A stretch of 64,000 nucleotides of DNA, taken from positions 1-64,000 of the IMG/VR virus record IMGVR_UViG_3300015263_000599; one strand, 5' to 3'. The notes beneath the pieces are model-generated. The model was not told where the DNA came from. It searched no databases and worked only from the letters and a program-made list of their open reading frames with translations. A program made the position numbers and the translations under genes. Each line of letters begins with the position of its first letter. Positions within the stretch are counted from its first letter, which is position 1. Shown in pieces: positions 1 through 64,000 of the stretch. The stretch comes from a virus.

Positions 1-298
1 CATTGATGGCCTTATCGACCTGCTCTTGAAGAACACCTTTGGACTGCAAGCCAGTTGCTTGCCAGACAGACTCTCCGTCCTTCAGCAAGACAAGCTTCGG
101 GATAGATGAAACGCCGTGTTGGACGGCCAACTGTTGATTCTCATCGACGTTGACCTTCACGACCTTGACGTTCTCCAATTGTTCAAGAACTGGCCCCAGC
201 ATTCGACACGGGCCGCACCATGGAGCCCAAAAGTCTACGAGGACAAGTCCGGTTGAGGTTTCTTCAGTAAATGTTTTTTCATTGACATCGAGTGCCAT
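1..298 (-). CDS. trxA: Thioredoxin (C-terminus cut by window edge)
   Basis: Small disulfide reductase. The reading frame starts at the ATG at 298 behind a strong GGAGG (in AACAAGGAGGCCGAA) and runs off the left edge after 99 codons. It contains the canonical active site FWAPWCGPC near residues 27-35 and the conserved cis-Pro segment SSIPKLVLLKDG. Thioredoxin keeps cytosolic dithiols reduced and is the electron donor for ribonucleotide reductase; in T7 it is also a polymerase processivity factor. A phage copy most likely serves nucleotide reduction, but no reductase gene is in this window. At most about ten residues should be missing. Confidence 0.95.
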   Translation of the reverse strand, partial: MALDVNEKTFTEETSTGLVLVDFWAPWCGPCRMLGPVLEQLENVKVVKVNVDENQQLAVQHGVSSIPKLVLLKDGESVWQATGLQSKGVLQEQVDKAIN

Positions 299-360
299 TT
301 CGGCCTCCTTGTTGTGTTAATAGTTCAGGTAGCATACTATAATAGCGAGGGTAGTGCAAT

Positions 361-537
361 ATGATCTTTAAGAAACGCCAACCGGTCGAACGTATCTGTA
401 AAAACTGCAAGCTGTTCAACGCTCAGGCAGGCCATTGTCAGATTGTCGTTCTTTATGAAGGCCGCAGAACTCACGTCCCGATGGACCCCGAGGACGAGTG
501 CTTGTACGAAGAGGGAAAACTTCACAGACGACATTAA
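361..537 (+). CDS. Small zinc-ribbon-like protein
   Basis: A 58-residue ORF starting at ATG 361, with GAGGG about 11 nt upstream and a TATAAT box at 338-343 that could promote it. The protein has an early CKNC pair (about residues 13-16) and two later cysteines (GHC near 26, DEC near 47), so it could form a single zinc-binding knuckle. It is basic at both ends. It overlaps nothing upstream and is followed closely by another small ORF. No specific function is recognisable; zinc binding is inferred from the cysteine spacing only. Confidence 0.6.
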   Translation: MIFKKRQPVERICKNCKLFNAQAGHCQIVVLYEGRRTHVPMDPEDECLYEEGKLHRRH

Positions 538-541
538 AGAA

Positions 542-715
542 GTGAAATTTTGGGTCGAAAACGAACAGGGCGAGAAAACTGCTGGAGACGGGATCGTTAA
601 GATGGAGTATCCCGAGGGTTTCTTCGGTGAAAAAGACCCGTTCGATCTTGCCACAGACGAAGAGTACCAGAAATACGTCAAAGAAGTAGAAGACCAGCTT
701 GGATTAGATGGCTGA
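542..715 (+). CDS. Hypothetical small acidic protein
   Basis: About 57 residues, very acidic (FGEKDPFDLATDEEYQKYV), with no recognisable domain. The open frame extends upstream, but the segment overlapping the zinc-ribbon gene reads like an out-of-frame shadow. A GTG at 542, four bases after the stop of the upstream gene and behind AAAGAAG, is therefore the likelier start. The 3' end overlaps the end of the convergent membrane-protein gene by about 38 bp. Function unknown; the start is uncertain. Confidence 0.45.
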   Translation: MKFWVENEQGEKTAGDGIVKMEYPEGFFGEKDPFDLATDEEYQKYVKEVEDQLGLDG

Positions 716-950
716 TTCCCCATCCAGCGAGCCAGAAGATGCTCAGCGTTCCCAAGAGCGTAACGAACCAAGTGTAGGCAAAGACAAGAACTGCCACAGC
801 CTTCGACTCACAGTCATCCATGCTGCGCCATTCTTCTTGCATTTGATGGCAGAGCATTGCGAACGGGTACGCCATGATCAGCACTGGCACCAGAATAGCC
901 ATGACAATCGGCGTGCGTCCAAGCTCTAAAAACCATCGTCTTGCCATGAG
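678..950 (-). CDS. Small two-helix membrane protein
   Basis: About 90 residues with two hydrophobic segments, one near residues 12-30 (TPIVMAILVPVLIMAYPF) and one near 48-78 (AVAVLVFAYTWFVTLLGTL). A short polar loop containing CHQMQEEW and DDCES lies between them. The start at 950 lies 25 nt inside the end of the upstream gene, which implies translational coupling. Earlier in-frame starts would lengthen it with an arginine-rich segment that looks artefactual. It could be a holin-like or envelope protein, but nothing in the sequence proves that. Confidence 0.55.
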   Translation of the reverse strand, partial: LMARRWFLELGRTPIVMAILVPVLIMAYPFAMLCHQMQEEWRSMDDCESKAVAVLVFAYTWFVTLLGTLSIFWLAGWGISHLIQAGLLLL

Positions 951-1219
951 AGTCCCAGATCTTCTTGCTCCTCTTCCCAGTCGTCGTCCCAATCTCGGGC
1001 CTCCCTGTCTTCATCACGATTGTAGAACTTCTCAAGCACAATGTTCCCATTGTCGTTCTCGATCACCCGGCAGGCCGACTTCTCTGTGAGCACGGCGTTG
1101 TGGCACGAACGTATGGCGGAATCAAGCCTGTCTTCGTCGTAATGACAAAGCGGCATCCAGCCTGTCTCTGTTTGCACCTGAAGCGTGTATGGCAAGGCTG
1201 TTCTTGTGGGAATCATCAT
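926..1219 (-). CDS. Hypothetical protein with C-terminal SWQDDGF tag
   Basis: A 97-residue protein with no recognised domain. The last third is extremely acidic (DWDDDWEEEQED) and it ends in SWQDDGF. The two genes immediately upstream on the same strand end in DWKDEGF and NWHEEGF, and a fourth protein at 25 kb ends in NWSEEGF, so the terminal W-x-[DE]-[DE]-G-F is a shared C-terminal motif. The ATG overlaps the stop of the upstream gene (TGATGATG), so this is one co-translated set. Role unknown; an interaction tag is inferred. Confidence 0.65.
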   Translation of the reverse strand: MMIPTRTALPYTLQVQTETGWMPLCHYDEDRLDSAIRSCHNAVLTEKSACRVIENDNGNIVLEKFYNRDEDREARDWDDDWEEEQEDLGLSWQDDGF

Positions 1220-1497
1220 CAGAATCCTTCGTCTTTCCAGTCTCCCTTTGGCTCCTCAATCTTCTTCTTGATCATTTGAGGAGGCGTTGCATTTGCCGCT
1301 TGCGATATTTCCTCAACAGTCATGATTCGATCTTCCCATGTGTCCTTGATCTCCATCCTGACCGTGCCGTCCGGGTCATACTGACACATCCATCGCACCG
1401 CTGACTCAACCGTGCCAAACTTTGGCATCGGATACATCTCGCCGCCGATCTCAACTAAGACAACGAATCTCTCTGTGGGTGATCTTCCCCAAATCAA
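1219..1497 (-). CDS. Hypothetical protein with C-terminal DWKDEGF tag
   Basis: A 92-residue protein. The likely start is TTG at 1497, overlapping the TGA of the upstream gene, with GAGGAGGG about 6 nt ahead; this strong ribosome-binding site decides the start. The N-terminal half resembles a small beta-rich domain (FVVLVEIGGEMYPMPKFGTV), also seen loosely in its two neighbours, suggesting tandem divergent paralogues. It ends in DWKDEGF. No enzymatic motif is visible. Confidence 0.65.
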   Translation of the reverse strand: MIWGRSPTERFVVLVEIGGEMYPMPKFGTVESAVRWMCQYDPDGTVRMEIKDTWEDRIMTVEEISQAANATPPQMIKKKIEEPKGDWKDEGF

Positions 1498-1772
1498 AAG
1501 CCCTCCTCATGCCAATTTACTGTGACACTGGCAGCATCAGAGAGGTTCAAACAAGGGATCAAATCCTGCAAACGCTCAATCTCCACCCACTCGTCAATCG
1601 TGTTCTCGTCAATCCACCACGACAAATTCACATCCCAAATTTTGTAGTGGTAGTCAGGATGGTTTCGGTATTCCCTCAAAAGAGCCCGAAGGGCAGATAG
1701 AAAATCCGGGTAGTCTCCGACACGAGCCTGCCAGATACCATCGCCGACCTCATACAAAATGAAATTAGACAC
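1494..1772 (-). CDS. Hypothetical protein with C-terminal NWHEEGF tag
   Basis: About 92 residues if translation starts at GTG 1772, which has AGAGAG close upstream and lies inside the last codons of the helicase gene; longer frames up to 1805 are open. It is rich in Trp and Tyr (ARVGDYPDFLSALRALLREY, IWDVNLSWWIDENT) and ends in NWHEEGF. It is the first of three consecutive genes with the same C-terminal motif, downstream of the Hel308-like helicase. Function unknown. Confidence 0.6.
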   Translation of the reverse strand: MSNFILYEVGDGIWQARVGDYPDFLSALRALLREYRNHPDYHYKIWDVNLSWWIDENTIDEWVEIERLQDLIPCLNLSDAASVTVNWHEEGF

Positions 1773-3822
1773 TGATGCTCTCTTTGAGGACAATCTCCTC
1801 TGCACCTTTACGAGCTTCCTCGGCTAACTTCTTGCTGCATTTCATGATGCCTGCCAGATGTGCCGCACTGTGCTTCAGCATGTCCTCTGCGTTCTTGATT
1901 CCCGACTTCCGCAGACGTTCGCCACGGACAGCCCCGACATTGGGAATCTGACAAACTTGAACCAGTTCGGGGCCGACACCATACTGGAGTCGCAATCTGA
2001 GTGTTTTCAGCCACTCTTTGTTGTCTCCCTTATTTCCCATCGCATCCAGCGAATAGAGCACCTGCATGGTTCGATCCAAATCAAACATGAGACCGGTCTG
2101 CAACGCTTGAAACGCCGGGACGTTTCTTTTGCCCTTCAGCATGTTGAAGTAGGCATAGCCGTGCTTCACAGAACCATCATGGTGCGTGTACTCACCAAAC
2201 ATGCGGTTGATCTTGCCTTGGAACGTCGCCATCTGCTCCTTCTCATATCGATTGCAGATTGCCCAACGGTTGGAGTCCACCGCTCCGAGTGCCATGGCAA
2301 TTGCGAAATCGTCCTTCTGTTGATTCTTGTCGAACAAGTGGTAGAAGTTTCGCTTCAGATCGCTGACATCAAATGGAGAGTAGTAGTACATCGAGGCAAT
2401 GGTTCCGACGATTGTTGTCTTGTACTCTCCATCCTCGATCTTGATGGCCCGGTACTGTTCCAACAATTGGATTGTCTTCTCCAAGATCTCTTCGTTGAAC
2501 CCGATATCTTGGTAGTGGGCCAGACTACGATTGAACCACTGTTTGAACCCTTCCGGCGTCTTGATTGATCCCTGATGGATCTCACTGACAATATGGAAGG
2601 CCAGCGTCTTGTAGTGCGGACTCTTCTCTGTTCCGACGTATTCCAGAAGCGTTGAGCGAATCAACGTGTCCTTGCGGAGCATGTCAATGGTCTCTTTCTT
2701 TTGGCTCTCGGGGACCAGAATGTAGGCGTCCCCACGATCATCGTAGCGGGGTCGTCCCGCTCGACCGATCATCTGTCGGATGTCGTAGTTTTCGACGATT
2801 GAGAGCCCTCTGTGGACGCCTGTGACGATCACACGGCGAGCGGGCAGGTTGAGCCCCCAAGCCAGCGTCGAAGTAGCCACAATGACCCGGAAACTGGGAT
2901 CATTCTTGAATTTGTCTTCCAGCTTCTTGCGTTCTGCGAACTTCAGATCGGCATTGTGGAATTCAGCCTGAACGCCATAGCGACCGAGCGTCTGTACCAT
3001 CAACTGGCCGGTTCGCTTGGTGTGAACGAAGATCAAGAACTTGTCGTCTTCGTAATACTCAACGATGGCACAGGCCGTCGCCACCTTCTGCATCTCCTTG
3101 GCGTCGTAGCTTCGGTCGCCGTCGTAATACTCTTCGTAGTGGACGTTGAGCGGGCAGGGGCGATAGTCCGATTCCAAGAAGTAGGTGTCTCGCCCAGTAA
3201 GATTGCATGTCCAACCACAGATCTCGTGGACGTTCGGCATGGTGGCCGACAACAGAACAATGCGAACATCTGGGTTGATTTCGGCCATCTTCATCAAGGC
3301 GACTTCGATATGATCGCCACGGCCCGGCACCGTCAACAGATGGGATTCGTCGAAGACGATAGTGCCAACATCCTTCAAGAACGTGCTCTTCTCAGACTTG
3401 TGGTTGCGGCAGCGGCTCGCCAGCATTTCGGGAGTCATCACGATGATGTCCGACTTGTCGAGTTCTTTAATTCGCTGCGGCGTCATGCGGAAGTCGCCGG
3501 TGACGATGGCGACATCCATGTCATGGAAGTGGTGGCCGTCGTCCGTCCAATCTTGTTCTTTCTCGCTGGCAAGGGCTTTCAGGGGTCCAATGTAGGCTGC
3601 CTTGCCGCCACGGTGCCGTGTCTCATAAGCCATGTACATCTCGGCACATACGGTCTTACCGGCACTCGTGGCGGCGGCAATCGCAATGTTGCTGTCCCCA
3701 CTGTAGGTTTCCAGAAGTCGGGTCTGGACTGGATTGAACTGATCGAAGTCCCACTTGGCATACTTGTATTTGCTGATGGGAGCTAGTTTATCACAATCCT
3801 CGATCTTGATGACTTCTGGCAT
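1765..3822 (-). CDS. Hel308/Ski2-like superfamily 2 helicase
   Basis: A 685-residue SF2 ATPase. Visible motifs in order: Q-motif region FNPVQTRLLETY, Walker A ATSAGKTVCAEM, Walker B VFDESHLL (a DExH box reading DESH), motif III LLSATMPN, motif V ATSTLAWGLNLPAR and motif VI QMIGRAGRPRYDDRG. The C-terminus carries a helix-hairpin-helix region (IPNVGAVRGERLRKSGI), as in Hel308, the archaeal and eukaryotic helicase that unwinds stalled forks. The length matches Hel308 (about 700). It lies 11 nt downstream of a DEDDh exonuclease gene, so the two are probably co-expressed for replication restart or recombination. Confidence 0.88.
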   Translation of the reverse strand: MPEVIKIEDCDKLAPISKYKYAKWDFDQFNPVQTRLLETYSGDSNIAIAAATSAGKTVCAEMYMAYETRHRGGKAAYIGPLKALASEKEQDWTDDGHHFHDMDVAIVTGDFRMTPQRIKELDKSDIIVMTPEMLASRCRNHKSEKSTFLKDVGTIVFDESHLLTVPGRGDHIEVALMKMAEINPDVRIVLLSATMPNVHEICGWTCNLTGRDTYFLESDYRPCPLNVHYEEYYDGDRSYDAKEMQKVATACAIVEYYEDDKFLIFVHTKRTGQLMVQTLGRYGVQAEFHNADLKFAERKKLEDKFKNDPSFRVIVATSTLAWGLNLPARRVIVTGVHRGLSIVENYDIRQMIGRAGRPRYDDRGDAYILVPESQKKETIDMLRKDTLIRSTLLEYVGTEKSPHYKTLAFHIVSEIHQGSIKTPEGFKQWFNRSLAHYQDIGFNEEILEKTIQLLEQYRAIKIEDGEYKTTIVGTIASMYYYSPFDVSDLKRNFYHLFDKNQQKDDFAIAMALGAVDSNRWAICNRYEKEQMATFQGKINRMFGEYTHHDGSVKHGYAYFNMLKGKRNVPAFQALQTGLMFDLDRTMQVLYSLDAMGNKGDNKEWLKTLRLRLQYGVGPELVQVCQIPNVGAVRGERLRKSGIKNAEDMLKHSAAHLAGIMKCSKKLAEEARKGAEEIVLKESISV

Positions 3823-3833
3823 GGGTCAGCACC

Positions 3834-4397
3834 TTAAACATTGAACTTGTATCGGACACAACGAATCACATCCATTGCATCTTCGACAGCCGTGTGGTCA
3901 ACAGTCTTCTCGATTCCGGCTCGCTTCAAGCAATCTTCCAAGCCGGGCGGCACTTCATCGATCCGGGGATCAAAGAACATGCTCCCCGGATCGATGACTC
4001 GATGATGAAGTCGAGTCTTTGTACCAAATCCGATTGTCTTAAGGAATGGCAAATCGAAACCTGAGAAGTTTTTTCCAGCCACGACGATCTTGTCTTTCTC
4101 GCCGTAGCCTTGTTCCTGCAACCACTCAGCAAACACCTCATCCAGCAGATCTTCTGGGATGTAGCTGTAGCCGGGTTCACGTTTGGCGATGCGTTCGAAG
4201 ATGCTACTCTTCGAGTGCATAAACATCGCATACACGTCTCCCTTGTAGATATTCCTCGGCTTGGTCAAATAGCAGTGGAACGTCGGGAGATCTTTCAGTG
4301 GCGATTCGAAGTCGTCAATGACGGCTCCAAACTCAACGATGTCGCAGCAAGTTGGATCGAGACCGAGGGTCTCGATATCGATACTGACGTACCTCAT
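3834..4397 (-). CDS. DnaQ-like DEDDh 3'-5' exonuclease
   Basis: A 187-residue RNase H-fold exonuclease. ExoI is SIDIETLG (D and E ligands) at residues 5-12, ExoII is NFSGFDLPFLK near 109, and ExoIII is DHTAVEDAMDV with the H-x4-D spacing near 168. This is the DEDDh class used for proofreading and oligoribonucleotide or DNA trimming. The polymerase at 22-23.6 kb has no obvious exonuclease domain, so this stand-alone enzyme could provide proofreading; that link is inference. Confidence 0.85.
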   Translation of the reverse strand: MRYVSIDIETLGLDPTCCDIVEFGAVIDDFESPLKDLPTFHCYLTKPRNIYKGDVYAMFMHSKSSIFERIAKREPGYSYIPEDLLDEVFAEWLQEQGYGEKDKIVVAGKNFSGFDLPFLKTIGFGTKTRLHHRVIDPGSMFFDPRIDEVPPGLEDCLKRAGIEKTVDHTAVEDAMDVIRCVRYKFNV

Positions 4398-4422
4398 TTC
4401 AGACTCCTTTCTGAAAGAAAAG

Positions 4423-4446
4423 AAGGCCGAGCGAGTGCTCGGCCTT
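4423..4446 (-). terminator. Intrinsic terminator
   Basis: A perfect 10-bp hairpin (AAGGCCGAGC / GCTCGGCCTT, loop ACTC on the minus strand) is followed on the minus strand by CTTTTCTTTC. It sits just after the stop of the gene at 4456-4716. Confidence 0.75.
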
Positions 4447-4455
4447 GCGGGTAAG

Positions 4456-4716
4456 TTATGCGGCCTGCCCCTTGAGAATGAGGCCCTTCTTCCTGCATTC
4501 TCGATGTAACAGATCTCGTACTTCGTCGCACTTGTCGAACAACTCGAAGGCGGATTTCGCCGACGAAAAGATGTTGTCCATCCCCTTGTGCTTGCTCATG
4601 AAGTTGAGAGCTTCGGACAGATCGCCTGACAGGCGTTCGGTGAGTCGTTGAGTTAGCCACTTCAATTCTTCTTCAGAAATCGTGGCAGCGAACTCTACTA
4701 CAGTATTCTTGTTCAT
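4456..4716 (-). CDS. Hypothetical small helical protein
   Basis: An 86-residue, probably all-helical protein (ISEEELKWLTQRLTERLSGD, then SSAKSAFELFDKCDEVRDLL). No recognised domain. It is transcribed divergently from the gene at 4731 and is followed by its own terminator hairpin, so it looks like an independent unit. It is the size of many small phage regulators or host-takeover proteins; its function cannot be read from the sequence. Confidence 0.6.
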   Translation of the reverse strand: MNKNTVVEFAATISEEELKWLTQRLTERLSGDLSEALNFMSKHKGMDNIFSSAKSAFELFDKCDEVRDLLHRECRKKGLILKGQAA

Positions 4717-4730
4717 GATTCCACCTTTAC

Positions 4731-5066
4731 ATGGAAAACGTCATCAATCAATCGAAGTTGGAGCTTCTGCTCCAATCACACTGGGCTGAGTTCCTTGACC
4801 AGACGCAGATGTTGCGCCTTGTCTTAACGAACGCTCAGCATACCGATTACAGAATTCTTAAGCAACCGGAAATTCCTCCTAGACGGGTTTCGCTGACGAT
4901 CACACGGTTTGCGTTAGCTGGTGACGAGTTTGAGGTGTGGGCTGAGTTTTCCGTGCCGAAAGGTGATGGTGTCGTTGTCGGGACGCACGTTCTCTCTCTG
5001 AAACTCTCTGGCGAGATACGCCTTAAAGAATCGCATGGAACTCACTTTCTGCCCGAAAGTTCTTAA
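4731..5066 (+). CDS. Hypothetical protein
   Basis: A 111-residue protein starting 14 nt from the divergent gene. The N-terminal third is helical (NQSKLELLLQSHWAEFLDQ). The rest alternates hydrophobic beta-strand-like segments (RVSLTITRFALAGDEFEVWA, then GTHVLSLKLSGEIRL). Its last 4 bp overlap the stop of the convergent gene. No function recognised. Confidence 0.55.
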   Translation: MENVINQSKLELLLQSHWAEFLDQTQMLRLVLTNAQHTDYRILKQPEIPPRRVSLTITRFALAGDEFEVWAEFSVPKGDGVVVGTHVLSLKLSGEIRLKESHGTHFLPESS

Positions 5067-5356
5067 ACAACGTCCAACGAACGAACAAGCACGCCGTCAT
5101 CATCTAGCTCGGCGTCTTCGTAGATCAGTATATCCTTTTCGTCCTCATACCGCAATCCGAGATTGTAGCTGTCGAGCAACGTGGATTTACCATCTCTGGA
5201 GGCCACAACGTAGCAGTAATCATCAGTCTTCTTAAGCTCACCATACTTGTCTTCTTGGGTGATGCCGATTTCAATCGTGATTCCGTCTGGAAGAATCAAT
5301 TCGACGGTGCCTTGCTTGAGAAGTTGTTTGATAAGAAGGTACTGGAGTTTGTTCAT
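5063..5356 (-). CDS. Hypothetical acidic protein
   Basis: A 97-residue protein. It has an N-terminal helix (LQYLLIKQLLKQGTVELI), then beta-strand-like segments, and ends with an acidic stretch (DILIYEDAELDDDGVLV). No recognisable domain or catalytic motif. It is separated by about 65 bp of featureless AT-rich sequence from the next upstream gene. Confidence 0.6.
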   Translation of the reverse strand: MNKLQYLLIKQLLKQGTVELILPDGITIEIGITQEDKYGELKKTDDYCYVVASRDGKSTLLDSYNLGLRYEDEKDILIYEDAELDDDGVLVRSLDVV

Positions 5357-5422
5357 TGTGTTACCTCACTTTTTAACGGCGTGTACGAACTGTACGCTCT
5401 ATTTATCCGCCGCACACTTAAA

Positions 5423-5863
5423 TCAGAACAAATCCGCCGTACCGGGATTGAGGATTCGAAATTCGTACCCTTCAAACTCGGCGGGTCTGCTCCTCTTCGT
5501 AGGAGGTAAAATCTGCCCTTCTATGTGTTTGACTGCCCAACAATAAACCTTCTTGTCATTCTTGAAGAAATCCACATATGCCAGCAATCCATTGCCGAAA
5601 AACATCTTCCCCAACTTGCAGATCACTGCGAACGGAAGAAACGGTGCATGGTAAGACTGGATTTGTAATGAATCCAAGAAATACTTCCCGTAGTCAGCCC
5701 GACTGAAGCAGAGTGTGACTTGATAACCATCTATGGTGACGATTCGTTGTTTAAGGCACAAAACAGCTTGTTCATCTTCGAACTCGGCTTGAGGCCAAGT
5801 GTGAGGAATGAGCATGTTCGCCATGCCCTTCATTTCCGATATGGTTTTTTCGAGTGGATTCAT
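5423..5863 (-). CDS. Hypothetical protein next to amidoligase
   Basis: About 146 residues from the ATG at 5863 (start MNPLEKTISEMKGMANML). Another ATG at 5902 lies within the overlap with the upstream amidoligase gene; no ribosome-binding site clearly separates them. It contains a hydrophobic central segment (HAPFLPFAVICKLGKMFFG) and a strand-rich C-terminus (EFEGYEFRILNPG). The gene overlaps or abuts the amidoligase gene and is likely co-translated with it, so it may supply or process the same substrate. No family assigned. Confidence 0.6.
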   Translation of the reverse strand: MNPLEKTISEMKGMANMLIPHTWPQAEFEDEQAVLCLKQRIVTIDGYQVTLCFSRADYGKYFLDSLQIQSYHAPFLPFAVICKLGKMFFGNGLLAYVDFFKNDKKVYCWAVKHIEGQILPPTKRSRPAEFEGYEFRILNPGTADLF

Positions 5864-5879
5864 CTCGTGTATATACGAG

Positions 5880-6908
5880 TCAGAGAATCCACTTCCTTCC
5901 ATAGATCTTGTCTTCAGATTCATCGCTAAATTCTGTGGCATCGTACATCTCCAAGAAATTCTTCCTCGCCGCACTACGTCCTTCCTTGGACCAAACACCA
6001 TTCTCAATACGACTTTCGCCGTACCGATAAATCCTGTCCATGAACCACTCCTTCACTTGCTGGAGGCCCGGCGAGAGCGGCTGGTCAAACTTCAGCACCT
6101 TAAAAACGTCTTGTGGGTCCAGCCATAGAAGACCAGACCACGGATCGTTTTCACGGTAAGGAGAAGGCAGCGGCAAGTGCATTGTCGTGTCCACAAAGTG
6201 CAACAACAGTCGTACCCAGTTCTTTGTGATTATCGGATCGAGACATGCCATGTTCTCGGCAATCCGAAATTCAATGGCCTTCTTCCTGTTCTCATCTCGA
6301 AGCATCCCTTGGCGATAATGGTATGCGTTCATCGAGTAGTATTTGACGCCAGAGACAGCCTCGAACAAACTGTCTGGCGTGAACTCGTCATCATGTGAGA
6401 ACATGTCCGTGATGCCCAACGGTTGACAGTAGCGATTGTTTTTGCGGCTGTCTGGCATGGCATCGAGAAAAACGTGCTCACACTTGATATAGTAAGCTAT
6501 CACAGACGCCAACTGTTGATGCGACAAATCATCCACAGACACATGAACGTGCAGAGAACATCGCTCATCACAGTACGGCCATTGGCGACCTAGAGCGTCA
6601 ACGACCTTCAACAACCTTTTGAGACCCCGCCATCCTTTAAGCACAGGCGAGTTGATCTCAATCCCACAACTCATGTCATACTTTATGACCCAGACCATGT
6701 TGTTGTGGACATAATCCCACCCTTGGATTTCCACATCGTCTCCAGAAGCGTGCCTGACAATGTGACCCACCTCGTCCGAACCCGGCATGATTTCGCCGTT
6801 GCTCGTATCCGGGCGGCGAAAAAGCTCATCGCTCTTCGTGTTCAATTCCAGTTCAACACCGAATCTTCTGAGAGATTGGCAATCTAAAGGGCTATCCATA
6901 ATTTGCAA
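5880..6908 (-). CDS. Putative amidoligase (glutamine-synthetase-like COOH-NH2 ligase)
   Basis: A 342-residue protein matching the pattern of the Amidoligase_2 family: an N-terminal strand with acidic residues RFGVELEL, a central histidine-rich strand CSLHVHVSVD, a helix with YYIKCEHVFLDAM, and a C-terminal strand KAIEFRIAENM carrying the conserved Glu/Arg. These ATP-dependent enzymes are thought to join a carboxylate to an amine, making isopeptide or peptide tags on proteins or metabolites. In phages they are proposed to modify host or virion proteins. The downstream gene overlaps it and may be a partner. Family recognised from motif layout, not by search. Confidence 0.75.
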   Translation of the reverse strand: MQIMDSPLDCQSLRRFGVELELNTKSDELFRRPDTSNGEIMPGSDEVGHIVRHASGDDVEIQGWDYVHNNMVWVIKYDMSCGIEINSPVLKGWRGLKRLLKVVDALGRQWPYCDERCSLHVHVSVDDLSHQQLASVIAYYIKCEHVFLDAMPDSRKNNRYCQPLGITDMFSHDDEFTPDSLFEAVSGVKYYSMNAYHYRQGMLRDENRKKAIEFRIAENMACLDPIITKNWVRLLLHFVDTTMHLPLPSPYRENDPWSGLLWLDPQDVFKVLKFDQPLSPGLQQVKEWFMDRIYRYGESRIENGVWSKEGRSAARKNFLEMYDATEFSDESEDKIYGRKWIL

Positions 6909-6961
6909 TTTTATGTAGAATCGGCCATAATGTCAATTCTAAGATGATGGGGAAACCACAT

Positions 6962-7438
6962 ATGAAGACATGTTTGCTTCTGAGAACCAAAGACAAGAGA
7001 AAATTTCTCACAGAAGAAGGTAATCTACCTTCTCTTATAGAATACAGCAAGACCTTCCTTGCCGAGATCTTCCGGGTCGAATACCAGCGGGGGAAGATCT
7101 TGGAACTCAAGGCCCTTGCTCTAGCCTTGTGCAAACAAGACTACCGTGAGCCCATGCAGGTCAGGAAGATCGAGAAGATCTACCCGAAACCTAAGAAGTC
7201 CCGCCAAGCGATCCTCACCAACGCTCGCAAGATCCAGACCTTTATCCGTCGCCGGTTATTGAGCGGCAAGCCACTGTCCCTCAAGGAACTGAAGGACAAG
7301 TATAGTGACATGGAAGTAACAGATGCTTGTCTCTGCAATCATCTGGCGACCGTGCGGAATGTATTGGCCGAGGAAGGCCATCAGTTCCGCAAGACGGGAG
7401 CCGGAACGTATTGTTTGGCAGACTCTACAAGACGATAA
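6962..7438 (+). CDS. Hypothetical protein with possible C-terminal winged helix
   Basis: About 158 residues from ATG 6962 (MKTCLLLRTKDKRKFL); an earlier ATG at 6944 is possible. The N-terminal 60 residues form a compact strand-helix unit (GNLPSLIEYSKTFLAEIFRV). A basic linker follows (YPKPKKSRQAILTNARK). The C-terminus has a helix-turn-helix-like arrangement (LSLKELKDKYSDMEVTDACL, then HLATVRNVLAEEGHQFRKT) resembling a winged helix. It is divergent from the amidoligase gene. A DNA-binding role is inferred only. Confidence 0.6.
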   Translation: MKTCLLLRTKDKRKFLTEEGNLPSLIEYSKTFLAEIFRVEYQRGKILELKALALALCKQDYREPMQVRKIEKIYPKPKKSRQAILTNARKIQTFIRRRLLSGKPLSLKELKDKYSDMEVTDACLCNHLATVRNVLAEEGHQFRKTGAGTYCLADSTRR

Positions 7439-7443
7439 GAAGA

Positions 7444-7665
7444 TTGTTCGCTCGGGAGACCCGAGCCGTTCGTGGGCCTTTTGTAGACATCACCAATGAT
7501 CCTGAAGGGATCAGGTTCACTCGCTTTCCAGAATACAGACCACTGCGTATTCGCCAAGACGAGATCAGCGATGAACAAATTTTGGAATGGCTGATGGAAG
7601 GCGAAGAAAAAAGGGAGATGGCCGATCCCGACCATCTCCCTTATGATCCCCCGAAGGGTTTCTGA
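7444..7665 (+). CDS. Possible small acidic ORF (uncertain start)
   Basis: An open frame of up to 73 residues. Its C-terminal two thirds look protein-like (RFPEYRPLRIRQDEISDEQI, then EWLMEGEEKREM), while its 5' part overlaps a hairpin (7451-7465). No ATG is in frame; the TTG at 7444 is the only plausible start and lacks a good ribosome-binding site. It ends in PPKGF, immediately before the convergent stop of the recombinase gene. It may be real or a remnant of a longer gene. Confidence 0.35.
   Translation: MFARETRAVRGPFVDITNDPEGIRFTRFPEYRPLRIRQDEISDEQILEWLMEGEEKREMADPDHLPYDPPKGF
7451..7465. terminator. Short hairpin after the 6962-7438 gene
   Basis: A 5-bp stem CTCGG / CCGAG with loop GAGAC lies 12 nt after the stop of the upstream plus-strand gene, followed by GGGCCTTTTG. 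It could be a weak terminator. Confidence 0.35.
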
Positions 7666-8919
7666 TCACTCATCTCCCTCATCGTCGAACTCGTCGGCCT
7701 CGAAGGGATTGCCTTCAGCGTCAAACTGAACGGTCTTCTCGCCGTATGCACCGCTCTCGGATGCTGCAAGGCCGCTGCCCCAGACATCCAGATAGTCTTG
7801 GACTTCTTGAGCGTCTTTCGCATCGATGAGCTTGGGGCAATCCAGAAGCACCTGAAGCGGGATGCGGTTGTCCGCCTTCTTCGCCTTGAAGGTGTACTTC
7901 TCTTGTCCCTCTGGCAGATAGGCTTCGGCGACCGAATAGGTGCCTTTGCCTGTGATCCGCTCTTCTTGAATCAACGGCACCAGCAATCCACTGATCGGAT
8001 CGACGCCCTGATCGAAGTACAACTTCACATCATCTGCGACCACGAATGGCCGGAACGTGCGGTTCTTGATGTTCTTCACTTGCAGGTTGATGCCAGAGAA
8101 GATTCCCAGATCACGATGCTCGATCTTCTTCTTCGACGCTGTGCGGAATCGCAGAGAAGCGTAGAACTTCATGGCGTTGCCGCCCGGTGTGGTTTCCGGG
8201 TTGCCATACATGACGCCGATCTTGTCACGGGTCTGGTTGATGATGTAGCAGGTGATGTTCTTCTTCACCACTTCTGCTTGCAGCTTTCTCAGTTCCGCCG
8301 AGATCACCTTCGCTCGCTCGCCGGGCTGCTCTTTCGCCCCCACGAGTTTCTTCCATTCAGTGACGGTGAAGTCCAGCGGAAGATTGTTTTCACGAAGTTC
8401 TCGTTCGCACGGCGGAACCGTCAAAGAGTCGAACACAACGACGATGGGTTTGTGAACCACATCCGTCTTCTGTAACTTTGCCAGTTCAATTTCACGCTCA
8501 CGGATCTTGTTGGCCGCAACATGAATTTGCCGGAACGCTCGTTCCAAGCTGGGAGGCGTGTAGCGAATCACACGCTTCAAGTTCAGATGGCTGACACGCT
8601 CCATGAACTCCCCGTTCGAGGCGTTTTCGCAGTCCAGCAGGATGCACCATGCGTCGATACGCTGGGCTCCATAAAGGACGTTCGAACCGAAGAGCGACTT
8701 TCCTGAAGCTTCCGGGCCGAAGGCTTCTGTGATTCGGCCACCGGGAATGCCGCCGTTAATGAATCGGCCTGAACAAGAGTAGTTCACGGCCAAGTTGCCT
8801 GTGTCGATGTAGAAATCGACAGTCTCAAGCTGATCGAGGACATCGCCGCCTGTGTCTGCTGCCAGATCGGCGTACACGTCGTCCATATTGATGTCGTCTG
8901 TTGCCTTTTTGCGGGCCAT
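7666..8919 (-). CDS. uvsX: RecA/UvsX-type recombinase
   Basis: A 417-residue strand-exchange ATPase. It has Walker A GPEASGKS near residue 71, Walker B VVVFDSLTVPP, and a RecA-like loop segment NQTRDKIGVMYGNPETTPGG followed by AMKFYASLRFR, which in RecA family proteins forms the DNA-binding L2 region. The C-terminus is acidic (DEFDDEGDE), as in many RecA proteins. It catalyses pairing of ssDNA with homologous duplex, and with the gp32-like protein upstream and the UvsY-like protein at 15.9 kb would form the phage recombination-dependent replication core. It lies downstream of ssb across a terminator. Confidence 0.93.
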   Translation of the reverse strand: MARKKATDDINMDDVYADLAADTGGDVLDQLETVDFYIDTGNLAVNYSCSGRFINGGIPGGRITEAFGPEASGKSLFGSNVLYGAQRIDAWCILLDCENASNGEFMERVSHLNLKRVIRYTPPSLERAFRQIHVAANKIREREIELAKLQKTDVVHKPIVVVFDSLTVPPCERELRENNLPLDFTVTEWKKLVGAKEQPGERAKVISAELRKLQAEVVKKNITCYIINQTRDKIGVMYGNPETTPGGNAMKFYASLRFRTASKKKIEHRDLGIFSGINLQVKNIKNRTFRPFVVADDVKLYFDQGVDPISGLLVPLIQEERITGKGTYSVAEAYLPEGQEKYTFKAKKADNRIPLQVLLDCPKLIDAKDAQEVQDYLDVWGSGLAASESGAYGEKTVQFDAEGNPFEADEFDDEGDE

Positions 8920-8981
8920 TGGTCAATCTCCTGTTCTGTGGATTCGATTTCTCCTTTCTTGTAAAGGAGGCGCAGAAAATA

Positions 8982-9006
8982 GGGTGCCCCGACCATCGGG
9001 GCACCC
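8982..9006 (-). terminator. Terminator of the ssb gene
   Basis: A perfect 9-bp hairpin GGGTGCCCC / GGGGCACCC with a 7-nt loop is followed on the minus strand by TATTTTCT. It is located 18 nt after the ssb stop, so the recombinase gene downstream probably relies on read-through or its own promoter. Confidence 0.8.
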
Positions 9007-9023
9007 TTGTCTCTCAGGAAGGT

Positions 9024-10058
9024 TTAGCCTTCCATGTCCTGAAGTTCCTTGAGGAAGTCCTCATCTTCGATGGGAGCATCCTCTGCGGCAGGAGCAGCAG
9101 GAGTGCTTGTCGTTTCCACAGATGCAACGGTTTCAGTTGCAGGAGCCGAAGCGGGAACGTCGGCTGGAACGCTCACTCCACCCGGAGTGTGCTCCATGAG
9201 TTCGTTCACTTCGTCTTGAGCCTTCTGACGCCACTTGGCATCGAACTCGTCGGTGTTGAAGGATTCGGTGTCGTCCGGGATCAAGCCACGGTGAATGGCG
9301 AGTTCCTTTTCGAGATATTCCATGTCCTTCGGGTTCCGAAGCTTTGTGAGATCGTGCAGGGCTTCCTGCCACTTCTCGATCTCGGAAGGTTCGCCAGCAG
9401 GGCTTGCCTGACGAGCGAAATCGGAACGGTCGTACTTGGGGAAGTTGTCCGCACCGGGCGTAACTTCCTTGCGAACGATGAAGTCGAAACCGGCCTTCAG
9501 ATCGGTGATGTTACCGAGCTTCGAATCGGGATCATTCTCGTCGCCGACGATGGCCCGAATGATCATCTTGTGCAGGATCTTGCCCACAGACAGGATGCGA
9601 GGACCAGCGTTCTTCTCGGTCTTGCCGTCTTCACCGACAAGGGTGCGGACGATTGCGTTGTAGTAGTAACGCTCGACAGGCTTCATGCTTCTGGCTTCGT
9701 CCTTCAGCTTTTCAGCTTCGACGCCATGACCAGCCTTTTCGAGCTTGTCGATCTGCTTCCACAGTCCGCTGTAGTAATCACAGATCGGACAGGGAACATT
9801 GCGATCCCACTTGCCGTTGATCAGTGGTCGTGGGCAGTGGATCTTACGACCGTTCAACGTGTGAACACGGTTGTATTGAAACAGCTTGCCGCCCTTGACG
9901 GGAGGCAGAATGCGGAGTGCGACGGTCCCGGTTTGGCCGGGCTTCACATTCGGCATGGGAACGAACTGGTCGAGGAAGTTGTTGGTTCCGCCAGCTTCGT
10001 TGAGGCGATCATCTTCGCCTTGCATCTCTTCGAGGTTAAGTGTACCGAATTCGGACAT
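9024..10058 (-). CDS. gp32-like single-stranded DNA-binding protein
   Basis: A 344-residue protein with a T4 gp32-like core: PPVKGGKLFQYNRVHTL, a zinc-binding region with a HCPRP element followed by VPCPICDYY (H and three Cys ligands), then the conserved KPVERYYYNAIVR and VGKILHKMIIRAI strands. The C-terminal tail is long, Ala/Thr/Glu-rich and acidic (EDAPIEDEDFLKELQDMEG), like the partner-binding tail of gp32. It coats ssDNA during replication, recombination and repair. A paralogue with a membrane segment is at 54900-55934. It is transcribed from a strong sigma-70 promoter at 10131-10159. Confidence 0.88.
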   Translation of the reverse strand: MSEFGTLNLEEMQGEDDRLNEAGGTNNFLDQFVPMPNVKPGQTGTVALRILPPVKGGKLFQYNRVHTLNGRKIHCPRPLINGKWDRNVPCPICDYYSGLWKQIDKLEKAGHGVEAEKLKDEARSMKPVERYYYNAIVRTLVGEDGKTEKNAGPRILSVGKILHKMIIRAIVGDENDPDSKLGNITDLKAGFDFIVRKEVTPGADNFPKYDRSDFARQASPAGEPSEIEKWQEALHDLTKLRNPKDMEYLEKELAIHRGLIPDDTESFNTDEFDAKWRQKAQDEVNELMEHTPGGVSVPADVPASAPATETVASVETTSTPAAPAAEDAPIEDEDFLKELQDMEG

Positions 10059-10130
10059 GACTCTCTCCTTGGTTCTTGAAGTAATTGAAAGTCAGCTACG
10101 GGTTGTAACTCGTTTCGTAACTGTGACTGT

Positions 10131-10159
10131 CTTATACTTCTTTTCGATGGAGAGGTCAA
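10131..10159 (-). promoter_or_regulatory. Sigma-70 promoter for ssb
   Basis: On the minus strand TTGACC, a 17-nt spacer, then TATAAG, leaving a leader of about 65 nt before the ssb start at 10058. This implies transcription by the host RNA polymerase holoenzyme. Confidence 0.75.
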
Positions 10160-10176
10160 CAGACTTTAGCGGCTTC

Positions 10177-10674
10177 TTAAATTTCCTCGTCATTCTTTAT
10201 GACTGAAACTTCCGCCGTGTCTGTAGGAACGGTATTTACAGACATTTTGCAGTCTGCGGAGCCGCCAACGCCAACGCCTTGTTCGGCCATCTGTTCCTTA
10301 AGAGTCGCTTGCTGGAGAGCTTCCATTTTCTCTTCCAGCGTCACATAACCCTTGGATTCAAGCTCTTCGTTGAGTTCCTGCTTGGCCGAGAGTTCCTTCT
10401 CGTGCTCCGCTTCCAAAGCTCGAAGAATCTCGATGTTCTTCTCCAATTGGGAAAGTGTCGATTCAGGTGCGGCCATCAACATCTCTTTCTCGAAGTGCTG
10501 GTCCATTGCATAAAGATCCCGCTGGAGCTTGTCGATCCGTCGCTCACGTCGAGCTTCTTCTCGATCTTCCTTGGCCTTTGTACGAAGTTCGGCTCGACGA
10601 GCCAAGACCTTCTGGCGGGCGTCCTTCTCACGTTGCTTACGCTTCTTAAGCTTTCTCTGTTCCTTGGATACCAT
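10177..10674 (-). CDS. Coiled-coil protein, basic N-terminus
   Basis: A 165-residue protein. Residues 1-60 are extremely basic and helical (KEQRKLKKRKQREKDARQKV, then ARRERRIDKLQRDL). Residues 60-125 continue as a coiled coil (SQLEKNIEILRALEAEHEKE). The C-terminal 40 residues are Gly/Thr/Val-rich and probably disordered. The basic helix may bind nucleic acid. It is located between ssb and a large hypothetical gene of the same strand. No family recognised. Confidence 0.6.
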   Translation of the reverse strand: MVSKEQRKLKKRKQREKDARQKVLARRAELRTKAKEDREEARRERRIDKLQRDLYAMDQHFEKEMLMAAPESTLSQLEKNIEILRALEAEHEKELSAKQELNEELESKGYVTLEEKMEALQQATLKEQMAEQGVGVGGSADCKMSVNTVPTDTAEVSVIKNDEEI

Positions 10675-10691
10675 GGTGTCCTCTTTCTGTC

Positions 10692-11717
10692 TTAAAATTT
10701 CTTTCCGGGTCTCAGATCGGGAATCTCAAACATCTCTTCTGGGAGCGTGCCATCATCTAAGGGGATGTCCCCCGGAATATCCATCTGAACATTCTGATTG
10801 GCAGGCATACCAGTTTGAGGATTGATCCTCTTATATGGTTGACCGTTGCCTTGCATCGCCGCCACCGCTGCGGCTCGCTTCTCTTCTGGATGTTCGTAGA
10901 ACATTTGATCTTCGAAGGCGAGCTTTGGTTCTCGGCGTCGTTGTCCTCTTGGTTCAGAAAACCCTAGCTCGGCATCGCCGAGCAACCCCTGTCCTGCGGA
11001 AGTAAAGAACTTCTCGTCTAAAATTACCATCTGTCCTGAATCGTCAGTGACAGCAATCTTCTGTGCGTCCAACTTTCCGGTCGCAGATGGAATTACCGCA
11101 TGAACTGGGTACTTGGTGTCTTCTGTGAACTTAAGTTTCATTGATCTGGCTTCCGCCATGTGCAAGTACGGCTCGTAGTACACATAATACAAACGCTTGC
11201 TTTTATCAATAGTTCTTGGATCGACGGTATGCCGAACCGTCACTGGCTTGTTGGGATTTCCATACAAGTCGTTTGGATCTTGTTGTTGCGTTCTGATCAA
11301 CTCGTGCGGCTGCACGTTGGGCGGCAGATTCGCCGGGATCATCGCCGTCTGGGCCTGTGGAGCTTGCGCCACTGGCACCATTTGCATCGGTGGCGTCGGT
11401 GGGGCCTCCACCACGTCCTCTGCAACCATCTGGGCCGTCTCATTGAGAGAGAACCTTCTGTTCTTCAAGACGATGCCCTTGCCGTCCTTGGACTCCTTGA
11501 AGGTGATTTCTTTCTTCACCAATTCAAAGACTTCAACATCAACCACCCAGATGTCTCGTCGGGCCAGTTGTGCCATGATCGCCGCCGCACACTTCTCCAA
11601 CGGCGTATCGTCGAAGGGCTTGCCAACCTTGGATCGCTTCTCTTCAGTGATCTCTTCGTTGTAGCCCGGACCTTCCTCTTTACGGGGATGGTAGGTGTAT
11701 TTGATCTCATATCCCAT
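10692..11717 (-). CDS. Hypothetical 341-residue protein
   Basis: No recognised domain. The N-terminus looks globular and strand-rich (MGYEIKYTYHPRKEEGPGYN, then RDIWVVDVEVFELVKKEITF). The middle is low-complexity Pro/Ala/Gln (PPTPPMQMVPVAQAPQAQTA). A second globular part follows (KSKRLYYVYYEPYLHMAEAR). The C-terminal region is Arg/Lys/Pro-rich with acidic patches. It lies 14 nt upstream of the coiled-coil gene in the same operon. It could be a DNA-associated accessory protein; this is not shown by any motif. Confidence 0.65.
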   Translation of the reverse strand: MGYEIKYTYHPRKEEGPGYNEEITEEKRSKVGKPFDDTPLEKCAAAIMAQLARRDIWVVDVEVFELVKKEITFKESKDGKGIVLKNRRFSLNETAQMVAEDVVEAPPTPPMQMVPVAQAPQAQTAMIPANLPPNVQPHELIRTQQQDPNDLYGNPNKPVTVRHTVDPRTIDKSKRLYYVYYEPYLHMAEARSMKLKFTEDTKYPVHAVIPSATGKLDAQKIAVTDDSGQMVILDEKFFTSAGQGLLGDAELGFSEPRGQRRREPKLAFEDQMFYEHPEEKRAAAVAAMQGNGQPYKRINPQTGMPANQNVQMDIPGDIPLDDGTLPEEMFEIPDLRPGKKF

Positions 11718-11730
11718 ATTTGCCTCGCTG

Positions 11731-12357
11731 TTACCTTGTAAGAATCCCGACCCCGTGCCGTGTCTCGTAAATCACGGGCTCTCGGTTCTTCACCCTACAA
11801 AACTTCAGAAAGGCTCCGTGGAGATCCGGCGACGGTGCAGGAATACTTTCTGATATATAGTCGGCCACTAATAATCCTTCCTCCTTAAGATTGTCCCAAG
11901 CGTACTCCAGATACTTTGTGAAACGATCTTTGACGCACATCGAGGAAACGATCACCATGTCCCATTTGAACCGGCGAAGTTTGATTTCCCAATCTTCCAG
12001 CGTTCCCACCAGAATAGGGGCGTCTCCTTCATTCATCATGTGGCTTTTGATGTTGGATCGCACAAATCCCGCCTGCCATCCTGTCAGCCCTTCGGCCATC
12101 ACGAACCAGTTGTGGACCGACTTGCAACTCTGTAAGAAACAAGGGGCAATGTACATCGAAGAGCCCGTAACTCCAATCTGGAGCACCTCCCCAACCTGAA
12201 GTTGCTTCCCCATGTGGTAGTAGAAAGGAAGGTTGTTGGGATCTGTGAACTCGGCTGTCTCTTTCGCCCGTTCATTCAAGAACTTGACATTACTCAGAAG
12301 AATCTGAGGAGAGATGATTTTGGAGTCGAGTTTTTCTTTAAGAAGTAGGTGGTCCAT
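11731..12357 (-). CDS. SAM-dependent methyltransferase-like protein
   Basis: A 208-residue protein with a Rossmann-type methyltransferase layout: first strand with glycine turn GEVLQIGVTGSSMYIAPCFL, a helix-strand reading SVHNWFVMAEG, the fourth strand KWDMVIVSSMCV followed by a helix, and a fifth strand EEGLLVADYISES. The G-x-G turn is imperfect (QIGVTGSS), so SAM binding is probable rather than certain. The substrate is unknown. Confidence 0.55.
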   Translation of the reverse strand: MDHLLLKEKLDSKIISPQILLSNVKFLNERAKETAEFTDPNNLPFYYHMGKQLQVGEVLQIGVTGSSMYIAPCFLQSCKSVHNWFVMAEGLTGWQAGFVRSNIKSHMMNEGDAPILVGTLEDWEIKLRRFKWDMVIVSSMCVKDRFTKYLEYAWDNLKEEGLLVADYISESIPAPSPDLHGAFLKFCRVKNREPVIYETRHGVGILTR

Positions 12358-12384
12358 GACCTAAGAGAGTGTGCCAAACGAAAA

Positions 12385-12414
12385 AAGGCAGCAGGGATTA
12401 CTCCCTGCTGCCCT
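12385..12414 (-). terminator. Strong intrinsic terminator
   Basis: A perfect 11-bp stem GGCAGCAGGGA / TCCCTGCTGCC with a 4-nt loop is followed on the minus strand by TTTTTTCG. It terminates the operon that ends with the heat-shock gene at 12514. The 100 bp between that stop and the hairpin hold no ORF. Confidence 0.85.
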
Positions 12415-12513
12415 TCCAAACCTACGTTTGGATTAGATGGAGGTTGTTGGGGACTTCCTTATCCCATAGCCGCAGTAACCATCTACACTATGAGAGTACA
12501 ACCTCTGAATTTC

Positions 12514-12975
12514 TCAATCTGATTTCAAAGAAATCTTTCGGACACCTTCGACCTCTGGTTTTTCGGCGACATTCCATGCCAAACTCAGAATTCCATCCTT
12601 CATAGAAGTCTCAGGATCACCATCAACAAAATCTGGCAAAACTACGCTTCTCTCGAATGAAGATTGTCGCAGTTCCTTGAGATAGTACGACGATCCCTCT
12701 GGGGATTCATACTCAGAAGACATTTTGCCACGAATTGTCAACGTGTTGTTGGAGTCAATCTCGACATCCAAATCTTCCGAGGTCATCCCCGGCACAGCAA
12801 ACGTCAACCCAAACTTGCCGTCACTCTTCCAAGCGTTCATTTTGGGATACCCGCTGGCCGACTTGACTTTGGCAAGGGGCGAGGACTTCGAGAAGAAGTC
12901 ATTGAAGAAGCCATCGAAAGCTTGTTCGATGGGGAAAAAGAGATCGTCACGACGTGGTACAAGATTAGTATTCAT
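12514..12975 (-). CDS. Small heat-shock protein (Hsp20 / alpha-crystallin)
   Basis: About 153 residues from the ATG at 12975, chosen because GGAGGT precedes it by 8 nt; the longer frame to 13050 lacks this. The alpha-crystallin domain is clear: GKFGLTFAVPGMTSEDLDVE, TLTIRGKMSSE, a YYLKELRQSSFERSVVLPD strand pair, then DGILSLAWNVAEK. The N-terminus (FFPIEQAFDGFFNDFF) is the typical oligomerising arm. These ATP-independent chaperones hold unfolding proteins, and cyanophages and other large phages carry them. Confidence 0.9.
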   Translation of the reverse strand: MNTNLVPRRDDLFFPIEQAFDGFFNDFFSKSSPLAKVKSASGYPKMNAWKSDGKFGLTFAVPGMTSEDLDVEIDSNNTLTIRGKMSSEYESPEGSSYYLKELRQSSFERSVVLPDFVDGDPETSMKDGILSLAWNVAEKPEVEGVRKISLKSD

Positions 12976-13053
12976 TGGGTTTACCTCCAATTGTTTAAGA
13001 CGCCTCACCATGAGTGCGTCAATCGCAGACCCGCACTGGTGTCTGCTCATCTT

Positions 13054-13083
13054 ATATTATCGTCAGATCAGGAAAAATTTCAA
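13054..13083 (-). promoter_or_regulatory. Sigma-70-like promoter for hsp20
   Basis: On the minus strand TTGAAA, an 18-nt spacer, then TAATAT (overlapping TATAAG). It lies between the small gene at 13080 and the Hsp20 start. Confidence 0.55.
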
Positions 13084-13253
13084 TCATCGGAATTCAAAAT
13101 TTCCATGATCTTCTGGGCAAGTCGTTTTTGACCAGAATCGTAGCCATCATGCCATGTTTCTTCCCAATCGTTGTGGTCATAAGCACTGAACGTGGGCTTC
13201 AACTTCAACAATGGTTTGATCAGCTTCTTGATCTGTTTAGTTTTGTCTACCAT
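13080..13253 (-). CDS. Hypothetical 57-residue protein
   Basis: Starts at ATG 13253 behind TTGGAGG and overlaps the end of the phosphatase gene by 17 nt, so it is probably translationally coupled to it. It has a basic N-terminus (DKTKQIKKLIKPLLKLKP) and a polar, acidic C-terminus (DWEETWHDGYDSGQKRLAQK). No domain recognised. Confidence 0.6.
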   Translation of the reverse strand: MVDKTKQIKKLIKPLLKLKPTFSAYDHNDWEETWHDGYDSGQKRLAQKIMEILNSDD

Positions 13254-13662
13254 GATGGGCCTCCAAAATCGTCCTATACACCAACATGTTCGGCGTCTTC
13301 TTCTCGAACCAATGATTATCGGCCCCAGACCCGTATTTGATATTCTCGATTGCCGCTGCAACCGCTGGCGAGCGAGACATTCCCGCCGCACAATGCACCA
13401 TGATGCAGTCCACCTTGTCCCAAACCTCATCAACGAATTGCAAAATTTGTAGTGCGTCGTTGTGATCAAACACCTTGAAATTCTCTGACTGACGATTGAA
13501 CTCAATGTCGGCGAATTCCAGATCCAATCTGGCAAACAGATTGATTGGATCTAAGGCTGGATGCTCGTCCGCAAAGGTCATGACGCTGATTGCGGCCCAA
13601 GGGGCATTACACGAAAATGCCTTAGCATCAGTTAGGCTTCTTACCTCAATCAATTTCTTCAT
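13237..13662 (-). CDS. Dual-specificity / tyrosine phosphatase-like protein
   Basis: A 141-residue cysteine phosphatase. The P-loop HCAAGMSRSPAVAAA (H-C-x5-R-S/T) is near residue 95, with catalytic Cys and Arg intact. The likely general-acid Asp lies upstream within VFDHND or DKVDC. Such small phosphatases act on phosphotyrosine, phosphoserine or RNA 5' ends. It heads a small operon with the downstream 57-residue gene. The substrate cannot be deduced. Confidence 0.85.
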   Translation of the reverse strand: MKKLIEVRSLTDAKAFSCNAPWAAISVMTFADEHPALDPINLFARLDLEFADIEFNRQSENFKVFDHNDALQILQFVDEVWDKVDCIMVHCAAGMSRSPAVAAAIENIKYGSGADNHWFEKKTPNMLVYRTILEAHHGRQN

Positions 13663-13704
13663 AACTTTCCCCTTCTGGCACTCTTATATATCACGGAGGA
13701 CAAT

Positions 13705-13920
13705 ATGAGCAATAGAAGAGTAAGACGTATTGAGGAAATGGGCAACGCCCAGAGAGTCTCGGAATACTGGTTGGACGATACAGATGCTCTTGTGCAACCA
13801 GATGGATTGACCGTTGATCAAGTGGCAGAATGGGATCGAGTGATTGCTGTACTGCAAACAGAAGGTCTTGAGCACATTGTGGACGGCGTGCGACTATCAG
13901 ATCATTGTCGCAACTTCTAA
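13705..13920 (+). CDS. Hypothetical small protein
   Basis: A 71-residue protein behind a good ribosome-binding site (CGGAGGACAAT). It has a basic N-terminus (SNRRVRRIEEMGNAQRV) and an otherwise acidic helical body (TVDQVAEWDRVIAVLQTEGL). It is divergent from the phosphatase gene. No function recognised. Confidence 0.6.
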   Translation: MSNRRVRRIEEMGNAQRVSEYWLDDTDALVQPDGLTVDQVAEWDRVIAVLQTEGLEHIVDGVRLSDHCRNF

Positions 13921-13927
13921 AAGAAAA

Positions 13928-14129
13928 GGGAGCTAAACGTCAACACAACGAGTAGCTCCCAATGGTTGTTACACCGGCGAGGTTGGTATGGCCTTTCACT
14001 CACGAAGAATGATCAATTCCCCCTGTAAACCATTGCCTCGCTATGAACTCTGGATGCGACATCATCAGGGTTAGCCTCAACCATCGTGGTCCATAGCACT
14101 GACGGACATACCCTATATATGGCCGTTCT
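13928..14129 (-). other. Non-coding segment ending in a hairpin, possible minus-strand RNA
   Basis: About 200 bp without a convincing ORF. At its left end a 7-bp stem GGGAGCT / AGCTCCC with a 19-nt loop (13928-13960) is followed on the minus strand by TTTTCTTTT, a terminator for transcripts arriving from the right. The region before it is not protein-like, so it is either a long 3' UTR of the membrane-protein gene at 14130 or a small RNA. On the plus strand the same hairpin has no T-run. Confidence 0.35.
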
Positions 14130-14564
14130 TTAGTTTTTTGTGAGAGCCTGCACGCCCCACCAGCAACACCAGATGAGCGGGTAAAAGGCCCAACTGAGCA
14201 TCCATGGAATCGCCATCAGCGAAACCACGCCCAGCAATAAGCACAACGCCAACCACATTCGTTCAGTCTGAAACTTGACCGTGCGGCCATACCTTCTAAG
14301 AACTTCTTCTTTTCTGTGGTTGTGGATTCCCTCGAAGTAACCCTCAAACCACCAAGGAGCACATGTGTTCTCGTGGTGAGGGCGGGAATTCCTGAAGTGT
14401 AGAACATGGCCGCTTTTGTTTAAGATGATGTAGTGGTGCGGCCACCACTTTGACTGACTGCTGACAGCAACTATCTTTGAGGCTTTGCCTCTCAGGATCA
14501 AATAGATCGCAGCCAAAAGACAATTGCTGTATGTCTTTCGAGTACGCAAACGGTACACCTCCAT
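14130..14564 (-). CDS. Membrane protein with C-terminal helices
   Basis: A 144-residue protein. The first 100 residues are soluble and rich in His, Trp and Arg (SKWWPHHYIILNKSGHVLHF). They are followed by a hydrophobic C-terminal stretch (WLALCLLLGVVSLMAIPWML, then WAFYPLIWCCWWG), one or two membrane segments. The N-terminal YSNCLLAAIYLILRGK with the later HHYIILNKSGHVLHF recalls papain-like or NlpC folds (Cys, then His), but this is speculative. Function unknown. Confidence 0.55.
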   Translation of the reverse strand: MEVYRLRTRKTYSNCLLAAIYLILRGKASKIVAVSSQSKWWPHHYIILNKSGHVLHFRNSRPHHENTCAPWWFEGYFEGIHNHRKEEVLRRYGRTVKFQTERMWLALCLLLGVVSLMAIPWMLSWAFYPLIWCCWWGVQALTKN

Positions 14565-14596
14565 GTTGAGAGCAACAACACAGGTATGTACTCATA

Positions 14597-15010
14597 TTAG
14601 GGGTTGAGAGAATGACTCAGATTCTTGAATTTGAATGTTAATTTGATATCGTCTACGTTGTATCCAGAACCCAGCGATTCGTAAGACAAATCTCGGAGTT
14701 CGAATCTCTCCAGTTCGGTCTTCGACATGATGCTATTGTACTTCCTCAAACAAGTTCGCATGTCAGTCATGCCGCCCTGTGAAGACTCTGAAAGAAAGTC
14801 TAACAACTCATGGTCGTTGGTGTTGTTTAAGGCACCGGGAAAGACCACCCCGATACGACCGTTGTTCTGACTGAATTGGCCCAAGCTGTAATTGGCATCC
14901 TGCACCCTAACTTGTCGTGGCTGCAAGACGAAAAGTCCATTCTTACTGAACTCTGCCGTCCAAATGATGTTCTTCTTACGTCTGTGTACTTCGAGCCAAT
15001 GATTCTTCAT
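14597..15010 (-). CDS. Hypothetical protein
   Basis: A 137-residue protein beginning 35 nt inside the 3' end of the glycosylase gene, so translation is probably coupled. Strand-rich composition (NIIWTAEFSKNGLFVLQPRQ, then KNLSHSLNP at the end) and a probable helical middle (ELLDFLSESSQGGMTDMRTC). No recognised family. Confidence 0.55.
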   Translation of the reverse strand: MKNHWLEVHRRKKNIIWTAEFSKNGLFVLQPRQVRVQDANYSLGQFSQNNGRIGVVFPGALNNTNDHELLDFLSESSQGGMTDMRTCLRKYNSIMSKTELERFELRDLSYESLGSGYNVDDIKLTFKFKNLSHSLNP

Positions 15011-15632
15011 CTGTACCTCTCTGCTTATTCCAAATCTTCAGGTCGAGATCAGCAGGGGTCGTATCCATGGCCGCTGCGATCCTCAAGAAGACCTTCTCAA
15101 GTTCGAGGTATTTATTCTTGGACGGACTCTTTCTCACATCATGCCCAGTGTAATAACTAAGCCATTCCAGAATGTGCGTGTCGAGGCAAGCGACCTGAGC
15201 ATCAGGCCGGGTGTGCAAAATGAAGAACCGAGATGTCTTCATCCCAAAGCCGGGAATCGTCTCCAGTTCCTCTGGCGTACAAGTTCGCAGATCGATGTCC
15301 TTGCTCACCAAGACCTGAAGACCATCCGACTTAACCGAAGTGTTGCCAAATCGGAAATTCTCGACAAACCATCGATAGCTCTTTCGCTTCTCTGATCTGG
15401 TTGTCTTAATCGCCCCGAAGTGATCAAGAGGCGGGTGCCGTCGATAGACACAATCTGCCTCATCCCATACCAACTTCTCATTAACGGTATGGTGGCAGTA
15501 TTTGAGAAAGCGATCCAGCTTAACCGCTGTCTGATTGGCATTCTTATTGAACACCATCAGGCAAAACAAAGCATACTCTTGTAGGCCCTTGTCGTTCAGT
15601 TTGTAGTTGGTGAACTTCTCGGGAACAATCAT
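14976..15632 (-). CDS. Helix-hairpin-helix DNA glycosylase/lyase
   Basis: A 218-residue protein of the HhH-GPD base-excision family. The hairpin LETIPGFGMKTSRFFILH is followed by VACLDTHILEWL, giving the invariant Asp, with a Lys in the hairpin as in the bifunctional OGG1/AGOG group. The N-terminal region (KNANQTAVKLDRFLKYC) matches the helical bundle of these enzymes. It would excise a damaged or modified base and may nick the abasic site. In a phage it could repair oxidised DNA or act on modified host or rival DNA. The subfamily assignment (OGG-like) is tentative. Confidence 0.75.
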   Translation of the reverse strand: MIVPEKFTNYKLNDKGLQEYALFCLMVFNKNANQTAVKLDRFLKYCHHTVNEKLVWDEADCVYRRHPPLDHFGAIKTTRSEKRKSYRWFVENFRFGNTSVKSDGLQVLVSKDIDLRTCTPEELETIPGFGMKTSRFFILHTRPDAQVACLDTHILEWLSYYTGHDVRKSPSKNKYLELEKVFLRIAAAMDTTPADLDLKIWNKQRGTDEESLARSTQT

Positions 15633-15649
15633 GTCGTCTTCCTTGACGG

Positions 15650-15841
15650 TTAGGCTTCTTCTTCGACAGCCTCCTTGGCTATCATCAACGCCTCTTGGAT
15701 GGTTTCTTGAACTTCTTGTTCCTTCTCGCCATCCAGAGCGTCGAAGCTTTTGAGGTACTTCATCACCGCCTCTTCAACTTCCTCTGTTCCCAGAGCTTCG
15801 GCGATGTATCCAAAGAATTCTCGTTTCACTGAGTCACGCAT
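15650..15841 (-). CDS. Small acidic helical protein
   Basis: A 63-residue, highly acidic, probably all-helical protein (FFGYIAEALGTEEVEEAVMK, then QEVQETIQEALMIAKEAVEE). It sits between the UvsY-like gene and the glycosylase in a minus-strand replication/repair operon with short spacings. No function recognised. Confidence 0.6.
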   Translation of the reverse strand: MRDSVKREFFGYIAEALGTEEVEEAVMKYLKSFDALDGEKEQEVQETIQEALMIAKEAVEEEA

Positions 15842-15849
15842 CTCTCACC

Positions 15850-16431
15850 TTAATAGAGGTTGTCCAAGCCCAGATCGGTTTCGAAACCGCTGGTGTCTTC
15901 GTCTTGTTTGGAAGGTTCTCGCTCAGGTTCCCAGTGCGTAGTACGCACGGTTCTGGCGATAGCGTCATCAAGGCCCGGAATCTCAGATGGATCAAGTCCA
16001 GCCGTTCTCATGCTGATCTCGGCGTGCAGCTTGTCGATCTGCTTGCGTAACATATGGCCCATCGACTGAGCATTGTCGTGGTTCTTATCCCACGCACGAA
16101 GATGCTGCTTGAGTCGATTGACGATGTACTTGGCCTCAATGACTTCATCTTTGAGGGCCGTGACGACGGGATCGACCTTCGCTTTGGCTTCCGCCAGTGC
16201 AACAGCCGCACCATCCTCTTTGGCCTCAATGAATCGCTCATTGTAGAGCTTCTCGTACATAGTCTCTTTGTTCTGTAAGTTTCGCTCGGCGAGAGAAAGA
16301 AAGGCACCAAAATAGTCGTAATAGCCCCCTTCTTTCTGAATGTATTCATTCAGGGTTGTCTCGTCGAATCGAAGGTTATTGGGGTCCACGTCAACAACGT
16401 GTCCTCCAAATTCAAGTTTCTCAACACCCAT
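15850..16431 (-). CDS. UvsY-like recombination mediator (tentative)
   Basis: A 193-residue, mostly helical protein. The central part (YEKLYNERFIEAKEDG, then VIEAKYIVNRLKQHLRAWDK) has the feel of T4 UvsY, a hexameric mediator that loads UvsX onto gp32-coated ssDNA: a short Tyr-rich helix, a lysine-bearing helix and a helix ending in a W-D-K-N segment. The C-terminal 50 residues are acidic and probably disordered. Its position directly downstream of the replicative helicase supports a replication or recombination role. The assignment rests on size, composition and context. Confidence 0.45.
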   Translation of the reverse strand: MGVEKLEFGGHVVDVDPNNLRFDETTLNEYIQKEGGYYDYFGAFLSLAERNLQNKETMYEKLYNERFIEAKEDGAAVALAEAKAKVDPVVTALKDEVIEAKYIVNRLKQHLRAWDKNHDNAQSMGHMLRKQIDKLHAEISMRTAGLDPSEIPGLDDAIARTVRTTHWEPEREPSKQDEDTSGFETDLGLDNLY

Positions 16432-16476
16432 GATTCTCTCCCTGTTGTGGTCTAAGTGGTTGCTTGATTATCGGCA

Positions 16477-18018
16477 CTACTGGTCGTCTTCTGAAGGTTG
16501 AAACCGTGCTTTCGCAGCTTCTTTGGCGTTGTCAACCGCCGCCTCTTCCCAAGCGTCCTTGCCGGTGTAGTTGTGGATCGCATCGATCTCTACCTCGTCG
16601 TTTACACGCTCCTTATGAGAGTTTCGCATCGAGAGGTAGGTGTCCTTTGCAATTTGAGTAATTCTGAGATTTTCTTTGTCAAAACGCAAGAAGATCTGAT
16701 ATCGACTCTTGCCGTCACGTTGCTTAATAACGTAGGCACGACCCAAACCAAGCTCCTTCTCAATGTCGTTTTGGTTTAAGGAGATACATCCGTCGAGCGG
16801 ACGAATCTGGCCGAACGAGTCAGCGAGATTGTTGTCGTCGATGCGGTTCTTGTCGTTCTTTTGCTCTTCTTTTGAGCCACGGTTGGGCTGCATGGCGGTG
16901 GCAAGGAACACTTGCTCTTCGGTCGCCATGCCTCTCAGATCACGCACAATGCGTTCTCTGGACTCATAAGTCTTGAGGCCGGGGATGTCCTGCATTTCGC
17001 CCACATAGTCCACGATCACGAAGTCGGGATCGAAGCCATGGAAACGCAACTGGGACAGGTATGCACGGATGGTGTTCACAGATGCCGTACCGGCTGCGAA
17101 CTGCTTGATCACCAGCGGCATCGCACATTCTCTGTCGATGCCTTCCAACGTATCCAGCTTGTCGAAGATCTCTTCTTTGTGCGAATACAACATTTGGATT
17201 GGGAAACCAGTGAGGATGGCGTCCATACGATCCGCCACCTTCCGCTCGGCCAGTTCCAACGTGATGTAGACGCCCTTCTTGCCTCTCAGAAGGTTGGTGG
17301 CCGTGATGCAAGCCAACATGACTGACTTGCCGACACCGGAGCCAGCCACGATGGAGATCATTTCGCCACGCAGATAGCCGCCGCCGTTGATCTCTAAGTC
17401 GATACCATCGAGACCTGTGATGAAGCGATCTTGGTTCTCGCCCTCTTCCAACATCTCGGCATAGCGATCCCGAATGGATTGGAAGTAGTTGGTGCCCAAA
17501 TCGTAGTTGGCGGTGGTGGTGACAACCTTCTCAATCTCATCATAGATCTTCTGCCAGTTCTGCTCACTCTCGGGGTTGTCATCCAAGAGCTTCAGACCTT
17601 CGTGGAAGGCTTTGCGGAACGCCTGCATCTTGGCGAAGTAGGCGATCTTGTCCATGAGATATTCACGAGCATCGAGCCCCGGCTGGAAGTAGTCGTACAC
17701 GACGTTGACTTCGCCGAGATAGAATGCCAGTGATTTGTCATCCTTGGAATCGTTCTTGATCTCTTGAACGATGAAGTCCTTCTTCGGCAGCAGCCGATAC
17801 TTGCGGAAGAACTGGAACGCAATAGAGCACATCTTCTGGTGTGCTTTGTTGGTGAAGTAAGCAGGCTTCACCAGATCGACCGACTGAAGCATGAATTGCC
17901 TGTCGGCCACCAGCAACGCAATGATATGTCGCTGAAACTCTTCATCCCACTTGTATCGTGCATCCAGTTCGGAATCTGGGTCTGCAAGAGTGGGGTCATT
18001 CAAAAACGGGTCATCCAT
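16477..18018 (-). CDS. dnaB: Replicative DNA helicase (DnaB/gp41-like)
   Basis: A 513-residue RecA-fold hexameric helicase. The N-terminal helical domain starts at about residue 25. Walker A VAGSGVGKSVMLACITATN is near residue 222, then GVYITLELAERKVADRMDAI, Walker B DFVIVDYVGEMQ, and the late motif ADSFGQIRPLDGCISLNQND. It unwinds the fork 5'-3' and normally recruits primase; no primase gene is in this window. Length and motif order fit DnaB and T4 gp41. An upstream motif at 18078-18092 is shared with other minus-strand replication genes. Confidence 0.92.
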   Translation of the reverse strand: MDDPFLNDPTLADPDSELDARYKWDEEFQRHIIALLVADRQFMLQSVDLVKPAYFTNKAHQKMCSIAFQFFRKYRLLPKKDFIVQEIKNDSKDDKSLAFYLGEVNVVYDYFQPGLDAREYLMDKIAYFAKMQAFRKAFHEGLKLLDDNPESEQNWQKIYDEIEKVVTTTANYDLGTNYFQSIRDRYAEMLEEGENQDRFITGLDGIDLEINGGGYLRGEMISIVAGSGVGKSVMLACITATNLLRGKKGVYITLELAERKVADRMDAILTGFPIQMLYSHKEEIFDKLDTLEGIDRECAMPLVIKQFAAGTASVNTIRAYLSQLRFHGFDPDFVIVDYVGEMQDIPGLKTYESRERIVRDLRGMATEEQVFLATAMQPNRGSKEEQKNDKNRIDDNNLADSFGQIRPLDGCISLNQNDIEKELGLGRAYVIKQRDGKSRYQIFLRFDKENLRITQIAKDTYLSMRNSHKERVNDEVEIDAIHNYTGKDAWEEAAVDNAKEAAKARFQPSEDDQ

Positions 18019-18077
18019 TCTGTGCCTCTCTCTGGTATTTCTTATCTAACCTTATGATCCCGCCTTTGTACCAGAAA

Positions 18078-18092
18078 CTTTAAGATGCGCCC
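18078..18092 (-). promoter_or_regulatory. Phage promoter motif upstream of dnaB
   Basis: On the minus strand GGGCGCATCTTAAAG lies about 60 nt before the helicase start. The GGCGCAT and CTTAAAG elements recur upstream of the HNH, RuvC-Nop and polymerase genes and on the plus strand at 24184. Promoter function is inferred from recurrence. Confidence 0.5.
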
Positions 18093-18095
18093 ATC

Positions 18096-18722
18096 TCAAT
18101 CTTTGAAGAACCGGCTCTTAATCTTCCGAAGCTTCTTATGAAGCTCCTCGCAGGGTGTAACCCCTTGATCACCAAGGTATTCTGAGTCCGCCGAAATGTA
18201 GGCGTGACACTCATCTTTAAGAACCTCTTCGCAATACTTCTTGCTTCTTAACCAATCTTCCACTTCGGACAAATCCCATTCGTCCAAAGCTGCATCCACC
18301 GCCGCTCTGTACTTTGGGATCGTGTAGTACAGGCCGTGACAGATCTCGTGATCGATGGCTTCTTCATTTCCGACACCTGTGCCAATCACATAGAACTTAT
18401 CGGTGCGGTAACGGAAGAGTTCGATGATCTCTTCCTCGGCTTCTGTGAGTGGATCGAAGAGACCTTGGATGAATGGCTTAAGCACCCAGTCGGGTATGTT
18501 GAAGCCGCCCCAGTCATGTTCATAGGTGTTTCCGCCGTGCTTCTGGGCGTACCAACTTTTGTACTGACCGATTGTGAATATCTTCCCCCGATACTCTGGG
18601 CCTTCATAATGCTCCTGAAACCTCATGAAAGCCAACGATACAGTGCGACCACAGACGTATTCGAGATGTGTGATGTGGTCTGTGATTTGATGCACATCTT
18701 TGAGTCCAGTCTCAGTCGTCAT
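18096..18722 (-). CDS. HExxH-motif protein, possible metalloprotease
   Basis: About 208 residues from ATG 18722, overlapping the end of the Nudix gene by 11 nt. The segment GNEEAIDHEICHGLYYTIPK contains HEICH, the zinc-protease signature HExxH, inside a predicted helix. An acidic residue for a third ligand could come from DLSEVEDWLRS or DECHAYIS downstream. The N-terminus has conserved-looking aromatic stretches (DWGGFNIPDWVLKPF). It is probably a metal-dependent hydrolase. The gene context (Nudix, helicase) gives no target. Confidence 0.55.
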   Translation of the reverse strand: MTTETGLKDVHQITDHITHLEYVCGRTVSLAFMRFQEHYEGPEYRGKIFTIGQYKSWYAQKHGGNTYEHDWGGFNIPDWVLKPFIQGLFDPLTEAEEEIIELFRYRTDKFYVIGTGVGNEEAIDHEICHGLYYTIPKYRAAVDAALDEWDLSEVEDWLRSKKYCEEVLKDECHAYISADSEYLGDQGVTPCEELHKKLRKIKSRFFKD

Positions 18723-19206
18723 TGGTTGTTCCTTGGAGTGTGGGCACCGCAATTTTGATGGTGTGGAGAGCACCCTTGCTGCTTTTGTAGGTGTCTCCCA
18801 TAACCCACCCACTGACACCACATCGCATCAGCGGCACAATGACACGAAGATTGGGAATGAGCCTGTGATCGGCTTCCAACTTCGTCCACTTGGCCCAGAA
18901 GATCTCTTGTGTTTCTTCTTCCCGAGGACTGGGCTCGTCGGTGAAACCAACGACAGCCTTACAACAGAAGATGCGTGTCGGGCCATCCTGAAGAACGCCC
19001 ATGACCCGGATTGGGACAAGCGGATCGTACCCAGCCTCTTCCATGAGTTCACGGGTGGCAGCTTGCTCGGGAGATTCGCCTTCCTCGACCTTGCCTCCGG
19101 GGAGATTCAGCTTCCCCTTCTGCCATTCGGGTTTGTCTTTTAAGACAACGAGTGCTTGGTCGTCTGCATTGCCACGCTGGCACCAGATGATCACATAGTC
19201 TGCCAC
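18712..19206 (-). CDS. Nudix hydrolase
   Basis: A 164-residue protein with a full Nudix box GGKVEEGESPEQAATRELME followed by EAG near residues 37-59, matching G-x5-E-x7-R-E-U-x-E-E-x-G-U. It is preceded by LNLPGG, typical of the fold. These enzymes hydrolyse nucleoside diphosphates linked to another moiety (8-oxo-dGTP, ADP-ribose, NADH, dinucleoside polyphosphates). The specificity is not readable. Other NAD/ADP-ribose-related genes occur in the window (CinA/PncC at 44.4 kb, ADP-ribosylglycohydrolase at 56 kb). Confidence 0.9.
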   Translation of the reverse strand: MADYVIIWCQRGNADDQALVVLKDKPEWQKGKLNLPGGKVEEGESPEQAATRELMEEAGYDPLVPIRVMGVLQDGPTRIFCCKAVVGFTDEPSPREEETQEIFWAKWTKLEADHRLIPNLRVIVPLMRCGVSGWVMGDTYKSSKGALHTIKIAVPTLQGTTNDD

Positions 19207-19275
19207 AACTTGTCCCTCCTTGGACGTGGTTCATTGTGTCATTGTATCTTAAGATACAGTTGTGACAACCACAAC

Positions 19276-19830
19276 TCATAGGTTTTGTTGACGACGCAAA
19301 ACCTCATCAATGGTGAGGTCTTTTTTGTGTCGGTTGTGATTACCGCACAGAATCACCCGGTTGCTGGGATCGTCAATGCCGCCTTTCGACTTTGCGACAA
19401 CATGATCGAACTCTATGTCTGGGGAACACTGAACGTCTTCCACATGACGCTTCAAACGACAGATGAAACCTTCCAAAAGTCCGATCTCGACGACCGGCCC
19501 AATCAGCTTGGGGTTCTTTCGATAGTTGACCCATGCCAGACAAACGATGTCCTCATGGATATCTTCCAGATAGTCTGCCTGCACCCACTCGCCGCTGACA
19601 TCTCGTACCAGTGTGTTGTAGAACCCCTTGTTATCGAGATACTGCTGCCGCACTTGAGATGTCAAGTAATTGCGATTGTTGCGGATCATCCACCAGTTGT
19701 CGCTCGACAATCCATTCTTTGCCTTGGCGATTTTGATTCGCTCGAATTGATGACCCTCTTCCATCAGCATTCTCACGTTTTCTCTTACCCTGTGAATCGC
19801 CACATACAGGGGCACTTCTGTAACTTTCAT
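19276..19830 (-). CDS. HNH endonuclease
   Basis: A 184-residue protein. The C-terminal HNH core is IEFDHVVAKSKGGIDDPSNR followed by VILCGNHNRHKKDLT: the D-H pair, Asn and final His are present, with only one cysteine of the usual zinc pair (CSPD upstream could add one). The N-terminal 110 residues are helical and basic, probably DNA-binding. It has a ribosome-binding site AGGAGGAAACC. It lies directly downstream of the RuvC-Nop gene but has its own copy of the GGCGCATTTT motif. It may be a free-standing homing endonuclease or an accessory of the neighbouring system. Confidence 0.82.
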   Translation of the reverse strand: MKVTEVPLYVAIHRVRENVRMLMEEGHQFERIKIAKAKNGLSSDNWWMIRNNRNYLTSQVRQQYLDNKGFYNTLVRDVSGEWVQADYLEDIHEDIVCLAWVNYRKNPKLIGPVVEIGLLEGFICRLKRHVEDVQCSPDIEFDHVVAKSKGGIDDPSNRVILCGNHNRHKKDLTIDEVLRRQQNL

Positions 19831-19870
19831 GGTTTCCTCCTGTCAGAATCCAAGGATGATAGTCAAGAAG

Positions 19871-19884
19871 TAAAAATGCGCCAA
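19871..19884 (-). promoter_or_regulatory. Phage promoter motif upstream of HNH gene
   Basis: On the minus strand TTGGCGCATTTTTA, followed by CTTCTTGACTATCATCC and the ribosome-binding site of the HNH gene. It is one of five or six copies in the 18-24 kb interval. Confidence 0.5.
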
Positions 19885-19903
19885 CCTTGATCTTAAAGAA
19901 AAG

Positions 19904-19927
19904 AGCCCGGCCATTACTGACCGGGCT
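19904..19927 (-). terminator. Terminator of the RuvC-Nop (tas-like) gene
   Basis: A 7-bp stem AGCCCGG / CCGGGCT with a 10-nt loop lies 33 nt after the stop at 19960 and is followed on the minus strand by CTTTTCTTT. Confidence 0.7.
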
Positions 19928-19959
19928 GCAAGTTGGTTTTGACCTTTCGGTAGCCTTGG

Positions 19960-20970
19960 CTATGCTGCTTCTGAGTTGTGTCCGGGATAATCTGTTGGTG
20001 GGAGAATCTCGGTTGTGTGACCCCCATGAGACAGTGCCCATGGTTGAGGCGTTGGAAGGCCCTCAGCCTCTCTCCACTTCTTCCAGAAGTGGTGGAGGAA
20101 AATCTTCCCTGCCTTGCGTCTCGCTCTCCGTTCTGCATGATACAGAGATTGAACACGCCGCTCAGATTTGTTTTTCTTGGCATCCTCTTCCATCTGCGTG
20201 AGAGATTTCGCCTTCTCTTCATCATAGATGTCACGATAGACAGGCGAGCGATGCTTGATGAACTGATCTGGGATCAACTCACAAACCAGTGTCTTCAATT
20301 TGCAATTCCAATTCGAAGCCTGCCCCTTCTGGCGACGAACGCACTTGCCGCCCTTGACATGCACGCCGCAATAGGCATACAAATCCGACACATTGTCGAA
20401 ACGGCTGATGTCGTTGACGTAAGAAATCAGACCCGCAGCGAGTGCAGGCCCCAAGCCCTTGACATGACTCATGAACTCAGTCCATACTTTGTAGTTCTTG
20501 AGTTCTTTCTTCATCTTGTTGAGAAGGGTCGTTTTTGCCTTCTCCAAAATCTCAAGATATTCCTGATTGTCCTCGTCCTCAGACGACCATTGACGGTTTT
20601 TGACAGCGGTAATCTCTTTGGTCAACTGGTGGTAGTTCGTCTGCAATTGTCGAAGTTTTGAATCCGATTTCATAGGACGAAACTTCTGAGGCGACTGTTG
20701 GTAGAGATCATAAATGATGATGGCATCATTGTCGTCTGTCTTCGGGTAAGCATACTTATCCCGATATTCAGCAGTGGCGTTGGGGGAACATCTCAAAACA
20801 TCGATCCCCTCTTCCAAAAAAGGTTTCGCCTTTTTATTTGGAATGTTCTCTGCCACGATCACCATTCCCTCTTGGGGCTTTGGCATCTTGTGCGTCATCT
20901 TCTTCCCATCCCAGACGGAAAGCTTCTCTTCGGTATGGCTCCAGTCAACTGCGTAGATCTTGGTGATCAT
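19960..20970 (-). CDS. IS110-superfamily RuvC-Nop protein, candidate TasR of a TIGR-Tas system
   Basis: A 336-residue protein with two domains. Residues 1-90 form a RuvC-like DEDD domain: YAVDWS (D9), VIVAENIP (E41) and YPKTDDNDAIIIYDL (D79, D82), matching the KTDxxDA signature of IS110 enzymes. A coiled-coil insertion spans about 100-165. Residues 168-232 form the HhH/Nop-type domain HVKGLGPALAAGLISYVNDI, then SRFDNVSDLYAYCGVH. The corresponding segment GGKCVRRQKGQASNWNCK shows no obvious counterpart of the catalytic serine of IS110 transposases. The C-terminus is basic. The gene is preceded by a dual-spacer repeat array (21068-21481), the context of Tas nucleases, which are relatives of IS110 and box C/D Nop proteins. 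RNA-guided DNA cleavage is therefore the best inference; a domesticated IS110 transposase is the alternative. Confidence 0.8.
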   Translation of the reverse strand: MITKIYAVDWSHTEEKLSVWDGKKMTHKMPKPQEGMVIVAENIPNKKAKPFLEEGIDVLRCSPNATAEYRDKYAYPKTDDNDAIIIYDLYQQSPQKFRPMKSDSKLRQLQTNYHQLTKEITAVKNRQWSSEDEDNQEYLEILEKAKTTLLNKMKKELKNYKVWTEFMSHVKGLGPALAAGLISYVNDISRFDNVSDLYAYCGVHVKGGKCVRRQKGQASNWNCKLKTLVCELIPDQFIKHRSPVYRDIYDEEKAKSLTQMEEDAKKNKSERRVQSLYHAERRARRKAGKIFLHHFWKKWREAEGLPTPQPWALSHGGHTTEILPPTDYPGHNSEAA

Positions 20971-21011
20971 CGTTTCTTCCTTGAAAAGAGTAATTTAAGA
21001 TGAGCACAATA

Positions 21012-21034
21012 CTTTAAGACACAAAATGCGCCAA
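21012..21034 (-). promoter_or_regulatory. Phage promoter motif upstream of the tas-like gene
   Basis: On the minus strand TTGGCGCATTTT, then GTGTCTTAAAG, about 45 nt before the start at 20970. It is the best-preserved copy of the recurrent motif and lies between the array terminator and the protein gene. Confidence 0.55.
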
Positions 21035-21050
21035 GGCCAAAATTAAAGAA

Positions 21051-21070
21051 CCCAGACCAACAGGTCTGGG
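21051..21070 (-). terminator. Terminator at the end of the repeat array
   Basis: A perfect 8-bp stem CCCAGACC / GGTCTGGG with a 4-nt loop is followed on the minus strand by TTCTTTAATTTT. Its first arm overlaps the last edge repeat, so array transcription would stop here, before the promoter motif of the protein gene. Confidence 0.7.
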
Positions 21071-21481
21071 TTCGCACAATTGCCATGGCTTTTCAGCAAG
21101 ACCTGAAATGGCTCACACGCCTGATATGGCCTTTCGGCAAGAACTGGAATGGTTCACACGCCTGATATGGCCTTTCGGCAAATGGAATGTGGTTCGCACC
21201 CCGGTCGGGATCTTTCGAAAACGTATGTATTGGCTCGCAGTAAGTAGATGGCATCTCTGCACGCTCGGAGTGGCTCACATCGAAGCAGTGGTCTTTCGAC
21301 AACATGCAGGTGGTTCACACGTTTGCTCTGGTCTTTCGACAAAGCAAAGCTGGTTCGCATAAAAAAGATGGCCTCTCGGCATATGGTAGTTGGCTCACAC
21401 GTCGTGGGTGGCTTTTCAGCAAAACTACATTGGTTCACAAATGAGGAGTGGCTTTTCAGCATTGCTTCCCGTGGTTCGCCA
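21068..21481 (-). repeat. TIGR-like array: 11 edge repeats and 10 GNRA-hairpin loop repeats with dual spacers
   Basis: Period about 40 nt. Read on the minus strand, each unit is edge repeat GTGYGARCCA (10 nt), a 9-10-nt variable segment, loop repeat TGCYGAAARGCCA (13 nt) and an 8-nt variable segment. Loop repeats (plus coordinates) start at 21086, 21127, 21168, 21208, 21249, 21289, 21329, 21369, 21409 and 21449. Stems covary around a GNRA loop: GCC-GAAA-GGC, GCT-GAAA-AGC, GTC-GAAA-GAC, GCA-GAGA-TGC, GCC-GAGA-GGC. Variable segments after edge repeats, in transcript order: CGGGAAGCAA, ATGTAGTTT, ACTACCATA, GCTTTGCTT, CCTGCATGT, CTCCGAGCG, ATACATACGT, CATTCCATT, TTCCAGTTCT, TTTCAGGTCT. After loop repeats: CTCCTCAT, CCCACGAC, TCTTTTTT, GAGCAAAC, CTGCTTCG, TCTACTTA, CGACCGGG, TATCAGGC, TATCAGGC, TGGCAATT. 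Unit 21208 is the most degenerate. No ORF follows the periodicity. The layout fits tandem interspaced guide RNA arrays. Confidence 0.88.
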
Positions 21482-21482
21482 T

Positions 21483-21488
21483 CTTATA
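21483..21488 (-). promoter_or_regulatory. Candidate -10 element for the repeat array
   Basis: On the minus strand TATAAG (in GTTATTGTATAAGATGG) lies just before the first edge repeat and just after the terminator of the preceding gene. No good -35 hexamer is visible at the usual distance, so it may be read by a phage sigma factor or polymerase. Confidence 0.4.
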
Positions 21489-21507
21489 CAATAACTGAAA
21501 CAAAAAA

Positions 21508-21538
21508 GGAAGCCCGGTTCTTAATGAACCGGGCTTCC
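21508..21538 (-). terminator. Terminator separating the 21615 gene from the array
   Basis: A perfect 13-bp stem GGAAGCCCGGTTC / GAACCGGGCTTCC with a 5-nt loop is followed on the minus strand by TTTTTTGTTT. It makes the array a separate transcription unit. Confidence 0.85.
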
Positions 21539-21569
21539 AAGGGGCGACTTGACGCCGCTCTCCACCAGC

Positions 21570-21620
21570 TTCGCAATCAGTCGGTGTGTGGCCTTTCGGC
21601 ACCTCGGCGTTGGACTACGA
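21570..21620 (-). repeat. Degenerate isolated array unit
   Basis: A perfect loop repeat TGCCGAAAGGCCA (plus 21589-21601) is flanked on the minus strand by a 9-nt segment ACGCCGAGG preceded by CGTAGTCC, and downstream by a TTGCGAAGC resembling an edge repeat. It lies between the stop of the 21615 gene and its terminator, outside the main array. Confidence 0.6.
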
Positions 21621-22190
21621 AGCAACTCCAAGATAGTCATACTCGCTCAATGACACAAGGCCATGTCGAATCGCTTTCTCTCGGGTGATCTTCTTGCCGA
21701 GACTCTTACAGGCATTCCAGATGATTTGTTTTGCGTAAGTGAAGAACTTCGCATCCATCTGGACAGGTCTCAGCTTGTTGGGTCGATCTTCTTTGGGAAC
21801 ATGCTTCTTGACCAGTCGGTCGAGTAGTTGTTCTTGGAACTCGCCGAACTTCTGCCGATTGGCTCCGTGGCGGCGACGATCATCCCACAACTTTTGGAGC
21901 GAAAGTACGACTTTCTTAATGAATGGGTCTTTCGCATGTTTCTCAAGAGCTTCGAAGCAGGACTCGATGTAAGTCTGCCTCTTGTAGTATGACCCGGCTC
22001 GAATCAGGGCGATGCGAAGTTCTTGAACATCATCTTCGCCCAGTGGGTCTTTCGAAAAGTAGTTCTGTGCATTCTTCTTCTTCAATTGCCATGCAGCATA
22101 GTAGCACAAGTTGCCAAACTTTTCATCGAGGAGCTTGTATTCTGGTTCCGTGATCGGGAACTTGTTTACGATGGTTTCAAGGGTTTGCAA
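21615..22190 (-). CDS. Hypothetical helical protein, possibly sigma-factor-like
   Basis: A 191-residue, largely helical and basic protein. The N-terminal part (FGNLCYYAAWQLKKKN, then GEDDVQELRIALIRAGSYYK) faintly resembles sigma-70 region 2 as seen in phage late sigma factors such as T4 gp55. The C-terminus (DAKFFTYAKQIIWNACKSLG, then KKITREKAIRHGLVSLSEYD) could be a short helix-turn-helix. It lies between two orphan array units and is followed by a strong terminator. The sigma assignment is a guess; a core-binding region could not be confirmed by eye. Confidence 0.5.
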   Translation of the reverse strand: MQTLETIVNKFPITEPEYKLLDEKFGNLCYYAAWQLKKKNAQNYFSKDPLGEDDVQELRIALIRAGSYYKRQTYIESCFEALEKHAKDPFIKKVVLSLQKLWDDRRRHGANRQKFGEFQEQLLDRLVKKHVPKEDRPNKLRPVQMDAKFFTYAKQIIWNACKSLGKKITREKAIRHGLVSLSEYDYLGVAS

Positions 22191-22218
22191 CTATCCTCCT
22201 AAAATTTCTTTCATAGAA

Positions 22219-22280
22219 GGGATGGCTGGGCAACTAATGTTTTGGTCTTTCGACAGAAACTATCTGGCTCCAGCCATCCC
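22219..22280 (-). repeat. Orphan array unit enclosed in an 11-bp inverted repeat
   Basis: A perfect inverted repeat GGGATGGCTGG (22219-22229) / CCAGCCATCCC (22270-22280) encloses, on the minus strand, GGAGCCA (edge-like), GATAGTTTC, the loop repeat TGTCGAAAGACCA (plus 22243-22255), AAACATTAG, then TTGCCCAGCCA (edge-like). It directly abuts the polymerase stop codon at 22281, so the outer stem may also end polymerase mRNA. The loop repeat is identical to those of units 21289 and 21329. Confidence 0.65.
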
Positions 22281-23588
22281 TCATTTCCAAAGTACCTTCA
22301 TGTTGTTGAGACGAACGCCAAATTTCACCTCAACCTTCATACGAAGCCCCGGACACAACCGGGACTCTGTTTCCAGTGTTTGCTTGATGATGTCATAGGT
22401 TTCCTTGGCTTGTTGGACGGGGGTAATCATCCCGTAACCATCGTGGACACTGAAAGCAATGTCCGTCTCTGGCCCCAAGGCATTGTGTAAGTCAATCAAC
22501 TTCTCTTGGCACACGGTAGCCGCTGGGGCTTGTACCACAAAGTTGCGTGCAAGGTAGGCTTCTTCGTTCTTGAAGATTCGAGGACGACCAAAGTAGTCTT
22601 TGACGATTCCATGTTTAGCCTGCTGTTGGGCGTTTTGAACCCATTCGGTCGCAGTCTTGAAATTGGAGTGGATTCGTCCAATCAACTCTGTCCCTACCGC
22701 CTCACTGATACCTAAGTTGGATGCGAGCCCTCTCGGACCACACCCGTACATCACAGGCAAAAACAATCTCTTGGAGAGATTGCGTTTGATCTCTGTGTCG
22801 CAGTTGTCTCCCGTCACGATCTTGTAGATCGCACGGTGGAGATCTTCACCCGATTCGAGGATCTCCAGCAACCGTTCATCGCCACTCAACCACTGAAGCA
22901 CAGTCACTTCGCAGTGCCGATAGTCAGCGGTGACAAATCTGAGGCCGTACCCTCTCGGCTTCATGACCTGTCTCACATCTGGCCCCATGGTTTGGGGCAG
23001 ATAGCAATGGGTGAACGCCTTGCGGCAGTTCATGCGTCCGTTGATCTGGCCCTCGATTTCGTAACAAGGGAACTCAGACTTTCTGGTCGCTTCATTGAGT
23101 AATGCTGTGTTCTCAATGGCTGGGAGCACTCTGAGAAACAGCGGTTGATGAATGGCTTTGTAAACCCGTTGCCAGCCACCACGCTTAACAACGAGCTTGG
23201 TTCTATCTATGGCCTCACCGATGTTTTTTGGCCCCGTCAAATGGATGCCAAGAAAATACTCAATGGGCTTCAGATCGATGCAGTTGTTGCGTGGCGTTAC
23301 AAATTTTGGATTGTAGTGGTGAGCGTAACTGACAAGTGATTTCAAGTTCCAGCAGTAGAGTCGTTCAACCTTTTCGGGGTCAAAGATGGTGGCGTCGAGG
23401 ATGCCAATCACGCCGATGACGTTCTGAGGATTTACCTCGAACTCCAACCTCCCCTTCGTTGAGGAGATGTGAATCTTTCCGGGCGCACCGGCAGTGAAGT
23501 CCAAAGCCTCGGGTTCCGTTCTGAGGAACACGGCCTTGGTCCCACTGAGCAAGTCGGTGATGTGCCAAGAAAGTTCATGTAGTTTCAT
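22281..23588 (-). CDS. polA: Family A DNA polymerase, polymerase domain only
   Basis: A 435-residue protein with PolA motifs: motif A VTADYRHCEVTVLQWL (catalytic Asp), motif B region RNLSKRLFLPVMYGCG (Arg, Lys, Tyr-Gly), and motif C SVHDGYG. Motif C normally reads HDE, so the second acid is replaced by Gly here. The first 150 residues form no recognisable proofreading exonuclease and there is no 5' nuclease domain, so this is much shorter than E. coli Pol I (928) or T7 polymerase (704). A DEDDh exonuclease is encoded separately at 3.8 kb. It probably carries out leading- and lagging-strand synthesis, unless a second polymerase lies outside the window. Confidence 0.85.
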   Translation of the reverse strand: MKLHELSWHITDLLSGTKAVFLRTEPEALDFTAGAPGKIHISSTKGRLEFEVNPQNVIGVIGILDATIFDPEKVERLYCWNLKSLVSYAHHYNPKFVTPRNNCIDLKPIEYFLGIHLTGPKNIGEAIDRTKLVVKRGGWQRVYKAIHQPLFLRVLPAIENTALLNEATRKSEFPCYEIEGQINGRMNCRKAFTHCYLPQTMGPDVRQVMKPRGYGLRFVTADYRHCEVTVLQWLSGDERLLEILESGEDLHRAIYKIVTGDNCDTEIKRNLSKRLFLPVMYGCGPRGLASNLGISEAVGTELIGRIHSNFKTATEWVQNAQQQAKHGIVKDYFGRPRIFKNEEAYLARNFVVQAPAATVCQEKLIDLHNALGPETDIAFSVHDGYGMITPVQQAKETYDIIKQTLETESRLCPGLRMKVEVKFGVRLNNMKVLWK

Positions 23589-23728
23589 GCTCCCATCTTA
23601 CCCAACCGGGACATTTTTGGACATAACAAACTTCGCAAGTCCTGAAAGAACACCCTGTTACACTTCGGCGCATAAGGGGTGCCATGGTTCTTGATCATAG
23701 TAGAAGTAATTAAGCTGAGCTTAAAGTC

Positions 23729-23760
23729 CCTTAAGATATAGGGCCAAAAATGCGCAGCTT
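23729..23760 (-). promoter_or_regulatory. Phage promoter motif upstream of polA
   Basis: On the minus strand AAGCTGCGCATTTTTGGCCC followed by TATATCTTAAGGG, about 150 nt before the polymerase start. It carries the same GCGCATTTT and CTTAA elements as the other copies. The 140-bp stretch down to 23589 holds no other feature. Confidence 0.45.
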
Positions 23761-23843
23761 CTTCCGTAACCGTCTGGGGTGACTGAACTAAATTACCCAA
23801 ACAGCCTATGACCAGAATTTCATTCGCAGGTCAAGCGATGGTT

Positions 23844-24094
23844 GTTAGAACCTCCTAACCAACATTCCCGGTTCGTGGCTCCACCTACCGAGTTCCTCAA
23901 GGGAACATACAACGAACCCCATGGCACCGGTGGAATTAGGATGTTGGCCGACCTCGGTTCTTGGCACAGAGGCATTGGATTCCCCTTAGAAATCCGCCCG
24001 GTTGCGGTAAGACCTACCCGCTGCCAAGGTTTTTCGTCGGACTCCAAGCGACCATCAAGGCCCAGAGCTACCCGACCTGTAAATTTTGCGCAGT
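23844..24094. ncRNA. Structured non-coding RNA candidate
   Basis: An interval of about 250 bp between divergent genes, dense in complementary segments. There is a hairpin GTTAG/CTAAC (23844-23859). A stem GGTTCGT/ACGAACC (23870-23876 with 23912-23918) encloses a GTTCC/GGAAC hairpin (23892-23906). CCGACCTCGG lies at 23948. A 7-bp stem CTTGGCA/TGCCAAG (23960-23966 with 24022-24028) encloses GGATT/AATCC (23977-23995) and GGTA/TACC (24006-24018). This nested multibranch layout is typical of a functional RNA. Orientation is unclear; a TGCGCAAAATTTACAG motif at 24078-24094 on the minus strand would favour minus. It matches no class I know (not RNase P, tmRNA, SRP or 6S by conserved motifs). Confidence 0.5.
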
Positions 24095-24183
24095 ATCTTC
24101 CAGTAATCTCAGTATCGTCATCATATCCGAAATACTTTAAGGAATCAAGACCTTTCGGACGAAAATTCTTACAGAAACTCGAC

Positions 24184-24210
24184 TTGGCGCAAGTTTGTCT
24201 TAAAGATACC
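24184..24210 (+). promoter_or_regulatory. Phage promoter motif, plus strand
   Basis: TTGGCGCA, then AGTTTGTCTTAAAGATACC, a plus-strand copy of the motif found upstream of minus-strand genes. It lies about 30 nt before the first start of the 24242 gene. Confidence 0.5.
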
Positions 24211-24241
24211 ATGGGTCGAGTTATGAGCCATAGATACTTTC

Positions 24242-24979
24242 ATGGGAAACGATCCATTGAGATTCGACGCAATTTTCGAGTGGAAAATGACGGACGACGA
24301 GGCCGCAACATACAAGATTGCGTGCATCTACGAACGTGAGTTCCTTAAGATTTTCAGCAAATCCAGAGAAGAACTCGACGGCCAAACCATTCGAAGAAAT
24401 ACTCTACCAAAACAACGAGATCCCAGAAAGTCGAACCTCTTCCGCTACTGCTGGAAACTCCGTCGTGAAACTCGGGGACTGCTCGAAAGTGATCAGTTCC
24501 AACCCTATATCGTGGCGAATCTTACGATCATTAAGATGAACAAGGGGCACGTCGAGCCCAACTGTATGTGTGGGTACAAGGCTTGGGCCAGATGGAAGCT
24601 GCACGAGCGTTGGGTCAGAGAGAAAGCCAGTGAAAACGCCGCCGAAGCACCTCGCCCCAGTGGAGCCTCAGACCAGAAGGTCTGCATGGCAATTGACCAA
24701 ACGAAGAAGTTTCTGTACGAAAAATGCGATGGCGATCCAACACCTGAGAAGATCAACAACTTCTTAGAAAACGGATTCCTGAAGCTATGGGTTGCGACGG
24801 GCAAGATCTCACCCTACTACTGCGTGATGTCCCCACTCTTACAAGACAAAGTGGGCTATCTCTCAGAAGTTTGCTCGTTCGACCCGGTTCTTGTCCGTGA
24901 AAGGATCACGGCAGGTGTGAAAACCTACTTCAAGGAAGAGTTCGAACATGAGTACAAGCCACAGCGATTGGGTGCTTGA
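24242..24979 (+). CDS. Hypothetical 245-residue protein
   Basis: Starts at ATG 24242 or, with a slightly better ribosome-binding site (GAGTGG), at 24287. The N-terminal half is helical and basic (TYKIACIYEREFLKIFSKSR, then SNLFRYCWKLRRETRGLLES). A CMCGYKAWARWKLHERW segment follows. The C-terminal part is helical (LQDKVGYLSEVCSFDPVLVR). No recognised domain. It overlaps the next gene by 32 nt. It is the first gene of a plus-strand operon behind the GGCGCA motif. Confidence 0.6.
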   Translation: MGNDPLRFDAIFEWKMTDDEAATYKIACIYEREFLKIFSKSREELDGQTIRRNTLPKQRDPRKSNLFRYCWKLRRETRGLLESDQFQPYIVANLTIIKMNKGHVEPNCMCGYKAWARWKLHERWVREKASENAAEAPRPSGASDQKVCMAIDQTKKFLYEKCDGDPTPEKINNFLENGFLKLWVATGKISPYYCVMSPLLQDKVGYLSEVCSFDPVLVRERITAGVKTYFKEEFEHEYKPQRLGA

Positions 24980-25325
24980 ATCCAACATTTGGGATATCGG
25001 CGGCAATGACGACTACCGAGAACTCCAAGTCGAGGCCACCAACGCACTTCACCCACTTTTCCAATATGCCTTGGCTGAAGATGAGTTCTATGACATTTCG
25101 GCAGCCGAACTTTACGGCATGATCTGGGCGTGGAAACCCCGCACAATGTTGCTGGCAACCACAAATCCGATCATGGTTGCCTTGCTTTACGAGGACGAAC
25201 TTGATCCACCAGACTATTATCAGATAGAATGGGATGAGTTCGAGCTTTTGAAGAGTTTCTATGTCGGAAGCGGAATCAGGCCCGAACCCGACGATCCCAT
25301 CAATTGGTCAGAGGAAGGGTTTTAA
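24948..25325 (+). CDS. Hypothetical protein with C-terminal NWSEEGF tag
   Basis: A 125-residue acidic protein rich in Trp and Tyr (DYRELQVEATNALHPLFQYA, then SAAELYGMIWAWKPRTM). It ends in NWSEEGF, the same C-terminal W-x-[DE]-[DE]-G-F seen in three consecutive genes at 0.9-1.8 kb, 23 kb away. Its stop overlaps the start of the next small gene (TAATG). Function unknown. Confidence 0.65.
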   Translation: MSTSHSDWVLESNIWDIGGNDDYRELQVEATNALHPLFQYALAEDEFYDISAAELYGMIWAWKPRTMLLATTNPIMVALLYEDELDPPDYYQIEWDEFELLKSFYVGSGIRPEPDDPINWSEEGF

Positions 25326-25429
25326 TGCACGTTGCGTTCATTTTTGTGGGCGTGGCACTTTTGGTCATCATCTGGACGATCTATCTCATCAGAAACGCCA
25401 TGGATGACAGCGACGAAGACGACTACTAA
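25325..25429 (+). CDS. 34-residue single-pass membrane peptide
   Basis: The ATG overlaps the previous stop (TAATG). One hydrophobic helix (VAFIFVGVALLVIIWTIYLI) is followed by a strongly acidic tail (DDSDEDDY). This is typical of tiny phage membrane proteins. It ends 3 bp into the convergent Dps-like gene. Confidence 0.6.
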   Translation: MHVAFIFVGVALLVIIWTIYLIRNAMDDSDEDDY

Positions 25430-25950
25430 GCCGCTTGCTGTCCCAACAAGTACAAATTGGTTTCATGCGAAGAAGCAGTTGCCATCAGAAAGTCATCCAG
25501 ACCGAGAGACAACTCTTTCCGCTGTGACATCGTGTCGTAGGTGTATCTCAACAACGCTTGAAAGTCTTTCTCGGACTTGATCGCCGTAGCGATCTCGTTG
25601 CCTCTCCACTCCTTCAACCACTTCTCGGCTCGGTCCATCGAATCCATTCGCTCAACAGATTCGGCCCCAAAGTAACCCACCATCTTCTCGGCCATGGTGT
25701 CGATCTCGTCGCCCAACCCACCATAGATGCGTTCATACAAGAGATGAAGTTGGTAGAAATTGCTACCCTTGGCCTGCCAATGCAAACTTTGGAATAGCCA
25801 ACTCTGGGCTCGCAACGCACCCAGCACCTCTTTCAGTAGCTCAAGGCCGCTCTTCCCACGCAATCGGTCGATCAGCTTGCCTTCGACGCTGTTGGCTGGG
25901 GTGGATGCTTCGTTGATCGGACGGATCTCTTTGCAGTATGGCTGTGACAT
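25426..25950 (-). CDS. Dps/ferritin-like protein
   Basis: A 174-residue four-helix-bundle protein. The Dps ferroxidase segment is recognisable: SLHWQAKGSNFYQLHLLYER, then IYGGLGDEIDTMAEKMVGYF, with the His, Asp and Glu positions retained. The C-terminal helix is DDFLMATASSHETNLYLLGQ. Dps proteins store iron, quench peroxide and may condense DNA. The N-terminal 30 residues are polar. It is tail-to-tail with the 34-residue gene. A phage version may protect DNA or sequester iron. Confidence 0.8.
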   Translation of the reverse strand: MSQPYCKEIRPINEASTPANSVEGKLIDRLRGKSGLELLKEVLGALRAQSWLFQSLHWQAKGSNFYQLHLLYERIYGGLGDEIDTMAEKMVGYFGAESVERMDSMDRAEKWLKEWRGNEIATAIKSEKDFQALLRYTYDTMSQRKELSLGLDDFLMATASSHETNLYLLGQQAA

Positions 25951-25959
25951 TTCGATTCC

Positions 25960-26736
25960 TTAGTAGTATTTGAAGTGAACTGCCAGACACTCCGAGATCT
26001 CTTCCCGACTTTGTGTCGGAAAGAAGTAAATGTCCAAGTCACTCTCCATAATGTTCCAAGAATGAGGTCCGCCAACCGGCGATTCGATGTTGTAATTGAA
26101 GACACGAATCGTGCCCTGATCTCGGTCATATGCAACGACCGTTTGGTTTTGCTCAACTCTTCTTTGGTCTTGAGCTTCCAGACCGTGCCCTCGCACACCA
26201 AGTGTCAAGATGTAGACGTTATCGTTGACCTTTTTGATGCCCTCGGGAATGAAGATGTCTTTAGAAACCCTCTTCATCTTGTTATAGATGTGTGTCACAA
26301 GGCTATCGAGGTCGTGGTAGTCTTCCAAAGGAGCGTCCAATTGTCCTTGGTAATACTTCTCCAAGTGCTCGTAAATTTCCTGCGAGACAGCATCTTCCAG
26401 CCCCCCGTATCCACTTCGATTCAACTGGAACATCCTCTTCGTGACCCAACGGGGGTTGCCTGTCTTATCCACGCCAAGCCGCTTGATGTAGAAGGTGAGG
26501 CCAGTATCGACTTCCAGACGAATTGCGCCCGGCTGACTGCCCCACTGAATTTCATTCACAAACCGACTCATGGGAATCTGATGTCCAATCGGCTTTTTGG
26601 ACAGCAAGTCCATCATCAATTCTAAGTTGAACTGGTTGATAGGCTTACTTAACATATTATCATCGGCCCGCTCAGTCGCTCGCTCCTGATCGAATCCGAA
26701 TATGTCTGTCGCTTCAAAATACGTCTTGAACCTCAT
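25960..26736 (-). CDS. Hypothetical protein with MRFKTYFE N-terminus
   Basis: About 258 residues from ATG 26736, preferred because the start MRFKTYFEATDIFGF resembles the beginnings of the 28516 and 28548 genes (MRFKAWIENWD, MGNFRNWFEALE). It has a mixed alpha/beta middle (FVNEIQWGSQPGAIRLEVDT, then FYIKRLGVDKTG) and a C-terminus with strands (SWNIMESDLDIYFFPTQSRE). There is no catalytic motif. The N-terminal similarity to T4 capsid-targeting peptides suggests an internal virion protein, by inference only. Confidence 0.55.
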   Translation of the reverse strand: MRFKTYFEATDIFGFDQERATERADDNMLSKPINQFNLELMMDLLSKKPIGHQIPMSRFVNEIQWGSQPGAIRLEVDTGLTFYIKRLGVDKTGNPRWVTKRMFQLNRSGYGGLEDAVSQEIYEHLEKYYQGQLDAPLEDYHDLDSLVTHIYNKMKRVSKDIFIPEGIKKVNDNVYILTLGVRGHGLEAQDQRRVEQNQTVVAYDRDQGTIRVFNYNIESPVGGPHSWNIMESDLDIYFFPTQSREEISECLAVHFKYY

Positions 26737-26794
26737 ACCAGTATGTAGTAGATTCAAGCAGTTTTGTGGCACTCGAAGGCGTCAGGGAAAGACC

Positions 26795-27706
26795 ATGAGT
26801 ATTCTCACGACCGAAGACTTCATCAACGTGGGCGAGTGGATGGAGTCAATTGCCGGGTTTGATAACGCCAATCGTCCCACCCAGACCTTAAAAAACAAGG
26901 TTCTCGCATCGGTCTTTCTCGAACCTTCCACCCGCACACGCCTCTCTTTTGAGGCCGCAATGTGCCGTTTGGGCGGAAAAGTGATCACCGTGGCAGACGG
27001 CAAGATGAGTTCTGCCATGAAGGGGGAGACGCTTTACGATACCCTCATGACTGTCGGCCAATATGCCGATGGAATCGTCGTGCGAAACCCAGAGGCTCTG
27101 GGAGCACCGTCTCGCTGGGCAAACCTACCCTGCCCGATCATCAATGCGGGAGACGGTGCCAACCACCATCCCACGCAAGCTCTGCTCGACGCCTACACCA
27201 TCTGGAAGCACAAAGGCACACTGGAGTATCTCAAAATTTGTGTTGTGGGAGACTTGGAGAATAGTCGTGCCATCCGGTCGTTCGTCGATCTGATGGGCCG
27301 TAATGCCAGCAATGTCATCTTCTCCTTCAACAGTCTGGAAGACAAACAGCTTCCGAAACGATTTGGAGCATCGGCTCAGATCCATCATCTGGGGAACCAA
27401 GAAGAGTTCGACCATCATCTTCCCGAGTTCGACGTGCTCTATCTCAACCGTGTTCAGACAGAACGGCATTTGGATCGAGTGGACGGACTTGCCACCCTGT
27501 TGTTCGCTGGGTTTGCGTTCGGAAGTTTCAGACTCAATCTGAGCCACATGTCGTCGTTGAAGCGAGACGCTCTGGTGATGAATCCGGGGCCTCGATTGCA
27601 GGAACTACCGCCTGACTTTGACAACGACCCAAGGGTTGTCTTCTTTGAACAGGCAAGGAACGGGGTGGCCGCTCGGATGGCCGTACTCTCCACTGTTATG
27701 CAGTAG
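26795..27706 (+). CDS. pyrB: Aspartate carbamoyltransferase catalytic chain
   Basis: A 303-residue enzyme that condenses carbamoyl phosphate with aspartate, the first committed step of pyrimidine synthesis. Visible motifs: carbamoyl-phosphate loop FLEPSTRTRLSFEAA, the K-bearing loop DGKMSSAMKGET, INAGDGANHHPTQALLD, CVVGDLENSRAIRS, and the aspartate-binding LYLNRVQTER. The HPLPR motif is replaced by NPGPR. The length fits (about 310). The start at 26795 has AGGGAAAG before it; the longer frame is a shadow. With pyrE 5 kb downstream it suggests that the phage boosts UMP supply. Confidence 0.93.
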   Translation: MSILTTEDFINVGEWMESIAGFDNANRPTQTLKNKVLASVFLEPSTRTRLSFEAAMCRLGGKVITVADGKMSSAMKGETLYDTLMTVGQYADGIVVRNPEALGAPSRWANLPCPIINAGDGANHHPTQALLDAYTIWKHKGTLEYLKICVVGDLENSRAIRSFVDLMGRNASNVIFSFNSLEDKQLPKRFGASAQIHHLGNQEEFDHHLPEFDVLYLNRVQTERHLDRVDGLATLLFAGFAFGSFRLNLSHMSSLKRDALVMNPGPRLQELPPDFDNDPRVVFFEQARNGVAARMAVLSTVMQ

Positions 27707-28516
27707 ATCGTTCCAGTCCCCGAAGGGGAATGTTCTCTGCTGGTAGTACGGATGCAATTTTTGGAATTCCATGTCTCGAACCTGCTTGGCCGCAGCATTG
27801 GTGAGATTGTCGTTCCACTTCTCTTGTTGACGACGCTTCTGCTCCCAGCCTTGTGAGACGGCGGGATCAGCTTGTGGGGCCATCTGCATTCCCTGTTCGG
27901 GTTCTGGCTCTGCTGAATTAAGACGCCCGGCTTCGAGTTCTGCCAGCGTCACATCGTAATTCTGGTCGCCATAGACACTGATGCTAAACTCGGCATCGTC
28001 GGCCAGATACTCGTCGATCTCTCCGATTCCTCTGGCGATCACTTGCATATCGTGGGGCGTCAGGGACGCACTCTCGATGTTGTTGCCAGCAACTCGCTTC
28101 CAACCCCATTTCATGATGGCGTATTCTCTGGCATCCCCAAATCCATTAGCAAGATATAGCTTCTCTTCGGCATTTTGAGGGTCGCTCTCCATCATCTTCT
28201 GTAAGATGATGGGATCTGCACCCTCATCGTCATAGAGTTCTTCTAGGGGTGCTCTTTCTTCGGGGGTTGAATCGTCGAGGATTTCTTGGACGATCTTTGC
28301 TTTGGTCTCATCCCAGTCAGAGAACTCAGGCTCGGCATCGACACCAAATTCATCGGCAATTTGCCCCTGAAGTTGCATAATGACATAGCCTTCGTGATTG
28401 TAGTCGCCCACATCCCCATCAGCGTACATGACGGAGCCATCATCGGTGATCCAGTATTCACCGTTGAGTTCATAACGCTTTTCGTCCCAGTTTTCGATCC
28501 AAGCCTTAAATCTCAT
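27605..28516 (-). CDS. Hypothetical acidic protein with MRFKAWIE N-terminus
   Basis: About 303 residues from ATG 28516 (ribosome-binding site GAGGGAG). It is acidic, with strands near the start (GEYWITDDGSVMYADGDVGD) and helices rich in Glu (AKIVQEILDDSTPEERAPLE). A Pro/Gln linker is followed by QKRRQQEKWNDNLTNAAAKQ. The last 34 codons overlap the 3' end of pyrB by 102 bp on the opposite strand, an unusually long convergent overlap, so the true C-terminus deserves checking. The N-terminal peptide resembles those of the 26736 and 28548 genes. Confidence 0.55.
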   Translation of the reverse strand: MRFKAWIENWDEKRYELNGEYWITDDGSVMYADGDVGDYNHEGYVIMQLQGQIADEFGVDAEPEFSDWDETKAKIVQEILDDSTPEERAPLEELYDDEGADPIILQKMMESDPQNAEEKLYLANGFGDAREYAIMKWGWKRVAGNNIESASLTPHDMQVIARGIGEIDEYLADDAEFSISVYGDQNYDVTLAELEAGRLNSAEPEPEQGMQMAPQADPAVSQGWEQKRRQQEKWNDNLTNAAAKQVRDMEFQKLHPYYQQRTFPFGDWNDLLHNSGEYGHPSGHPVPCLFKEDNPWVVVKVRR

Positions 28517-28547
28517 TTTCTCCCTCGTTACTTCTATATACTTTGCC

Positions 28548-29159
28548 ATGGGTAATTTCAGAAATTGGTTCGAAGCTCTGGAGAGCGACAAAGATAAGCA
28601 GATTCAAGGCGTTTGGGCCGACACATTCAAAGCATTGGGTGTGGGCGGTTTAAGCGACGAAGATGCCGCACATCAATCGTTATCAAAGATCACATATGGG
28701 GCTCGCAGACCCAGCGATAGTGGGATGTCCACTTTCAAGGGGAAACGTGCCACATACAAGCGACTTGAAAACGGCCAGATTTTCAACCGACTGCAACAAA
28801 TCGGCGATCCCGAGTTGAACAAAAACATTGAGGACACCAAAGCTTGGTTGGGCCAGAATGATGTTAAGGACAACGGCGACACAACTATCAGCACACTTCT
28901 GCAAAAACTATTCGGCCCACGTCACTTTGAACAACTGATTGATGCTGACGTGCCTCATGTAGACGCCAAACTCACCAAGGCTCCTGCTCAGCCTCCCAAA
29001 CAAGATATGGGAATGCAGCAACCAGAGCCAATGCCACAAATGGATCAGGGTCCAGAGATGCCTCCTCAGCCACCTCAGTCTCCTGCTCAGCAGCAACAGA
29101 ACTCACCCAAGCAACCAATGCCACCAGTGGGTCAGCCGATGCCGCCAATGGGCATGTGA
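28548..29159 (+). CDS. Hypothetical protein with Pro/Gln/Met-rich tail
   Basis: A 203-residue protein. The N-terminus is MGNFRNWFEALESDKDK, similar to two neighbouring genes. The central part is globular and helical (TTISTLLQKLFGPRHFEQLI). The last 60 residues are low-complexity Pro, Gln and Met (QQPEPMPQMDQGPEMPPQPP). It is divergent from the 28516 gene with only 31 bp between starts, so the promoter elements must overlap. A structural or virion-internal role is inferred. Confidence 0.6.
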   Translation: MGNFRNWFEALESDKDKQIQGVWADTFKALGVGGLSDEDAAHQSLSKITYGARRPSDSGMSTFKGKRATYKRLENGQIFNRLQQIGDPELNKNIEDTKAWLGQNDVKDNGDTTISTLLQKLFGPRHFEQLIDADVPHVDAKLTKAPAQPPKQDMGMQQPEPMPQMDQGPEMPPQPPQSPAQQQQNSPKQPMPPVGQPMPPMGM

Positions 29160-29189
29160 TTTGAGTTTTCTTAAAGAATGGGGTAAGCT

Positions 29190-30098
29190 ATGTCGTGTTG
29201 TGGAGGAAGGTCTGGGCGCAGCCGTGCCGGAATTTCTCGAAGTCGTTTGAGAAAACCACCCAAGCAAGTTCAGGCCCAACAAGTAAAGGCTCAAATGGCT
29301 CAGAAAGTGGGTCCGCCTGTGGCAAAGTTCTTACTGGTTCGGCCACAATTCTTTGGAATCAGCTATTCCATCAACCCTTGGATGAACACCAGCAATGACG
29401 CTGACCGTCCCAAGGCTCTCCATCAATGGAATCAACTTGATGGAACTCTCAGAAGACTCAAAGCCCAAGTGCGTCATCTCGGTCCTCGTCGAGATCTCCC
29501 GGATATGGTTTTTACAGCCAATGCCGGGTTTTTTATTAAGGGGACAGAGATCGTCGTATTGTCGAATTTCAAACACAATCAGCGGGAGCCCGAAGAGTTT
29601 TGGTTCGAGAGGTACTTTGAGAGCGAGGGGTACTATGTTCGAAAAATCAATAACCATTTTGAAGGGGCTGGGGATTGTCTATATCTTGGCGATAAGCCTG
29701 TTGGTGGGTATGGTTTTCGCAGTGATCCAGCCGTATATGAGACTCTCGTTCCCGGAGTCGTGGCATGTGAACTCGTTGACCCCTACTTCTACCACCTTGA
29801 CACTTGCTTTTGTCCTCTTGAGGGAATGGATTATCTGATCTGGCCCGGAGCCTTCTCGTCCGATGCGTTGCAGAAGATCAGAAGTCTTGGCGGCAACGAA
29901 ATCGATGTTCCTGAGAATGAAGCACGACAGTTTGCTTGTAATGCTGTAGTTGTCGGCAAGAACGTCATTCTTCCTTCTGATTGCCCAACCACTGAAAAGA
30001 AACTTCAGAGTGCCGGATATACGACCTTCCCATTGGAGATGTCTGAATTCATTAAGTCTGGTGGAGCCTGCAAATGTCTCACATTGAGACTCCCTTAA
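29190..30098 (+). CDS. Guanidino-modifying enzyme (amidinotransferase / DDAH / arginine deiminase fold)
   Basis: A 302-residue protein. A basic, cysteine-containing N-terminal extension (MSCCGGRSGRSRAG) precedes a GME-superfamily catalytic domain: PDMVFTANAGF (substrate Asp), FEGAGDCLYLG, the catalytic His in FYHLDTCFCPL, and the nucleophilic Cys in SGGACKCLTLRLP at the C-terminus. These enzymes hydrolyse or transfer the amidino group of arginine or methylarginines. Its position before the sugar-modification genes could mean arginine or guanidino decoration, or arginine catabolism; neither is demonstrated. Confidence 0.82.
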   Translation: MSCCGGRSGRSRAGISRSRLRKPPKQVQAQQVKAQMAQKVGPPVAKFLLVRPQFFGISYSINPWMNTSNDADRPKALHQWNQLDGTLRRLKAQVRHLGPRRDLPDMVFTANAGFFIKGTEIVVLSNFKHNQREPEEFWFERYFESEGYYVRKINNHFEGAGDCLYLGDKPVGGYGFRSDPAVYETLVPGVVACELVDPYFYHLDTCFCPLEGMDYLIWPGAFSSDALQKIRSLGGNEIDVPENEARQFACNAVVVGKNVILPSDCPTTEKKLQSAGYTTFPLEMSEFIKSGGACKCLTLRLP

Positions 30099-30107
30099 CG
30101 TGAGGTA

Positions 30108-30986
30108 ATGATGGCAGGATTTCGAAAAAGAACACTTGGCCCCGGACAATATGAGATGGTCCCTGATGAGGATGTCGCTCCAGAAGAGTTGAAAGACACT
30201 GGGTGCGGAAAAATTCTGGTGGGTTCAATCTTCATTAACGACAGCGAGCAACAATGCAAGTGGCTCGATCTTCAATTGTCGTTTCTTAGAGAGACCACGA
30301 CCAATTTCCATCACGCCGCCGTGGTGTTCAAAAAGACCACCGATTACTTCCAGAATCACACTCATGTCATTCCATTTAATGGAAAGCCTTCTATGAATAG
30401 TGCGGCGCACATCATGGGCCTTAAGATTGTTCTGGATCATTTCAAGAGTGTTAGAAACCAATACAGTTGGTTCTTGTTTCTCGACAGCGATGCGTTTCCC
30501 ATTCGCAAGAACTGGCTGTCAATACTTCAAGCCAAAATGACAGGCTATGATGTGGCAGTGCCCATTCGGTTCGAAAATCTCGAACAACGACTACACGCAT
30601 CCATTCTGCTTTCTCGGAAAGAAGGCTTAGAGAACCTTAACTTTGGCTCTCGTAAAATTGGCACAGATCTTCTTAGAGGAGTCGAGAACGATGTGACTAT
30701 TGGAAAGTATCAGGATGAATTCCGTAGTAAGGCTTATGTGCTTATGAGATCAAACCAATACAACGTCAACCCTCTTCTTTGCGGCGTTTACTATGATATG
30801 TTCTACCACCATTGTTGCGGATCGGGTCGATCTTACAACATGCGTGGCAGGAATTATTGGAATCATGTGGCCCCAATGGGCACAGATGTCGGCAAGTTTA
30901 CTGATGAGTTGATGGAAAACCCCAAGAAGTTCATTGCTAAGTTGGCCGGATGGAATCCCGGAAGTTACCCTGCGGAGGAAAATTGA
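30108..30986 (+). CDS. Glycosyltransferase (GT-A type)
   Basis: A 292-residue protein. The central WFLFLDSDAFPIRKNW holds a DSD metal-binding motif, preceded by a nucleotide-sugar domain (GSIFINDSEQQCKWLDLQLS). The C-terminal half contains CGVYYDMFYHHCCGSGRSYN, which may complete the active site. It ends 4 bp into the aminotransferase gene, so the two are co-translated. Likely transfers a sugar to phage DNA, virion protein or host surface glycan; the acceptor is unknown. Confidence 0.65.
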   Translation: MMAGFRKRTLGPGQYEMVPDEDVAPEELKDTGCGKILVGSIFINDSEQQCKWLDLQLSFLRETTTNFHHAAVVFKKTTDYFQNHTHVIPFNGKPSMNSAAHIMGLKIVLDHFKSVRNQYSWFLFLDSDAFPIRKNWLSILQAKMTGYDVAVPIRFENLEQRLHASILLSRKEGLENLNFGSRKIGTDLLRGVENDVTIGKYQDEFRSKAYVLMRSNQYNVNPLLCGVYYDMFYHHCCGSGRSYNMRGRNYWNHVAPMGTDVGKFTDELMENPKKFIAKLAGWNPGSYPAEEN

Positions 30987-32107
30987 ATATCCCAATGTTT
31001 AAGGTCTTCATGGCCGACGATGCCCCAGACCTCGTGAGAGATGTCCTTGTGTCTGGGTATGTTGGACAGGGACCAAAAGTCGAAGAGTTTGAAGAGGGTC
31101 TGCGAGCATTCACCGGCAACCCTTATGTCTGCACCGTCAATTCCGGCACATCCGCATTGCACTTGGCTCTACATCTGATCAAAGATGATAAAGAGCCTTG
31201 GCGTGACGAAGTTCTAACCACCCCTCTTACATGTACAGCCACAAACTTTCCGATCCTAGCAAATGGATTGAAGCTCAAGTGGGTGGACATCAACACCGAA
31301 ACATACAATCTTGATCTCGATGATTTAAGACGCAAAATTTCAGAACGAACCCGAGCCATCATGGTCGTCCATTGGGGCGGCTATCCGTTGGATCTCGACG
31401 AACTGCGAGACATCCAAGATGATTGTGAGCGGTTGTACGGTTTCCGCCCACCAATCATAGAAGACTGTGCCCACGCAATGGGGGCCACCTACAAGCGGAA
31501 GGTAGTCGGCAACCACGGCAACATCTGCATGTTCAGCTTTCAAGCCATCAAACATCTCACAACCGTCGATGGCGGAATGCTTGTGTTGCCCAGCGACGAT
31601 CTGTACCAGCGATCCAAGCTACTGCGGTGGTTTGGTCTGGACAGAACTCGGAGTGCTGACTTCCGCTGCGAACAGAACATCAAAGAGTGGGGATACAAGT
31701 TCCAGATGAATGACATGACGGCAGCAGTTGGCATTCGCAACCTTGTTCATCTTCCATGGATCTTACAACAACATCGAACCAACGGTCACTTCTTTGACGA
31801 ACAACTGAAGTCGATCCCCGGCATCATGGGTGTGCAAGAGCACAAGCCTGACAGAGAGTCAGCGTACTGGGTTTACACGATGTTGATCGATGACCGAGAT
31901 GGGTTCATGCGAAAGATGAAAGAGAAGGGTATCGCTGTCAGTCGAGTTCATGATCGCAACGACAAGCACGAGTGTCTTCGTGAGTATCGCACGTTGTTGC
32001 CCAACACTGATTACGTCTGTCGAAATATGTGCTGCATCCCGAGTGGTTGGTGGGTCGGCCAAGAAGAACGGGAATACATCTTGGATTGCATCAAGCAGGG
32101 GTGGTGA
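30983..32107 (+). CDS. DegT/DnrJ/EryC1 sugar aminotransferase
   Basis: A 374-residue PLP enzyme of the type that makes 4-amino-4,6-dideoxy or 3-amino sugars on nucleotide carriers. Motifs: the SGYVGQGPKVEEFE N-terminal signature, TVNSGTSALHLALH, EDCAHAMGATYK, and the PLP lysine in FSFQAIKHLTTVDGGM. The start is probably TTG 30983, 4 nt after GGAGG; the next ATG at 30995 is too far from it. It overlaps both the glycosyltransferase stop and the acetyltransferase start. Confidence 0.88.
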   Translation: MNIPMFKVFMADDAPDLVRDVLVSGYVGQGPKVEEFEEGLRAFTGNPYVCTVNSGTSALHLALHLIKDDKEPWRDEVLTTPLTCTATNFPILANGLKLKWVDINTETYNLDLDDLRRKISERTRAIMVVHWGGYPLDLDELRDIQDDCERLYGFRPPIIEDCAHAMGATYKRKVVGNHGNICMFSFQAIKHLTTVDGGMLVLPSDDLYQRSKLLRWFGLDRTRSADFRCEQNIKEWGYKFQMNDMTAAVGIRNLVHLPWILQQHRTNGHFFDEQLKSIPGIMGVQEHKPDRESAYWVYTMLIDDRDGFMRKMKEKGIAVSRVHDRNDKHECLREYRTLLPNTDYVCRNMCCIPSGWWVGQEEREYILDCIKQGW

Positions 32108-32598
32108 TGGTTTCATTCCGAAAATTGGAACGGGCCGACTTACCCCGACTTCTGAGCCTCAAGCTGGAGAGTTTTGAGACGACACACCATGTCACGATTG
32201 CGAACATGGAAGATCAGGAACGCTGGTTCAATTCTCTCGACCATCACGTTCACACACCACGCAGTCTTGCGTTGATTGGTTCCTCAGAAGAGGCGTCTGA
32301 TTTCGGTCTCATCAAAGTCACGGGAATCGACTGGGTAAGCCGCTCGGCTGATCTGGCTTGGGATGTGTTCAAGGAGCACCGTGGCAAAGGTCTTGGCAAG
32401 CCACTTGTCACGGCTGGCGTCCGGTACTGCTTCGACATCCTCAATCTCAGAAGACTGACGGCGGAAGTGCTGGAAAACAACCCTGCCTCCACAAAGTGCG
32501 CACTTGCGGCTGGTTTTGTGCAAGAAGGCGTAAAAAGGGCTGCTGTCTTCAAAGGCAATGTCTACCTCAACAGCGTCGTTTACGGAGTTCTGAGGTAA
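32107..32598 (+). CDS. GNAT N-acetyltransferase
   Basis: A 163-residue protein starting at an ATG overlapping the aminotransferase stop (TGATG). The acetyl-CoA loop is FKEHRGKGLGKPLV, followed by FDILNLRRLTAEVLENNPAS and GFVQEG, typical of RimJ/RimL-like GNATs. Coupled to a sugar aminotransferase, it probably acetylates the new amino group, as in bacillosamine-type pathways. It ends the glycan module. Confidence 0.85.
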   Translation: MVSFRKLERADLPRLLSLKLESFETTHHVTIANMEDQERWFNSLDHHVHTPRSLALIGSSEEASDFGLIKVTGIDWVSRSADLAWDVFKEHRGKGLGKPLVTAGVRYCFDILNLRRLTAEVLENNPASTKCALAAGFVQEGVKRAAVFKGNVYLNSVVYGVLR

Positions 32599-32612
32599 GT
32601 CAAAAATTTGGC

Positions 32613-32641
32613 TTTACAACCAAATCTCTTTCGGCTATAAC
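32613..32641 (+). promoter_or_regulatory. Sigma-70 promoter for pyrE
   Basis: TTTACA, a 17-nt spacer, then TATAAC, about 30 nt before the pyrE ATG. Confidence 0.75.
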
Positions 32642-32672
32642 ATGTGCGACCCCTTCCTCACGGAGTTGGAAC

Positions 32673-33242
32673 ATGATCGAGACGCCGAAGAAAGACAAGC
32701 TGATCGCCGCTGTCAAAGAGTACGCTCTGGAGTTTGCCCCAGAGGGTCAACCCTTCATTCTGAAGAGCGGGGCTTCGTCGATGTTCTACCTCGACTGCCG
32801 CAATCTGCATCTCACCCCGGTTGGTCTGCATCTGGTCGTCTGCACGCTGTGGCAGATGATGTCATCGTTGAAGTTCGATGCTTTTGGTGGCCCATGTGTG
32901 GGGGCCGATCCGATCATCGGTGGACTCACCTTCTTTGCTGGGATGGCTCCCAGTCCTCAACGCTACACGGGCTTCATGATTCGTCCCGAATCCAAGGACC
33001 ACGGCAAAGGTGGTCGGATTGTCGGGCCACTGAAGGAAGATGCACGTTGCATCATCATTGAAGACGTGGTAACATCCGGTGGCTCATCAATTGGAGCCAT
33101 TGAAGCAGTCGAAGATTTCGGGGCCAAAGTTGTCCACGTTTTCTCAGTAGTAGATCGACTGCAAGGAGGAGCGGAGCGTTTTGCAGAGAAGGGAATCCCG
33201 TACACACCGCTTCTTACAATCAACGATCTGGGAATTGCCTGA
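32673..33242 (+). CDS. pyrE: Orotate phosphoribosyltransferase
   Basis: A 189-residue enzyme that converts orotate and PRPP to OMP. The start at 32673 has CGGAGT 6-10 nt upstream. Motifs: FILKSGASSMFYLDCRN (the FxLKSGxxSxxYxD signature), GPCVGADPIIGG, GFMIRPESKDHGKGGRIVG (catalytic loop), and the PRPP motif CIIIEDVVTSGGSSIGAIEA. The length is close to bacterial PyrE (about 210). It has its own host-type promoter. Confidence 0.93.
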   Translation: MIETPKKDKLIAAVKEYALEFAPEGQPFILKSGASSMFYLDCRNLHLTPVGLHLVVCTLWQMMSSLKFDAFGGPCVGADPIIGGLTFFAGMAPSPQRYTGFMIRPESKDHGKGGRIVGPLKEDARCIIIEDVVTSGGSSIGAIEAVEDFGAKVVHVFSVVDRLQGGAERFAEKGIPYTPLLTINDLGIA

Positions 33243-33254
33243 ACAGGAGCAAGG

Positions 33255-33743
33255 ATGCTTAAAAAGATCATATCAGGCGGTCAGACCGGAGCCGACATTG
33301 CTGGCTTAGAAGTCGCCAAGAAGTTTGGGTTACAAACTGGCGGCTGGATGCCCTTCGGCTTCAAGACTCTGGATGGCTGCAAACCAGAGTATGCGGAGAT
33401 GTATGGCATCGTTCCGCACCACTCCTCAAGCTACGTCCCACGCACCCGGCTGAACGCCAAGACGGGAGACGGGACGATCCGCCTTGCCTACGACTTCGAT
33501 TCAAAGGGAGAGGTGTGTACCTTACGAGCGATCAAAGATTTTGGAAAACCACATTTTGATGTCGATTTGAATGATCCGCCGCCCGTCGCTGACGTTATTG
33601 CATGGTTGGAAGAGCACAACATCGAGACATTGAATGTGGCAGGGAACTCGGAACAAACTGCCGAGGGGACGCACGAGGCTGTCTCAGCGTACCTAACGGA
33701 ATTACTGTCAGAATTAGGTCTCACGGATGCCAGAGGAAATTGA
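33255..33743 (+). CDS. cpYpsA-type nucleotide-binding protein
   Basis: A 162-residue Rossmann-like protein. The signature SGGQTGADIAGLEVAKKF near the N-terminus, then GGWMPFGFKT, and NVAGNSEQTAEGTHEAVSAY at the C-terminus match the putative molybdenum-carrier / circularly permuted YpsA family of the TIR/SLOG superfamily. These proteins are thought to bind or process nucleotides such as ADP-ribose derivatives. It sits between pyrE and a zinc-finger gene whose start lies inside its last codons. Confidence 0.8.
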   Translation: MLKKIISGGQTGADIAGLEVAKKFGLQTGGWMPFGFKTLDGCKPEYAEMYGIVPHHSSSYVPRTRLNAKTGDGTIRLAYDFDSKGEVCTLRAIKDFGKPHFDVDLNDPPPVADVIAWLEEHNIETLNVAGNSEQTAEGTHEAVSAYLTELLSELGLTDARGN

Positions 33744-33891
33744 TGAAACATGCTCACATTGCGGAAAACGATACAACATCGAATGGACTGGCTACCGCCG
33801 AGACGGTCGGCACTTTTGCGGGAAACCTGAGTGCGAAGAGGATATGGAGAAGAGAGGCTTGAAAGAGCCAAAAAAGAAAGATAGGCGGTGA
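33727..33891 (+). CDS. Small zinc-finger protein
   Basis: A 54-residue protein starting at an ATG 17 nt before the upstream stop. It has a CSHCGKRYNIEW knuckle and a HFCGKPECEEDM knuckle, a probable C2-C2 zinc ribbon, and ends in a basic tail (KEPKKKDRR). Probably binds nucleic acid or protein. Confidence 0.65.
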   Translation: MPEEIDETCSHCGKRYNIEWTGYRRDGRHFCGKPECEEDMEKRGLKEPKKKDRR

Positions 33892-33904
33892 ACTGATTCG
33901 CCGC

Positions 33905-33930
33905 AGTCGTGTCATGGATAAGACACGACT
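33905..33930. promoter_or_regulatory. Perfect 9-bp inverted repeat
   Basis: AGTCGTGTC / GACACGACT with an 8-nt loop lies in the 60-bp gap between the zinc-finger and kinase genes. No T-run follows on either strand, so it could be an operator or mRNA-stability hairpin rather than a terminator. Confidence 0.4.
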
Positions 33931-33951
33931 TCATCCACATGGACGTGAACA

Positions 33952-34482
33952 ATGGACAAAACACTGATCATCATGCGGGGACTCCCGTGGACCGGGAAAT
34001 CCTATCGAGCAAAAGAACTGGCAGGCGACGACGGACTGATTTTCAGTACCGATGACTATTGGTACGAAGTCAATAAACCGGACAAGCCCGACGAATACTC
34101 CTTCAACCCCCGGTTTTTGGGAGCCGCACACAAATGGAACATCCTGCGAGCACAGCGGGCAATCGACATTGCCACTCCGCTCATTATCATTGACAATACG
34201 AATACCACGGCATCGGAGCCTCAGCCCTACGTCCAGTATGCTGACTGGCAGGAATACAAAATTTGTATTGAGGAGCCGACCAGTGAACGGTGGCAAGAGA
34301 TTGCACAACTGCTCACCCGGAAACGTGACAACAAGAAGGAACTCAAGCAGTGGGCCGAAAAGCTCGCTGAAGGAAGCAAGGAAACCCACAAAGTTCCAGC
34401 GTGGGCAATCGAACGAATGATGTGGCGGTGGCAATGTGGCCTTACCGTCGAACAAATTCTGGAATCCAAACCACCTCAGTAA
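33952..34482 (+). CDS. P-loop kinase (AAA_33 / polynucleotide-kinase-like)
   Basis: A 176-residue protein with Walker A RGLPWTGKSYRAKEL, STDDYWYEV (the STDD element of the family), LIIIDNTNTTASEP, and a lid helix with RKRDNKKE. This layout matches the N4BP2L/AAA_33 kinases, which phosphorylate polynucleotides or small molecules. It is followed immediately by the membrane and transport module but is more likely part of the upstream cluster. Confidence 0.75.
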   Translation: MDKTLIIMRGLPWTGKSYRAKELAGDDGLIFSTDDYWYEVNKPDKPDEYSFNPRFLGAAHKWNILRAQRAIDIATPLIIIDNTNTTASEPQPYVQYADWQEYKICIEEPTSERWQEIAQLLTRKRDNKKELKQWAEKLAEGSKETHKVPAWAIERMMWRWQCGLTVEQILESKPPQ

Positions 34483-34499
34483 ACCAAGGGAGGGAAGTC

Positions 34500-36362
34500 A
34501 TGAAGCGACTAACATCCGTTGTCGCAATGCTCGTCGCATTGTTCTGCGTGGGCAATGCCCAAGCACAACAGCAAACCGCCAAGGGCCTCATCGGTGATGT
34601 GGCTGTTGGGCCACCGCCGACAACCACAGGGGAAGTCAACGTCCCGATCATTCTGTGGGGCGGCGAAGCTGCAACTTTCTGGGCCAATGGTGGAGTTTCA
34701 ACAACCAACGACTCCATCTATGGTCAGTCCGGTCTCAAGATCAAGTTGACGCCGGGCGACGATTCCATTCAACAGGCGAGGGACTACATCAGCGGCAAGT
34801 CGCCAATGTATCGTGGCACCTATCGCATGGCGTGTCTCTTCGCCGAGCAATTCAACGCCGATGCTCGCACGAAACCCGTGATGATCATGCAACTCAGCTA
34901 CAGTCTGGGCGATCACATGGTTGCCGTTGAACAGATCAAGACGTTGAACGATTTGCTCAAGCCGCTCAATGGGAAGAAGGTGCGTGTCGCTCTGCAACAA
35001 GGCGGGCCGCACTTGGGACTCGTTGAAGACTCACTGAAGTCAGTTGGCGGCAAGTGGTCAGACATCGAAGTTGTCTGGACGAAGAACCTCACAGGGGATG
35101 ACAGCCCGGCTGCTGCGTTGCGAGAAGGCAAATGCGATGTGGCTTGTGTTGTCACGCCTGACATGATCGGCCTTTGCTCTGGCATCGACCAGAAAGGTTC
35201 TGGTGCTGAAGGTACTGTCAAGGGATCGCATGTCGTTAACTCGACAGCCACGATGAGCCGCTCGATTGCCGACGTGTACCTTGTCCGCAAGGACTTCTTT
35301 GATGCCAACAAGGAGTGGGTGCAGAAATTCGTCACCGGCTACTTGAAGGCAACCGAAGCTGTCGTCACGGCTCGCAAGGATTACAGCGAGAGCAAGAAGG
35401 TTCCTCAGTACACAACCGTCATGACTCAGATGCAGACGTTCTTTGGAGCGGAAGCTCTGCCGACGATTGAAGAAGATGTTCACGGATTGATTCTGGACTG
35501 TGCCTTCGCACGCATCCCCGGCAACGAAGTCTTCTTCAACGACTCCAACAATCTGACCGGCTTCGCTGCCAAGCAGACTTCTGGTTTGCAACTCGCCGTC
35601 GATCTCGGGTACTCGACTCAGAAGTTGGGATTCGAGACTGCTGGGTGGGATTACAAGGCAATCTCAGAAGCGGCTGGCGTGAAGTACGTCAAACCCGTCT
35701 ATGCGACAGGCCGTATTCGAGCCGAGGTTGCGGACTTTGGGAACGACTTGGATAGCTCGACGATTTTCTCGTTCGAGATCAACTTCCAGCCTGAACAGAC
35801 GACGTTCTCGCTGGAGACATACGCTTCCGACTTCAAGCGGTTCTGTGAAGCACAGGCCACTTACGGAAACGCAGCCATCATCATCGAAGGCCACTCCGAC
35901 CCTACGCTGGCACTCCAGCACTTCTATTGGTCGGCTCGGGCGGCAGGTTTGTTGACTGGCGACAACGGCCAGTACAAATTCAACGGACAACCTCTATCGC
36001 TGACGGAAACGTCTGCCATCATCAATGCCATCCAGAACACCAATCTGGCAGGTCAGAGACGTGTGGATAGTGATGGCAAGACGGTAGAAATTCCTGATCC
36101 GAAGACAACCGTTGCGGCGGCTCTGACACTTTCTCAATCACGAGCGACTTCTGTGAAGAAAGCGATTGAGGAGTTCGCCAAGAACAGTGGCTACCAAATT
36201 GACCTGTCGGCAGTGTTGCCGCACGGCGTCGGCATTGCTCAGCCCATCAACGCTCGTCCTCGAAACATGGCTCAGGCCAAGGAAAACATGCGAGTGGTTT
36301 TCCGAGTGGTTCGTGTCAAGGCTGAAGCTCTGTCCGAAGATGACTTCAACTTCGACAAATAA
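34500..36362 (+). CDS. Secreted NMT1-type binding protein fused to OmpA-like domain
   Basis: A 620-residue protein from ATG 34500 (AGGGAGGG upstream). A signal peptide MKRLTSVVAMLVALFCVGNA is followed by AQQQT. A periplasmic-binding-protein domain (NMT1/SsuA-like) spans about 40-370. The C-terminal OmpA-like peptidoglycan-binding domain is marked by FQPEQTTFSL and IIIEGHSDPTLALQHFYWSA, with LSQSRATSVKKAIEEFA later. It is probably anchored to the wall and senses or delivers a substrate to the permease at 42.4 kb. First gene of a plus-strand series of nine. Confidence 0.75.
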   Translation: MKRLTSVVAMLVALFCVGNAQAQQQTAKGLIGDVAVGPPPTTTGEVNVPIILWGGEAATFWANGGVSTTNDSIYGQSGLKIKLTPGDDSIQQARDYISGKSPMYRGTYRMACLFAEQFNADARTKPVMIMQLSYSLGDHMVAVEQIKTLNDLLKPLNGKKVRVALQQGGPHLGLVEDSLKSVGGKWSDIEVVWTKNLTGDDSPAAALREGKCDVACVVTPDMIGLCSGIDQKGSGAEGTVKGSHVVNSTATMSRSIADVYLVRKDFFDANKEWVQKFVTGYLKATEAVVTARKDYSESKKVPQYTTVMTQMQTFFGAEALPTIEEDVHGLILDCAFARIPGNEVFFNDSNNLTGFAAKQTSGLQLAVDLGYSTQKLGFETAGWDYKAISEAAGVKYVKPVYATGRIRAEVADFGNDLDSSTIFSFEINFQPEQTTFSLETYASDFKRFCEAQATYGNAAIIIEGHSDPTLALQHFYWSARAAGLLTGDNGQYKFNGQPLSLTETSAIINAIQNTNLAGQRRVDSDGKTVEIPDPKTTVAAALTLSQSRATSVKKAIEEFAKNSGYQIDLSAVLPHGVGIAQPINARPRNMAQAKENMRVVFRVVRVKAEALSEDDFNFDK

Positions 36363-36374
36363 TCATTCCTGTCC

Positions 36375-36412
36375 CCGTGCCGCAGTCACCCGCACGATTA
36401 GCTGCGGCACGG
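36375..36412. promoter_or_regulatory. Intercistronic 11-bp hairpin
   Basis: A perfect CCGTGCCGCAG / CTGCGGCACGG stem with a 16-nt loop lies just after the stop of the binding-protein gene. No T-run follows, so it probably adjusts mRNA stability or expression of the genes downstream rather than terminating. Confidence 0.45.
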
Positions 36413-36434
36413 AGGACAGTTTCAGGAGACCCAC

Positions 36435-36842
36435 ATGGCAACTTCAACCAAACCTATGATCCCCACCAAAGTCAAGCTGATTGGCGGCGGCATTCTGCTG
36501 GTCTTGCTGATCGGCTTGGGATATATCAAACTCGGCAACGTCACCTATTCAGAGGGCGAGCGGTCGGGCGTCATCACCAAGTTTTCCCACAAAGGGATGA
36601 TGGTCAAAACGTGGGAAGGCGAACTGAACATGGGCGGCTTCGATCAAGGTGGAGTCGCAAGCGTGTGGCAGTTCAGTGTTGATGACCCTGAAGTTGTCAC
36701 AAAGCTTCAAGAAGCTCAACGGGCCGGTGGTCGATGGACCCTGCATTACCGCCAACAGTTCATGGCTCAATCATGGAAGGGACAAACCGACTATTTCGTC
36801 ATCGGGGTTGAACCCGCTGGCAATAACCCGAACCAACGCTAA
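36435..36842 (+). CDS. Membrane-anchored small protein
   Basis: A 135-residue protein with one N-terminal membrane helix (VKLIGGGILLVLLIGLGYIK) followed by a strand-rich extracytoplasmic domain (GERSGVITKFSHKGMMVKTW, then GELNMGGF). This pattern is familiar from small bacterial proteins of unknown role often mis-named 6-phosphogluconate dehydrogenase. It lies between the OmpA-tailed protein and the VWA protein. Confidence 0.65.
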   Translation: MATSTKPMIPTKVKLIGGGILLVLLIGLGYIKLGNVTYSEGERSGVITKFSHKGMMVKTWEGELNMGGFDQGGVASVWQFSVDDPEVVTKLQEAQRAGGRWTLHYRQQFMAQSWKGQTDYFVIGVEPAGNNPNQR

Positions 36843-36857
36843 GGAAGGGAGTTCGAC

Positions 36858-37787
36858 ATGAGAAGTCTGATCCTCGCCGCCTTGGTGGTTTTAACTACCA
36901 GCGTGGCTCAAGCTCAGCAAACCGATTCAATCGTCATCGTGCTCGACACCTCGGGTTCGATGGGCGATTCAATGAGTGGTGGCAAGACTCGAATGCAGGT
37001 GGCTCAGGATTCACTGATCACCGTGTTGAAGAATACGCCACCCACTACAAAAGTTGGAATCCTCACCTTCGAGGGGTGGATTTATGATCTCCAGAAGGTC
37101 AACCAGCAACAACTTGAAGCGGCGATCCGAAGCACACGACCGGGCGGCGGAACACCGTTGTATGAGTACCTTCGAGCGGGCGCAACCCGGTTGCTTGAAG
37201 AGCGACAGTCGCAGAATAACACCGGTTACTACAAGTTGATTGTCGTCACCGATGGACAGGCTGGTGATGATAGCCTGAACCGTGAGAGTCGGTTCTCAGA
37301 TGGATCGACAAAGCCCGGCGTTCTGACAGACATCATCAGCCGCAATCTGATCGTGGATGTCATTGCACTCGACATGGGCGAAGACCATGACCTGATGAGG
37401 CTGAACAACGGTGCCGACATGAAGGGGAACGACCCTGCCAGTCTCACTTCATCGATCCGTAAGGCCGTCGCTGAGGTTGGTTTCGGCAACCAGAAAGACA
37501 CGTCCGAATCTGCCTTCAAGGAATTGGACGGACTGCCTGACGATTTCTGTCTGGCTGCCATCAAAGGACTGACGACATTCCGCAATCATCCGATTGGAGA
37601 GAAGCCGCCAGTTCCGATTGTGCAAGCAGATGGAACAGTGACGATGCAGCCCGATCCTGCCAACGAAGCTGTTCCACCGCCCGGAGAGGGTGGGGGAATC
37701 GGAGGCATCCTTTTGATTGTCCTTGTCGCAGGGGTAGGAATTGTCTTCTTCCTTGTGATCCTCACCAAAGCAGGCCGGGGGTACTAA
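36858..37787 (+). CDS. Secreted VWA-domain protein with C-terminal anchor
   Basis: A 309-residue protein with a signal peptide (LILAALVVLTTSVAQA). The VWA MIDAS is IVIVLDTSGSMGDSMSGG (D-x-S-x-S), with RPGGGTPLYEYLRAG giving the metal-binding Thr and LIVVTDGQAGDDS giving the Asp. The C-terminus has a Gly/Pro linker and a membrane helix (GGILLIVLVAGVGIVFFLVI). VWA proteins mediate metal-dependent protein binding, here outside the cytoplasmic membrane, probably with the neighbouring binding proteins. Confidence 0.88.
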   Translation: MRSLILAALVVLTTSVAQAQQTDSIVIVLDTSGSMGDSMSGGKTRMQVAQDSLITVLKNTPPTTKVGILTFEGWIYDLQKVNQQQLEAAIRSTRPGGGTPLYEYLRAGATRLLEERQSQNNTGYYKLIVVTDGQAGDDSLNRESRFSDGSTKPGVLTDIISRNLIVDVIALDMGEDHDLMRLNNGADMKGNDPASLTSSIRKAVAEVGFGNQKDTSESAFKELDGLPDDFCLAAIKGLTTFRNHPIGEKPPVPIVQADGTVTMQPDPANEAVPPPGEGGGIGGILLIVLVAGVGIVFFLVILTKAGRGY

Positions 37788-37790
37788 ACC

Positions 37791-39347
37791 ATGAGCGATG
37801 ACACGACGATGACGAAAGCACGCATCGTGGCAATGGCGATGATCTGGTTTTTCATCCTCGGTATCGTCGTGGTGGCGTGGAAGTTCTGGTGGGCTCCTCG
37901 ACAGCAGGAGATTGCTCAGAACGAACAGGAGCAGCACGAGCAAGAAGTGCTGGACAGAACCAGTTCACAAAGCCGCTACAAGTACGAACTCAACTGGGCG
38001 ATGGACGGGTTTTCCGGCTACGCCCCGTTCCGAAGCCAGATGTTTCGTGATGAGATGGGTCGCTTCGGCGGCAAAGTCAACATCATTGATGACAAGGCCA
38101 ACTACACCGAACGTCTGGGCAACCTCCAGAGCGGCAAGGTGGACATGGCTGTCTTTACCATCGACGCCCTTTACAAAGCATCCGCAGAGTTGGGAGACAT
38201 CCCGGCCACGATTGTCGATTTCATCGATGAGACCAAGGGCGCAGATGCCATGGTCGGGCCGGGAGGATTATTCCCCAACATTGACTCCCTCAACGATCCT
38301 GATTTGAAGATTGTTTGCACTCCCGATTCGCCATCGGAGACGCTGGCACGGGTGGTGATGGCATACTTCAACCTGACCCACATCTCGGACAAGAACTTCG
38401 AGTTCGTTGATGGGGCAGCAGCGGTGTTCGACGCATACAAGAATTCGAAACCCACAGACAAGAAAGTCTTCGTGTTGTGGGAACCTTACGTCAGCCGCAT
38501 TGTGTCCAACCCTGACTACCATGTCATTGTGGACTCATCGAAATTCCGTGGCTACATCGTCGATGTCATTGTGGTCAACAGAGACTTTCTGGTGAAGCAC
38601 GAAGACATGGTGACGGAAGCCGTTAAGGCATATCGAACAACGATCTTCAACAACCGTCGTTCGCCCGACATGGTTGCATTGGTGCAAGCAGATGCTCAAC
38701 AAATTGGTGAGCCGGTGACTCAGGATCAGGCTGTGAAGTTGGTTGGAAACATTTGGTGGAAGAACACACAAGAGAGTTTCGGCCACTTCGGTTTGACCAG
38801 CGGCACAGGGCTGCAACACATCGAGGATATCTGCAACAACATTGCTCGTGTGCTGGTGCGAACTGGTGCCATCCAAAGTGATCCGACAGGTGGGCAACCC
38901 AACAAGTTGTACTACGATGGCATCATGCGGAAGTTGTTCGACTCATCATGGCATCCCGGATTCGCTCAAGAGACGGTGCGGAAAGAGAAGACTCTTGCCG
39001 TGCTGTCGGACGACGAATGGAAAGCCTTGAAGCCAGTCGGAACCTTACAAGTTCCACGACTGGTGTTTGCCAGAGGAACGGAACGCCTCTCAGATCGCAG
39101 CTTTGCGACACTCGACGAACTGGCAAACAAGCTGGAGTCGTGGCCGCAATACTACTTGGTTGTGAGAGGCAACGTGTCTTCCGAAGGAGATGTGGATGCC
39201 AACCGCCAGTTGGCCCAATCTCGTGCAGATGCTACTATCGAGTATCTGGTTGGGAAGGGCGTGGCCCGACAGCGAATCCATGCTGAAACCAGTCATCCCA
39301 ACGGTTCTTCTACAGTGGCCTTCATTCTGGGCGAAGTGCCGTACTAG
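37791..39347 (+). CDS. Membrane-anchored NMT1-type binding protein with OmpA-like tail
   Basis: A 518-residue protein. An N-terminal membrane helix (IVAMAMIWFFILGIVVVAWK) is followed by a short coiled region. A substrate-binding domain (YKYELNWAMDGFSGYAPFRS, then AVFTIDALYKASAELG, and VLWEPYVSRIV) spans about 65-360. An OmpA-like domain (PRLVFARGTERLSDRSFATL, then QSRADATIEYLVGKGV) lies at the C-terminus. It is a second version of the 34500 architecture, anchored by a helix instead of secreted. Confidence 0.72.
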   Translation: MSDDTTMTKARIVAMAMIWFFILGIVVVAWKFWWAPRQQEIAQNEQEQHEQEVLDRTSSQSRYKYELNWAMDGFSGYAPFRSQMFRDEMGRFGGKVNIIDDKANYTERLGNLQSGKVDMAVFTIDALYKASAELGDIPATIVDFIDETKGADAMVGPGGLFPNIDSLNDPDLKIVCTPDSPSETLARVVMAYFNLTHISDKNFEFVDGAAAVFDAYKNSKPTDKKVFVLWEPYVSRIVSNPDYHVIVDSSKFRGYIVDVIVVNRDFLVKHEDMVTEAVKAYRTTIFNNRRSPDMVALVQADAQQIGEPVTQDQAVKLVGNIWWKNTQESFGHFGLTSGTGLQHIEDICNNIARVLVRTGAIQSDPTGGQPNKLYYDGIMRKLFDSSWHPGFAQETVRKEKTLAVLSDDEWKALKPVGTLQVPRLVFARGTERLSDRSFATLDELANKLESWPQYYLVVRGNVSSEGDVDANRQLAQSRADATIEYLVGKGVARQRIHAETSHPNGSSTVAFILGEVPY

Positions 39348-39364
39348 GAGTTTGGGGATGTTCA

Positions 39365-40102
39365 ATGAGCAAAGATTTACGCAAGCAGATTCTACTCGAC
39401 CTGTTTATCACGCCAGCGACGGTGATCCCATTCCTGATCGGAGGGACGCTGTTGATGCTGTCGGCGATACTGGGCGGGTACTCGGCATTCCTTGGGTTTG
39501 TCGGGATTCTCCTGTCTTTTGGAGCTTTGTTGACTAACTGGGTATTCAACCTCGGAAAGATCAGCCGCAACGCCGTGAAGCGGTTGCACCAACAGGAGAA
39601 ACAACAACGAGAAGCGGAACTAGATGCCCTCGATGCAAAACTCGTAACGAATAAAGATCCACGGGATCAAACGGCTCTGCGAAATCTGCGAGCTTTATAC
39701 AACTCGTTCTGTGACGATTTGCATGACGGCAAGGTCACTCGCAATGTGCCTCCAAAGCTGTTGCAGTTGATCGAAGAAATTTTCGGCGAGTGTGTGACCA
39801 ATCTGAGTCGTGCATGGGACATCTGGAACACCTCTCGCAGCCTTCAAGGCGATCTCAAAGAGAAGCTCTTGGAGCAGCGAGAAAACCTGATCGTAGAAGT
39901 TGAGAGCAGTGTCCACATCTTGGCAGAAACGATCAACGAAGTTCGGGCGTTGAAGCTGAAGACTGATGCGGGTGAAATGGAGCGTTTGAGGCAGAAACTT
40001 GTGTCTCAATTGCAGGTCGCTAAAGCGACAGAAGAAAGCGTGGCGTCACTCGACGCAGAACTCAACTCGAAGAGTTACGACGAGTACGCCGATTACAAAT
40101 GA
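39365..40102 (+). CDS. Membrane protein with cytoplasmic coiled coil
   Basis: A 245-residue protein with two adjacent membrane helices at residues 14-60 (TPATVIPFLIGGTLLMLSAI, then FLGFVGILLSFGALLTNWVF) and a long helical, charged remainder (RLHQQEKQQREAELDALDAK, later LVSQLQVAKATEESVASLDA). This topology suits a membrane partner for the PspA-like protein encoded next. No catalytic motif. Confidence 0.68.
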   Translation: MSKDLRKQILLDLFITPATVIPFLIGGTLLMLSAILGGYSAFLGFVGILLSFGALLTNWVFNLGKISRNAVKRLHQQEKQQREAELDALDAKLVTNKDPRDQTALRNLRALYNSFCDDLHDGKVTRNVPPKLLQLIEEIFGECVTNLSRAWDIWNTSRSLQGDLKEKLLEQRENLIVEVESSVHILAETINEVRALKLKTDAGEMERLRQKLVSQLQVAKATEESVASLDAELNSKSYDEYADYK

Positions 40103-40109
40103 GTTGACC

Positions 40110-40137
40110 TTTACAGGCCAGTCTCGATCCCTACAAT
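40110..40137 (+). promoter_or_regulatory. Sigma-70 promoter for the PspA-like gene
   Basis: TTTACA, a 16-nt spacer, then TACAAT; a TTGACC hexamer sits directly before it. It lies about 40 nt upstream of the 40177 start, so this gene has its own host-type promoter inside the cluster. Confidence 0.7.
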
Positions 40138-40176
40138 GGATCGGATGGCATCGCACGACAAAAGGAGATTGCGACG

Positions 40177-40968
40177 ATGGGACGATACTTCAAAGCCCTC
40201 TGGTACATGTTGACCGGGCGATTCAGTGCAGCAGCCGACGCACTGCAAAGCAACAAGTATGTGATGGCGGCGACCTACGACAAGTCGATTGAGAAAGGTG
40301 CGGATCGTTTCAATACGGTGAAAGACGCCGTAGCGAAGCTGATGAGCATCGAGCAAGATCGGGTGGCTACCATCAAGACGCTCTCGGGGGATGTCGAGAG
40401 TCTGACGAAGAAGATGAATGGCGCACAAGTCGCCATGCAGAAGCGAATCAACGCTCTCAAAGCCGAGGGCAAGACCAAGGAACAAATCGAGGCCGATGCC
40501 GAGTTCATCAAGCATCGTGGGGCCTTCATGGATATGAAGTCCACGATTGCTGAGAAGGATGCCCGGATCGGCGAACTCGAAGAAGACCTGAAGAACCGTC
40601 GCCAGCAGATCGCCACCTACAAGGCAGAACTGCAACAGATGCAACGTCAGCAAGCTTCTCTCAAAGAAGAGAAACACGAAGCTCTGGCCGACGTGGCGAT
40701 TGCCGAACAGGCAGAAGCCATCAACTCTGTGCTGGCCGGTATCTCAGAAGACACTACAGACAAGGATTTGCAAGCAGCACGAGAAGCTCGTAAGGCAGCC
40801 AAAGCCAAAGCGGCAATCACCTCCGAACTGGCAGGTAACGATGCACGGCTGGCCGAGAACGAGTACCTTCAGTATGCTGCTGAATCTGAAGCTGACAGCG
40901 AGCTTGATGATCTGCTCGACTGGGGCGAGAGCGATTCGGAAATGAAGGATGTGCAAATCCCCGAGTAA
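40177..40968 (+). CDS. PspA/IM30-like membrane-remodelling protein
   Basis: A 263-residue, almost entirely helical protein: an amphipathic N-terminus (MGRYFKALWYMLTGRFSAAA) then a long coiled coil (AEKDARIGELEEDLKNRRQQ, then AELQQMQRQQASLKEEKHEA). Size and layout fit PspA/IM30/ESCRT-III-like proteins that coat and repair stressed inner membranes. The acidic C-terminus (SELDDLLDWGESDSEM) is unusual. In a phage it could protect membrane potential during infection or resist rival phages that damage the membrane. Confidence 0.65.
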   Translation: MGRYFKALWYMLTGRFSAAADALQSNKYVMAATYDKSIEKGADRFNTVKDAVAKLMSIEQDRVATIKTLSGDVESLTKKMNGAQVAMQKRINALKAEGKTKEQIEADAEFIKHRGAFMDMKSTIAEKDARIGELEEDLKNRRQQIATYKAELQQMQRQQASLKEEKHEALADVAIAEQAEAINSVLAGISEDTTDKDLQAAREARKAAKAKAAITSELAGNDARLAENEYLQYAAESEADSELDDLLDWGESDSEMKDVQIPE

Positions 40969-40985
40969 CTCAAGCCCAATCGACA

Positions 40986-41004
40986 CGACCGGATGTTCCG
41001 GTCG
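40986..41004. promoter_or_regulatory. Intercistronic hairpin CGACCGGA / TCCGGTCG
   Basis: A perfect 8-bp stem with a TGT loop lies between the PspA-like and lipoprotein genes, with no T-run. It probably influences mRNA processing. Confidence 0.4.
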
Positions 41005-41032
41005 AAACATCACCTACAAGGAGTGAAGGACA

Positions 41033-42157
41033 ATGAAGCGAATTGCAATTTTTGGAATGTTGCTCGCTGTGACAACCCTCATCGGTTGCGGCGGCAACGA
41101 CGGTGGCGATGCTGCCCCCGACAACAGCGGAGAACAGGCCAGCGGCCAAACCGGACAAACCAGCAACGACAGCTATCCAGCGTTTGTCCACACAGCGTCA
41201 GAGTATCCCTCGTGGTCAACCTTCATGGTGGCCGCAAAAGCAGGGCTCATCAATCCCGAGCAGGGCGGTCAGCACGGCACTCTGGAAACCAAGTACGGCG
41301 TCGATGTCGTGCTTCAGGTGAAGGACTACGATCCGTGCATCACCCTCTATGCCAACGGCACCTGTGATTCAACGTGTATCACCAACATGGATGCCCTGAA
41401 TCCCGCCATGGGACGCAAGACAACGATCATCATGCCGACCAGCACCTCAGCCGGTGCCGACAAGGTGATTGCTGTGGGCGCAACATCCATTGACGATCTG
41501 AAGGGATTGACCACCTACGGTCTGGCGAAGAGTGTCAGCCAATACTGCTTTGTGCGAGGTTTGCAGACGCAAGGTCTCAATCCGGCTGATTTCCAGTTCA
41601 AGAATCTCGATCCTGCCCCGGCTGCTACTGCTTTGCAGACTGGCAGCGGCGACGTGAAGGCGATCTCTGTCTGGAATCCGTTTGCCCTTCAGACTCTCCG
41701 CACCAACAAGGACGCCAAGGAAATCTTCTCGTCCACGACGATCCCAGAAGAGATCATCGACTGCGTGGTGATCGGCAATGATTCGTTGGAGAAGCCCAAG
41801 GGCAAGGAGTATGCTGCCTGCCTTTGCGAAATCTTCTATGAAGTCAACAAGCGTCTGAACTCTTCGGACAGCAGTGTCTCTGACGCCACACTGACGGCGT
41901 TGGGCGAAGACTTCTCGAAGCTACCTCTCGAAGACATGCGAATCGTCGTGCAGGAAACTCGATTCTACGGAACGCCTGCTGCCGGTATCGCTCTGTTCGA
42001 GAATCAGAAGTTCCAGACGCAGACCATGCCCACTGTGATCACGACATGCCAGCAGATCGGCGTGCTCGAAGAAGGACAGCAGCCTACTGTCGGCTTCAAT
42101 GACGACAGCAAGCAACTCAACTTCACGACGGAGTTCATGCGTCAGGCATCTCAGTAA
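41033..42157 (+). CDS. NMT1-type substrate-binding lipoprotein
   Basis: A 374-residue lipoprotein: lipobox LIGCGG after a short signal peptide, then an acidic, low-complexity linker (GGDAAPDNSGEQ). The binding domain follows (YPSWSTFMVAAKAGLI, then AISVWNPFALQTLRTNKDA, and PIEDMRI-like tail). It is the third solute-binding protein of the module and the nearest to the permease, so probably the main one for the transporter. Its stop codon directly abuts the tRNA-like gene. Confidence 0.8.
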   Translation: MKRIAIFGMLLAVTTLIGCGGNDGGDAAPDNSGEQASGQTGQTSNDSYPAFVHTASEYPSWSTFMVAAKAGLINPEQGGQHGTLETKYGVDVVLQVKDYDPCITLYANGTCDSTCITNMDALNPAMGRKTTIIMPTSTSAGADKVIAVGATSIDDLKGLTTYGLAKSVSQYCFVRGLQTQGLNPADFQFKNLDPAPAATALQTGSGDVKAISVWNPFALQTLRTNKDAKEIFSSTTIPEEIIDCVVIGNDSLEKPKGKEYAACLCEIFYEVNKRLNSSDSSVSDATLTALGEDFSKLPLEDMRIVVQETRFYGTPAAGIALFENQKFQTQTMPTVITTCQQIGVLEEGQQPTVGFNDDSKQLNFTTEFMRQASQ

Positions 42158-42339
42158 GGGCCAATAGCTCAGCGGTAGAGCACTCGTTGATTTCGTGGAG
42201 TATGCGTGACCGAGCTTGGTAAGGTGCGTGATTCTTCACGGTACGGACTTAAAAAGCCGTGGGAAGTTCGAATCTTCTCGCCAATGCTGTGCGAAATCGA
42301 TGAGAAGGGGGTGGGTTCGAGCCTCACCTTGGTCCACCA
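42158..42339 (+). tRNA. Chimeric tRNA: anticodon loop replaced by a second tRNA-like domain
   Basis: The outer body is a canonical tRNA: acceptor GGGCCAA (42158-42164) with TTGGTCC (42329-42335), discriminator A, encoded CCA; D-arm GCTC-AGCGGTA-GAGC; T-arm GGTGGG-TTCGAGC-CTCACC (6 bp). In place of an anticodon loop, CTCGTTGATTTCG (42183-42195) pairs over all 13 positions with CGAAATCGATGAG (42292-42304), with two wobble pairs. The enclosed domain is itself tRNA-like: closing stem AGTAT.GCG / CGC.CA.ATGCT, D-like arm ACC-GAGCTTGGTAA-GGT, hairpin CGTGA-TTCT-TCACG, arm ACGG-ACTTAAAAAG-CCGT containing CTTAAAA (the anticodon loop of Leu-UAA tRNAs), and T-arm GGAAG-TTCGAAT-CTTCT. It starts at the base after the lipoprotein stop. 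It may be a scaffolded regulatory RNA, a nested tRNA, or a decayed fusion. Confidence 0.7.
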
Positions 42340-42345
42340 AACACC

Positions 42346-42381
42346 AAGCCCGTCCGTCCCAAGCGACGGGCGGGCTTTTTT
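42346..42381 (+). terminator. Strong terminator after the tRNA-like gene
   Basis: AAGCCCGTCCGTC / GACGGGCGGGCTT-type stem followed by TTTTTT. It ends the lipoprotein and tRNA-like transcript. A weak TACAAT box follows at about 42409 before the permease gene. Confidence 0.85.
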
Positions 42382-42443
42382 GCTAAACCCCTCTCCAAAT
42401 TATCCTTACAATGCTGATGACCTCATAACGAAGGAAACCGGAT

Positions 42444-43391
42444 ATGTTGGGCGGCTTACTCGCAGGGATTGTTCTCATCCTTTTGGGATGGCTGCTCGTT
42501 GTGTTCAGCGGTTCTGGACGGATCAAGCAACATCTTACGACTCGCAGCAAAATCATTTGGGGAGTCGCAGGTGTCTCTGTGCTGGCTGTGACCTATAGCT
42601 GGCTCTCTTTTCGCCAACACGAACGCAACCCCGACGACACCACGATTCCGACATTCAGTCAGTTGGCACATGGGTTCATGCGAACCGTCACGCCATCTTC
42701 CGACGACAAAGAGAACGCTTTACGAGTGGCCTTCGGCCAACCCACGCAAGAGAAAACTTTCTGGCAGAAAGTTCAATCGACTTGGCTCTATCAAGACTCT
42801 GTGGCGACTTATGGTCGTCTCATCAAAGGTCTAGTGTGGGGCTGCATGTTGTCCATTGTTCTCGGCACACTCATGGGATGCTACGAGTGGCTAGGGAGTT
42901 TCCTGTTGCCTCCGCTTGCTCTGCTTGCCAAGACGCCGGGGACAGCCATGCTGGCCGTCTTCTTTGTGATCGTCGGCACTGGCGAGCCAATGTTCATTAC
43001 GATGATTGGCTTCGGGGTTCTCCCGACGCTGACACAAACGATCTACTTGGCGGCGAAGGACGATCTTCATAGAGAGCAGATCGATAAGGCATATACGCTC
43101 GGTGCGGACAACACTGAACTTGTATGCAATGTCGTGTTTCCTCAGATACTTCCGAAGGTGATCGACAGCGTGCGATTGCAAATCGGGCCAGCTATGGTAT
43201 TCTTGATTGCCGCCGAAATGTTGGTCGGCGATGTCGGCATGGGATACCAAATCCGAATGCAGCAAAGGCTGCAACAGATGAACATCGTTTACAACTACTT
43301 GTTCTTGCTAGGGATCACCGGTCTGCTTATGGATCAAGCCATGATTCGTCTGCGGCAATGGTTGTGCCCGTGGTTCGACATCAAAAGGTAG
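42444..43391 (+). CDS. ABC transporter permease (SsuC/NMT1 type)
   Basis: A 315-residue membrane protein with about six membrane segments (LAGIVLILLGWLLVVFSGSG near the start, WGCMLSIVLGTLMGCYEW, PPLALLAKTPGTAMLAVFFV and others). The cytoplasmic EAA loop is recognisable in DKAYTLGADNTELVCNVVFP followed by QILPKV. It pairs with the ATPase encoded 3 bp downstream. The substrate cannot be deduced; NMT1/SsuA-type systems move sulfonates, pyrimidine precursors or similar small organics. Confidence 0.87.
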   Translation: MLGGLLAGIVLILLGWLLVVFSGSGRIKQHLTTRSKIIWGVAGVSVLAVTYSWLSFRQHERNPDDTTIPTFSQLAHGFMRTVTPSSDDKENALRVAFGQPTQEKTFWQKVQSTWLYQDSVATYGRLIKGLVWGCMLSIVLGTLMGCYEWLGSFLLPPLALLAKTPGTAMLAVFFVIVGTGEPMFITMIGFGVLPTLTQTIYLAAKDDLHREQIDKAYTLGADNTELVCNVVFPQILPKVIDSVRLQIGPAMVFLIAAEMLVGDVGMGYQIRMQQRLQQMNIVYNYLFLLGITGLLMDQAMIRLRQWLCPWFDIKR

Positions 43392-43394
43392 GTC

Positions 43395-44357
43395 ATGTCG
43401 GTGAACAACATAGCGTTAAACATCAAAGGTGTCAGTCAGTGGTTCGGCGATAACCGTGTGCTGTACGACATCAATCTGAAAATCGTGCAAGGTCAGTTCG
43501 TCGCACTCGTAGGAGAAAGCGGATGCGGAAAGAGCACTTTGCTTCGTGCCATTCTCGGGACTCTCCCGCCCAAGGAAGGCACCATCGAAACTGACGGAAT
43601 TCCCGTCACTGGCCCCAACCACAACGTCGGCGTCGTCTACCAGCATTACGACTTGTATGATTGGATGACAGCCGAGAAGAACGTCGCCTTCGGCCCCATG
43701 CTGCATCAGACCAGCATTTGGAATCGCACGTTCGGGTTCTTGAAATGGATGAAGTTGCGAAAGCAACACTTGGCGCAAGCGAGGGACATGCTGACTCGCT
43801 TCCGACTTGGCAACGCATATGATCGCTATCCTGCCGAGCTTTCGGGCGGGATGCAACAGCGGGTGGCGATTGCCCAAGCCCTCATCATGAAGCCGAAGAT
43901 TTTGCTTCTTGACGAGCCCTTTGGGGCTTTGGATGAGGCGACCAGAGAGGAACTGCAAGGGGTTCTTCTCATGCTCTATGCCGAAAACATGGAAGCTCGC
44001 AAGCGTGGTGAGATGCCGCCGTGGACGGTGATGATCATCACACATGAGCTTGATGAAGCCTTCTATGTGTCTGATCGAGTGATAGGACTCTCTCGACAGT
44101 GGTATGAAGACACCGACACGGGCCGCAAGGAAGGCAAGGCGTGCGGTGCAACTAAAGTCTGGGACAAATCCGCTCCCGTTTATCACCCTGACGATGAGCG
44201 TGACTTCAGCAGGTTCCACGATGCCAAGCTGGAGTTGCGAAGCAAGGTGATCAAAGCGGAGGCTCCCATGGAACGATCCGAACATGTCTCATTTTGGTCC
44301 GACCTAGAAAACGGAGTCGGATCAGGAGTCGCATTCACAAGGAGTCCTCATGTCTGA
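43395..44357 (+). CDS. ABC transporter ATPase
   Basis: A 320-residue nucleotide-binding subunit: Walker A GESGCGKSTLLRAILG, Q-loop YQHYDLYDW, signature LSGGMQQRVAIAQAL, Walker B ILLLDEPFGALDE, and H-loop VMIITHELDEAF. The C-terminal 80 residues extend beyond the usual 250 (YHPDDERDFSRFHDAKLE and after), perhaps a regulatory extension. The last codons overlap the CinA-like start by 8 nt. Confidence 0.93.
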   Translation: MSVNNIALNIKGVSQWFGDNRVLYDINLKIVQGQFVALVGESGCGKSTLLRAILGTLPPKEGTIETDGIPVTGPNHNVGVVYQHYDLYDWMTAEKNVAFGPMLHQTSIWNRTFGFLKWMKLRKQHLAQARDMLTRFRLGNAYDRYPAELSGGMQQRVAIAQALIMKPKILLLDEPFGALDEATREELQGVLLMLYAENMEARKRGEMPPWTVMIITHELDEAFYVSDRVIGLSRQWYEDTDTGRKEGKACGATKVWDKSAPVYHPDDERDFSRFHDAKLELRSKVIKAEAPMERSEHVSFWSDLENGVGSGVAFTRSPHV

Positions 44358-44910
44358 TTCAGTCGCCACGCCCGAAAGTTCCCTCAAATCGTTCGCAGAA
44401 TCGTGTGCGAATCTATTGGTGGAACTCAATGAGCGAGTCGTGTTCGCTGAAAGCTGCACGGGTGGAATGTTGAGTTCCACACTGGCCGGGGTTCCCGGCA
44501 TTTCGAGTTACCACTGTGGTTCATTGGTGACTTATCGTCCAAATTCAAAGAGACGCTGGTTGGGAGTCAACAAGTCCACCATCAACCAGTACACCACCGA
44601 AAGCAATGAAGTGGTGGAAGAGATGGCGTTGGGGGCTCTCAAGATGACTCCCGAGGCCAGTTGGTCGGTCGCCATCGTCGGACATCTGGGGCCAGATGCG
44701 CCCAAAGACAAGGACGGCCATGTGTGGATCGCCATTGGTCGTCGTTCACGGAAAGGCAACCTCAAGGTGAAGTCGATTTCCGAGCATGTCCTCGCTGGCA
44801 CAGATCGCATTCTGCGTCAACGGGCTGCCACAGAGACCGCTCTCACCCTGTTTTCGAGAGCCTTGGTGAACAAGTCGAGCAAAGACAATGGCAAGCGTCG
44901 GACGGCTTAA
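44350..44910 (+). CDS. pncC: CinA C-terminal domain / nicotinamide-nucleotide amidase
   Basis: A 186-residue stand-alone CinA C-terminal domain. Signature VVFAESCTGGMLSSTLAGVPG near residue 30, then SYHCGSLVTYRPNSK and later VAIVGHLGPDAPKDKDGHVW. PncC deamidates NMN to NaMN, recycling the by-product of DNA ligase and other NAD-consuming reactions. In a phage it could feed NAD synthesis during replication or counter NAD-depleting defence; both are inference. Confidence 0.85.
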   Translation: MSDSVATPESSLKSFAESCANLLVELNERVVFAESCTGGMLSSTLAGVPGISSYHCGSLVTYRPNSKRRWLGVNKSTINQYTTESNEVVEEMALGALKMTPEASWSVAIVGHLGPDAPKDKDGHVWIAIGRRSRKGNLKVKSISEHVLAGTDRILRQRAATETALTLFSRALVNKSSKDNGKRRTA

Positions 44911-45298
44911 AGAGATCGCCGAGCGGCAAATCCGCTCATGGCCTTTGTACGCCGACCGTCACAAAATTTGTGTTCGTGACATTGGGAACGGTGTCTGGCT
45001 GGGGTATCGAACATCCCCGTCCAACATCACCCATGGGACAAGCCATTTCGATGTCAACATCATTGGCAATGTCTTCTATGTCCTGTCTATCGCCGTCGCC
45101 CCAGAGGGGCGTGGCAAGGGGCACGGAGCGGCCCTCTACAGGGTCTTAGAAGACATCGCCTCGGAATGGGGTTGTCGAAGAGTCCAGATGACTCCCTCTG
45201 GATGTACATCAACTGGCGAAAGCCGAAAGGATTATCTGCTGCGACGAGGCTACAAGCCCTACGGCGACAGCGAAGTGATAAAGGTGCTGCATGACTGA
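44888..45298 (+). CDS. GNAT acetyltransferase
   Basis: A 136-residue protein. The acetyl-CoA site is VAPEGRGKGHGAALYRVLED with the conserved beta-bulge strand VLSIAVAP before it. The C-terminus (DYLLRRGYKPYGDSEVI) is the usual strand 7 pattern. It starts 23 nt inside pncC and ends 8 nt inside the next gene. The acceptor is unknown. Confidence 0.75.
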   Translation: MASVGRLKEIAERQIRSWPLYADRHKICVRDIGNGVWLGYRTSPSNITHGTSHFDVNIIGNVFYVLSIAVAPEGRGKGHGAALYRVLEDIASEWGCRRVQMTPSGCTSTGESRKDYLLRRGYKPYGDSEVIKVLHD

Positions 45299-45614
45299 GC
45301 AACGCAAACCCTTCACGCCCAAGCAGGCGGAAGACAAGAAGATCGAGGTCATTCCCCCTCAAGTCATCGAGGCTTTCGAGGAACTGATCGTCGAGAATCT
45401 CAGAGGCGGCACCGCCACCATCAAACAAGATGATGTGGTCAATCGGATTCACGAGAAGATGACAGGCGTGAAGACCCAAGAGATGTTCGACAAAGGATGG
45501 CTGGATGTCGAAGATCTCTTTCGCAAGGCTGGGTGGGAGGTCGAGTATGACAAACCCGGTTTCAATGAATCGTACCCGGCCACCTTCACCTTCTCGAAAA
45601 AGAGGAAACGATGA
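45291..45614 (+). CDS. Hypothetical phage protein
   Basis: A 107-residue protein overlapping both neighbours (ATGACTGA at the start, CGATGAG at the end). The helical core PQVIEAFEELIVENLRGGTA is followed by VVNRIHEKMTGVKTQEMFDK, and then DVEDLFRKAGWEVEYDKPGF. This is a pattern I associate with small conserved phage proteins of unknown function. It might be a small DNA-binding fold, but no motif proves it. Confidence 0.65.
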   Translation: MTEQRKPFTPKQAEDKKIEVIPPQVIEAFEELIVENLRGGTATIKQDDVVNRIHEKMTGVKTQEMFDKGWLDVEDLFRKAGWEVEYDKPGFNESYPATFTFSKKRKR

Positions 45615-46582
45615 GTAAGGAAATCGCAATCGTCATCGGCTACAATGCTGCCGGGAAAAGTACACTCGTGCGAGAGTTCGAGCAGGACGGATATCATCGA
45701 ATCAATCGTGACCTAACGGGCGGGACCATCGAGGCGCAGGTCGAGCTTGCTCGCAAAGCGTTAACGACCCATGACAGGGTTGTATTGGACAACACCTACC
45801 CCACGATTGAGAGTCGTGAGTCAATCGTGGCCCTCGGCCAACAAATGGGAATTCCCGTTCGCTGCGTTTGGCTCACGACATCTTTTGAAGACGCCCAACT
45901 CAATGCTTGTCTTCGCATGATGGAGCAGAGAGATCAGCTTCTCATGCCAGAGGATTTCAAGAAAGAGAAGAGTCCCAATCTCTTCCCGCCTGTCGCCCTC
46001 TTCACCTACAAGAACAAGTTCGAGAACAAGAAGGGCGAGCAGAAGCATCCCGGCAAGCAAGACCCCAAGAAAGAACACGGGTTCTTTGTGGTCGAAAAAC
46101 GCCCGTTCGTTCGCCAGTGGCCTGCGGAGTTCTGCAACAAGGCTTTGTTGCTCGACTACGACGATACGTTAAGGCGAAGCAAGGGCGATAAGAACTGGCC
46201 CGAGAAACCAGAAGATGTGGAGATCCTTCCGAACCGCAAAGAGGTTCTGGACGAGTATGTGGCTAATGGATGGAGGTTGCTGGGCGTCAGCAATCAGTCG
46301 GCCATTGCCAAGGGTCTTAAACGAGAAGACGCCGTTGCGTGCTTCGAGCGGACCAACGAACTTCTGGGGCACGACATCGAATACATGTTCTGTCCTCATC
46401 AAGTGCCGCCTGTGAATTGCTACTGTCGCAAACCACATCCGGGGATGGGAGCACACTTCATCTGGAAGTATAAGTTGCTGCCGAGTGCTTGTATTATGGT
46501 CGGCGACCAAACTTCTGACAAAACATTTGCGTCCCGATGCGGATTCGTGTATAAAGAAGCCGAAGAGTTCTTCGCTCTTTAA
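45611..46582 (+). CDS. pnkp: Polynucleotide kinase / 3'-phosphatase
   Basis: A 323-residue two-domain RNA/DNA end-healing enzyme. The kinase domain has P-loop GYNAAGKSTLVREFEQDGYH, INRDLTGG and LDNTYPTIESR. The HAD phosphatase domain has KALLLDYDDTLRRS (DxDxT), LLGVSNQSAIAKG and VGDQTSDKTFA. A FCPHQVPPVNCYCRKP insertion provides Cys/His ligands as in HisB-type phosphatases. It converts 3'-phosphate/5'-OH ends to ligatable ends, for example in tRNAs cut by anticodon nucleases. An Rnl2-like ligase lies at 58.3 kb. Confidence 0.88.
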   Translation: MSKEIAIVIGYNAAGKSTLVREFEQDGYHRINRDLTGGTIEAQVELARKALTTHDRVVLDNTYPTIESRESIVALGQQMGIPVRCVWLTTSFEDAQLNACLRMMEQRDQLLMPEDFKKEKSPNLFPPVALFTYKNKFENKKGEQKHPGKQDPKKEHGFFVVEKRPFVRQWPAEFCNKALLLDYDDTLRRSKGDKNWPEKPEDVEILPNRKEVLDEYVANGWRLLGVSNQSAIAKGLKREDAVACFERTNELLGHDIEYMFCPHQVPPVNCYCRKPHPGMGAHFIWKYKLLPSACIMVGDQTSDKTFASRCGFVYKEAEEFFAL

Positions 46583-46632
46583 CACGGGTCAGTCGTCAGG
46601 GATAAGACCTTTGCGCCGTTCAGGGATTCGGA

Positions 46633-46656
46633 AGGCGGGCTGGCCCGCCTTTTTTC
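46633..46656 (+). terminator. Strong intrinsic terminator
   Basis: AGGCGGGC-TGG-CCCGCCT stem followed by TTTTTT, about 50 nt after the pnkp stop. Confidence 0.88.
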
Positions 46657-46668
46657 ATGGAGACTCGC

Positions 46669-46809
46669 ATGATTAAAGGAATCGTTGCACTTCTGGTGTT
46701 CATCGCCGTGGTCTGGGGAGCCAGCCACTTCTTGCACCTTTCCTACTTCTGGAGTCTCGTGATTGCTTTTGGCGGCGTTTTTGCTCTGCGATCTGTAAGG
46801 AAACGCTGA
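46669..46809 (+). CDS. 46-residue membrane peptide
   Basis: The ATG at 46669 follows GGAGACTCGC. It has two short hydrophobic segments (IKGIVALLVFIAVVWGA, then YFWSLVIAFGGVFAL) and a basic end (RSVRKR). Its TGA overlaps the ATG of the AAA+ gene (TGATG), so it is co-translated with it. Confidence 0.55.
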   Translation: MIKGIVALLVFIAVVWGASHFLHLSYFWSLVIAFGGVFALRSVRKR

Positions 46810-48536
46810 TGGAATTCGTCGCCGAACTCAAGCGAATCATCAATAGCGGCCTGTCCCGCTCTATCATTCTCACAGGCAACATCTACGACATCTTCTTTGA
46901 TGGCGAAGACTATGTGCCCGTGCTTAATCTTTTGGGCACAAAACTCAAAGCCGAGCCTAAAGAAGATCAGCGTGGCCTCACGCACATTGTATATGAACTC
47001 AACAACCCGATTGAGATCAGAGGGGAAGCTGCCCCCGGATCATATACGGGGGCCGATCTCCATGCGGCTTGGAACGTCATCCACTCGCCAGAGAAGAAGA
47101 AGCTGGCAGATCGACTCCTTGAGTCCAACGGCAACTCCACCTATGCTCTGGAACTTCTCAGACAACTCTCAGAAGTCAATCGTCGCTCCAGTAAGACGAG
47201 GAACAACCTGCTGATCATGGTTGAGTCGGCAGACATGCTCATCCCAGACTGCGAGATCAGCCGGATGAACATGCAGGATCGCCGCCGTGTCGCCATCGTC
47301 TATGACTGGTTCTCCGATCCAAAGTTTCTCAATAACGGCGATACCGCCATCTTTCTCTCGGAGTCACGATCCAGCTTGCACCACAGAGTCGCACGGCTTC
47401 CGCAAGTTGTTTCGGTCGAGATTCCTCTGCCTGACATGGAATCTCGAAAGGCGTTCCTCAAGTGGTTCGCCAAGAAGAAGAACATCACCGGTCTGAAGTA
47501 CGACGACATCGCCACAAAGACTTCTGGCCTGTCGCTGCACGCTCTGCGTCAATTGGTGCTGACCGGAGAAATCTCAGATGAAGCCATCGCCAAGAAGGTC
47601 GAAGAGTACATGATCTCACAACTCGGCGAAGGCGTCGTCGAGTTCAAGCGTCCTAAGCATAAAATGAAGGATGTGATCGGGAACCACAGAATCAAACAGT
47701 TCATGAAGAACGAACTGATCCCCGGCTTCCTCGATGGAGAGATCAGCGGCGCAGCCGTAGGTGGTCCTATTGGTGGCGGTAAGACATTCATCTGTGAAGC
47801 CGTCGCTGCCGAACTGGGCGTACCTGTCATCACCTTGAAGAATATCCGCTCGAAGTGGTTTGGTGAGACAGACAAGATCTTCGAACGTCTGGAACGATTG
47901 CTGGAGTGTTTCCACAAGATCGTCATCTTCGTCGATGAGGCCGACACTCAGTTTGGTAGCATCGAGGGTGGACATGAGACCGAACGGCGGCTCACTGGTA
48001 AGATTCAAGCCATGATGAGCGATGTGCGACTCAAAGGCCAGATTGTCTGGTTCCTGATGACGGCACGCATCCATCTGTTGAGCCCAGACATTCGGCGACC
48101 GGGCCGCATGGATTTGATCATTCCTATTCTGGACCCAGAGGGCGATGATCGTAGAGAGTTTCTGGCGTGGGTTGGCGAGTCACTACCCAACACATCGCCG
48201 AACTTACCTGCGGACACAAAGAAGTTAGCCAGCATCGAACTGTTGGATCGGTTGATCCCTCAAAACGCATCTGCTGCCATGTTTGCCATGATCCGGGCTC
48301 GGATCAAACGCTGTGCCGACTATGAAGAAGTGAAGGCCGCAGTCCACGATATGGTGTTGCCAGACATCGCTGAGGCCCGAGAATATCAGACCTTGCAGGC
48401 CAAGGTGAACTGCACTCGCAAGTCGCTTCTCTTTGACGAAGAGATGTTGGCGAAAATGGAAGACACACACTTCGAGGAGACTCGCAAGGGCTGGCGTGAA
48501 CAAATCCAAAAGTTGGAACGGAAGGGGATAGCATGA
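46809..48536 (+). CDS. AAA+ ATPase
   Basis: A 575-residue protein. The N-terminal half is a probable degenerate ATPase domain (INSGLSRSIILTGNIYDIFF). The second half is a classical AAA module: Walker A GGPIGGGKTFICEAVAAELG, IRSKWFGETDKIFERLERLL, Walker B KIVIFVDEADTQFG, and RRPGRMDLIIPILDPE with the arginine-finger region. The C-terminus is a helical tail. AAA proteins of this form occur in many large phages; the remodelled substrate is unknown. Confidence 0.82.
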   Translation: MEFVAELKRIINSGLSRSIILTGNIYDIFFDGEDYVPVLNLLGTKLKAEPKEDQRGLTHIVYELNNPIEIRGEAAPGSYTGADLHAAWNVIHSPEKKKLADRLLESNGNSTYALELLRQLSEVNRRSSKTRNNLLIMVESADMLIPDCEISRMNMQDRRRVAIVYDWFSDPKFLNNGDTAIFLSESRSSLHHRVARLPQVVSVEIPLPDMESRKAFLKWFAKKKNITGLKYDDIATKTSGLSLHALRQLVLTGEISDEAIAKKVEEYMISQLGEGVVEFKRPKHKMKDVIGNHRIKQFMKNELIPGFLDGEISGAAVGGPIGGGKTFICEAVAAELGVPVITLKNIRSKWFGETDKIFERLERLLECFHKIVIFVDEADTQFGSIEGGHETERRLTGKIQAMMSDVRLKGQIVWFLMTARIHLLSPDIRRPGRMDLIIPILDPEGDDRREFLAWVGESLPNTSPNLPADTKKLASIELLDRLIPQNASAAMFAMIRARIKRCADYEEVKAAVHDMVLPDIAEAREYQTLQAKVNCTRKSLLFDEEMLAKMEDTHFEETRKGWREQIQKLERKGIA

Positions 48537-48877
48537 GCGACGACGCAAAGGACGCCATACCTGCCGGTTACTATCTCGAACAAGACAAACCCGGAAAGGT
48601 CTATCGAGCCTTCCGTCAAGGCCCGCCAATGCGGGTTACAGAATGTCAAGATTGGGAACAAGGAGATGCCATCGTCGTCGAGTATGAGGACATGGTGAAG
48701 TTGATGGAACGTGACATGTTCAATGCAGATGTGGACCCCACCGTGCGAATCTGCTTGGCTGTCAGTGATGCCCGCTTTCTGGTCGTTGGCTTGATACAAG
48801 CTCTCGCTGGTGGCGGTGACGTTGTGGCAAAGAAACTGGAAGAAGCACTGATTGAGGTCAGGGAAGATGACATCTGA
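48533..48877 (+). CDS. Hypothetical protein
   Basis: A 114-residue acidic protein overlapping the AAA+ stop by 4 nt (ATGA) and the next start by 11 nt. The N-terminal YYLEQDKPGKVYRAFRQG looks like a small beta structure; the C-terminal VVGLIQALAGGGDVVAKKLE is helical. No family recognised. Probably acts with the AAA+ protein. Confidence 0.6.
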   Translation: MSDDAKDAIPAGYYLEQDKPGKVYRAFRQGPPMRVTECQDWEQGDAIVVEYEDMVKLMERDMFNADVDPTVRICLAVSDARFLVVGLIQALAGGGDVVAKKLEEALIEVREDDI

Positions 48878-49127
48878 ATTCACGAAAGCTCAAAAAGTTT
48901 GGCAGGGCTTGAAGTATTTGGAAAATCAAGCCGCCATGCTCACAGGACGAGTGGACATCTGCGCCGAGCATGACACAATCTACTCCATGATCAACTATGA
49001 TCACCAGAATCCCACTGCGGAGCCAAAGGTTGCCGAGGTTCAACGGGACATGGTTGAGACCTTCGATTGGATGATTGACGAAGAAAACACATATACAGGC
49101 ACACTGGCTTTCAAAATCTTCGTCTAG
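48867..49127 (+). CDS. Hypothetical helical protein
   Basis: About 86 residues from ATG 48867 (AGGGAAG upstream). Helical and acidic (EFTKAQKVWQGLKYLENQAA, then AEVQRDMVETFDWMIDEENT). It is the last gene of a plus-strand run and ends 4 bp into the convergent HNH gene. Function unknown. Confidence 0.58.
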   Translation: MTSEFTKAQKVWQGLKYLENQAAMLTGRVDICAEHDTIYSMINYDHQNPTAEPKVAEVQRDMVETFDWMIDEENTYTGTLAFKIFV

Positions 49128-49915
49128 GTCCGCCGCTTCTGGTCTCGGAGCCTTCGAGGAATCCATGTGGACTCCGAATCCCTGTCGATCTTCCACGCAT
49201 CCGGCATGTGCTGCGGCTTCATCGTCTTGATGAAATGGATGCGCCAGTCTTTGGCAAACTCGTTGTAGTCGTCCACGCTGTAGGCGACGGTCTTTGATAT
49301 GTTGAAGTAGTCTGGCCGCTCCTTGATCTTGTGATCTCGAACGGTCTGCAAATCTTCAGCAGTGATCTCGTCTTTCCCAACGAACTCACAAACGATTTGT
49401 GTGAGTTCTTGCTTGCGATCTTCGGGAATCTTCTCGCTGTATTTCTGCAAGGCGGCAGCGGCCCCCATGGCTCGACGGATGTTGCGAAGCTCTTCGTCGG
49501 CCACACCGCAAACGGGGATGCCGAGATCTTTGGCCCATTGTTTTTTTCTTTCGAAGGCGATGCGTTCGTATTCGCCGTGGCAGTCCTCGCAGAGCAAGAA
49601 GATGTCTCGAACGACATCTACCTTATACTTCACTTCCATGTACTTGATGTAGCAGTACGGAATGATGTGATGCCGGGTCAAATCTTCTGTGCATCCACAG
49701 ACAACACAGAGATTCGGTTTGCCGTTCATCAGAAGGGGGTCGTTTGTTCCCTCTCGCCCTCTGGGTTCGAATCTGAGACGGATCGTTAGCGGGTCGTAAT
49801 CGACAATATCAGCCAAGTTCCGGCTGACGTACCAATCGACCTTTTTCTTGCCGCACCTACTGAGATTCTGTCCATCGGGTGCTTGGATGAGACAGTTATC
49901 GAATGAAACGCCCAT
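49124..49915 (-). CDS. HNH endonuclease-like protein
   Basis: A 263-residue protein. The nuclease core is LCVVCGCTEDLTRHHIIPYC followed by DIFLLCEDCHGEYERIAFER: two CxxC zinc pairs, the H-H-I-I-P beta strand and the C-D-C-H end match HNH nucleases. The long C-terminal part is helical. The start ATG overlaps the helicase stop (TGATG). Could be a homing endonuclease or a recombination nuclease. Confidence 0.78.
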   Translation of the reverse strand: MGVSFDNCLIQAPDGQNLSRCGKKKVDWYVSRNLADIVDYDPLTIRLRFEPRGREGTNDPLLMNGKPNLCVVCGCTEDLTRHHIIPYCYIKYMEVKYKVDVVRDIFLLCEDCHGEYERIAFERKKQWAKDLGIPVCGVADEELRNIRRAMGAAAALQKYSEKIPEDRKQELTQIVCEFVGKDEITAEDLQTVRDHKIKERPDYFNISKTVAYSVDDYNEFAKDWRIHFIKTMKPQHMPDAWKIDRDSESTWIPRRLRDQKRRT

Positions 49916-51360
49916 CAGAAGTCAATCTTTTCTTTGATGGTAACGCTGTGTCCTTCTTGTTGCAACACTTCGATTCTCCATTCAGAATGTTTTCTGAGGT
50001 AGTCATTGATGACGAACAAGAAGTCATAGTATTTGAGGACTTCTTTGTCATCAGCAGTTCTGAGTCCACGACCCATTTGCTGGATGACGTTGTGTGCGCC
50101 TTCGCCGCCAGCGGCATTGATGAGATTGTGAATCTTGACATCGATGCCAGCCGTGATGATCGGCTTCATGATGATCGCAATGCACGACTCGCCTTTCTTG
50201 AGTGCGTTGATGACCGGCTCCCGTTCCTTCAGGGAGTTCTTGCCCTGAATCCAGTGAGCCTCGGGCAGCAACGACTTGAGATATTCACCCTGCTCGATTC
50301 GCTCGACGACGATGAGCGTGCGACCTTCTAGTGAGCGTGCCAGTCGCTTAACGATGTCGTGAAAGTGGAAGTTCTGTTCGATCCCCAGTTTGACTGCATC
50401 TTGGTAAGGCTCATATGCCAGATTGGGCCGGTCAATGGGATAGATCGTGCAATCGCTGTGGGCGAGGTCTCCACGATCCTGAAGTTCCTTCGTGGTCAAC
50501 AGACCTGATGATGTGACTTGCGTTTTGAAGACGGGGCCAAAGTAACCCTTCACGGTGTACTTGTGGCATTCATCGATCTTCTTCTTGTTCCATTTGAAAG
50601 GCGTGGCAGAGAAGCCGATTCTCACAGCCGCACTGCTCATCTTCTTATATGCTCGCATCGGGATGTCCGAGATACAGTCGTGAACTTCGTCCACAACCAA
50701 AGCTCGGAACTTCGGCAGCAACTTCTTGATTGAATCGAAGGTTTGTTTGTGTGCCGTGCAGCACATCACATAGTTGGGTTCTTTGTATCCGCCATACCAA
50801 CGACCCAGACCTTCTACGCCCCACTCTTTCATTTGCTGCCAGTTCTGATGAACCAAGCTGGCGTTCTTAGTGATAAACAGAGTTGGAGTTTTGGGAGGCA
50901 AAGATTTGAGTACAGAGATGAGAATGAATGTTTTGCCCGCACCGGTCGGAGCTTGTACGATTCCCCGGTTATACTTTAAGCACATGTTGACCAGATCAGA
51001 TTGGAAGTCACGCAGTGTGATCGGATCAAAGTCAGGCGGAAGCCATTCATTAAGAAACTGTTGATCGATGGAGTCGTATCGCCATTGAACGGCGTTTCTC
51101 TCGTCGATGAATGTATATGGCTTCTTTAAGAAACGGAGAGCGGCCCGGACTTCTGGGAGAAGTCCAGTCATGAATCGACCAGATTTTTTGTCGAAGAACT
51201 CCTTCCATCCGTCCCACTTCTTCCGCTTGTATGCAGCGTTGTGCCAATAGTTCTTTGGCCTGAAGCGAAGCTTGCGATGGAGGATATCGACCAGATCTGT
51301 GTCGGTAGTGATAAGTCGGCTGAAAACATTTTCAGCGTGCAAAACCGTCGTGGTTGTCAT
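49915..51360 (-). CDS. uvsW: UvsW-like superfamily 2 helicase
   Basis: About 481 residues. The start at ATG 51360 is chosen because GGAAGG lies 6 nt ahead; an ATG at 51366 is also possible. The N-terminal fold (FRPKNYWHNAAYKRKKWDGW) matches the UvsW DNA-binding region. Helicase motifs: IVQAPTGAGKTFILISVL, ALVVDEVHDC, RIGFSATPF, TLIVVERIEQGEYL and VIQQMGRGLRTADDKE. UvsW-type enzymes regress forks and promote branch migration, shutting origin replication in favour of recombination-dependent replication. It fits with the UvsX/gp32/UvsY set. Confidence 0.88.
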   Translation of the reverse strand: MTTTTVLHAENVFSRLITTDTDLVDILHRKLRFRPKNYWHNAAYKRKKWDGWKEFFDKKSGRFMTGLLPEVRAALRFLKKPYTFIDERNAVQWRYDSIDQQFLNEWLPPDFDPITLRDFQSDLVNMCLKYNRGIVQAPTGAGKTFILISVLKSLPPKTPTLFITKNASLVHQNWQQMKEWGVEGLGRWYGGYKEPNYVMCCTAHKQTFDSIKKLLPKFRALVVDEVHDCISDIPMRAYKKMSSAAVRIGFSATPFKWNKKKIDECHKYTVKGYFGPVFKTQVTSSGLLTTKELQDRGDLAHSDCTIYPIDRPNLAYEPYQDAVKLGIEQNFHFHDIVKRLARSLEGRTLIVVERIEQGEYLKSLLPEAHWIQGKNSLKEREPVINALKKGESCIAIIMKPIITAGIDVKIHNLINAAGGEGAHNVIQQMGRGLRTADDKEVLKYYDFLFVINDYLRKHSEWRIEVLQQEGHSVTIKEKIDF

Positions 51361-51430
51361 CGCCATCCTTCCTTGGATATGTATGACAGTGTACCCGAAA
51401 ACGGCTTTCTTGGGAAAGAGGAATGCAGCT

Positions 51431-51459
51431 TTGACCGACCGCAAAAACTGCCGTATAAT
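51431..51459 (+). promoter_or_regulatory. Consensus sigma-70 promoter for the ArgRS-like gene
   Basis: TTGACC, a 17-nt spacer, TATAAT, about 30 nt before the 51492 start. It is the best host-type promoter in the window. Confidence 0.85.
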
Positions 51460-51491
51460 GAGGGAAATTCCTTTTGTGCGGAGATGGCACC

Positions 51492-52778
51492 ATGCTGCGA
51501 CCCATGCCTGCGAAATACGGTATCGGATTCACCTCACCAGAGCCCGTGGCTCCCGATCTGGTGGAAGGCTACCGGTATGAGCAGACAGGAAATCACCACA
51601 ACTACTTCGTCACCCCTCAGCGGTGGGATTGGCCCGAGAGATTCGATTTCGGGTCCGTCGCTCCGGTCATTGATGGGTTCTCTCCGAACCTCAATAAACA
51701 GTTGCACGTTGGGCACTTACGCAACCTTGCCCTCGCCAACTCCCTCTCTCGCATCCTGAAGAACGCAAAATTTGTATCGCTGCTTGGATGCAGTCTTGGA
51801 GTGCGTTTCGCAGCCCTCGAAGGCTGGAAGTATTGGACGGAATTCTTGGGGTTCCAGCCGGAAGTCTACTATGACTGTGCTCTGCCCGACGATCTGATCC
51901 CAACCAGAGAGCCAACAGTTGCCGAGGTTGAATCAGACCTAATCGATCCCAATGAAGGCGACGATCTGACATTGCCGGAATTATGGGATGGCCCCAATGG
52001 TCCGGTGATCGTTAAGCGATCCGACAAGCGACCACTCTATGCCTATCACGATCTGGCGTTCGCTCAGATCGTTGGTCCCGATCACTACATCACAGGCGAA
52101 GAACAAAAGATTCATTTCGCTTCGTTAGGTCTGGGTGACAAACACTTGCCAATGGGTTTGGTGTTGGGACTTGACGGCAAGAAGATGAAGTCTCGTGAAG
52201 GCGATGTCCTTCTGGCAACCGAGGCTGTGCAGATGGTTAAAGAGCATTTGCGACAAACACAGCACGCTGATCAACTGGCGTGGAACATTCTTGCTTGGAA
52301 CTTTTTACACACGGCCCGAAAGTCGAATCTGAAGTTTGAGGCTGAAAAATGGACGCAGCCAGATTCACCGGGAATGTACATCAGCTACACTTACGCTCGG
52401 ACGTGGAACGCATTGGAAGAAGCGGTCCCCCTTCGCAACCCCATTCCGATTGGCCCCTTTTATGGATTCGACCCGGATTACTTGAAAATCCTGAAGCGTT
52501 CGGGTTCCACTGTTGATACGGAAATCACAGAGATCGATCTCGACCTGTTAGGTCTTTCTGAGCAATACATCTTCTACTACCAGCAAGCCATCGAACGACT
52601 CGATCCGGCACCGGTTGCGAATTACGCTCATGACTTAGCCCGCCTAATCGGCGTGGCGTATGAGAGGGAGCGAATTCAAGAGGGTCGCCCTGTCTTCCAG
52701 CGTGCAATGGCACATGCGATCTGGCGTCTGGAACACTGCTTGCAAGATCTTGGCATGTTCAAGCTCCAAACAGTCTGA
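51492..52778 (+). CDS. Arginyl-tRNA synthetase-like class I enzyme, minimal
   Basis: A 428-residue protein. Class I motifs: NLNKQLHVGHLRNLALANSL (HIGH as HVGH) and LDGKKMKSREGDV (KMSKS as KMKS). The C-terminal DALR-type anticodon domain is recognisable: MYISYTYARTWNALEEA, then PVANYAHDLARLIGVAYERE and an end QDLGMF as in ArgRS. It lacks the N-terminal Add-1 domain and is about 130 residues shorter than bacterial ArgRS (about 560), so tRNA D-loop recognition must differ. It could charge tRNA-Arg when host ArgRS fails, or be a paralogue with another activity. It has its own strong promoter. Confidence 0.82.
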   Translation: MLRPMPAKYGIGFTSPEPVAPDLVEGYRYEQTGNHHNYFVTPQRWDWPERFDFGSVAPVIDGFSPNLNKQLHVGHLRNLALANSLSRILKNAKFVSLLGCSLGVRFAALEGWKYWTEFLGFQPEVYYDCALPDDLIPTREPTVAEVESDLIDPNEGDDLTLPELWDGPNGPVIVKRSDKRPLYAYHDLAFAQIVGPDHYITGEEQKIHFASLGLGDKHLPMGLVLGLDGKKMKSREGDVLLATEAVQMVKEHLRQTQHADQLAWNILAWNFLHTARKSNLKFEAEKWTQPDSPGMYISYTYARTWNALEEAVPLRNPIPIGPFYGFDPDYLKILKRSGSTVDTEITEIDLDLLGLSEQYIFYYQQAIERLDPAPVANYAHDLARLIGVAYERERIQEGRPVFQRAMAHAIWRLEHCLQDLGMFKLQTV

Positions 52779-52784
52779 CTGATC

Positions 52785-52812
52785 TTGACTCCGGTGGTAC
52801 TTCTCCTATAAA
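52785..52812 (+). promoter_or_regulatory. Sigma-70 promoter
   Basis: TTGACT, a 16-nt spacer, TATAAA, about 50 nt before the start of the secreted repeat-protein gene. Confidence 0.7.
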
Positions 52813-52861
52813 TTGGGTTGCGTCGTTCACGGACGAAACCCCATAGAAAGGAGTCGTGACC

Positions 52862-54025
52862 ATGTTTCGATTCGGCAAACCTCTTGCTCTAGTGGTTGCC
52901 CTGCTTTTTCTCGGAGCAACGTGCTTCGAACATGGTGCGTATGCACAAAAGCGAAGCAGCGGTAGCAGCAGGCCCAGTTCGGGCAGCAGTCGGCCTTCTT
53001 CATCATCATCGAAGCCCAAGTACGGGTCTCCCAACAGCGGCAGCAAGCCGCCTTCTTCCAAGCCCCCATCGAGCAAGCCGCCTTCGACCAGCAGCGGTTC
53101 CAAGCCCAAGTTCGGTTCGCCAAACAGCGGCCAGTCTTCCAAGCCACCTGCAAGCAACAGCGGTTCCAAACCGCCTTCGACCAGCAGCGGCAGCAAGCCC
53201 AAATTCGGTTCGCCCAACAGTGGTCAGACCCCCTCGACAGGCAGTGGTTCCAAGCCGCCTTCGACCAGCAATAGTTCCAAACCCAAGTTCGGCTCGCCGA
53301 ATGCAGGGAACCCTTCTTCTCCCACTACTTCTCGGAATCCCAACACCAGCAGTCGCCCTCCCACTTCATCCAGCGGAGCCAAGGAGCGGGCTAATCAAGC
53401 GGCGACAAGCAAGCGGGTTTATCAGGAAACGCAGCGTGCAACTGCACCTCCGAAGCCGTCCTACACTACGTCGGATGGGCATACGGTCAATGTGCGGACA
53501 AATTCCGCTCATGTGCAAGCGATGCGAAGCAAACCATCCTCGTATTACACGCCCGCCGCACGACAGACTCGGATCACCAATCACATTCATCATTACCATT
53601 ACGCCCACGACTATAACTGGTACTACAGCCAGCCGCACTACTATGTCGGCGGTGGGTACAGTTCGTCATTCTGGTGGATGATGATGGAGTGGTCGGCTGA
53701 GCGACGAGCCAGATGGCTATACCATAATCGGTATAGCATCGAAGCGGCTGCATACCAACGTGGTTTGCAGGATGCCGCTGTTGCTGCACAGATTCAGCAG
53801 CTTGAGGCACAAAACGTGGCCCGTAACACGGACTATGTTGACCCCGAGTTTGCTGAAAATCCCAGCATGATGTATAGCCAAGAGTACATCGAAGCTGCTT
53901 ACAACCCCACGGTGCTATCACCGGGGTCAGATGCAGCATTGACAGTCCTTCTGTGGATAATCATCATTGGGGTGGTCGGGTATGCCATCTTCCTCTTCAT
54001 GACGAAGGTGAGATTCGGCAGGTAA
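52862..54025 (+). CDS. Secreted Ser/Pro/Lys repeat protein with C-terminal anchor
   Basis: A 387-residue protein starting at ATG 52862 behind AAAGGAG. A signal peptide (ALVVALLFLGATCFEHGAYA) is followed by about 140 residues of low-complexity repeats built on SKPKFGSPNSG and SGSKPPSTS. A His/Tyr-rich globular part (ITNHIHHYHYAHDYNWYYSQ) follows, and a C-terminal membrane helix (TVLLWIIIIGVVGYAIFLFM). It is probably exposed outside the inner membrane with the repeats spanning the wall. It may belong with the envelope module at 34-44 kb. Function unknown. Confidence 0.65.
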   Translation: MFRFGKPLALVVALLFLGATCFEHGAYAQKRSSGSSRPSSGSSRPSSSSSKPKYGSPNSGSKPPSSKPPSSKPPSTSSGSKPKFGSPNSGQSSKPPASNSGSKPPSTSSGSKPKFGSPNSGQTPSTGSGSKPPSTSNSSKPKFGSPNAGNPSSPTTSRNPNTSSRPPTSSSGAKERANQAATSKRVYQETQRATAPPKPSYTTSDGHTVNVRTNSAHVQAMRSKPSSYYTPAARQTRITNHIHHYHYAHDYNWYYSQPHYYVGGGYSSSFWWMMMEWSAERRARWLYHNRYSIEAAAYQRGLQDAAVAAQIQQLEAQNVARNTDYVDPEFAENPSMMYSQEYIEAAYNPTVLSPGSDAALTVLLWIIIIGVVGYAIFLFMTKVRFGR

Positions 54026-54074
54026 CATCCTCAGTGTCAGGATGACAGGTTGTTGTCACACGAAAGGACTAAAC

Positions 54075-54806
54075 ATGACTTCGGCAGATGGCAGAGGGCG
54101 AACGCTGTTCGAAATCCTCACCGGTCGAAACAAGAAAGACATGCGGCCTCTGGAATTCCAGTATCACAATCCACTGGAAGCCAAGGTCGGATGTACGATC
54201 AGTTTCGACCACGAACCTGAGATCAGCGGCATCAATTTTGTGATCGAGAAAATCTCGGTTTACAAGACGACGATTGACCGCAAAGACTTCTACCACACAG
54301 ACTATCACCTCAAGGGGATTAGCCTCGACCACAACAAACCGGTCAGAATGAGGCTGCGTCTGATTCCCGACGAGAACGTCATCGATCAACTCGGTCACAA
54401 GGTGCAGTTGATGTACCTGTACGACGAGGTGCCCTATGACGAAGGCTTGCACAAAACGGTGCTGGCCGATCCCTCGGGTGAGTTCTGGGTGAACTACGAC
54501 GATGAAGGCAACGAGCTTCAGGAGCCACGCACCTACTGGCGTGTCGGTTCCAACGAGCATTGCCCTTGTCCCGATCCTTACAGTGCTCGTTGCACTATCC
54601 TCTCAGACGTGGATGGCGACGGCACGGTCGAAGACGACGAACTGGAACACTACAGCACGACGTACTGGGAGTTCAGCCGCATGACTGACGACCAGAACGG
54701 ACAAGAGTTCGAAGAGTTCCTGACCGTCGAGATGAATGACGACTCTGGCTTCTTCACGTTCCTGCGTGGATCGGAAGTCAAGCCTTCTCAGATCATGGTG
54801 TTCTAA
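54075..54806 (+). CDS. Hypothetical protein with EF-hand-like loop (possibly DUF4178-like)
   Basis: About 243 residues from ATG 54075 (AAAGGACTAAAC). Strand-rich (FQYHNPLEAKVGCTISFDHE, then FVIEKISVYKTTIDRKDFYH). Near residue 190, DVDGDGTVEDDE is a perfect 12-residue EF-hand calcium loop (D1, D3, D5, G6, E12). The overall look recalls DUF4178 proteins that accompany PspA-like genes in bacteria, but I cannot confirm that by eye. Followed by a strong terminator. Confidence 0.55.
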   Translation: MTSADGRGRTLFEILTGRNKKDMRPLEFQYHNPLEAKVGCTISFDHEPEISGINFVIEKISVYKTTIDRKDFYHTDYHLKGISLDHNKPVRMRLRLIPDENVIDQLGHKVQLMYLYDEVPYDEGLHKTVLADPSGEFWVNYDDEGNELQEPRTYWRVGSNEHCPCPDPYSARCTILSDVDGDGTVEDDELEHYSTTYWEFSRMTDDQNGQEFEEFLTVEMNDDSGFFTFLRGSEVKPSQIMVF

Positions 54807-54830
54807 CAACGGCAGTAGCCGTCCCCAAAG

Positions 54831-54866
54831 GGGGCGCAGGCGACATCACCCTGCGTCCCCTTTTTC
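54831..54866 (+). terminator. Strong intrinsic terminator
   Basis: GGGGGCGCAGG / CCTGCGTCCCC (11 bp with one wobble) followed by TTTTTC, 25 nt after the upstream stop. Confidence 0.88.
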
Positions 54867-54899
54867 ATTCAATGGAGGCTTACGTTCAGGGAGGAAGTC

Positions 54900-55934
54900 A
54901 TGGACGTACTATATTTGCTGGGCGGATCGTTCGCTGTTGGATTTCTGGCCTTCTCTGCCGTCACGGCCTTCAAGGCTTCTCGCCGCAAACCCGCCGTCGC
55001 TGTTCCCAAGGAAGAACCACTCATACTTGCTGGCGATGTGCCGCCTGAATTTCAGGCTGCTGCCTCTCGTATGGAAAATGTGGTTGTCCAATCAGAACCG
55101 GAACCAACCAAACAAGAAGAGGACAAGCCCAAGTTCGTCGATCCAAAATTTGGACTGCACGAATATCCTCCTCCTTTCCCCAACGGTTTCTTGCAGCTTG
55201 AGCACGGAGTCAACAAGATCAGGTTGTTGCCTCCAGTCAAAGGGCACCCATTCTTCGTGGCCCGACGCCAGCACTACAATTTGGAAGACAGGAAAAATTC
55301 TGTCGTCCAGTGCAACAAAGAGAAGGAGTCAGGCAAGGACTGGAAAGGGAACTGCCCCATTTGTGATGCGTGGAAGGCCCTCTGGAAAGAGGCTCAAGCC
55401 GCAGAAGAAAAGGGAAACTGGCAACGAGCCAATGAACTCAGCAGTCAAGCTCGCCAAATCAAGCCGGTCGAGCGGTATTACTACAACGCCATCGCCAGAG
55501 ACAGAGGAACTGGGCAGCCACAAATTCTGGCTGTTCCGAAGGCGATCCATCAAGAGATTGTTCGCATCGTCATTGGAGATGAAGAACAAGGCGAAGAAGG
55601 GTACGGCGACATTTCTGATGTTCATACTGGCCGAGACATCAAGATTATCAAAGAGACGCTGGGAAGATCTCAGTGGCCTCGCTACACAGTGATGCCGGTC
55701 TACAAAGAATCTGTGATCAGTGAATCTGTGGAAGCCGCCAACGAATTTCTGACCACTCTGTGGAATCTGGAAGCGGCAGCCCATTCATGGGAGAAGGATC
55801 AATCGATCATCCAGCGTGTCGCCGCAAGAGTCATGGCTCGTAGCAACGTCCAACAGCGAGAGAACGACGCCGAGTTGTGCGATGAAGAGTTTCTTGCTGA
55901 ATTGAACAATCTGTCTGCCAACTACCTTCAGTGA
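54900..55934 (+). CDS. Membrane-anchored paralogue of the gp32-like SSB
   Basis: A 344-residue protein. A hydrophobic N-terminal helix (VLYLLGGSFAVGFLAFSAVT) is followed by KASRRK and an acidic linker, then a domain clearly homologous to the SSB at 9024-10058: NKIRLLPPVKGHPFF, NCPICDAWKALWKE, IKPVERYYYNAIARD and AVPKAIHQEIVRIVIGDEE. The zinc region keeps CPIC and one upstream Cys. The ATG at 54900 has GGGAGG 6 nt ahead, so the membrane segment is genuinely part of the product. It could tether ssDNA or replication complexes to the membrane or act at DNA entry; both are inference. Confidence 0.8.
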   Translation: MDVLYLLGGSFAVGFLAFSAVTAFKASRRKPAVAVPKEEPLILAGDVPPEFQAAASRMENVVVQSEPEPTKQEEDKPKFVDPKFGLHEYPPPFPNGFLQLEHGVNKIRLLPPVKGHPFFVARRQHYNLEDRKNSVVQCNKEKESGKDWKGNCPICDAWKALWKEAQAAEEKGNWQRANELSSQARQIKPVERYYYNAIARDRGTGQPQILAVPKAIHQEIVRIVIGDEEQGEEGYGDISDVHTGRDIKIIKETLGRSQWPRYTVMPVYKESVISESVEAANEFLTTLWNLEAAAHSWEKDQSIIQRVAARVMARSNVQQRENDAELCDEEFLAELNNLSANYLQ

Positions 55935-55938
55935 AAGC

Positions 55939-55967
55939 TTTACCCGCCCTCTAAACTGTCATACAAT
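55939..55967 (+). promoter_or_regulatory. Sigma-70 promoter upstream of the DraG-like gene
   Basis: TTTACC, a 17-nt spacer, TACAAT. An intrinsic terminator (55997-56024) lies only about 30 nt downstream, before the gene. Confidence 0.7.
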
Positions 55968-55996
55968 GGCATAGGAGGGTTGATCGCACGTCGCAC

Positions 55997-56024
55997 AGCC
56001 CCCGCAAACACGGGGGCTTTTTTG
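55997..56024 (+). terminator. Terminator in the leader of the DraG-like gene
   Basis: AGCCCCCG / CGGGGGCT (8 bp, 6-nt loop) followed by TTTTTTG. It lies after the 55939 promoter and before the coding start, so it either ends the SSB paralogue transcript or acts as an attenuator. Confidence 0.82.
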
Positions 56025-56038
56025 TTGGAGAGGTATGA

Positions 56039-57142
56039 ATGCTCACACGAGACAAGATCAAAGGTATGCTCATTGGCGGGGCCATCGGGGACGCATGGGG
56101 CATGGGCGTAGAGACTTGGACGCCCGAGAAGATCCTAGAAGTGCATCCCAATGGTCTTCCTCGTTTTGTTGCGCCCATCGGCCACAAGTGGTTCGATCCA
56201 GAAAAACATCCACCGGGAACCACCACCGACGACACACAACTCACAATTGCTACCATGCGGGGACTGCTGGATGGAAAGGCCGCTGCGGACCAGTCCCGCA
56301 GCTTCGATGATTTCATGGACGCCATCGCCAAAGCCCACTGCGAAGCCATGCAGGAAACGGATGCTGGGTGGGGCAACACAACCCGTGAGGCCATCAGGCG
56401 GCTCCAGAACGGCGTCAGTTGGCGTGTATCTGGCAAGACCAGTGAGCGGCATCGAGGCACCGGCAATGGCATCCCCATGAAGATCTCTCCACTCGGAGCG
56501 TGGTATGCGACCCCTTATGGGGCTGATCTTTGTGACGCAAAGCAGGGTTTCAATCAACGCTGCGTCGAATACTCGGCGATGACCCATTACACACAGATGT
56601 CGGCTCAGGCTGGAATCATCCATGCCCACGCCGTCTTCTTCTGTCTGTGGTCTTCGCCAGAGCGATTCCACCGTGACGACTTCTTCGATCTCGTTTCGGA
56701 TTGCGTCTGGGAATGGGGCGAAGGCAAAACAGAGGCAGATCGCAACGATCACACCTTCTACGATGTCTCGCACCTCAATGAGACCGAAGACAATCTGAAG
56801 GATCAGTTCGTCAAGTTGTGGCAGTTCCGGGACGAAATGACCGACGAGAAGATTCACGAACTCTTCGGTCCCGGCTCGTGCTATGTCTATGAGAGCCTGC
56901 CGTTCAGTTACGCATGGTTCTTGCGTGACTGGTCGTCAATGCAAATTTTGCAACGGGTCGTTGAGGCTGGGGGAGACACCGATACCAACGCCAAAATGGT
57001 CGGGGAAATGCTGGGAGCGTTGCACGGCATGTCCTTGTTCGAGCGAGAAGAAAACAAGTGGGCCATCGAAGATCTCGATGACACCGTTTACACGCTTGTC
57101 GATCTCGCCGACGAATTCTGTGACGCTTTCGGGATTGAATGA
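56039..57142 (+). CDS. ADP-ribosylglycohydrolase (DraG family)
   Basis: A 367-residue all-helical metal hydrolase: GMLIGGAIGDAWGMGVE at the N-terminus, GTTTDDTQLTIATMRGLLDG (the TDDT metal ligands), and EAGGDTDTNAKMVGEMLGAL (second metal motif GGDTDT). It removes ADP-ribose from proteins or nucleic acids. In a phage it could reverse ADP-ribosylation placed by host defence or regulate phage-modified proteins. The ATG has GGAGAGG upstream. Confidence 0.9.
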   Translation: MLTRDKIKGMLIGGAIGDAWGMGVETWTPEKILEVHPNGLPRFVAPIGHKWFDPEKHPPGTTTDDTQLTIATMRGLLDGKAAADQSRSFDDFMDAIAKAHCEAMQETDAGWGNTTREAIRRLQNGVSWRVSGKTSERHRGTGNGIPMKISPLGAWYATPYGADLCDAKQGFNQRCVEYSAMTHYTQMSAQAGIIHAHAVFFCLWSSPERFHRDDFFDLVSDCVWEWGEGKTEADRNDHTFYDVSHLNETEDNLKDQFVKLWQFRDEMTDEKIHELFGPGSCYVYESLPFSYAWFLRDWSSMQILQRVVEAGGDTDTNAKMVGEMLGALHGMSLFEREENKWAIEDLDDTVYTLVDLADEFCDAFGIE

Positions 57143-57327
57143 TGGAAGTCGGAGACAAGGTGGTCGATTCGCCGGTCGGATGCGGCCAAATCACAGATTT
57201 TACCGAACGAGGGTTTCCGAGAGTGAACCATGTGGCAGTCGCATGGCTCCAATTGGAGGATGGTCGAGTGTTCGACCCATGGGGTGCCCGCCAACAAAGC
57301 CTAGATCAAAATCCAGAAAATGGTTAG
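57139..57327 (+). CDS. Small KOW/SH3-like protein
   Basis: About 62 residues, overlapping the DraG stop (ATGATGG; start 57139 or 57142). It reads like a small beta-barrel: VGDKVVDSPVGCGQITDFTE, then FPRVNHVAVAWLQLEDG. This resembles short SH3-like domains that bind proteins or nucleic acids. No specific family. Confidence 0.55.
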   Translation: MMEVGDKVVDSPVGCGQITDFTERGFPRVNHVAVAWLQLEDGRVFDPWGARQQSLDQNPENG

Positions 57328-57336
57328 AATGCACAC

Positions 57337-57624
57337 ATGAATGAACAACAACCACAAGGATGTGAGTTGTGCGACCGTGACAAACCTTTGACAGAACACC
57401 ATCTGATTCCCCGAGCGGTACATTCGAAGAAGAGATTCATCAACCGGTTCGGCAAGGAAGAAATGAAGAAGCGAAAGCTGATGTGTTGTAAGGAATGTCA
57501 TGACGGAATACACGACATCATCCCCGACGAGAAGGAGTTGGCCGACAAGTTTAACACGAAGGAACTCTTGATGGCCGATGAACGAATCCAGAAACACGTT
57601 GAATGGGCAAGGAAGCAGAAATGA
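57337..57624 (+). CDS. Small HNH-type zinc protein
   Basis: A 95-residue protein. CELCDRDKPLTEHHLIPRAV followed by LMCCKECHDGIHDIIPD gives two CxxC pairs and the H-H-L-I-P strand of HNH nucleases in compact form. The final helix is basic. It could be a nicking endonuclease or a zinc-binding remnant. The third HNH-type gene in this window. Confidence 0.72.
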   Translation: MNEQQPQGCELCDRDKPLTEHHLIPRAVHSKKRFINRFGKEEMKKRKLMCCKECHDGIHDIIPDEKELADKFNTKELLMADERIQKHVEWARKQK

Positions 57625-57914
57625 AGAAGCTGATTTTGATCGCCGCCTGTCTCGCCGTCGCCGGATGTAAGCAAGAGCCTGCGCCGCCACCGCCGAAACC
57701 GTCGATTGAAGTTGAGATGACGGACAACACCGAATGGACTGGAATGACGGTGTATTTCCGGCATCACACGGTTGGACAGCAGACTGGGCCATACGTCACC
57801 CTGAACACACCACAAGACATTCAGGATTACAAGAAACAAGTCGAGTTTCTCTTGAAGCGACTCGACGAAGCTGAAACGAAGATGAATATCCATGAGCCAG
57901 TTCAAGACCCGTGA
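57621..57914 (+). CDS. Small lipoprotein
   Basis: A 97-residue protein starting at ATG 57621 with GGAAG before it. Signal peptide MKKLILIAACLAVAGCKQ with lipobox AVAGC, a proline-rich linker (EPAPPPPKP) and a polar domain ending in a helix (QVEFLLKRLDEAETKMNI). It overlaps the next membrane-protein gene by 23 nt. Possible role in superinfection exclusion or lysis (spanin-like), not proven. Confidence 0.65.
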   Translation: MKKLILIAACLAVAGCKQEPAPPPPKPSIEVEMTDNTEWTGMTVYFRHHTVGQQTGPYVTLNTPQDIQDYKKQVEFLLKRLDEAETKMNIHEPVQDP

Positions 57915-58308
57915 CTTGAAGGTCGCATTTGGGATGGGGATGATGGTAGCCGTTTTCCTCAAGGCTTTCTTCTCCATCGCCTTCGGGACGGGTTTTGCGC
58001 CGATGCTGGTGGCTCTGAATGGAATAGGATTCATCATCGGATTGTTTCTTGCGGTGTGGGGAACCAGCGGGTCACGCTATCTCGGGCAAGTTGCCGCCGC
58101 ATCGCTCATGGCCCCGGTGTCCGCACTGTGGGCTCTTTACGTTTTCCAACATTACCCTTTGGGTATTCGGGACAAGGTGGACGGCCTGACGTATGCTTGG
58201 GTCCATCTGCAAGTTCATCGGGACTTGTACATTTTTCCGATCCTCATGTTCTCAGGAGCCTTATTGCTCGCTGCTTGGAAGCCAAAGTCAAATGAAACGG
58301 TTCAGTGA
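57892..58308 (+). CDS. Four-helix membrane protein
   Basis: A 138-residue protein with about four hydrophobic segments (VAFGMGMMVAVFLKAFFSIA, MLVALNGIGFIIGLFLAVW, AAASLMAPVSALWALYVF, FPILMFSGALLLAAW). No catalytic motif. It overlaps the lipoprotein gene upstream and the RNA-ligase start downstream, so it is co-translated with both. Function unknown. Confidence 0.68.
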   Translation: MSQFKTRDLKVAFGMGMMVAVFLKAFFSIAFGTGFAPMLVALNGIGFIIGLFLAVWGTSGSRYLGQVAAASLMAPVSALWALYVFQHYPLGIRDKVDGLTYAWVHLQVHRDLYIFPILMFSGALLLAAWKPKSNETVQ

Positions 58309-58999
58309 TCAAAAACGAGTTCTGCCAGCGTTCCCCCGAACGCCGCATCTTCCGTGGAGCCAAAACACAGAAGATGACGATCTCATTGCGGAACAAGCTG
58401 AACTTCAACCGTTGTTCGATAATCCGGTCAACGTCGAAGAGAAAATCGATGGTGCCAGCGTTGGTATGACATTCTGGCAAGGCCACCCCCTCATTCGTAA
58501 CCGTGACCACATACTTCGTAAGGGGTATGTGAAAGACACACCGGCGAAGAAGCAATTCGCCCCCATCTGGAACTGGTTCTACGATAACCAGAAAAAGTTT
58601 GAGTACATTCTGAGCCATGGGCCGCTTAGTGTGTATGGGGAGTGGATGGTCGCTCGCCACGGCATCTACTATGACCGGCTTCCAGATTTGTTCATCGCCT
58701 ACGATGTGTACAACTACGAGGCCGACTACTTCCTCTCGCCAACCATCGCTCGTCCAATGCTCGAAGAGTGCGGCTTCGCCATCCCTCGCCTGTTTCATCA
58801 AGGCGACCCCCTTCCCTCGGAACTTCCCGACTGGATCAACTCACAAGGGCAGTGGTGCGATAGCGTCGTAGAAGGTCTGTACTTCAAGGTTCACAATGGC
58901 GAACGAATCACTCACCGATTCAAACAAGTGAGTGATCAGTTTGTGCGTGGGCAGTTTTGGGACGGAAAGACGTTGCTCAAGAACGGAGTCGCCAAATGA
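58292..58999 (+). CDS. RNA ligase (Rnl2-like)
   Basis: A 235-residue nucleotidyltransferase. Motif I NVEEKIDGASVGMTFW (KxDG lysine), motif III LSVYGEWMVARHG, motif IV SVVEGLYFKVHN, motif V ITHRFKQVSDQF. It lacks the C-terminal domain of T4 Rnl2 (334 residues). Together with the kinase-phosphatase at 45.6 kb it forms an end-healing and sealing pair able to repair cleaved tRNAs. Confidence 0.85.
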   Translation: MKRFSDQKRVLPAFPRTPHLPWSQNTEDDDLIAEQAELQPLFDNPVNVEEKIDGASVGMTFWQGHPLIRNRDHILRKGYVKDTPAKKQFAPIWNWFYDNQKKFEYILSHGPLSVYGEWMVARHGIYYDRLPDLFIAYDVYNYEADYFLSPTIARPMLEECGFAIPRLFHQGDPLPSELPDWINSQGQWCDSVVEGLYFKVHNGERITHRFKQVSDQFVRGQFWDGKTLLKNGVAK

Positions 59000-59574
59000 G
59001 CGATACTACCAGAAGAGTCATTCATCCCGATTGCTGCGAAGAGATGCGGAAATACCAATCCATCTCTCTTTCGCTTCCTGACTCCTTCTATGGTGGAGAT
59101 ATTGAGACACCGCCCATCTGGCGTGTGGCTGGTTGGCGATCTTTCCGCATCGACATGATTAAGGTCGAAAAGGATGGTCAAGTTGATTTCCAATGGCCCC
59201 CAGAGAAGGACTGGCCGGTTCCTGATGTCGATGATGAATTGACCCGATGGGCTTTTGAGGCCAAGTATTGTCCGTACTGTGGCGAACATGTGCCACCCAT
59301 CGTGCCTCGCACTATTTGCGTCCCAGAACGTATTGCGATCTGTTCTGATGGTGGGTACTATTGCGACACTTGTTCTGAGAGGCTCATGTGCTGTCAGTGC
59401 TATCCGCCGCAATGGCGTTGGATGCCATACAAGTATTACCCGGAGTTCGGTGACAACAAATTGTGTCGATGTGGACACCACTACTATCGACACTTCGATC
59501 CGTTCGACGATCCTCCCAACAGGGCTGTGGGATGCAAGTATTGCGATTGCCACATCTTTGAGGAACAAAAATGA
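58996..59574 (+). CDS. Cysteine-rich zinc-ribbon protein
   Basis: A 192-residue protein from ATG 58996 (ATGA overlap with the ligase stop). It has at least three zinc-type clusters: YCPYCGEHVPP, YYCDTCSERLMCCQCYP and LCRCGHHYYRH followed by CKYCDCHIF. The N-terminal 80 residues are strand-rich. Probably a nucleic-acid or protein adaptor; its coupling to RNA ligase suggests an RNA-related role, by context only. Confidence 0.65.
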   Translation: MSDTTRRVIHPDCCEEMRKYQSISLSLPDSFYGGDIETPPIWRVAGWRSFRIDMIKVEKDGQVDFQWPPEKDWPVPDVDDELTRWAFEAKYCPYCGEHVPPIVPRTICVPERIAICSDGGYYCDTCSERLMCCQCYPPQWRWMPYKYYPEFGDNKLCRCGHHYYRHFDPFDDPPNRAVGCKYCDCHIFEEQK

Positions 59575-60197
59575 GCATCAACATGACACAAGCGTTGGTA
59601 TTCGAAACCGACGACTTGCAATCGTTCGGAAAGTTGTTAGAACCTGTGTCTCAGATTCTCTTCGAAACGAAGAGCGGGAAGTACAAGCCGAAAGTGATCC
59701 TGAAGCCACCGAGCTATTGGGAAGACGGCCAGTACGAGGACTACGACCATCATTCTGCTCAGCCCATGATGTTGCCCATCATGGACACAGAGACAGATGT
59801 ACTTCTGGTCGAGCCATGTGCAACCTTCGGCGGGGCAACGCAACTGAAGGTTGTGGACAACGCCGCCACTCTCGATGAAGCGGCTCGCAAAGCTTGTGCC
59901 AAACGGCAAAAGCCACTGCCCAAAAGGCAGTGGATTTGTACAATTGAAAATTACGTCGAACAAAGGGACTTCAAACGAGGTGAGTATGTGTCGCCCAAGA
60001 ACCATCAGGAACTTGTGGGCGTCGTTCTGGAACTCTGTAGCAACGTAGACAAGGAGAAATTCCGCCATGATTTTGCCGACATAGAAGATCGCTACTTCGA
60101 TGGTAGCGTTGGTGTGGGCTATCGGATGCAATGGAGACCCAACGGAGGTTGGAATGTCCTCGACATTTCGATGGTCCATGCGTATTACGGAAAGTAA
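59571..60197 (+). CDS. Hypothetical protein
   Basis: A 208-residue protein overlapping the previous stop (ATGAG). Mixed alpha/beta (FGKLLEPVSQILFETKSGKY, then DTETDVLLVEPCATFGGATQ). It has a KPLPKRQWICTIENYVEQRD stretch and ends in a strand-rich part (GWNVLDISMVHAYYGK). No known motif. Confidence 0.58.
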   Translation: MSINMTQALVFETDDLQSFGKLLEPVSQILFETKSGKYKPKVILKPPSYWEDGQYEDYDHHSAQPMMLPIMDTETDVLLVEPCATFGGATQLKVVDNAATLDEAARKACAKRQKPLPKRQWICTIENYVEQRDFKRGEYVSPKNHQELVGVVLELCSNVDKEKFRHDFADIEDRYFDGSVGVGYRMQWRPNGGWNVLDISMVHAYYGK

Positions 60198-60241
60198 TGT
60201 CATGCCCTTTCGAGGAAGGGTCTACACGGAGGGGATACTCC

Positions 60242-60754
60242 ATGGGATTGTATCTGAGCCACTATGTCGGTCCCGTGCTGTTGGCAAAGCAGCACCCCGA
60301 GGAAGAGGACAGCAAATTCAAAGCCTGCTCAAACACTCAATGCGATTTATATCGCAAACCAGATCGAGCTAAAGGCAAACACTGTCACGAGTGCGGCAGT
60401 GAAATCAAAGAGTACAAAGGCAAACCCCAGCGAATCAAGAAGCCCAAGTGGTTCGATGTCCAAGAAGAACTGGTCCGCAACAGCCTGAACTCCGAAGCTC
60501 TCTGGTGCAACGACTTTGCTGAGACTCCTGAAGGGTTCGATGTTCTGCTCTTCCCCAACAACTATCTCGGAATCGAACCGCCGAGAGACTTTCAGCCCGA
60601 AAACGCATCGCACTGCACGACGCTTCTAAGTAGCGTCGATCCGAAGGGCGAGATCGCATGGTTCAAGACAACCTATGCGGCGCACATCAAGACGCTTACG
60701 CAACTCTATGATGAAGTTGTGGTCGAGTGGGGAGTGTTCAACTACCAAAGTTAA
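60242..60754 (+). CDS. Hypothetical protein with zinc ribbon
   Basis: About 170 residues from ATG 60242 (GGAGGGG 7 nt upstream). It has a CSNTQCDLYR element followed by KHCHECGSEIKEYKG, a probable four-cysteine zinc ribbon near residues 27-50. The rest is strand-helix (EGFDVLLFPNNYLGIEPPRD). It may bind nucleic acid. Function unknown. Confidence 0.6.
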   Translation: MGLYLSHYVGPVLLAKQHPEEEDSKFKACSNTQCDLYRKPDRAKGKHCHECGSEIKEYKGKPQRIKKPKWFDVQEELVRNSLNSEALWCNDFAETPEGFDVLLFPNNYLGIEPPRDFQPENASHCTTLLSSVDPKGEIAWFKTTYAAHIKTLTQLYDEVVVEWGVFNYQS

Positions 60755-60833
60755 TGTTGACGACTCATTTCTGAGACGTTAGCATTTATTGGTTGAGTTT
60801 TTCATTTCCGACACTTTCTGGAGGGATTCTCGC

Positions 60834-61952
60834 ATGACAACTACGCTGGAACCAATTCGTACAACTCTCGCAACACAACTGCCGCCGCCGACTGAAGCAA
60901 GTCGGCCCAAGTTCCATGAGGCGTATTGGGCCGTCCTCAACAACAGCCGCCTCAAACGCATCATCGATGGTTTGGAGCCAGCGACCAACTGGACCAATGC
61001 CATCAACGAAGATGTGGCGAATGCTCATCAGTTCATTCGCAACTTCGCCGCCGACATGTCCCGGATCACCGGGCGTCGAATGGACATCGAAGGCACCCAA
61101 CGGTTGTTCTCTGTCAAACAGCCAGAACACTCCTGCGGCAGCCTGAAGGAACGGCTGGAAAAGGTTCATTCCGAATTCGAGTCTTCGTTCCGATCCGCCG
61201 TGCTCGGGATGAAGAAGAACCTGAAATCCATTCGGGAGAAAGAGTGGGGCTTCATCAAGACGAAGAACCACTTCCTGCCGATCTCCAAGATCGAGATCAC
61301 CGGCACACCATCGACCGGCGAGACTCTGCTTGAGTCTGGCGGTGCTGTGGCTGGTTTCACGCACCTCGGCGTCGATCACGTCGTTCGCTCCATCCAGTTC
61401 GCCGAACCTTGCTTCAAGCCGGTGGACGACTTCACACGTTCGATTCCCAAGCACGCCCAGCGGAAGCTGAAGGTGCTGGAATCGACTCACTACGACTACG
61501 AGCCGAAGATCCTCGACGGCGTGCTGGTCTCCGAGAAGGAAGAACAGCGTGCTACGCCGTTCCAAGACTGGTGTGAGTGGATGCAAGACCCTGCTCTCGC
61601 CATCCGTATCGACGGCCCTACTCAGGGATCATACCGGGACGACACGGCTGCGGCCTTTGACCGCTATGCCATCGACTTCTGGCGTGAGCCCTATCAGGGC
61701 GATCTCCAGCGAACTTGGACATGGGCCAAGAACAACCCCATCATGAAGGCGTTGTTCGTCTGGATGCCGCTGGCCGTCGCCATGTTCTTCGTCGCCTTCG
61801 TGCTCGGCAAAATGCCATGGAATGCCGAGGCGTCGTTCCTCCAAGGAACCATCGGTGTTCTCGGTGTCCTCGCTATGCTGGGCGTGGTCATCGCCACGGT
61901 GATCAAGTGCTGGTCACACACTTATCTTCGCAACTGCCGCTGGCGGCTGTAA
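60834..61952 (+). CDS. Large helical protein with C-terminal membrane hairpin
   Basis: A 372-residue protein from ATG 60834 (GGAGGG upstream). The first 300 residues are soluble and helical or mixed (AVLNNSRLKRIIDGLEPATN, then EKVHSEFESSFRSAVLGMKK). Two membrane helices lie near the C-terminus (ALFVWMPLAVAMFFVAFVLG and GTIGVLGVLAMLGVVIATVI), and it ends in a basic tail. Nucleotide composition is more GC-rich than its neighbours. It may be related to the envelope module. Function unknown. Confidence 0.62.
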   Translation: MTTTLEPIRTTLATQLPPPTEASRPKFHEAYWAVLNNSRLKRIIDGLEPATNWTNAINEDVANAHQFIRNFAADMSRITGRRMDIEGTQRLFSVKQPEHSCGSLKERLEKVHSEFESSFRSAVLGMKKNLKSIREKEWGFIKTKNHFLPISKIEITGTPSTGETLLESGGAVAGFTHLGVDHVVRSIQFAEPCFKPVDDFTRSIPKHAQRKLKVLESTHYDYEPKILDGVLVSEKEEQRATPFQDWCEWMQDPALAIRIDGPTQGSYRDDTAAAFDRYAIDFWREPYQGDLQRTWTWAKNNPIMKALFVWMPLAVAMFFVAFVLGKMPWNAEASFLQGTIGVLGVLAMLGVVIATVIKCWSHTYLRNCRWRL

Positions 61953-61980
61953 GGTTGGGGGGTCGGAACTGGGGAAGACG

Positions 61981-62015
61981 AGCCCTCGGTGATGGGGATC
62001 ACCGGGGGCTTTTTA
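61981..62015 (+). terminator. Strong terminator between convergent genes
   Basis: A 12-bp stem GCCCTCGGTGAT / ATCACCGGGGGC with loop GGGG is followed by TTTTTATTT, between the stops at 61952 and 62017. Confidence 0.88.
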
Positions 62016-62016
62016 T

Positions 62017-63579
62017 TTACCCTTCAAACGTGAGAGCAAAGCCTCTTCGGTTTTTGGCGTCGTTTAGAATCAATGTATGTCCGGTGCCAATTTTGTTCAT
62101 GTATCCGATGATATCGTTTCCAGCATCGGCGACATAAATCAGGTCGGTTGCCAGATCCAACGAAATGTCATCTGGGAGAGCCCACACATCGCTATCGACG
62201 GCAAAAGCGTTACTTCCATCGGTGTCCATTCTATAGATGTAGAAAGGGATTCCCACATAGATGTGGCCGTTGGCTAGGTCCAACGTGATGCCTCGCACAT
62301 TGTTGATCCCAGAATCTTTCACCACGGTTGGTGTGCCGCCAGCCGTACTGAGCTTCACCACCCTGCCCGTGCTGCTGTTGTTGGATTCCGTCCAATAGAC
62401 AATGCCGTCAGATCCAACTGCGATTCTTTTGAGTTGGAATACTGTGTTGGCAAACAAGGCGTCATTTGAACCATCCAGATCACATCGACGGATTTGAGTT
62501 CCTGTTCCATAGTAAAGCTTGCCATTCGCCAAATCTAAGGTGATGCCCAAAGGAGATGTTGTTGTAAGAAGAGTGACTTGTCCAGTGCCAGCAGTCGTGG
62601 CCCGGCGAATAGCTCCGGTGTCGTACTCACACCAATACAAGTAACCGTTTGTTGAATCCAGTGCGATCTCATCAATGTTGTTGACGCCCGAAATCAGGGT
62701 TGAGACCGAATACGATTCTGTCATTCTTTCCAAAATCAAATCATCGCTGTTAGCCATATACATGAGGATGTCGTTGGCGACAGCAACATGAGCCGTTCCT
62801 GCGGCCACTACGCCGCCAGAAGTAACTTCGTAGAATGGAGTCACAATAGCTTCGCCACCCACCACAACACCACCAGATGTCGGTGGTGTTGCTGTATAAG
62901 ACCGATCTGCCGCCCCAGCCGCCACGACGCCACCAGATGTTGGCATGTTGCTGATGAACAAGGCCGAACCACCAGCCACAACACCGCCGCCAACAGTGGT
63001 TTTTACTGTCACGCTGGCCGAACCACCGACCACGACGCCGCCAGATGGATACTCGTTGAAGGGTCGCACTTTGGCTTCGCCGCCGACCACAGCACCACCA
63101 GATGGATACGCATATTGGTTGTAAGGTGCGTGCCCGCCAGCTACGACGCCACCCTCTCGGCCCTTGTTGATCCACGATTCTTCAGCCGTGCCACCAACCA
63201 CGACGCCGCCCCGAGGGTAATCGGTCAGATACAGGCCGCAGACTCTTGGAACGCTCTGGAAGGCTTTGATCGTCTCCCGGACATTATCCTTGATGGCCCG
63301 TTGCTCAATCTTGATGATGATGTCGTATAACGTCACCAGATCGTCGAAGACATCTGAGCTATAGGTGGTCAGACGAACGCAGTTCTTGAAGAGATCGAGG
63401 TAGATCACCGAGTTGATTTTGGTGATGACGAAATCGTACTCGTACTTATCAGACGTGTATTGTGCAGGCTGGAGAGTTTTGCTCCATACCATACAACACT
63501 GCTCTGTGTTTTTGATGAGTTCGAGAAAGAGTCTTCTTTTGCGAACATTCTTGATTTCGACCAGATTGTTTTCAGCCAT
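62017..63579 (-). CDS. Probable virion fibre protein: GGVVVGG repeats and beta-propeller
   Basis: About 520 residues; ATG 63579 is preferred (GAGGTG 4 nt ahead) over GTG 63585. Residues 1-120 are a mixed domain (YEYDFVITKINSVIYLDLFK). Residues 120-275 hold eight copies of a short repeat: RGGVVVGGTA, EGGVVAGGHA, SGGAVVGGEA, SGGVVVGGSA, GGGVVAGGSA, SGGVVAAGAA, SGGVVVGGEA, SGGVVAAGTA. Residues 280-520 form a YWTD/NHL-type propeller (GYLYWCEYDTGAIRRATTAG, later IALDSTNG- and ITLDLANG-type blades). Such proteins are typically surface-exposed and bind receptors or glycans. Confidence 0.75.
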   Translation of the reverse strand: MAENNLVEIKNVRKRRLFLELIKNTEQCCMVWSKTLQPAQYTSDKYEYDFVITKINSVIYLDLFKNCVRLTTYSSDVFDDLVTLYDIIIKIEQRAIKDNVRETIKAFQSVPRVCGLYLTDYPRGGVVVGGTAEESWINKGREGGVVAGGHAPYNQYAYPSGGAVVGGEAKVRPFNEYPSGGVVVGGSASVTVKTTVGGGVVAGGSALFISNMPTSGGVVAAGAADRSYTATPPTSGGVVVGGEAIVTPFYEVTSGGVVAAGTAHVAVANDILMYMANSDDLILERMTESYSVSTLISGVNNIDEIALDSTNGYLYWCEYDTGAIRRATTAGTGQVTLLTTTSPLGITLDLANGKLYYGTGTQIRRCDLDGSNDALFANTVFQLKRIAVGSDGIVYWTESNNSSTGRVVKLSTAGGTPTVVKDSGINNVRGITLDLANGHIYVGIPFYIYRMDTDGSNAFAVDSDVWALPDDISLDLATDLIYVADAGNDIIGYMNKIGTGHTLILNDAKNRRGFALTFEG

Positions 63580-63618
63580 GCTCACCTCGGTTGGACATGG
63601 TATTTACGGTTTGCATGG

Positions 63619-64000
63619 TCATCTTACAGAGAATCCCAATTCTTCCAGTGCTGTGAGAATCTCTTCCAGATAATAGGATGGAGTGGCTCCGTCCGGGGTG
63701 TCGTACTTATAGGCAAACTCATCTCTGTCAGAAAGCCCGTTGGGAGGAGCATAAAATCCCGTTCCGTTTTCCACAGCTTGAATAAGCTGCTTAAATCCAG
63801 CATATGGCTCCACTTGGAAAATCACCGCTCGATAGAAATATGTAGGAAACGTGTCCAGCCTCGCTCTCAATGCCGTCATATCTGTAATGAATCTTGAATT
63901 TGGCATTGGTGGAAACGTGAGATCTGCTGAATAGTAGCTCGATTCATCTTGAAACAGCAAAACCACGACATTACCAGCATCTTCCGGGAACTCATTCGAT
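63619..64000 (-). CDS. Hypothetical virion-associated protein (N-terminus beyond window)
   Basis: The frame is open to the right edge, so only the C-terminal 126 residues are seen. They include SSYYSADLTFPPMPNSRFIT and YFYRAVIFQVEPYAGFKQLI, and end at GFSVR. It lies 34 nt upstream of the fibre-like gene on the same strand. No motif recognised; a structural role is inferred from position. Confidence 0.6.
   Translation of the reverse strand, partial: SNEFPEDAGNVVVLLFQDESSYYSADLTFPPMPNSRFITDMTALRARLDTFPTYFYRAVIFQVEPYAGFKQLIQAVENGTGFYAPPNGLSDRDEFAYKYDTPDGATPSYYLEEILTALEELGFSVR

What the first reader, a model, noticed from the sequence alone, without database searches (positions are those of the whole stretch)
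22219..22280. Orphan guide unit locked in an 11-bp inverted repeat after polA
A perfect loop repeat (identical to units 6 and 7) with 9-nt segments on both sides sits inside GGGATGGCTGG / CCAGCCATCCC, directly at the polymerase stop codon. It looks like a single-guide minigene or a self-contained regulatory copy, and the outer stem could define processing ends.
Basis: seen in the sequence. Interest (0 to 1): 0.72.

Follow-up and report, generated by a model that had tools for sequence, protein, structure and literature searches.

The report
Solitary hairpin guide RNA beside polA
Just after a phage's DNA-polymerase gene lies a single, hairpin-enclosed guide unit of the recently described TIGR-Tas (RNA-guided DNA-cutting) type; this phage also carries the usual repeat-style guide array, so two guide formats that were reported in separate protein lineages appear to serve one nuclease here.

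Summary
On the minus strand at 22280-22219, directly after the polA stop, an 11-bp perfect inverted repeat encloses box C (CCA), spacer A (GATAGTTTC), the loop repeat TGTCGAAAGACCA, spacer B (AAACATTAGT, 10 nt rather than 9) and box D (TG). The phage has a TIGR-Tas system: a 10-unit dual-repeat array (about 21480-21068) and a TasR nuclease (19960-20970), 48% identical to the TasR chain of PDB 9mty. A second solitary unit with a 10-bp stem, not in the finding, overlaps the next gene's stop (21623-21568). No others were found in the 94-kb record. The polA-linked unit sits in the same place in a divergent phage (L033, polA 56% identical): loop repeat identical, stem rebuilt by compensatory changes, spacers changed. 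It is absent from a Tas-less megaphage with the same gene order. The same fold recurs as stem-loop TIGR arrays in other viral contigs, nearly all with a Tas gene. Those Tas proteins form a separate clade; this TasR belongs to the dual-repeat side. So one phage carries both published guide formats. It is not a terminator. No target was found. Most likely these are free-standing tigRNA genes processed from the polA operon transcript; RNA data are needed.

The parts
22219..22280 (-). Solitary stem-loop tigRNA unit O1 (62 nt): 5' arm 22280-22270, AG 22269-22268, box C CCA 22267-22265, spacer A GATAGTTTC 22264-22256, loop repeat 22255-22243, spacer B AAACATTAGT 22242-22233, box D TG 22232-22231, C 22230, 3' arm 22229-22219
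   Evidence: Sequence; fold z -6.2; covariance-model hit 32.7 bits, E 5e-4 in 722 kb, model not trained on it
22243..22255 (-). Loop repeat TGTCGAAAGACCA, identical to two array loop repeats and to the loop of the syntenic unit in L033
21568..21623 (-). Second solitary unit O2: 10-bp stem GCTTCGTAGT/ATTGCGAAGC, box C CCA, spacer A ACGCCGAGG, loop TGCCGAAAGGCCA, spacer B CACACCGAC, box D TG; the stop TAG of the upstream ORF lies in the 5' arm
   Evidence: 49.6 bits with model R1, which it helped to train
21068..21480 (-). Dual-repeat TIGR array, 10 units (one with a degenerate loop), period 40-41 nt, ending in a truncated edge repeat
21048..21073 (-). Intrinsic terminator after the array (11 bp, T-rich tail)
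21508..21538 (-). Intrinsic terminator after O2 (13 bp, T6 tail); no terminator-like site at O1
19960..20970 (-). TasR: RuvC/DEDD-like N-terminus plus Nop domain; D9, E41, D79 and D82 shared with the 9mty TasR chain
   Evidence: phmmer to 9mty_A E 2.6e-80 over residues 5-325, 48% identity; Pfam DEDD_Tnp_IS110
22281..23588 (-). DNA polymerase family A gene directly upstream of O1
   Evidence: Pfam DNA_pol_A E 7e-30
21615..22190 (-). Conserved 191-aa ORF of unknown function between O1 and O2
   Evidence: 71% identical to the syntenic L033 ORF; 56% to LR756511

Best explanation
O1 (and O2) is a free-standing tigRNA gene in the stem-loop format. It lies at the 3' end of a coding sequence and is carried by the mRNA of the polA-191aa operon (inferred). 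The terminal stem holds boxes C and D together in place of the two half edge repeats of an array unit; the GAAA-capped loop repeat supplies the second C/D pair (seen in sequence, supported by covariation). A TasR dimer made 1.3 kb downstream binds it; a host RNase trims the flanks down to the stem (inferred from published processing of stem-loop arrays). The RNP recognises about 18-19 bp of DNA of the form GATAGTTTC-(N)-CTAATGTTT, with each spacer pairing to a different strand, and TasR cuts both strands (inferred from TaTasR biochemistry). The target is unknown, most likely another mobile element or the host rather than the phage itself.
For: 1) Complete C-spacer-loop-spacer-D anatomy on the array strand, with loop repeats identical to array loops. 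2) The same genome has an array and a full-length TasR. 3) The polA-linked unit is at the same place in L033, with loop 13/13 identical and the stem rebuilt (12 pairs including G-U) with nearly every base changed. 4) LR756511 has the same polA-ORF-NUDIX order without TasR, array or unit. 5) Across viruses, 9 of 28 matches to the bare C-loop-D pattern have a terminal stem (p at most 0.01), against 1 of 81 in bacterial genome contigs. 6) 11 of 12 viral contigs with stemmed units carry a Tas gene, against 0 of 7 without a stem. 7) Covariation: 92% of cells paired, score 0.84 against 0.24 shuffled and at most 0.20 for slid partners. 8) No terminator at O1.
Against: No RNA data. In L033 the box C position reads TCG, not CCA. 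O1's stem has an AG/C irregularity next to the boxes. No target is identified. O2 is not conserved in L033. Only two phages with this architecture are in hand. That TasR of the dual-repeat clade accepts terminal-stem guides is inferred, not shown.
Confidence: 0.72

Rival explanations
1. O1 is a cis-acting mRNA element: TasR (or a host RNase) binds the unit in the polA-191aa mRNA and cuts or stabilises it, so that the operon's expression depends on TasR; the guide function is secondary or lost.
For: Position between two cistrons; stop codons abut or lie in the 5' arm in O1, O2 and L033; strong stem near the Shine-Dalgarno of the next gene; L033 box C is imperfect.
Against: Spacer lengths and boxes are kept although a cis element would not need two 9-10-nt spacers; the same unit type occurs as multi-unit arrays beside Tas genes.
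Confidence: 0.13
2. O1 is a decaying remnant of an array unit (or of a stem-loop array) that happens to keep its stem as an mRNA 3'-end stabiliser.
For: Box C substitution in L033; O2 lost in L033; GAGCCA next to the 5' arm resembles the 3' half of array edge repeats.
Against: Loop repeat 13/13 identical between phages whose polA is 56% identical, and the stem fully rebuilt by paired changes, which decay would not produce.
Confidence: 0.1
3. O1 is a plain intrinsic terminator or attenuator after polA.
For: Strong 11-bp hairpin after a stop codon.
Against: 40-nt loop, no T-run on either side and no terminator-like site called there, while two terminators are called nearby; the loop is a conserved tigRNA core; the Tas-less relative lacks it.
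Confidence: 0.03
4. Chance co-occurrence of an inverted repeat and a stray repeat copy.
For: Five 11-bp inverted repeats of similar span exist in the genome.
Against: Two of two non-array loop copies have 10-13 pair stems; conserved in L033; no such motif in 480 kb of shuffled sequence.
Confidence: 0.02

Closest known systems
TIGR-Tas stem-loop arrays (Faure et al. 2025, PMC12045711, Fig. 7)
   Same: [quoted passage not shown] in the published example each unit is processed as a single snoRNA-like RNA.
   Different: Published units are tandem arrays beside Tas proteins of other clades; here the units are solitary, at gene 3' ends, with a TasR of the dual-repeat lineage and the loop repeats of its dual-repeat array.
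TIGR-Tas dual-repeat arrays with TasR (TaTasR; PDB 9mty)
   Same: TasR is 48% identical over its length; UG...CCA repeats, 9-nt spacers, terminator after a truncated edge repeat.
   Different: O1/O2 have no edge repeats; a 10-11-bp terminal stem takes their place.
Box C/D snoRNA (archaeal/eukaryotic)
   Same: Solitary RNA with a terminal stem bringing C and D boxes together and two guide segments, bound by a Nop-domain protein.
   Different: No classical C/D or k-turn sequence seen and no fibrillarin partner known; the expected target is DNA.
IS110 bridge RNA
   Same: Nop-domain partner related to TasR, guides in loops closed by stems.
   Different: No donor loop seen; TasR here lies in a TIGR locus with an array.

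Membership tests
TIGR-Tas system (genome level) | Nop-domain Tas protein encoded with the array | tested here: met
   TasR 19960-20970, phmmer E 2.6e-80 to 9mty_A
TIGR-Tas system (genome level) | Array of alternating edge and loop repeats with 9-nt spacers | tested here: met
   10 units, period 40-41, minus strand
TIGR-Tas system (genome level) | Truncated edge repeat then rho-independent terminator | tested here: met
   Terminator 21073-21048
[quoted passage not shown]
   9 and 10 nt in O1, 9 and 9 nt in O2; CCA/TG boxes. The L033 copy has TCG in place of one CCA
TIGR stem-loop unit (O1, O2) | Palindromic flanks forming a terminal stem | tested here: met
   11 and 10 bp; covariation 0.84 against 0.24 shuffled
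TIGR stem-loop unit (O1, O2) | Repeated multiple times beside the Tas gene | tested here: not met
   Only two solitary units in the 94-kb record; one in L033
TIGR stem-loop unit (O1, O2) | Tas of a stem-array clade | tested here: not met
   TasR groups with 9mty TasR; stem-array Tas form a separate clade, 100/100
TIGR stem-loop unit (O1, O2) | Expressed, processed and bound by Tas | not testable with these tools
   No RNA data
TIGR edge-repeat (dual-repeat) unit | Edge repeats on both sides | tested here: not met
   Flanks are TGGCTGGAGCCA and TGCCCAGCCA, not TGTGAACCA
Intrinsic terminator | Hairpin with short loop followed by a T-run | tested here: not met
   No site called at O1

The most novel reading that the evidence does not exclude
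A single TasR reads two guide formats, a dual-repeat array plus solitary terminal-stem guides released from coding-gene mRNAs, so that guide supply is tied to transcription of the polA operon; this would be an intermediate between arrays and snoRNA-like single guide genes, and possibly a TasR-dependent switch on that operon.
Probability: 0.3. Interest if true: 0.78.

Novelty: new variant of a known kind. Interest (0 to 1): 0.6.

Why it matters
Faure et al. found dual-repeat and stem-loop guides in different Tas clades and left open how arrays arise and expand, how tigRNAs are processed, and what they target. A phage that carries both formats with identical loop repeats gives a direct test of whether one TasR accepts both, whether a long terminal stem replaces the edge-repeat processing signal, and whether array units can move out to become single guide genes like box C/D snoRNAs.

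Tried and rejected
Terminator (no T-run). Self-targeting: no A+rc(B) site with up to 4 mismatches in the phage for O1 or O2, and none for O1/O2 with up to 2 mismatches and gaps 0-2 in L033 or the other loci. A third unit at 12568 (1 mismatch) lacks boxes and stem. Rfam: no family at gathering threshold. Relatives by TasR or polA peptides in viral contigs: only L033, first reached through the loop pattern. Genome contigs with the TasR profile gave none. 392 genomes of the phylum of the Pirellulaceae MAG: no TasR, without a positive control. Solitary stem units in other Tas loci (L004 and L009 by their own loop repeats; L004-L029 by the general CCA/TG motif): none convincing within the stretches held.

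Full report
What is there. The window is bases 1-64000 of a 94,452-base virus record. Genes around the finding run on the minus strand. Reading the minus strand from the polA stop (TGA, 22283-22281): GGGATGGCTGG AG CCA GATAGTTTC TGTCGAAAGACCA AAACATTAGT TG C CCAGCCATCCC, then about 20 nt, an AGGAGG Shine-Dalgarno and a 191-aa ORF. The loop repeat is identical to two loops of the array at 21.1-21.5 kb.

The system. The array is a TIGR dual-repeat array (edge TGTGAACCA type, loop TG-YY-GAAA-RR-CCA, 9-10-nt spacers) of 10 units on the minus strand, ending in a truncated edge repeat and a terminator, as described by Faure et al. (PMC12045711). The protein at 19960-20970 matches PDB chain 9mty_A over its whole length (E 2.6e-80, 48% identity); that this chain is the TasR of that paper is inferred from the sequence match, the length and the molecule name. 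Four acidic residues (D9, E41, D79, D82) are shared. PDB TasH chains match the C-terminal part (E 1.7e-11). The protein is therefore a probably active TasR.

Solitary units. A scan of all 94 kb for the C-spacer-loop-spacer-D motif found the array units and two others: O1 (this finding) and O2 at 21623-21568. Both, unlike array units, are closed by long stems (O1 11 Watson-Crick pairs, 13 with flanking pairs; O2 10 pairs). Folding: O1 -29.8 kcal/mol, z -6.2; O2 -21.2, z -2.7. O2's 5' arm contains the stop codon of the 191-aa ORF, and O1's arm abuts the polA stop. A terminator lies after O2, none at O1.

Conservation. L033, from a 25.9-kb viral contig, has the same order: polA (56% identity), a solitary unit, the 191-aa ORF (71%), an array, TasR (62%), a second array. 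Its unit is GGACTAAGGCGG-TCG-TAGACTTTC-TGTCGAAAGACCA-TTGAAGATG-TG-CCGTCTTAGTTC: same loop, new stem that pairs throughout, polA stop again in the stem, different spacers, and one imperfect box C. The 595-kb phage LR756511 has polA-191aa ORF-NUDIX in the same order, with no Tas gene detected, only one match to the loop motif far away (465.7 kb), and an A+T-rich gap without a unit where O1 would be. In these three genomes the solitary unit comes and goes with TasR.

A wider class. The bare pattern CCA-N9-TGYYGAAARRCCA-N9-TG was searched in viral contigs and bacterial genome contigs. Terminal stems were not part of the query, yet 9 of 28 viral matches have one at p at most 0.01, against 1 of 81 in genome contigs (L037, L038 and L040 hold the same unit, so the viral number is 7 independent units). 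Of 12 viral contigs with a stemmed unit, 11 hold a Tas gene; of 7 without a stem, none does. A covariance model built from nine units finds many more stem units in the same contigs, that is, stem-loop TIGR arrays of the published kind. On the nine-row alignment 92% of cells pair, and the covariation score is 0.84 against 0.24 after shuffling and at most 0.20 when partners are slid. Some of those rows were chosen for their stems, so the unselected comparison above is the stronger test. The count on 92 model hits agrees but is fitted to the model.

Why it is unusual. In a tree of Nop regions the Tas proteins of the stem-unit contigs form one clade (100/100), and the window and L033 proteins group with 9mty on the dual-repeat side. 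Faure et al. report the two formats in separate clades. The window and L033 therefore mix both formats. Other dual-repeat loci examined (L004, L009) show no solitary units in the stretches held.

How it likely works. Shown: anatomy, conservation, company with TasR. Inferred: transcription as part of the polA operon, trimming to the stem by a host RNase, binding by TasR, and DNA targeting of GATAGTTTC-(N)-CTAATGTTT. That geometry (A followed by the reverse complement of B, gaps of 1-2 allowed) was derived from the cleavage rules in the paper. No target was found in the phage, in L033 or in other loci. The role of the solitary units is open; the changing spacers argue for guides against changing targets rather than a fixed self-regulatory role.

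Limits. Two phages, no RNA data, an imperfect box C in L033, and unknown host and targets. Supplementary files of the TIGR paper could not be read, so a mixed locus listed only there would have been missed; the held literature shows no other primary report on tigRNA loci.

Noticed in passing
window 21118-21126 and 21159-21167: Two array units share the identical spacer B TATCAGGCG with different spacer A; L033 likewise has two adjacent units sharing spacer B AAGATCGTG (loops at 8084 and 8044). This hints that units are duplicated and one spacer then replaced.
   Followed up: partly
window 21086-21461, loop repeats: Loop repeats vary by paired changes (CC/GG, CT/AG, TC/GA around GAAA), so the loop hairpin is itself maintained by covariation.
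   Followed up: yes
L129 600-930 (minus): A dual-repeat TIGR array with the same repeats (TGTCGAAAGACCA, TGCGAACCA) in a phage-like contig of a Pirellulaceae MAG, with no TasR found in that genome; a possible host hint.
   Followed up: partly
L032, L034, L036, L037, L045, L047, L048, L055, L059: Stem-loop TIGR arrays next to a distinct Tas clade in viral contigs; in L036 the box D position often reads CG or CA instead of TG.
   Followed up: partly
L049 7556-7609 (minus): A strong stem unit (53 bits) in a 45-kb viral contig in which no Tas gene was detected.
   Followed up: no
L033 7960-8925: The array downstream of TasR is interrupted by a NUDIX gene, as if the array had been split around it.
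   Followed up: no
window 19276-19830 (minus): An HNH endonuclease gene follows TasR directly; whether it works with TasR is unknown.
   Followed up: no
window 53009-53311 and 62791-63223: Short tandem repeats with periods that are mostly multiples of three, apparently in coding regions, possibly structural or fibre proteins.
   Followed up: no
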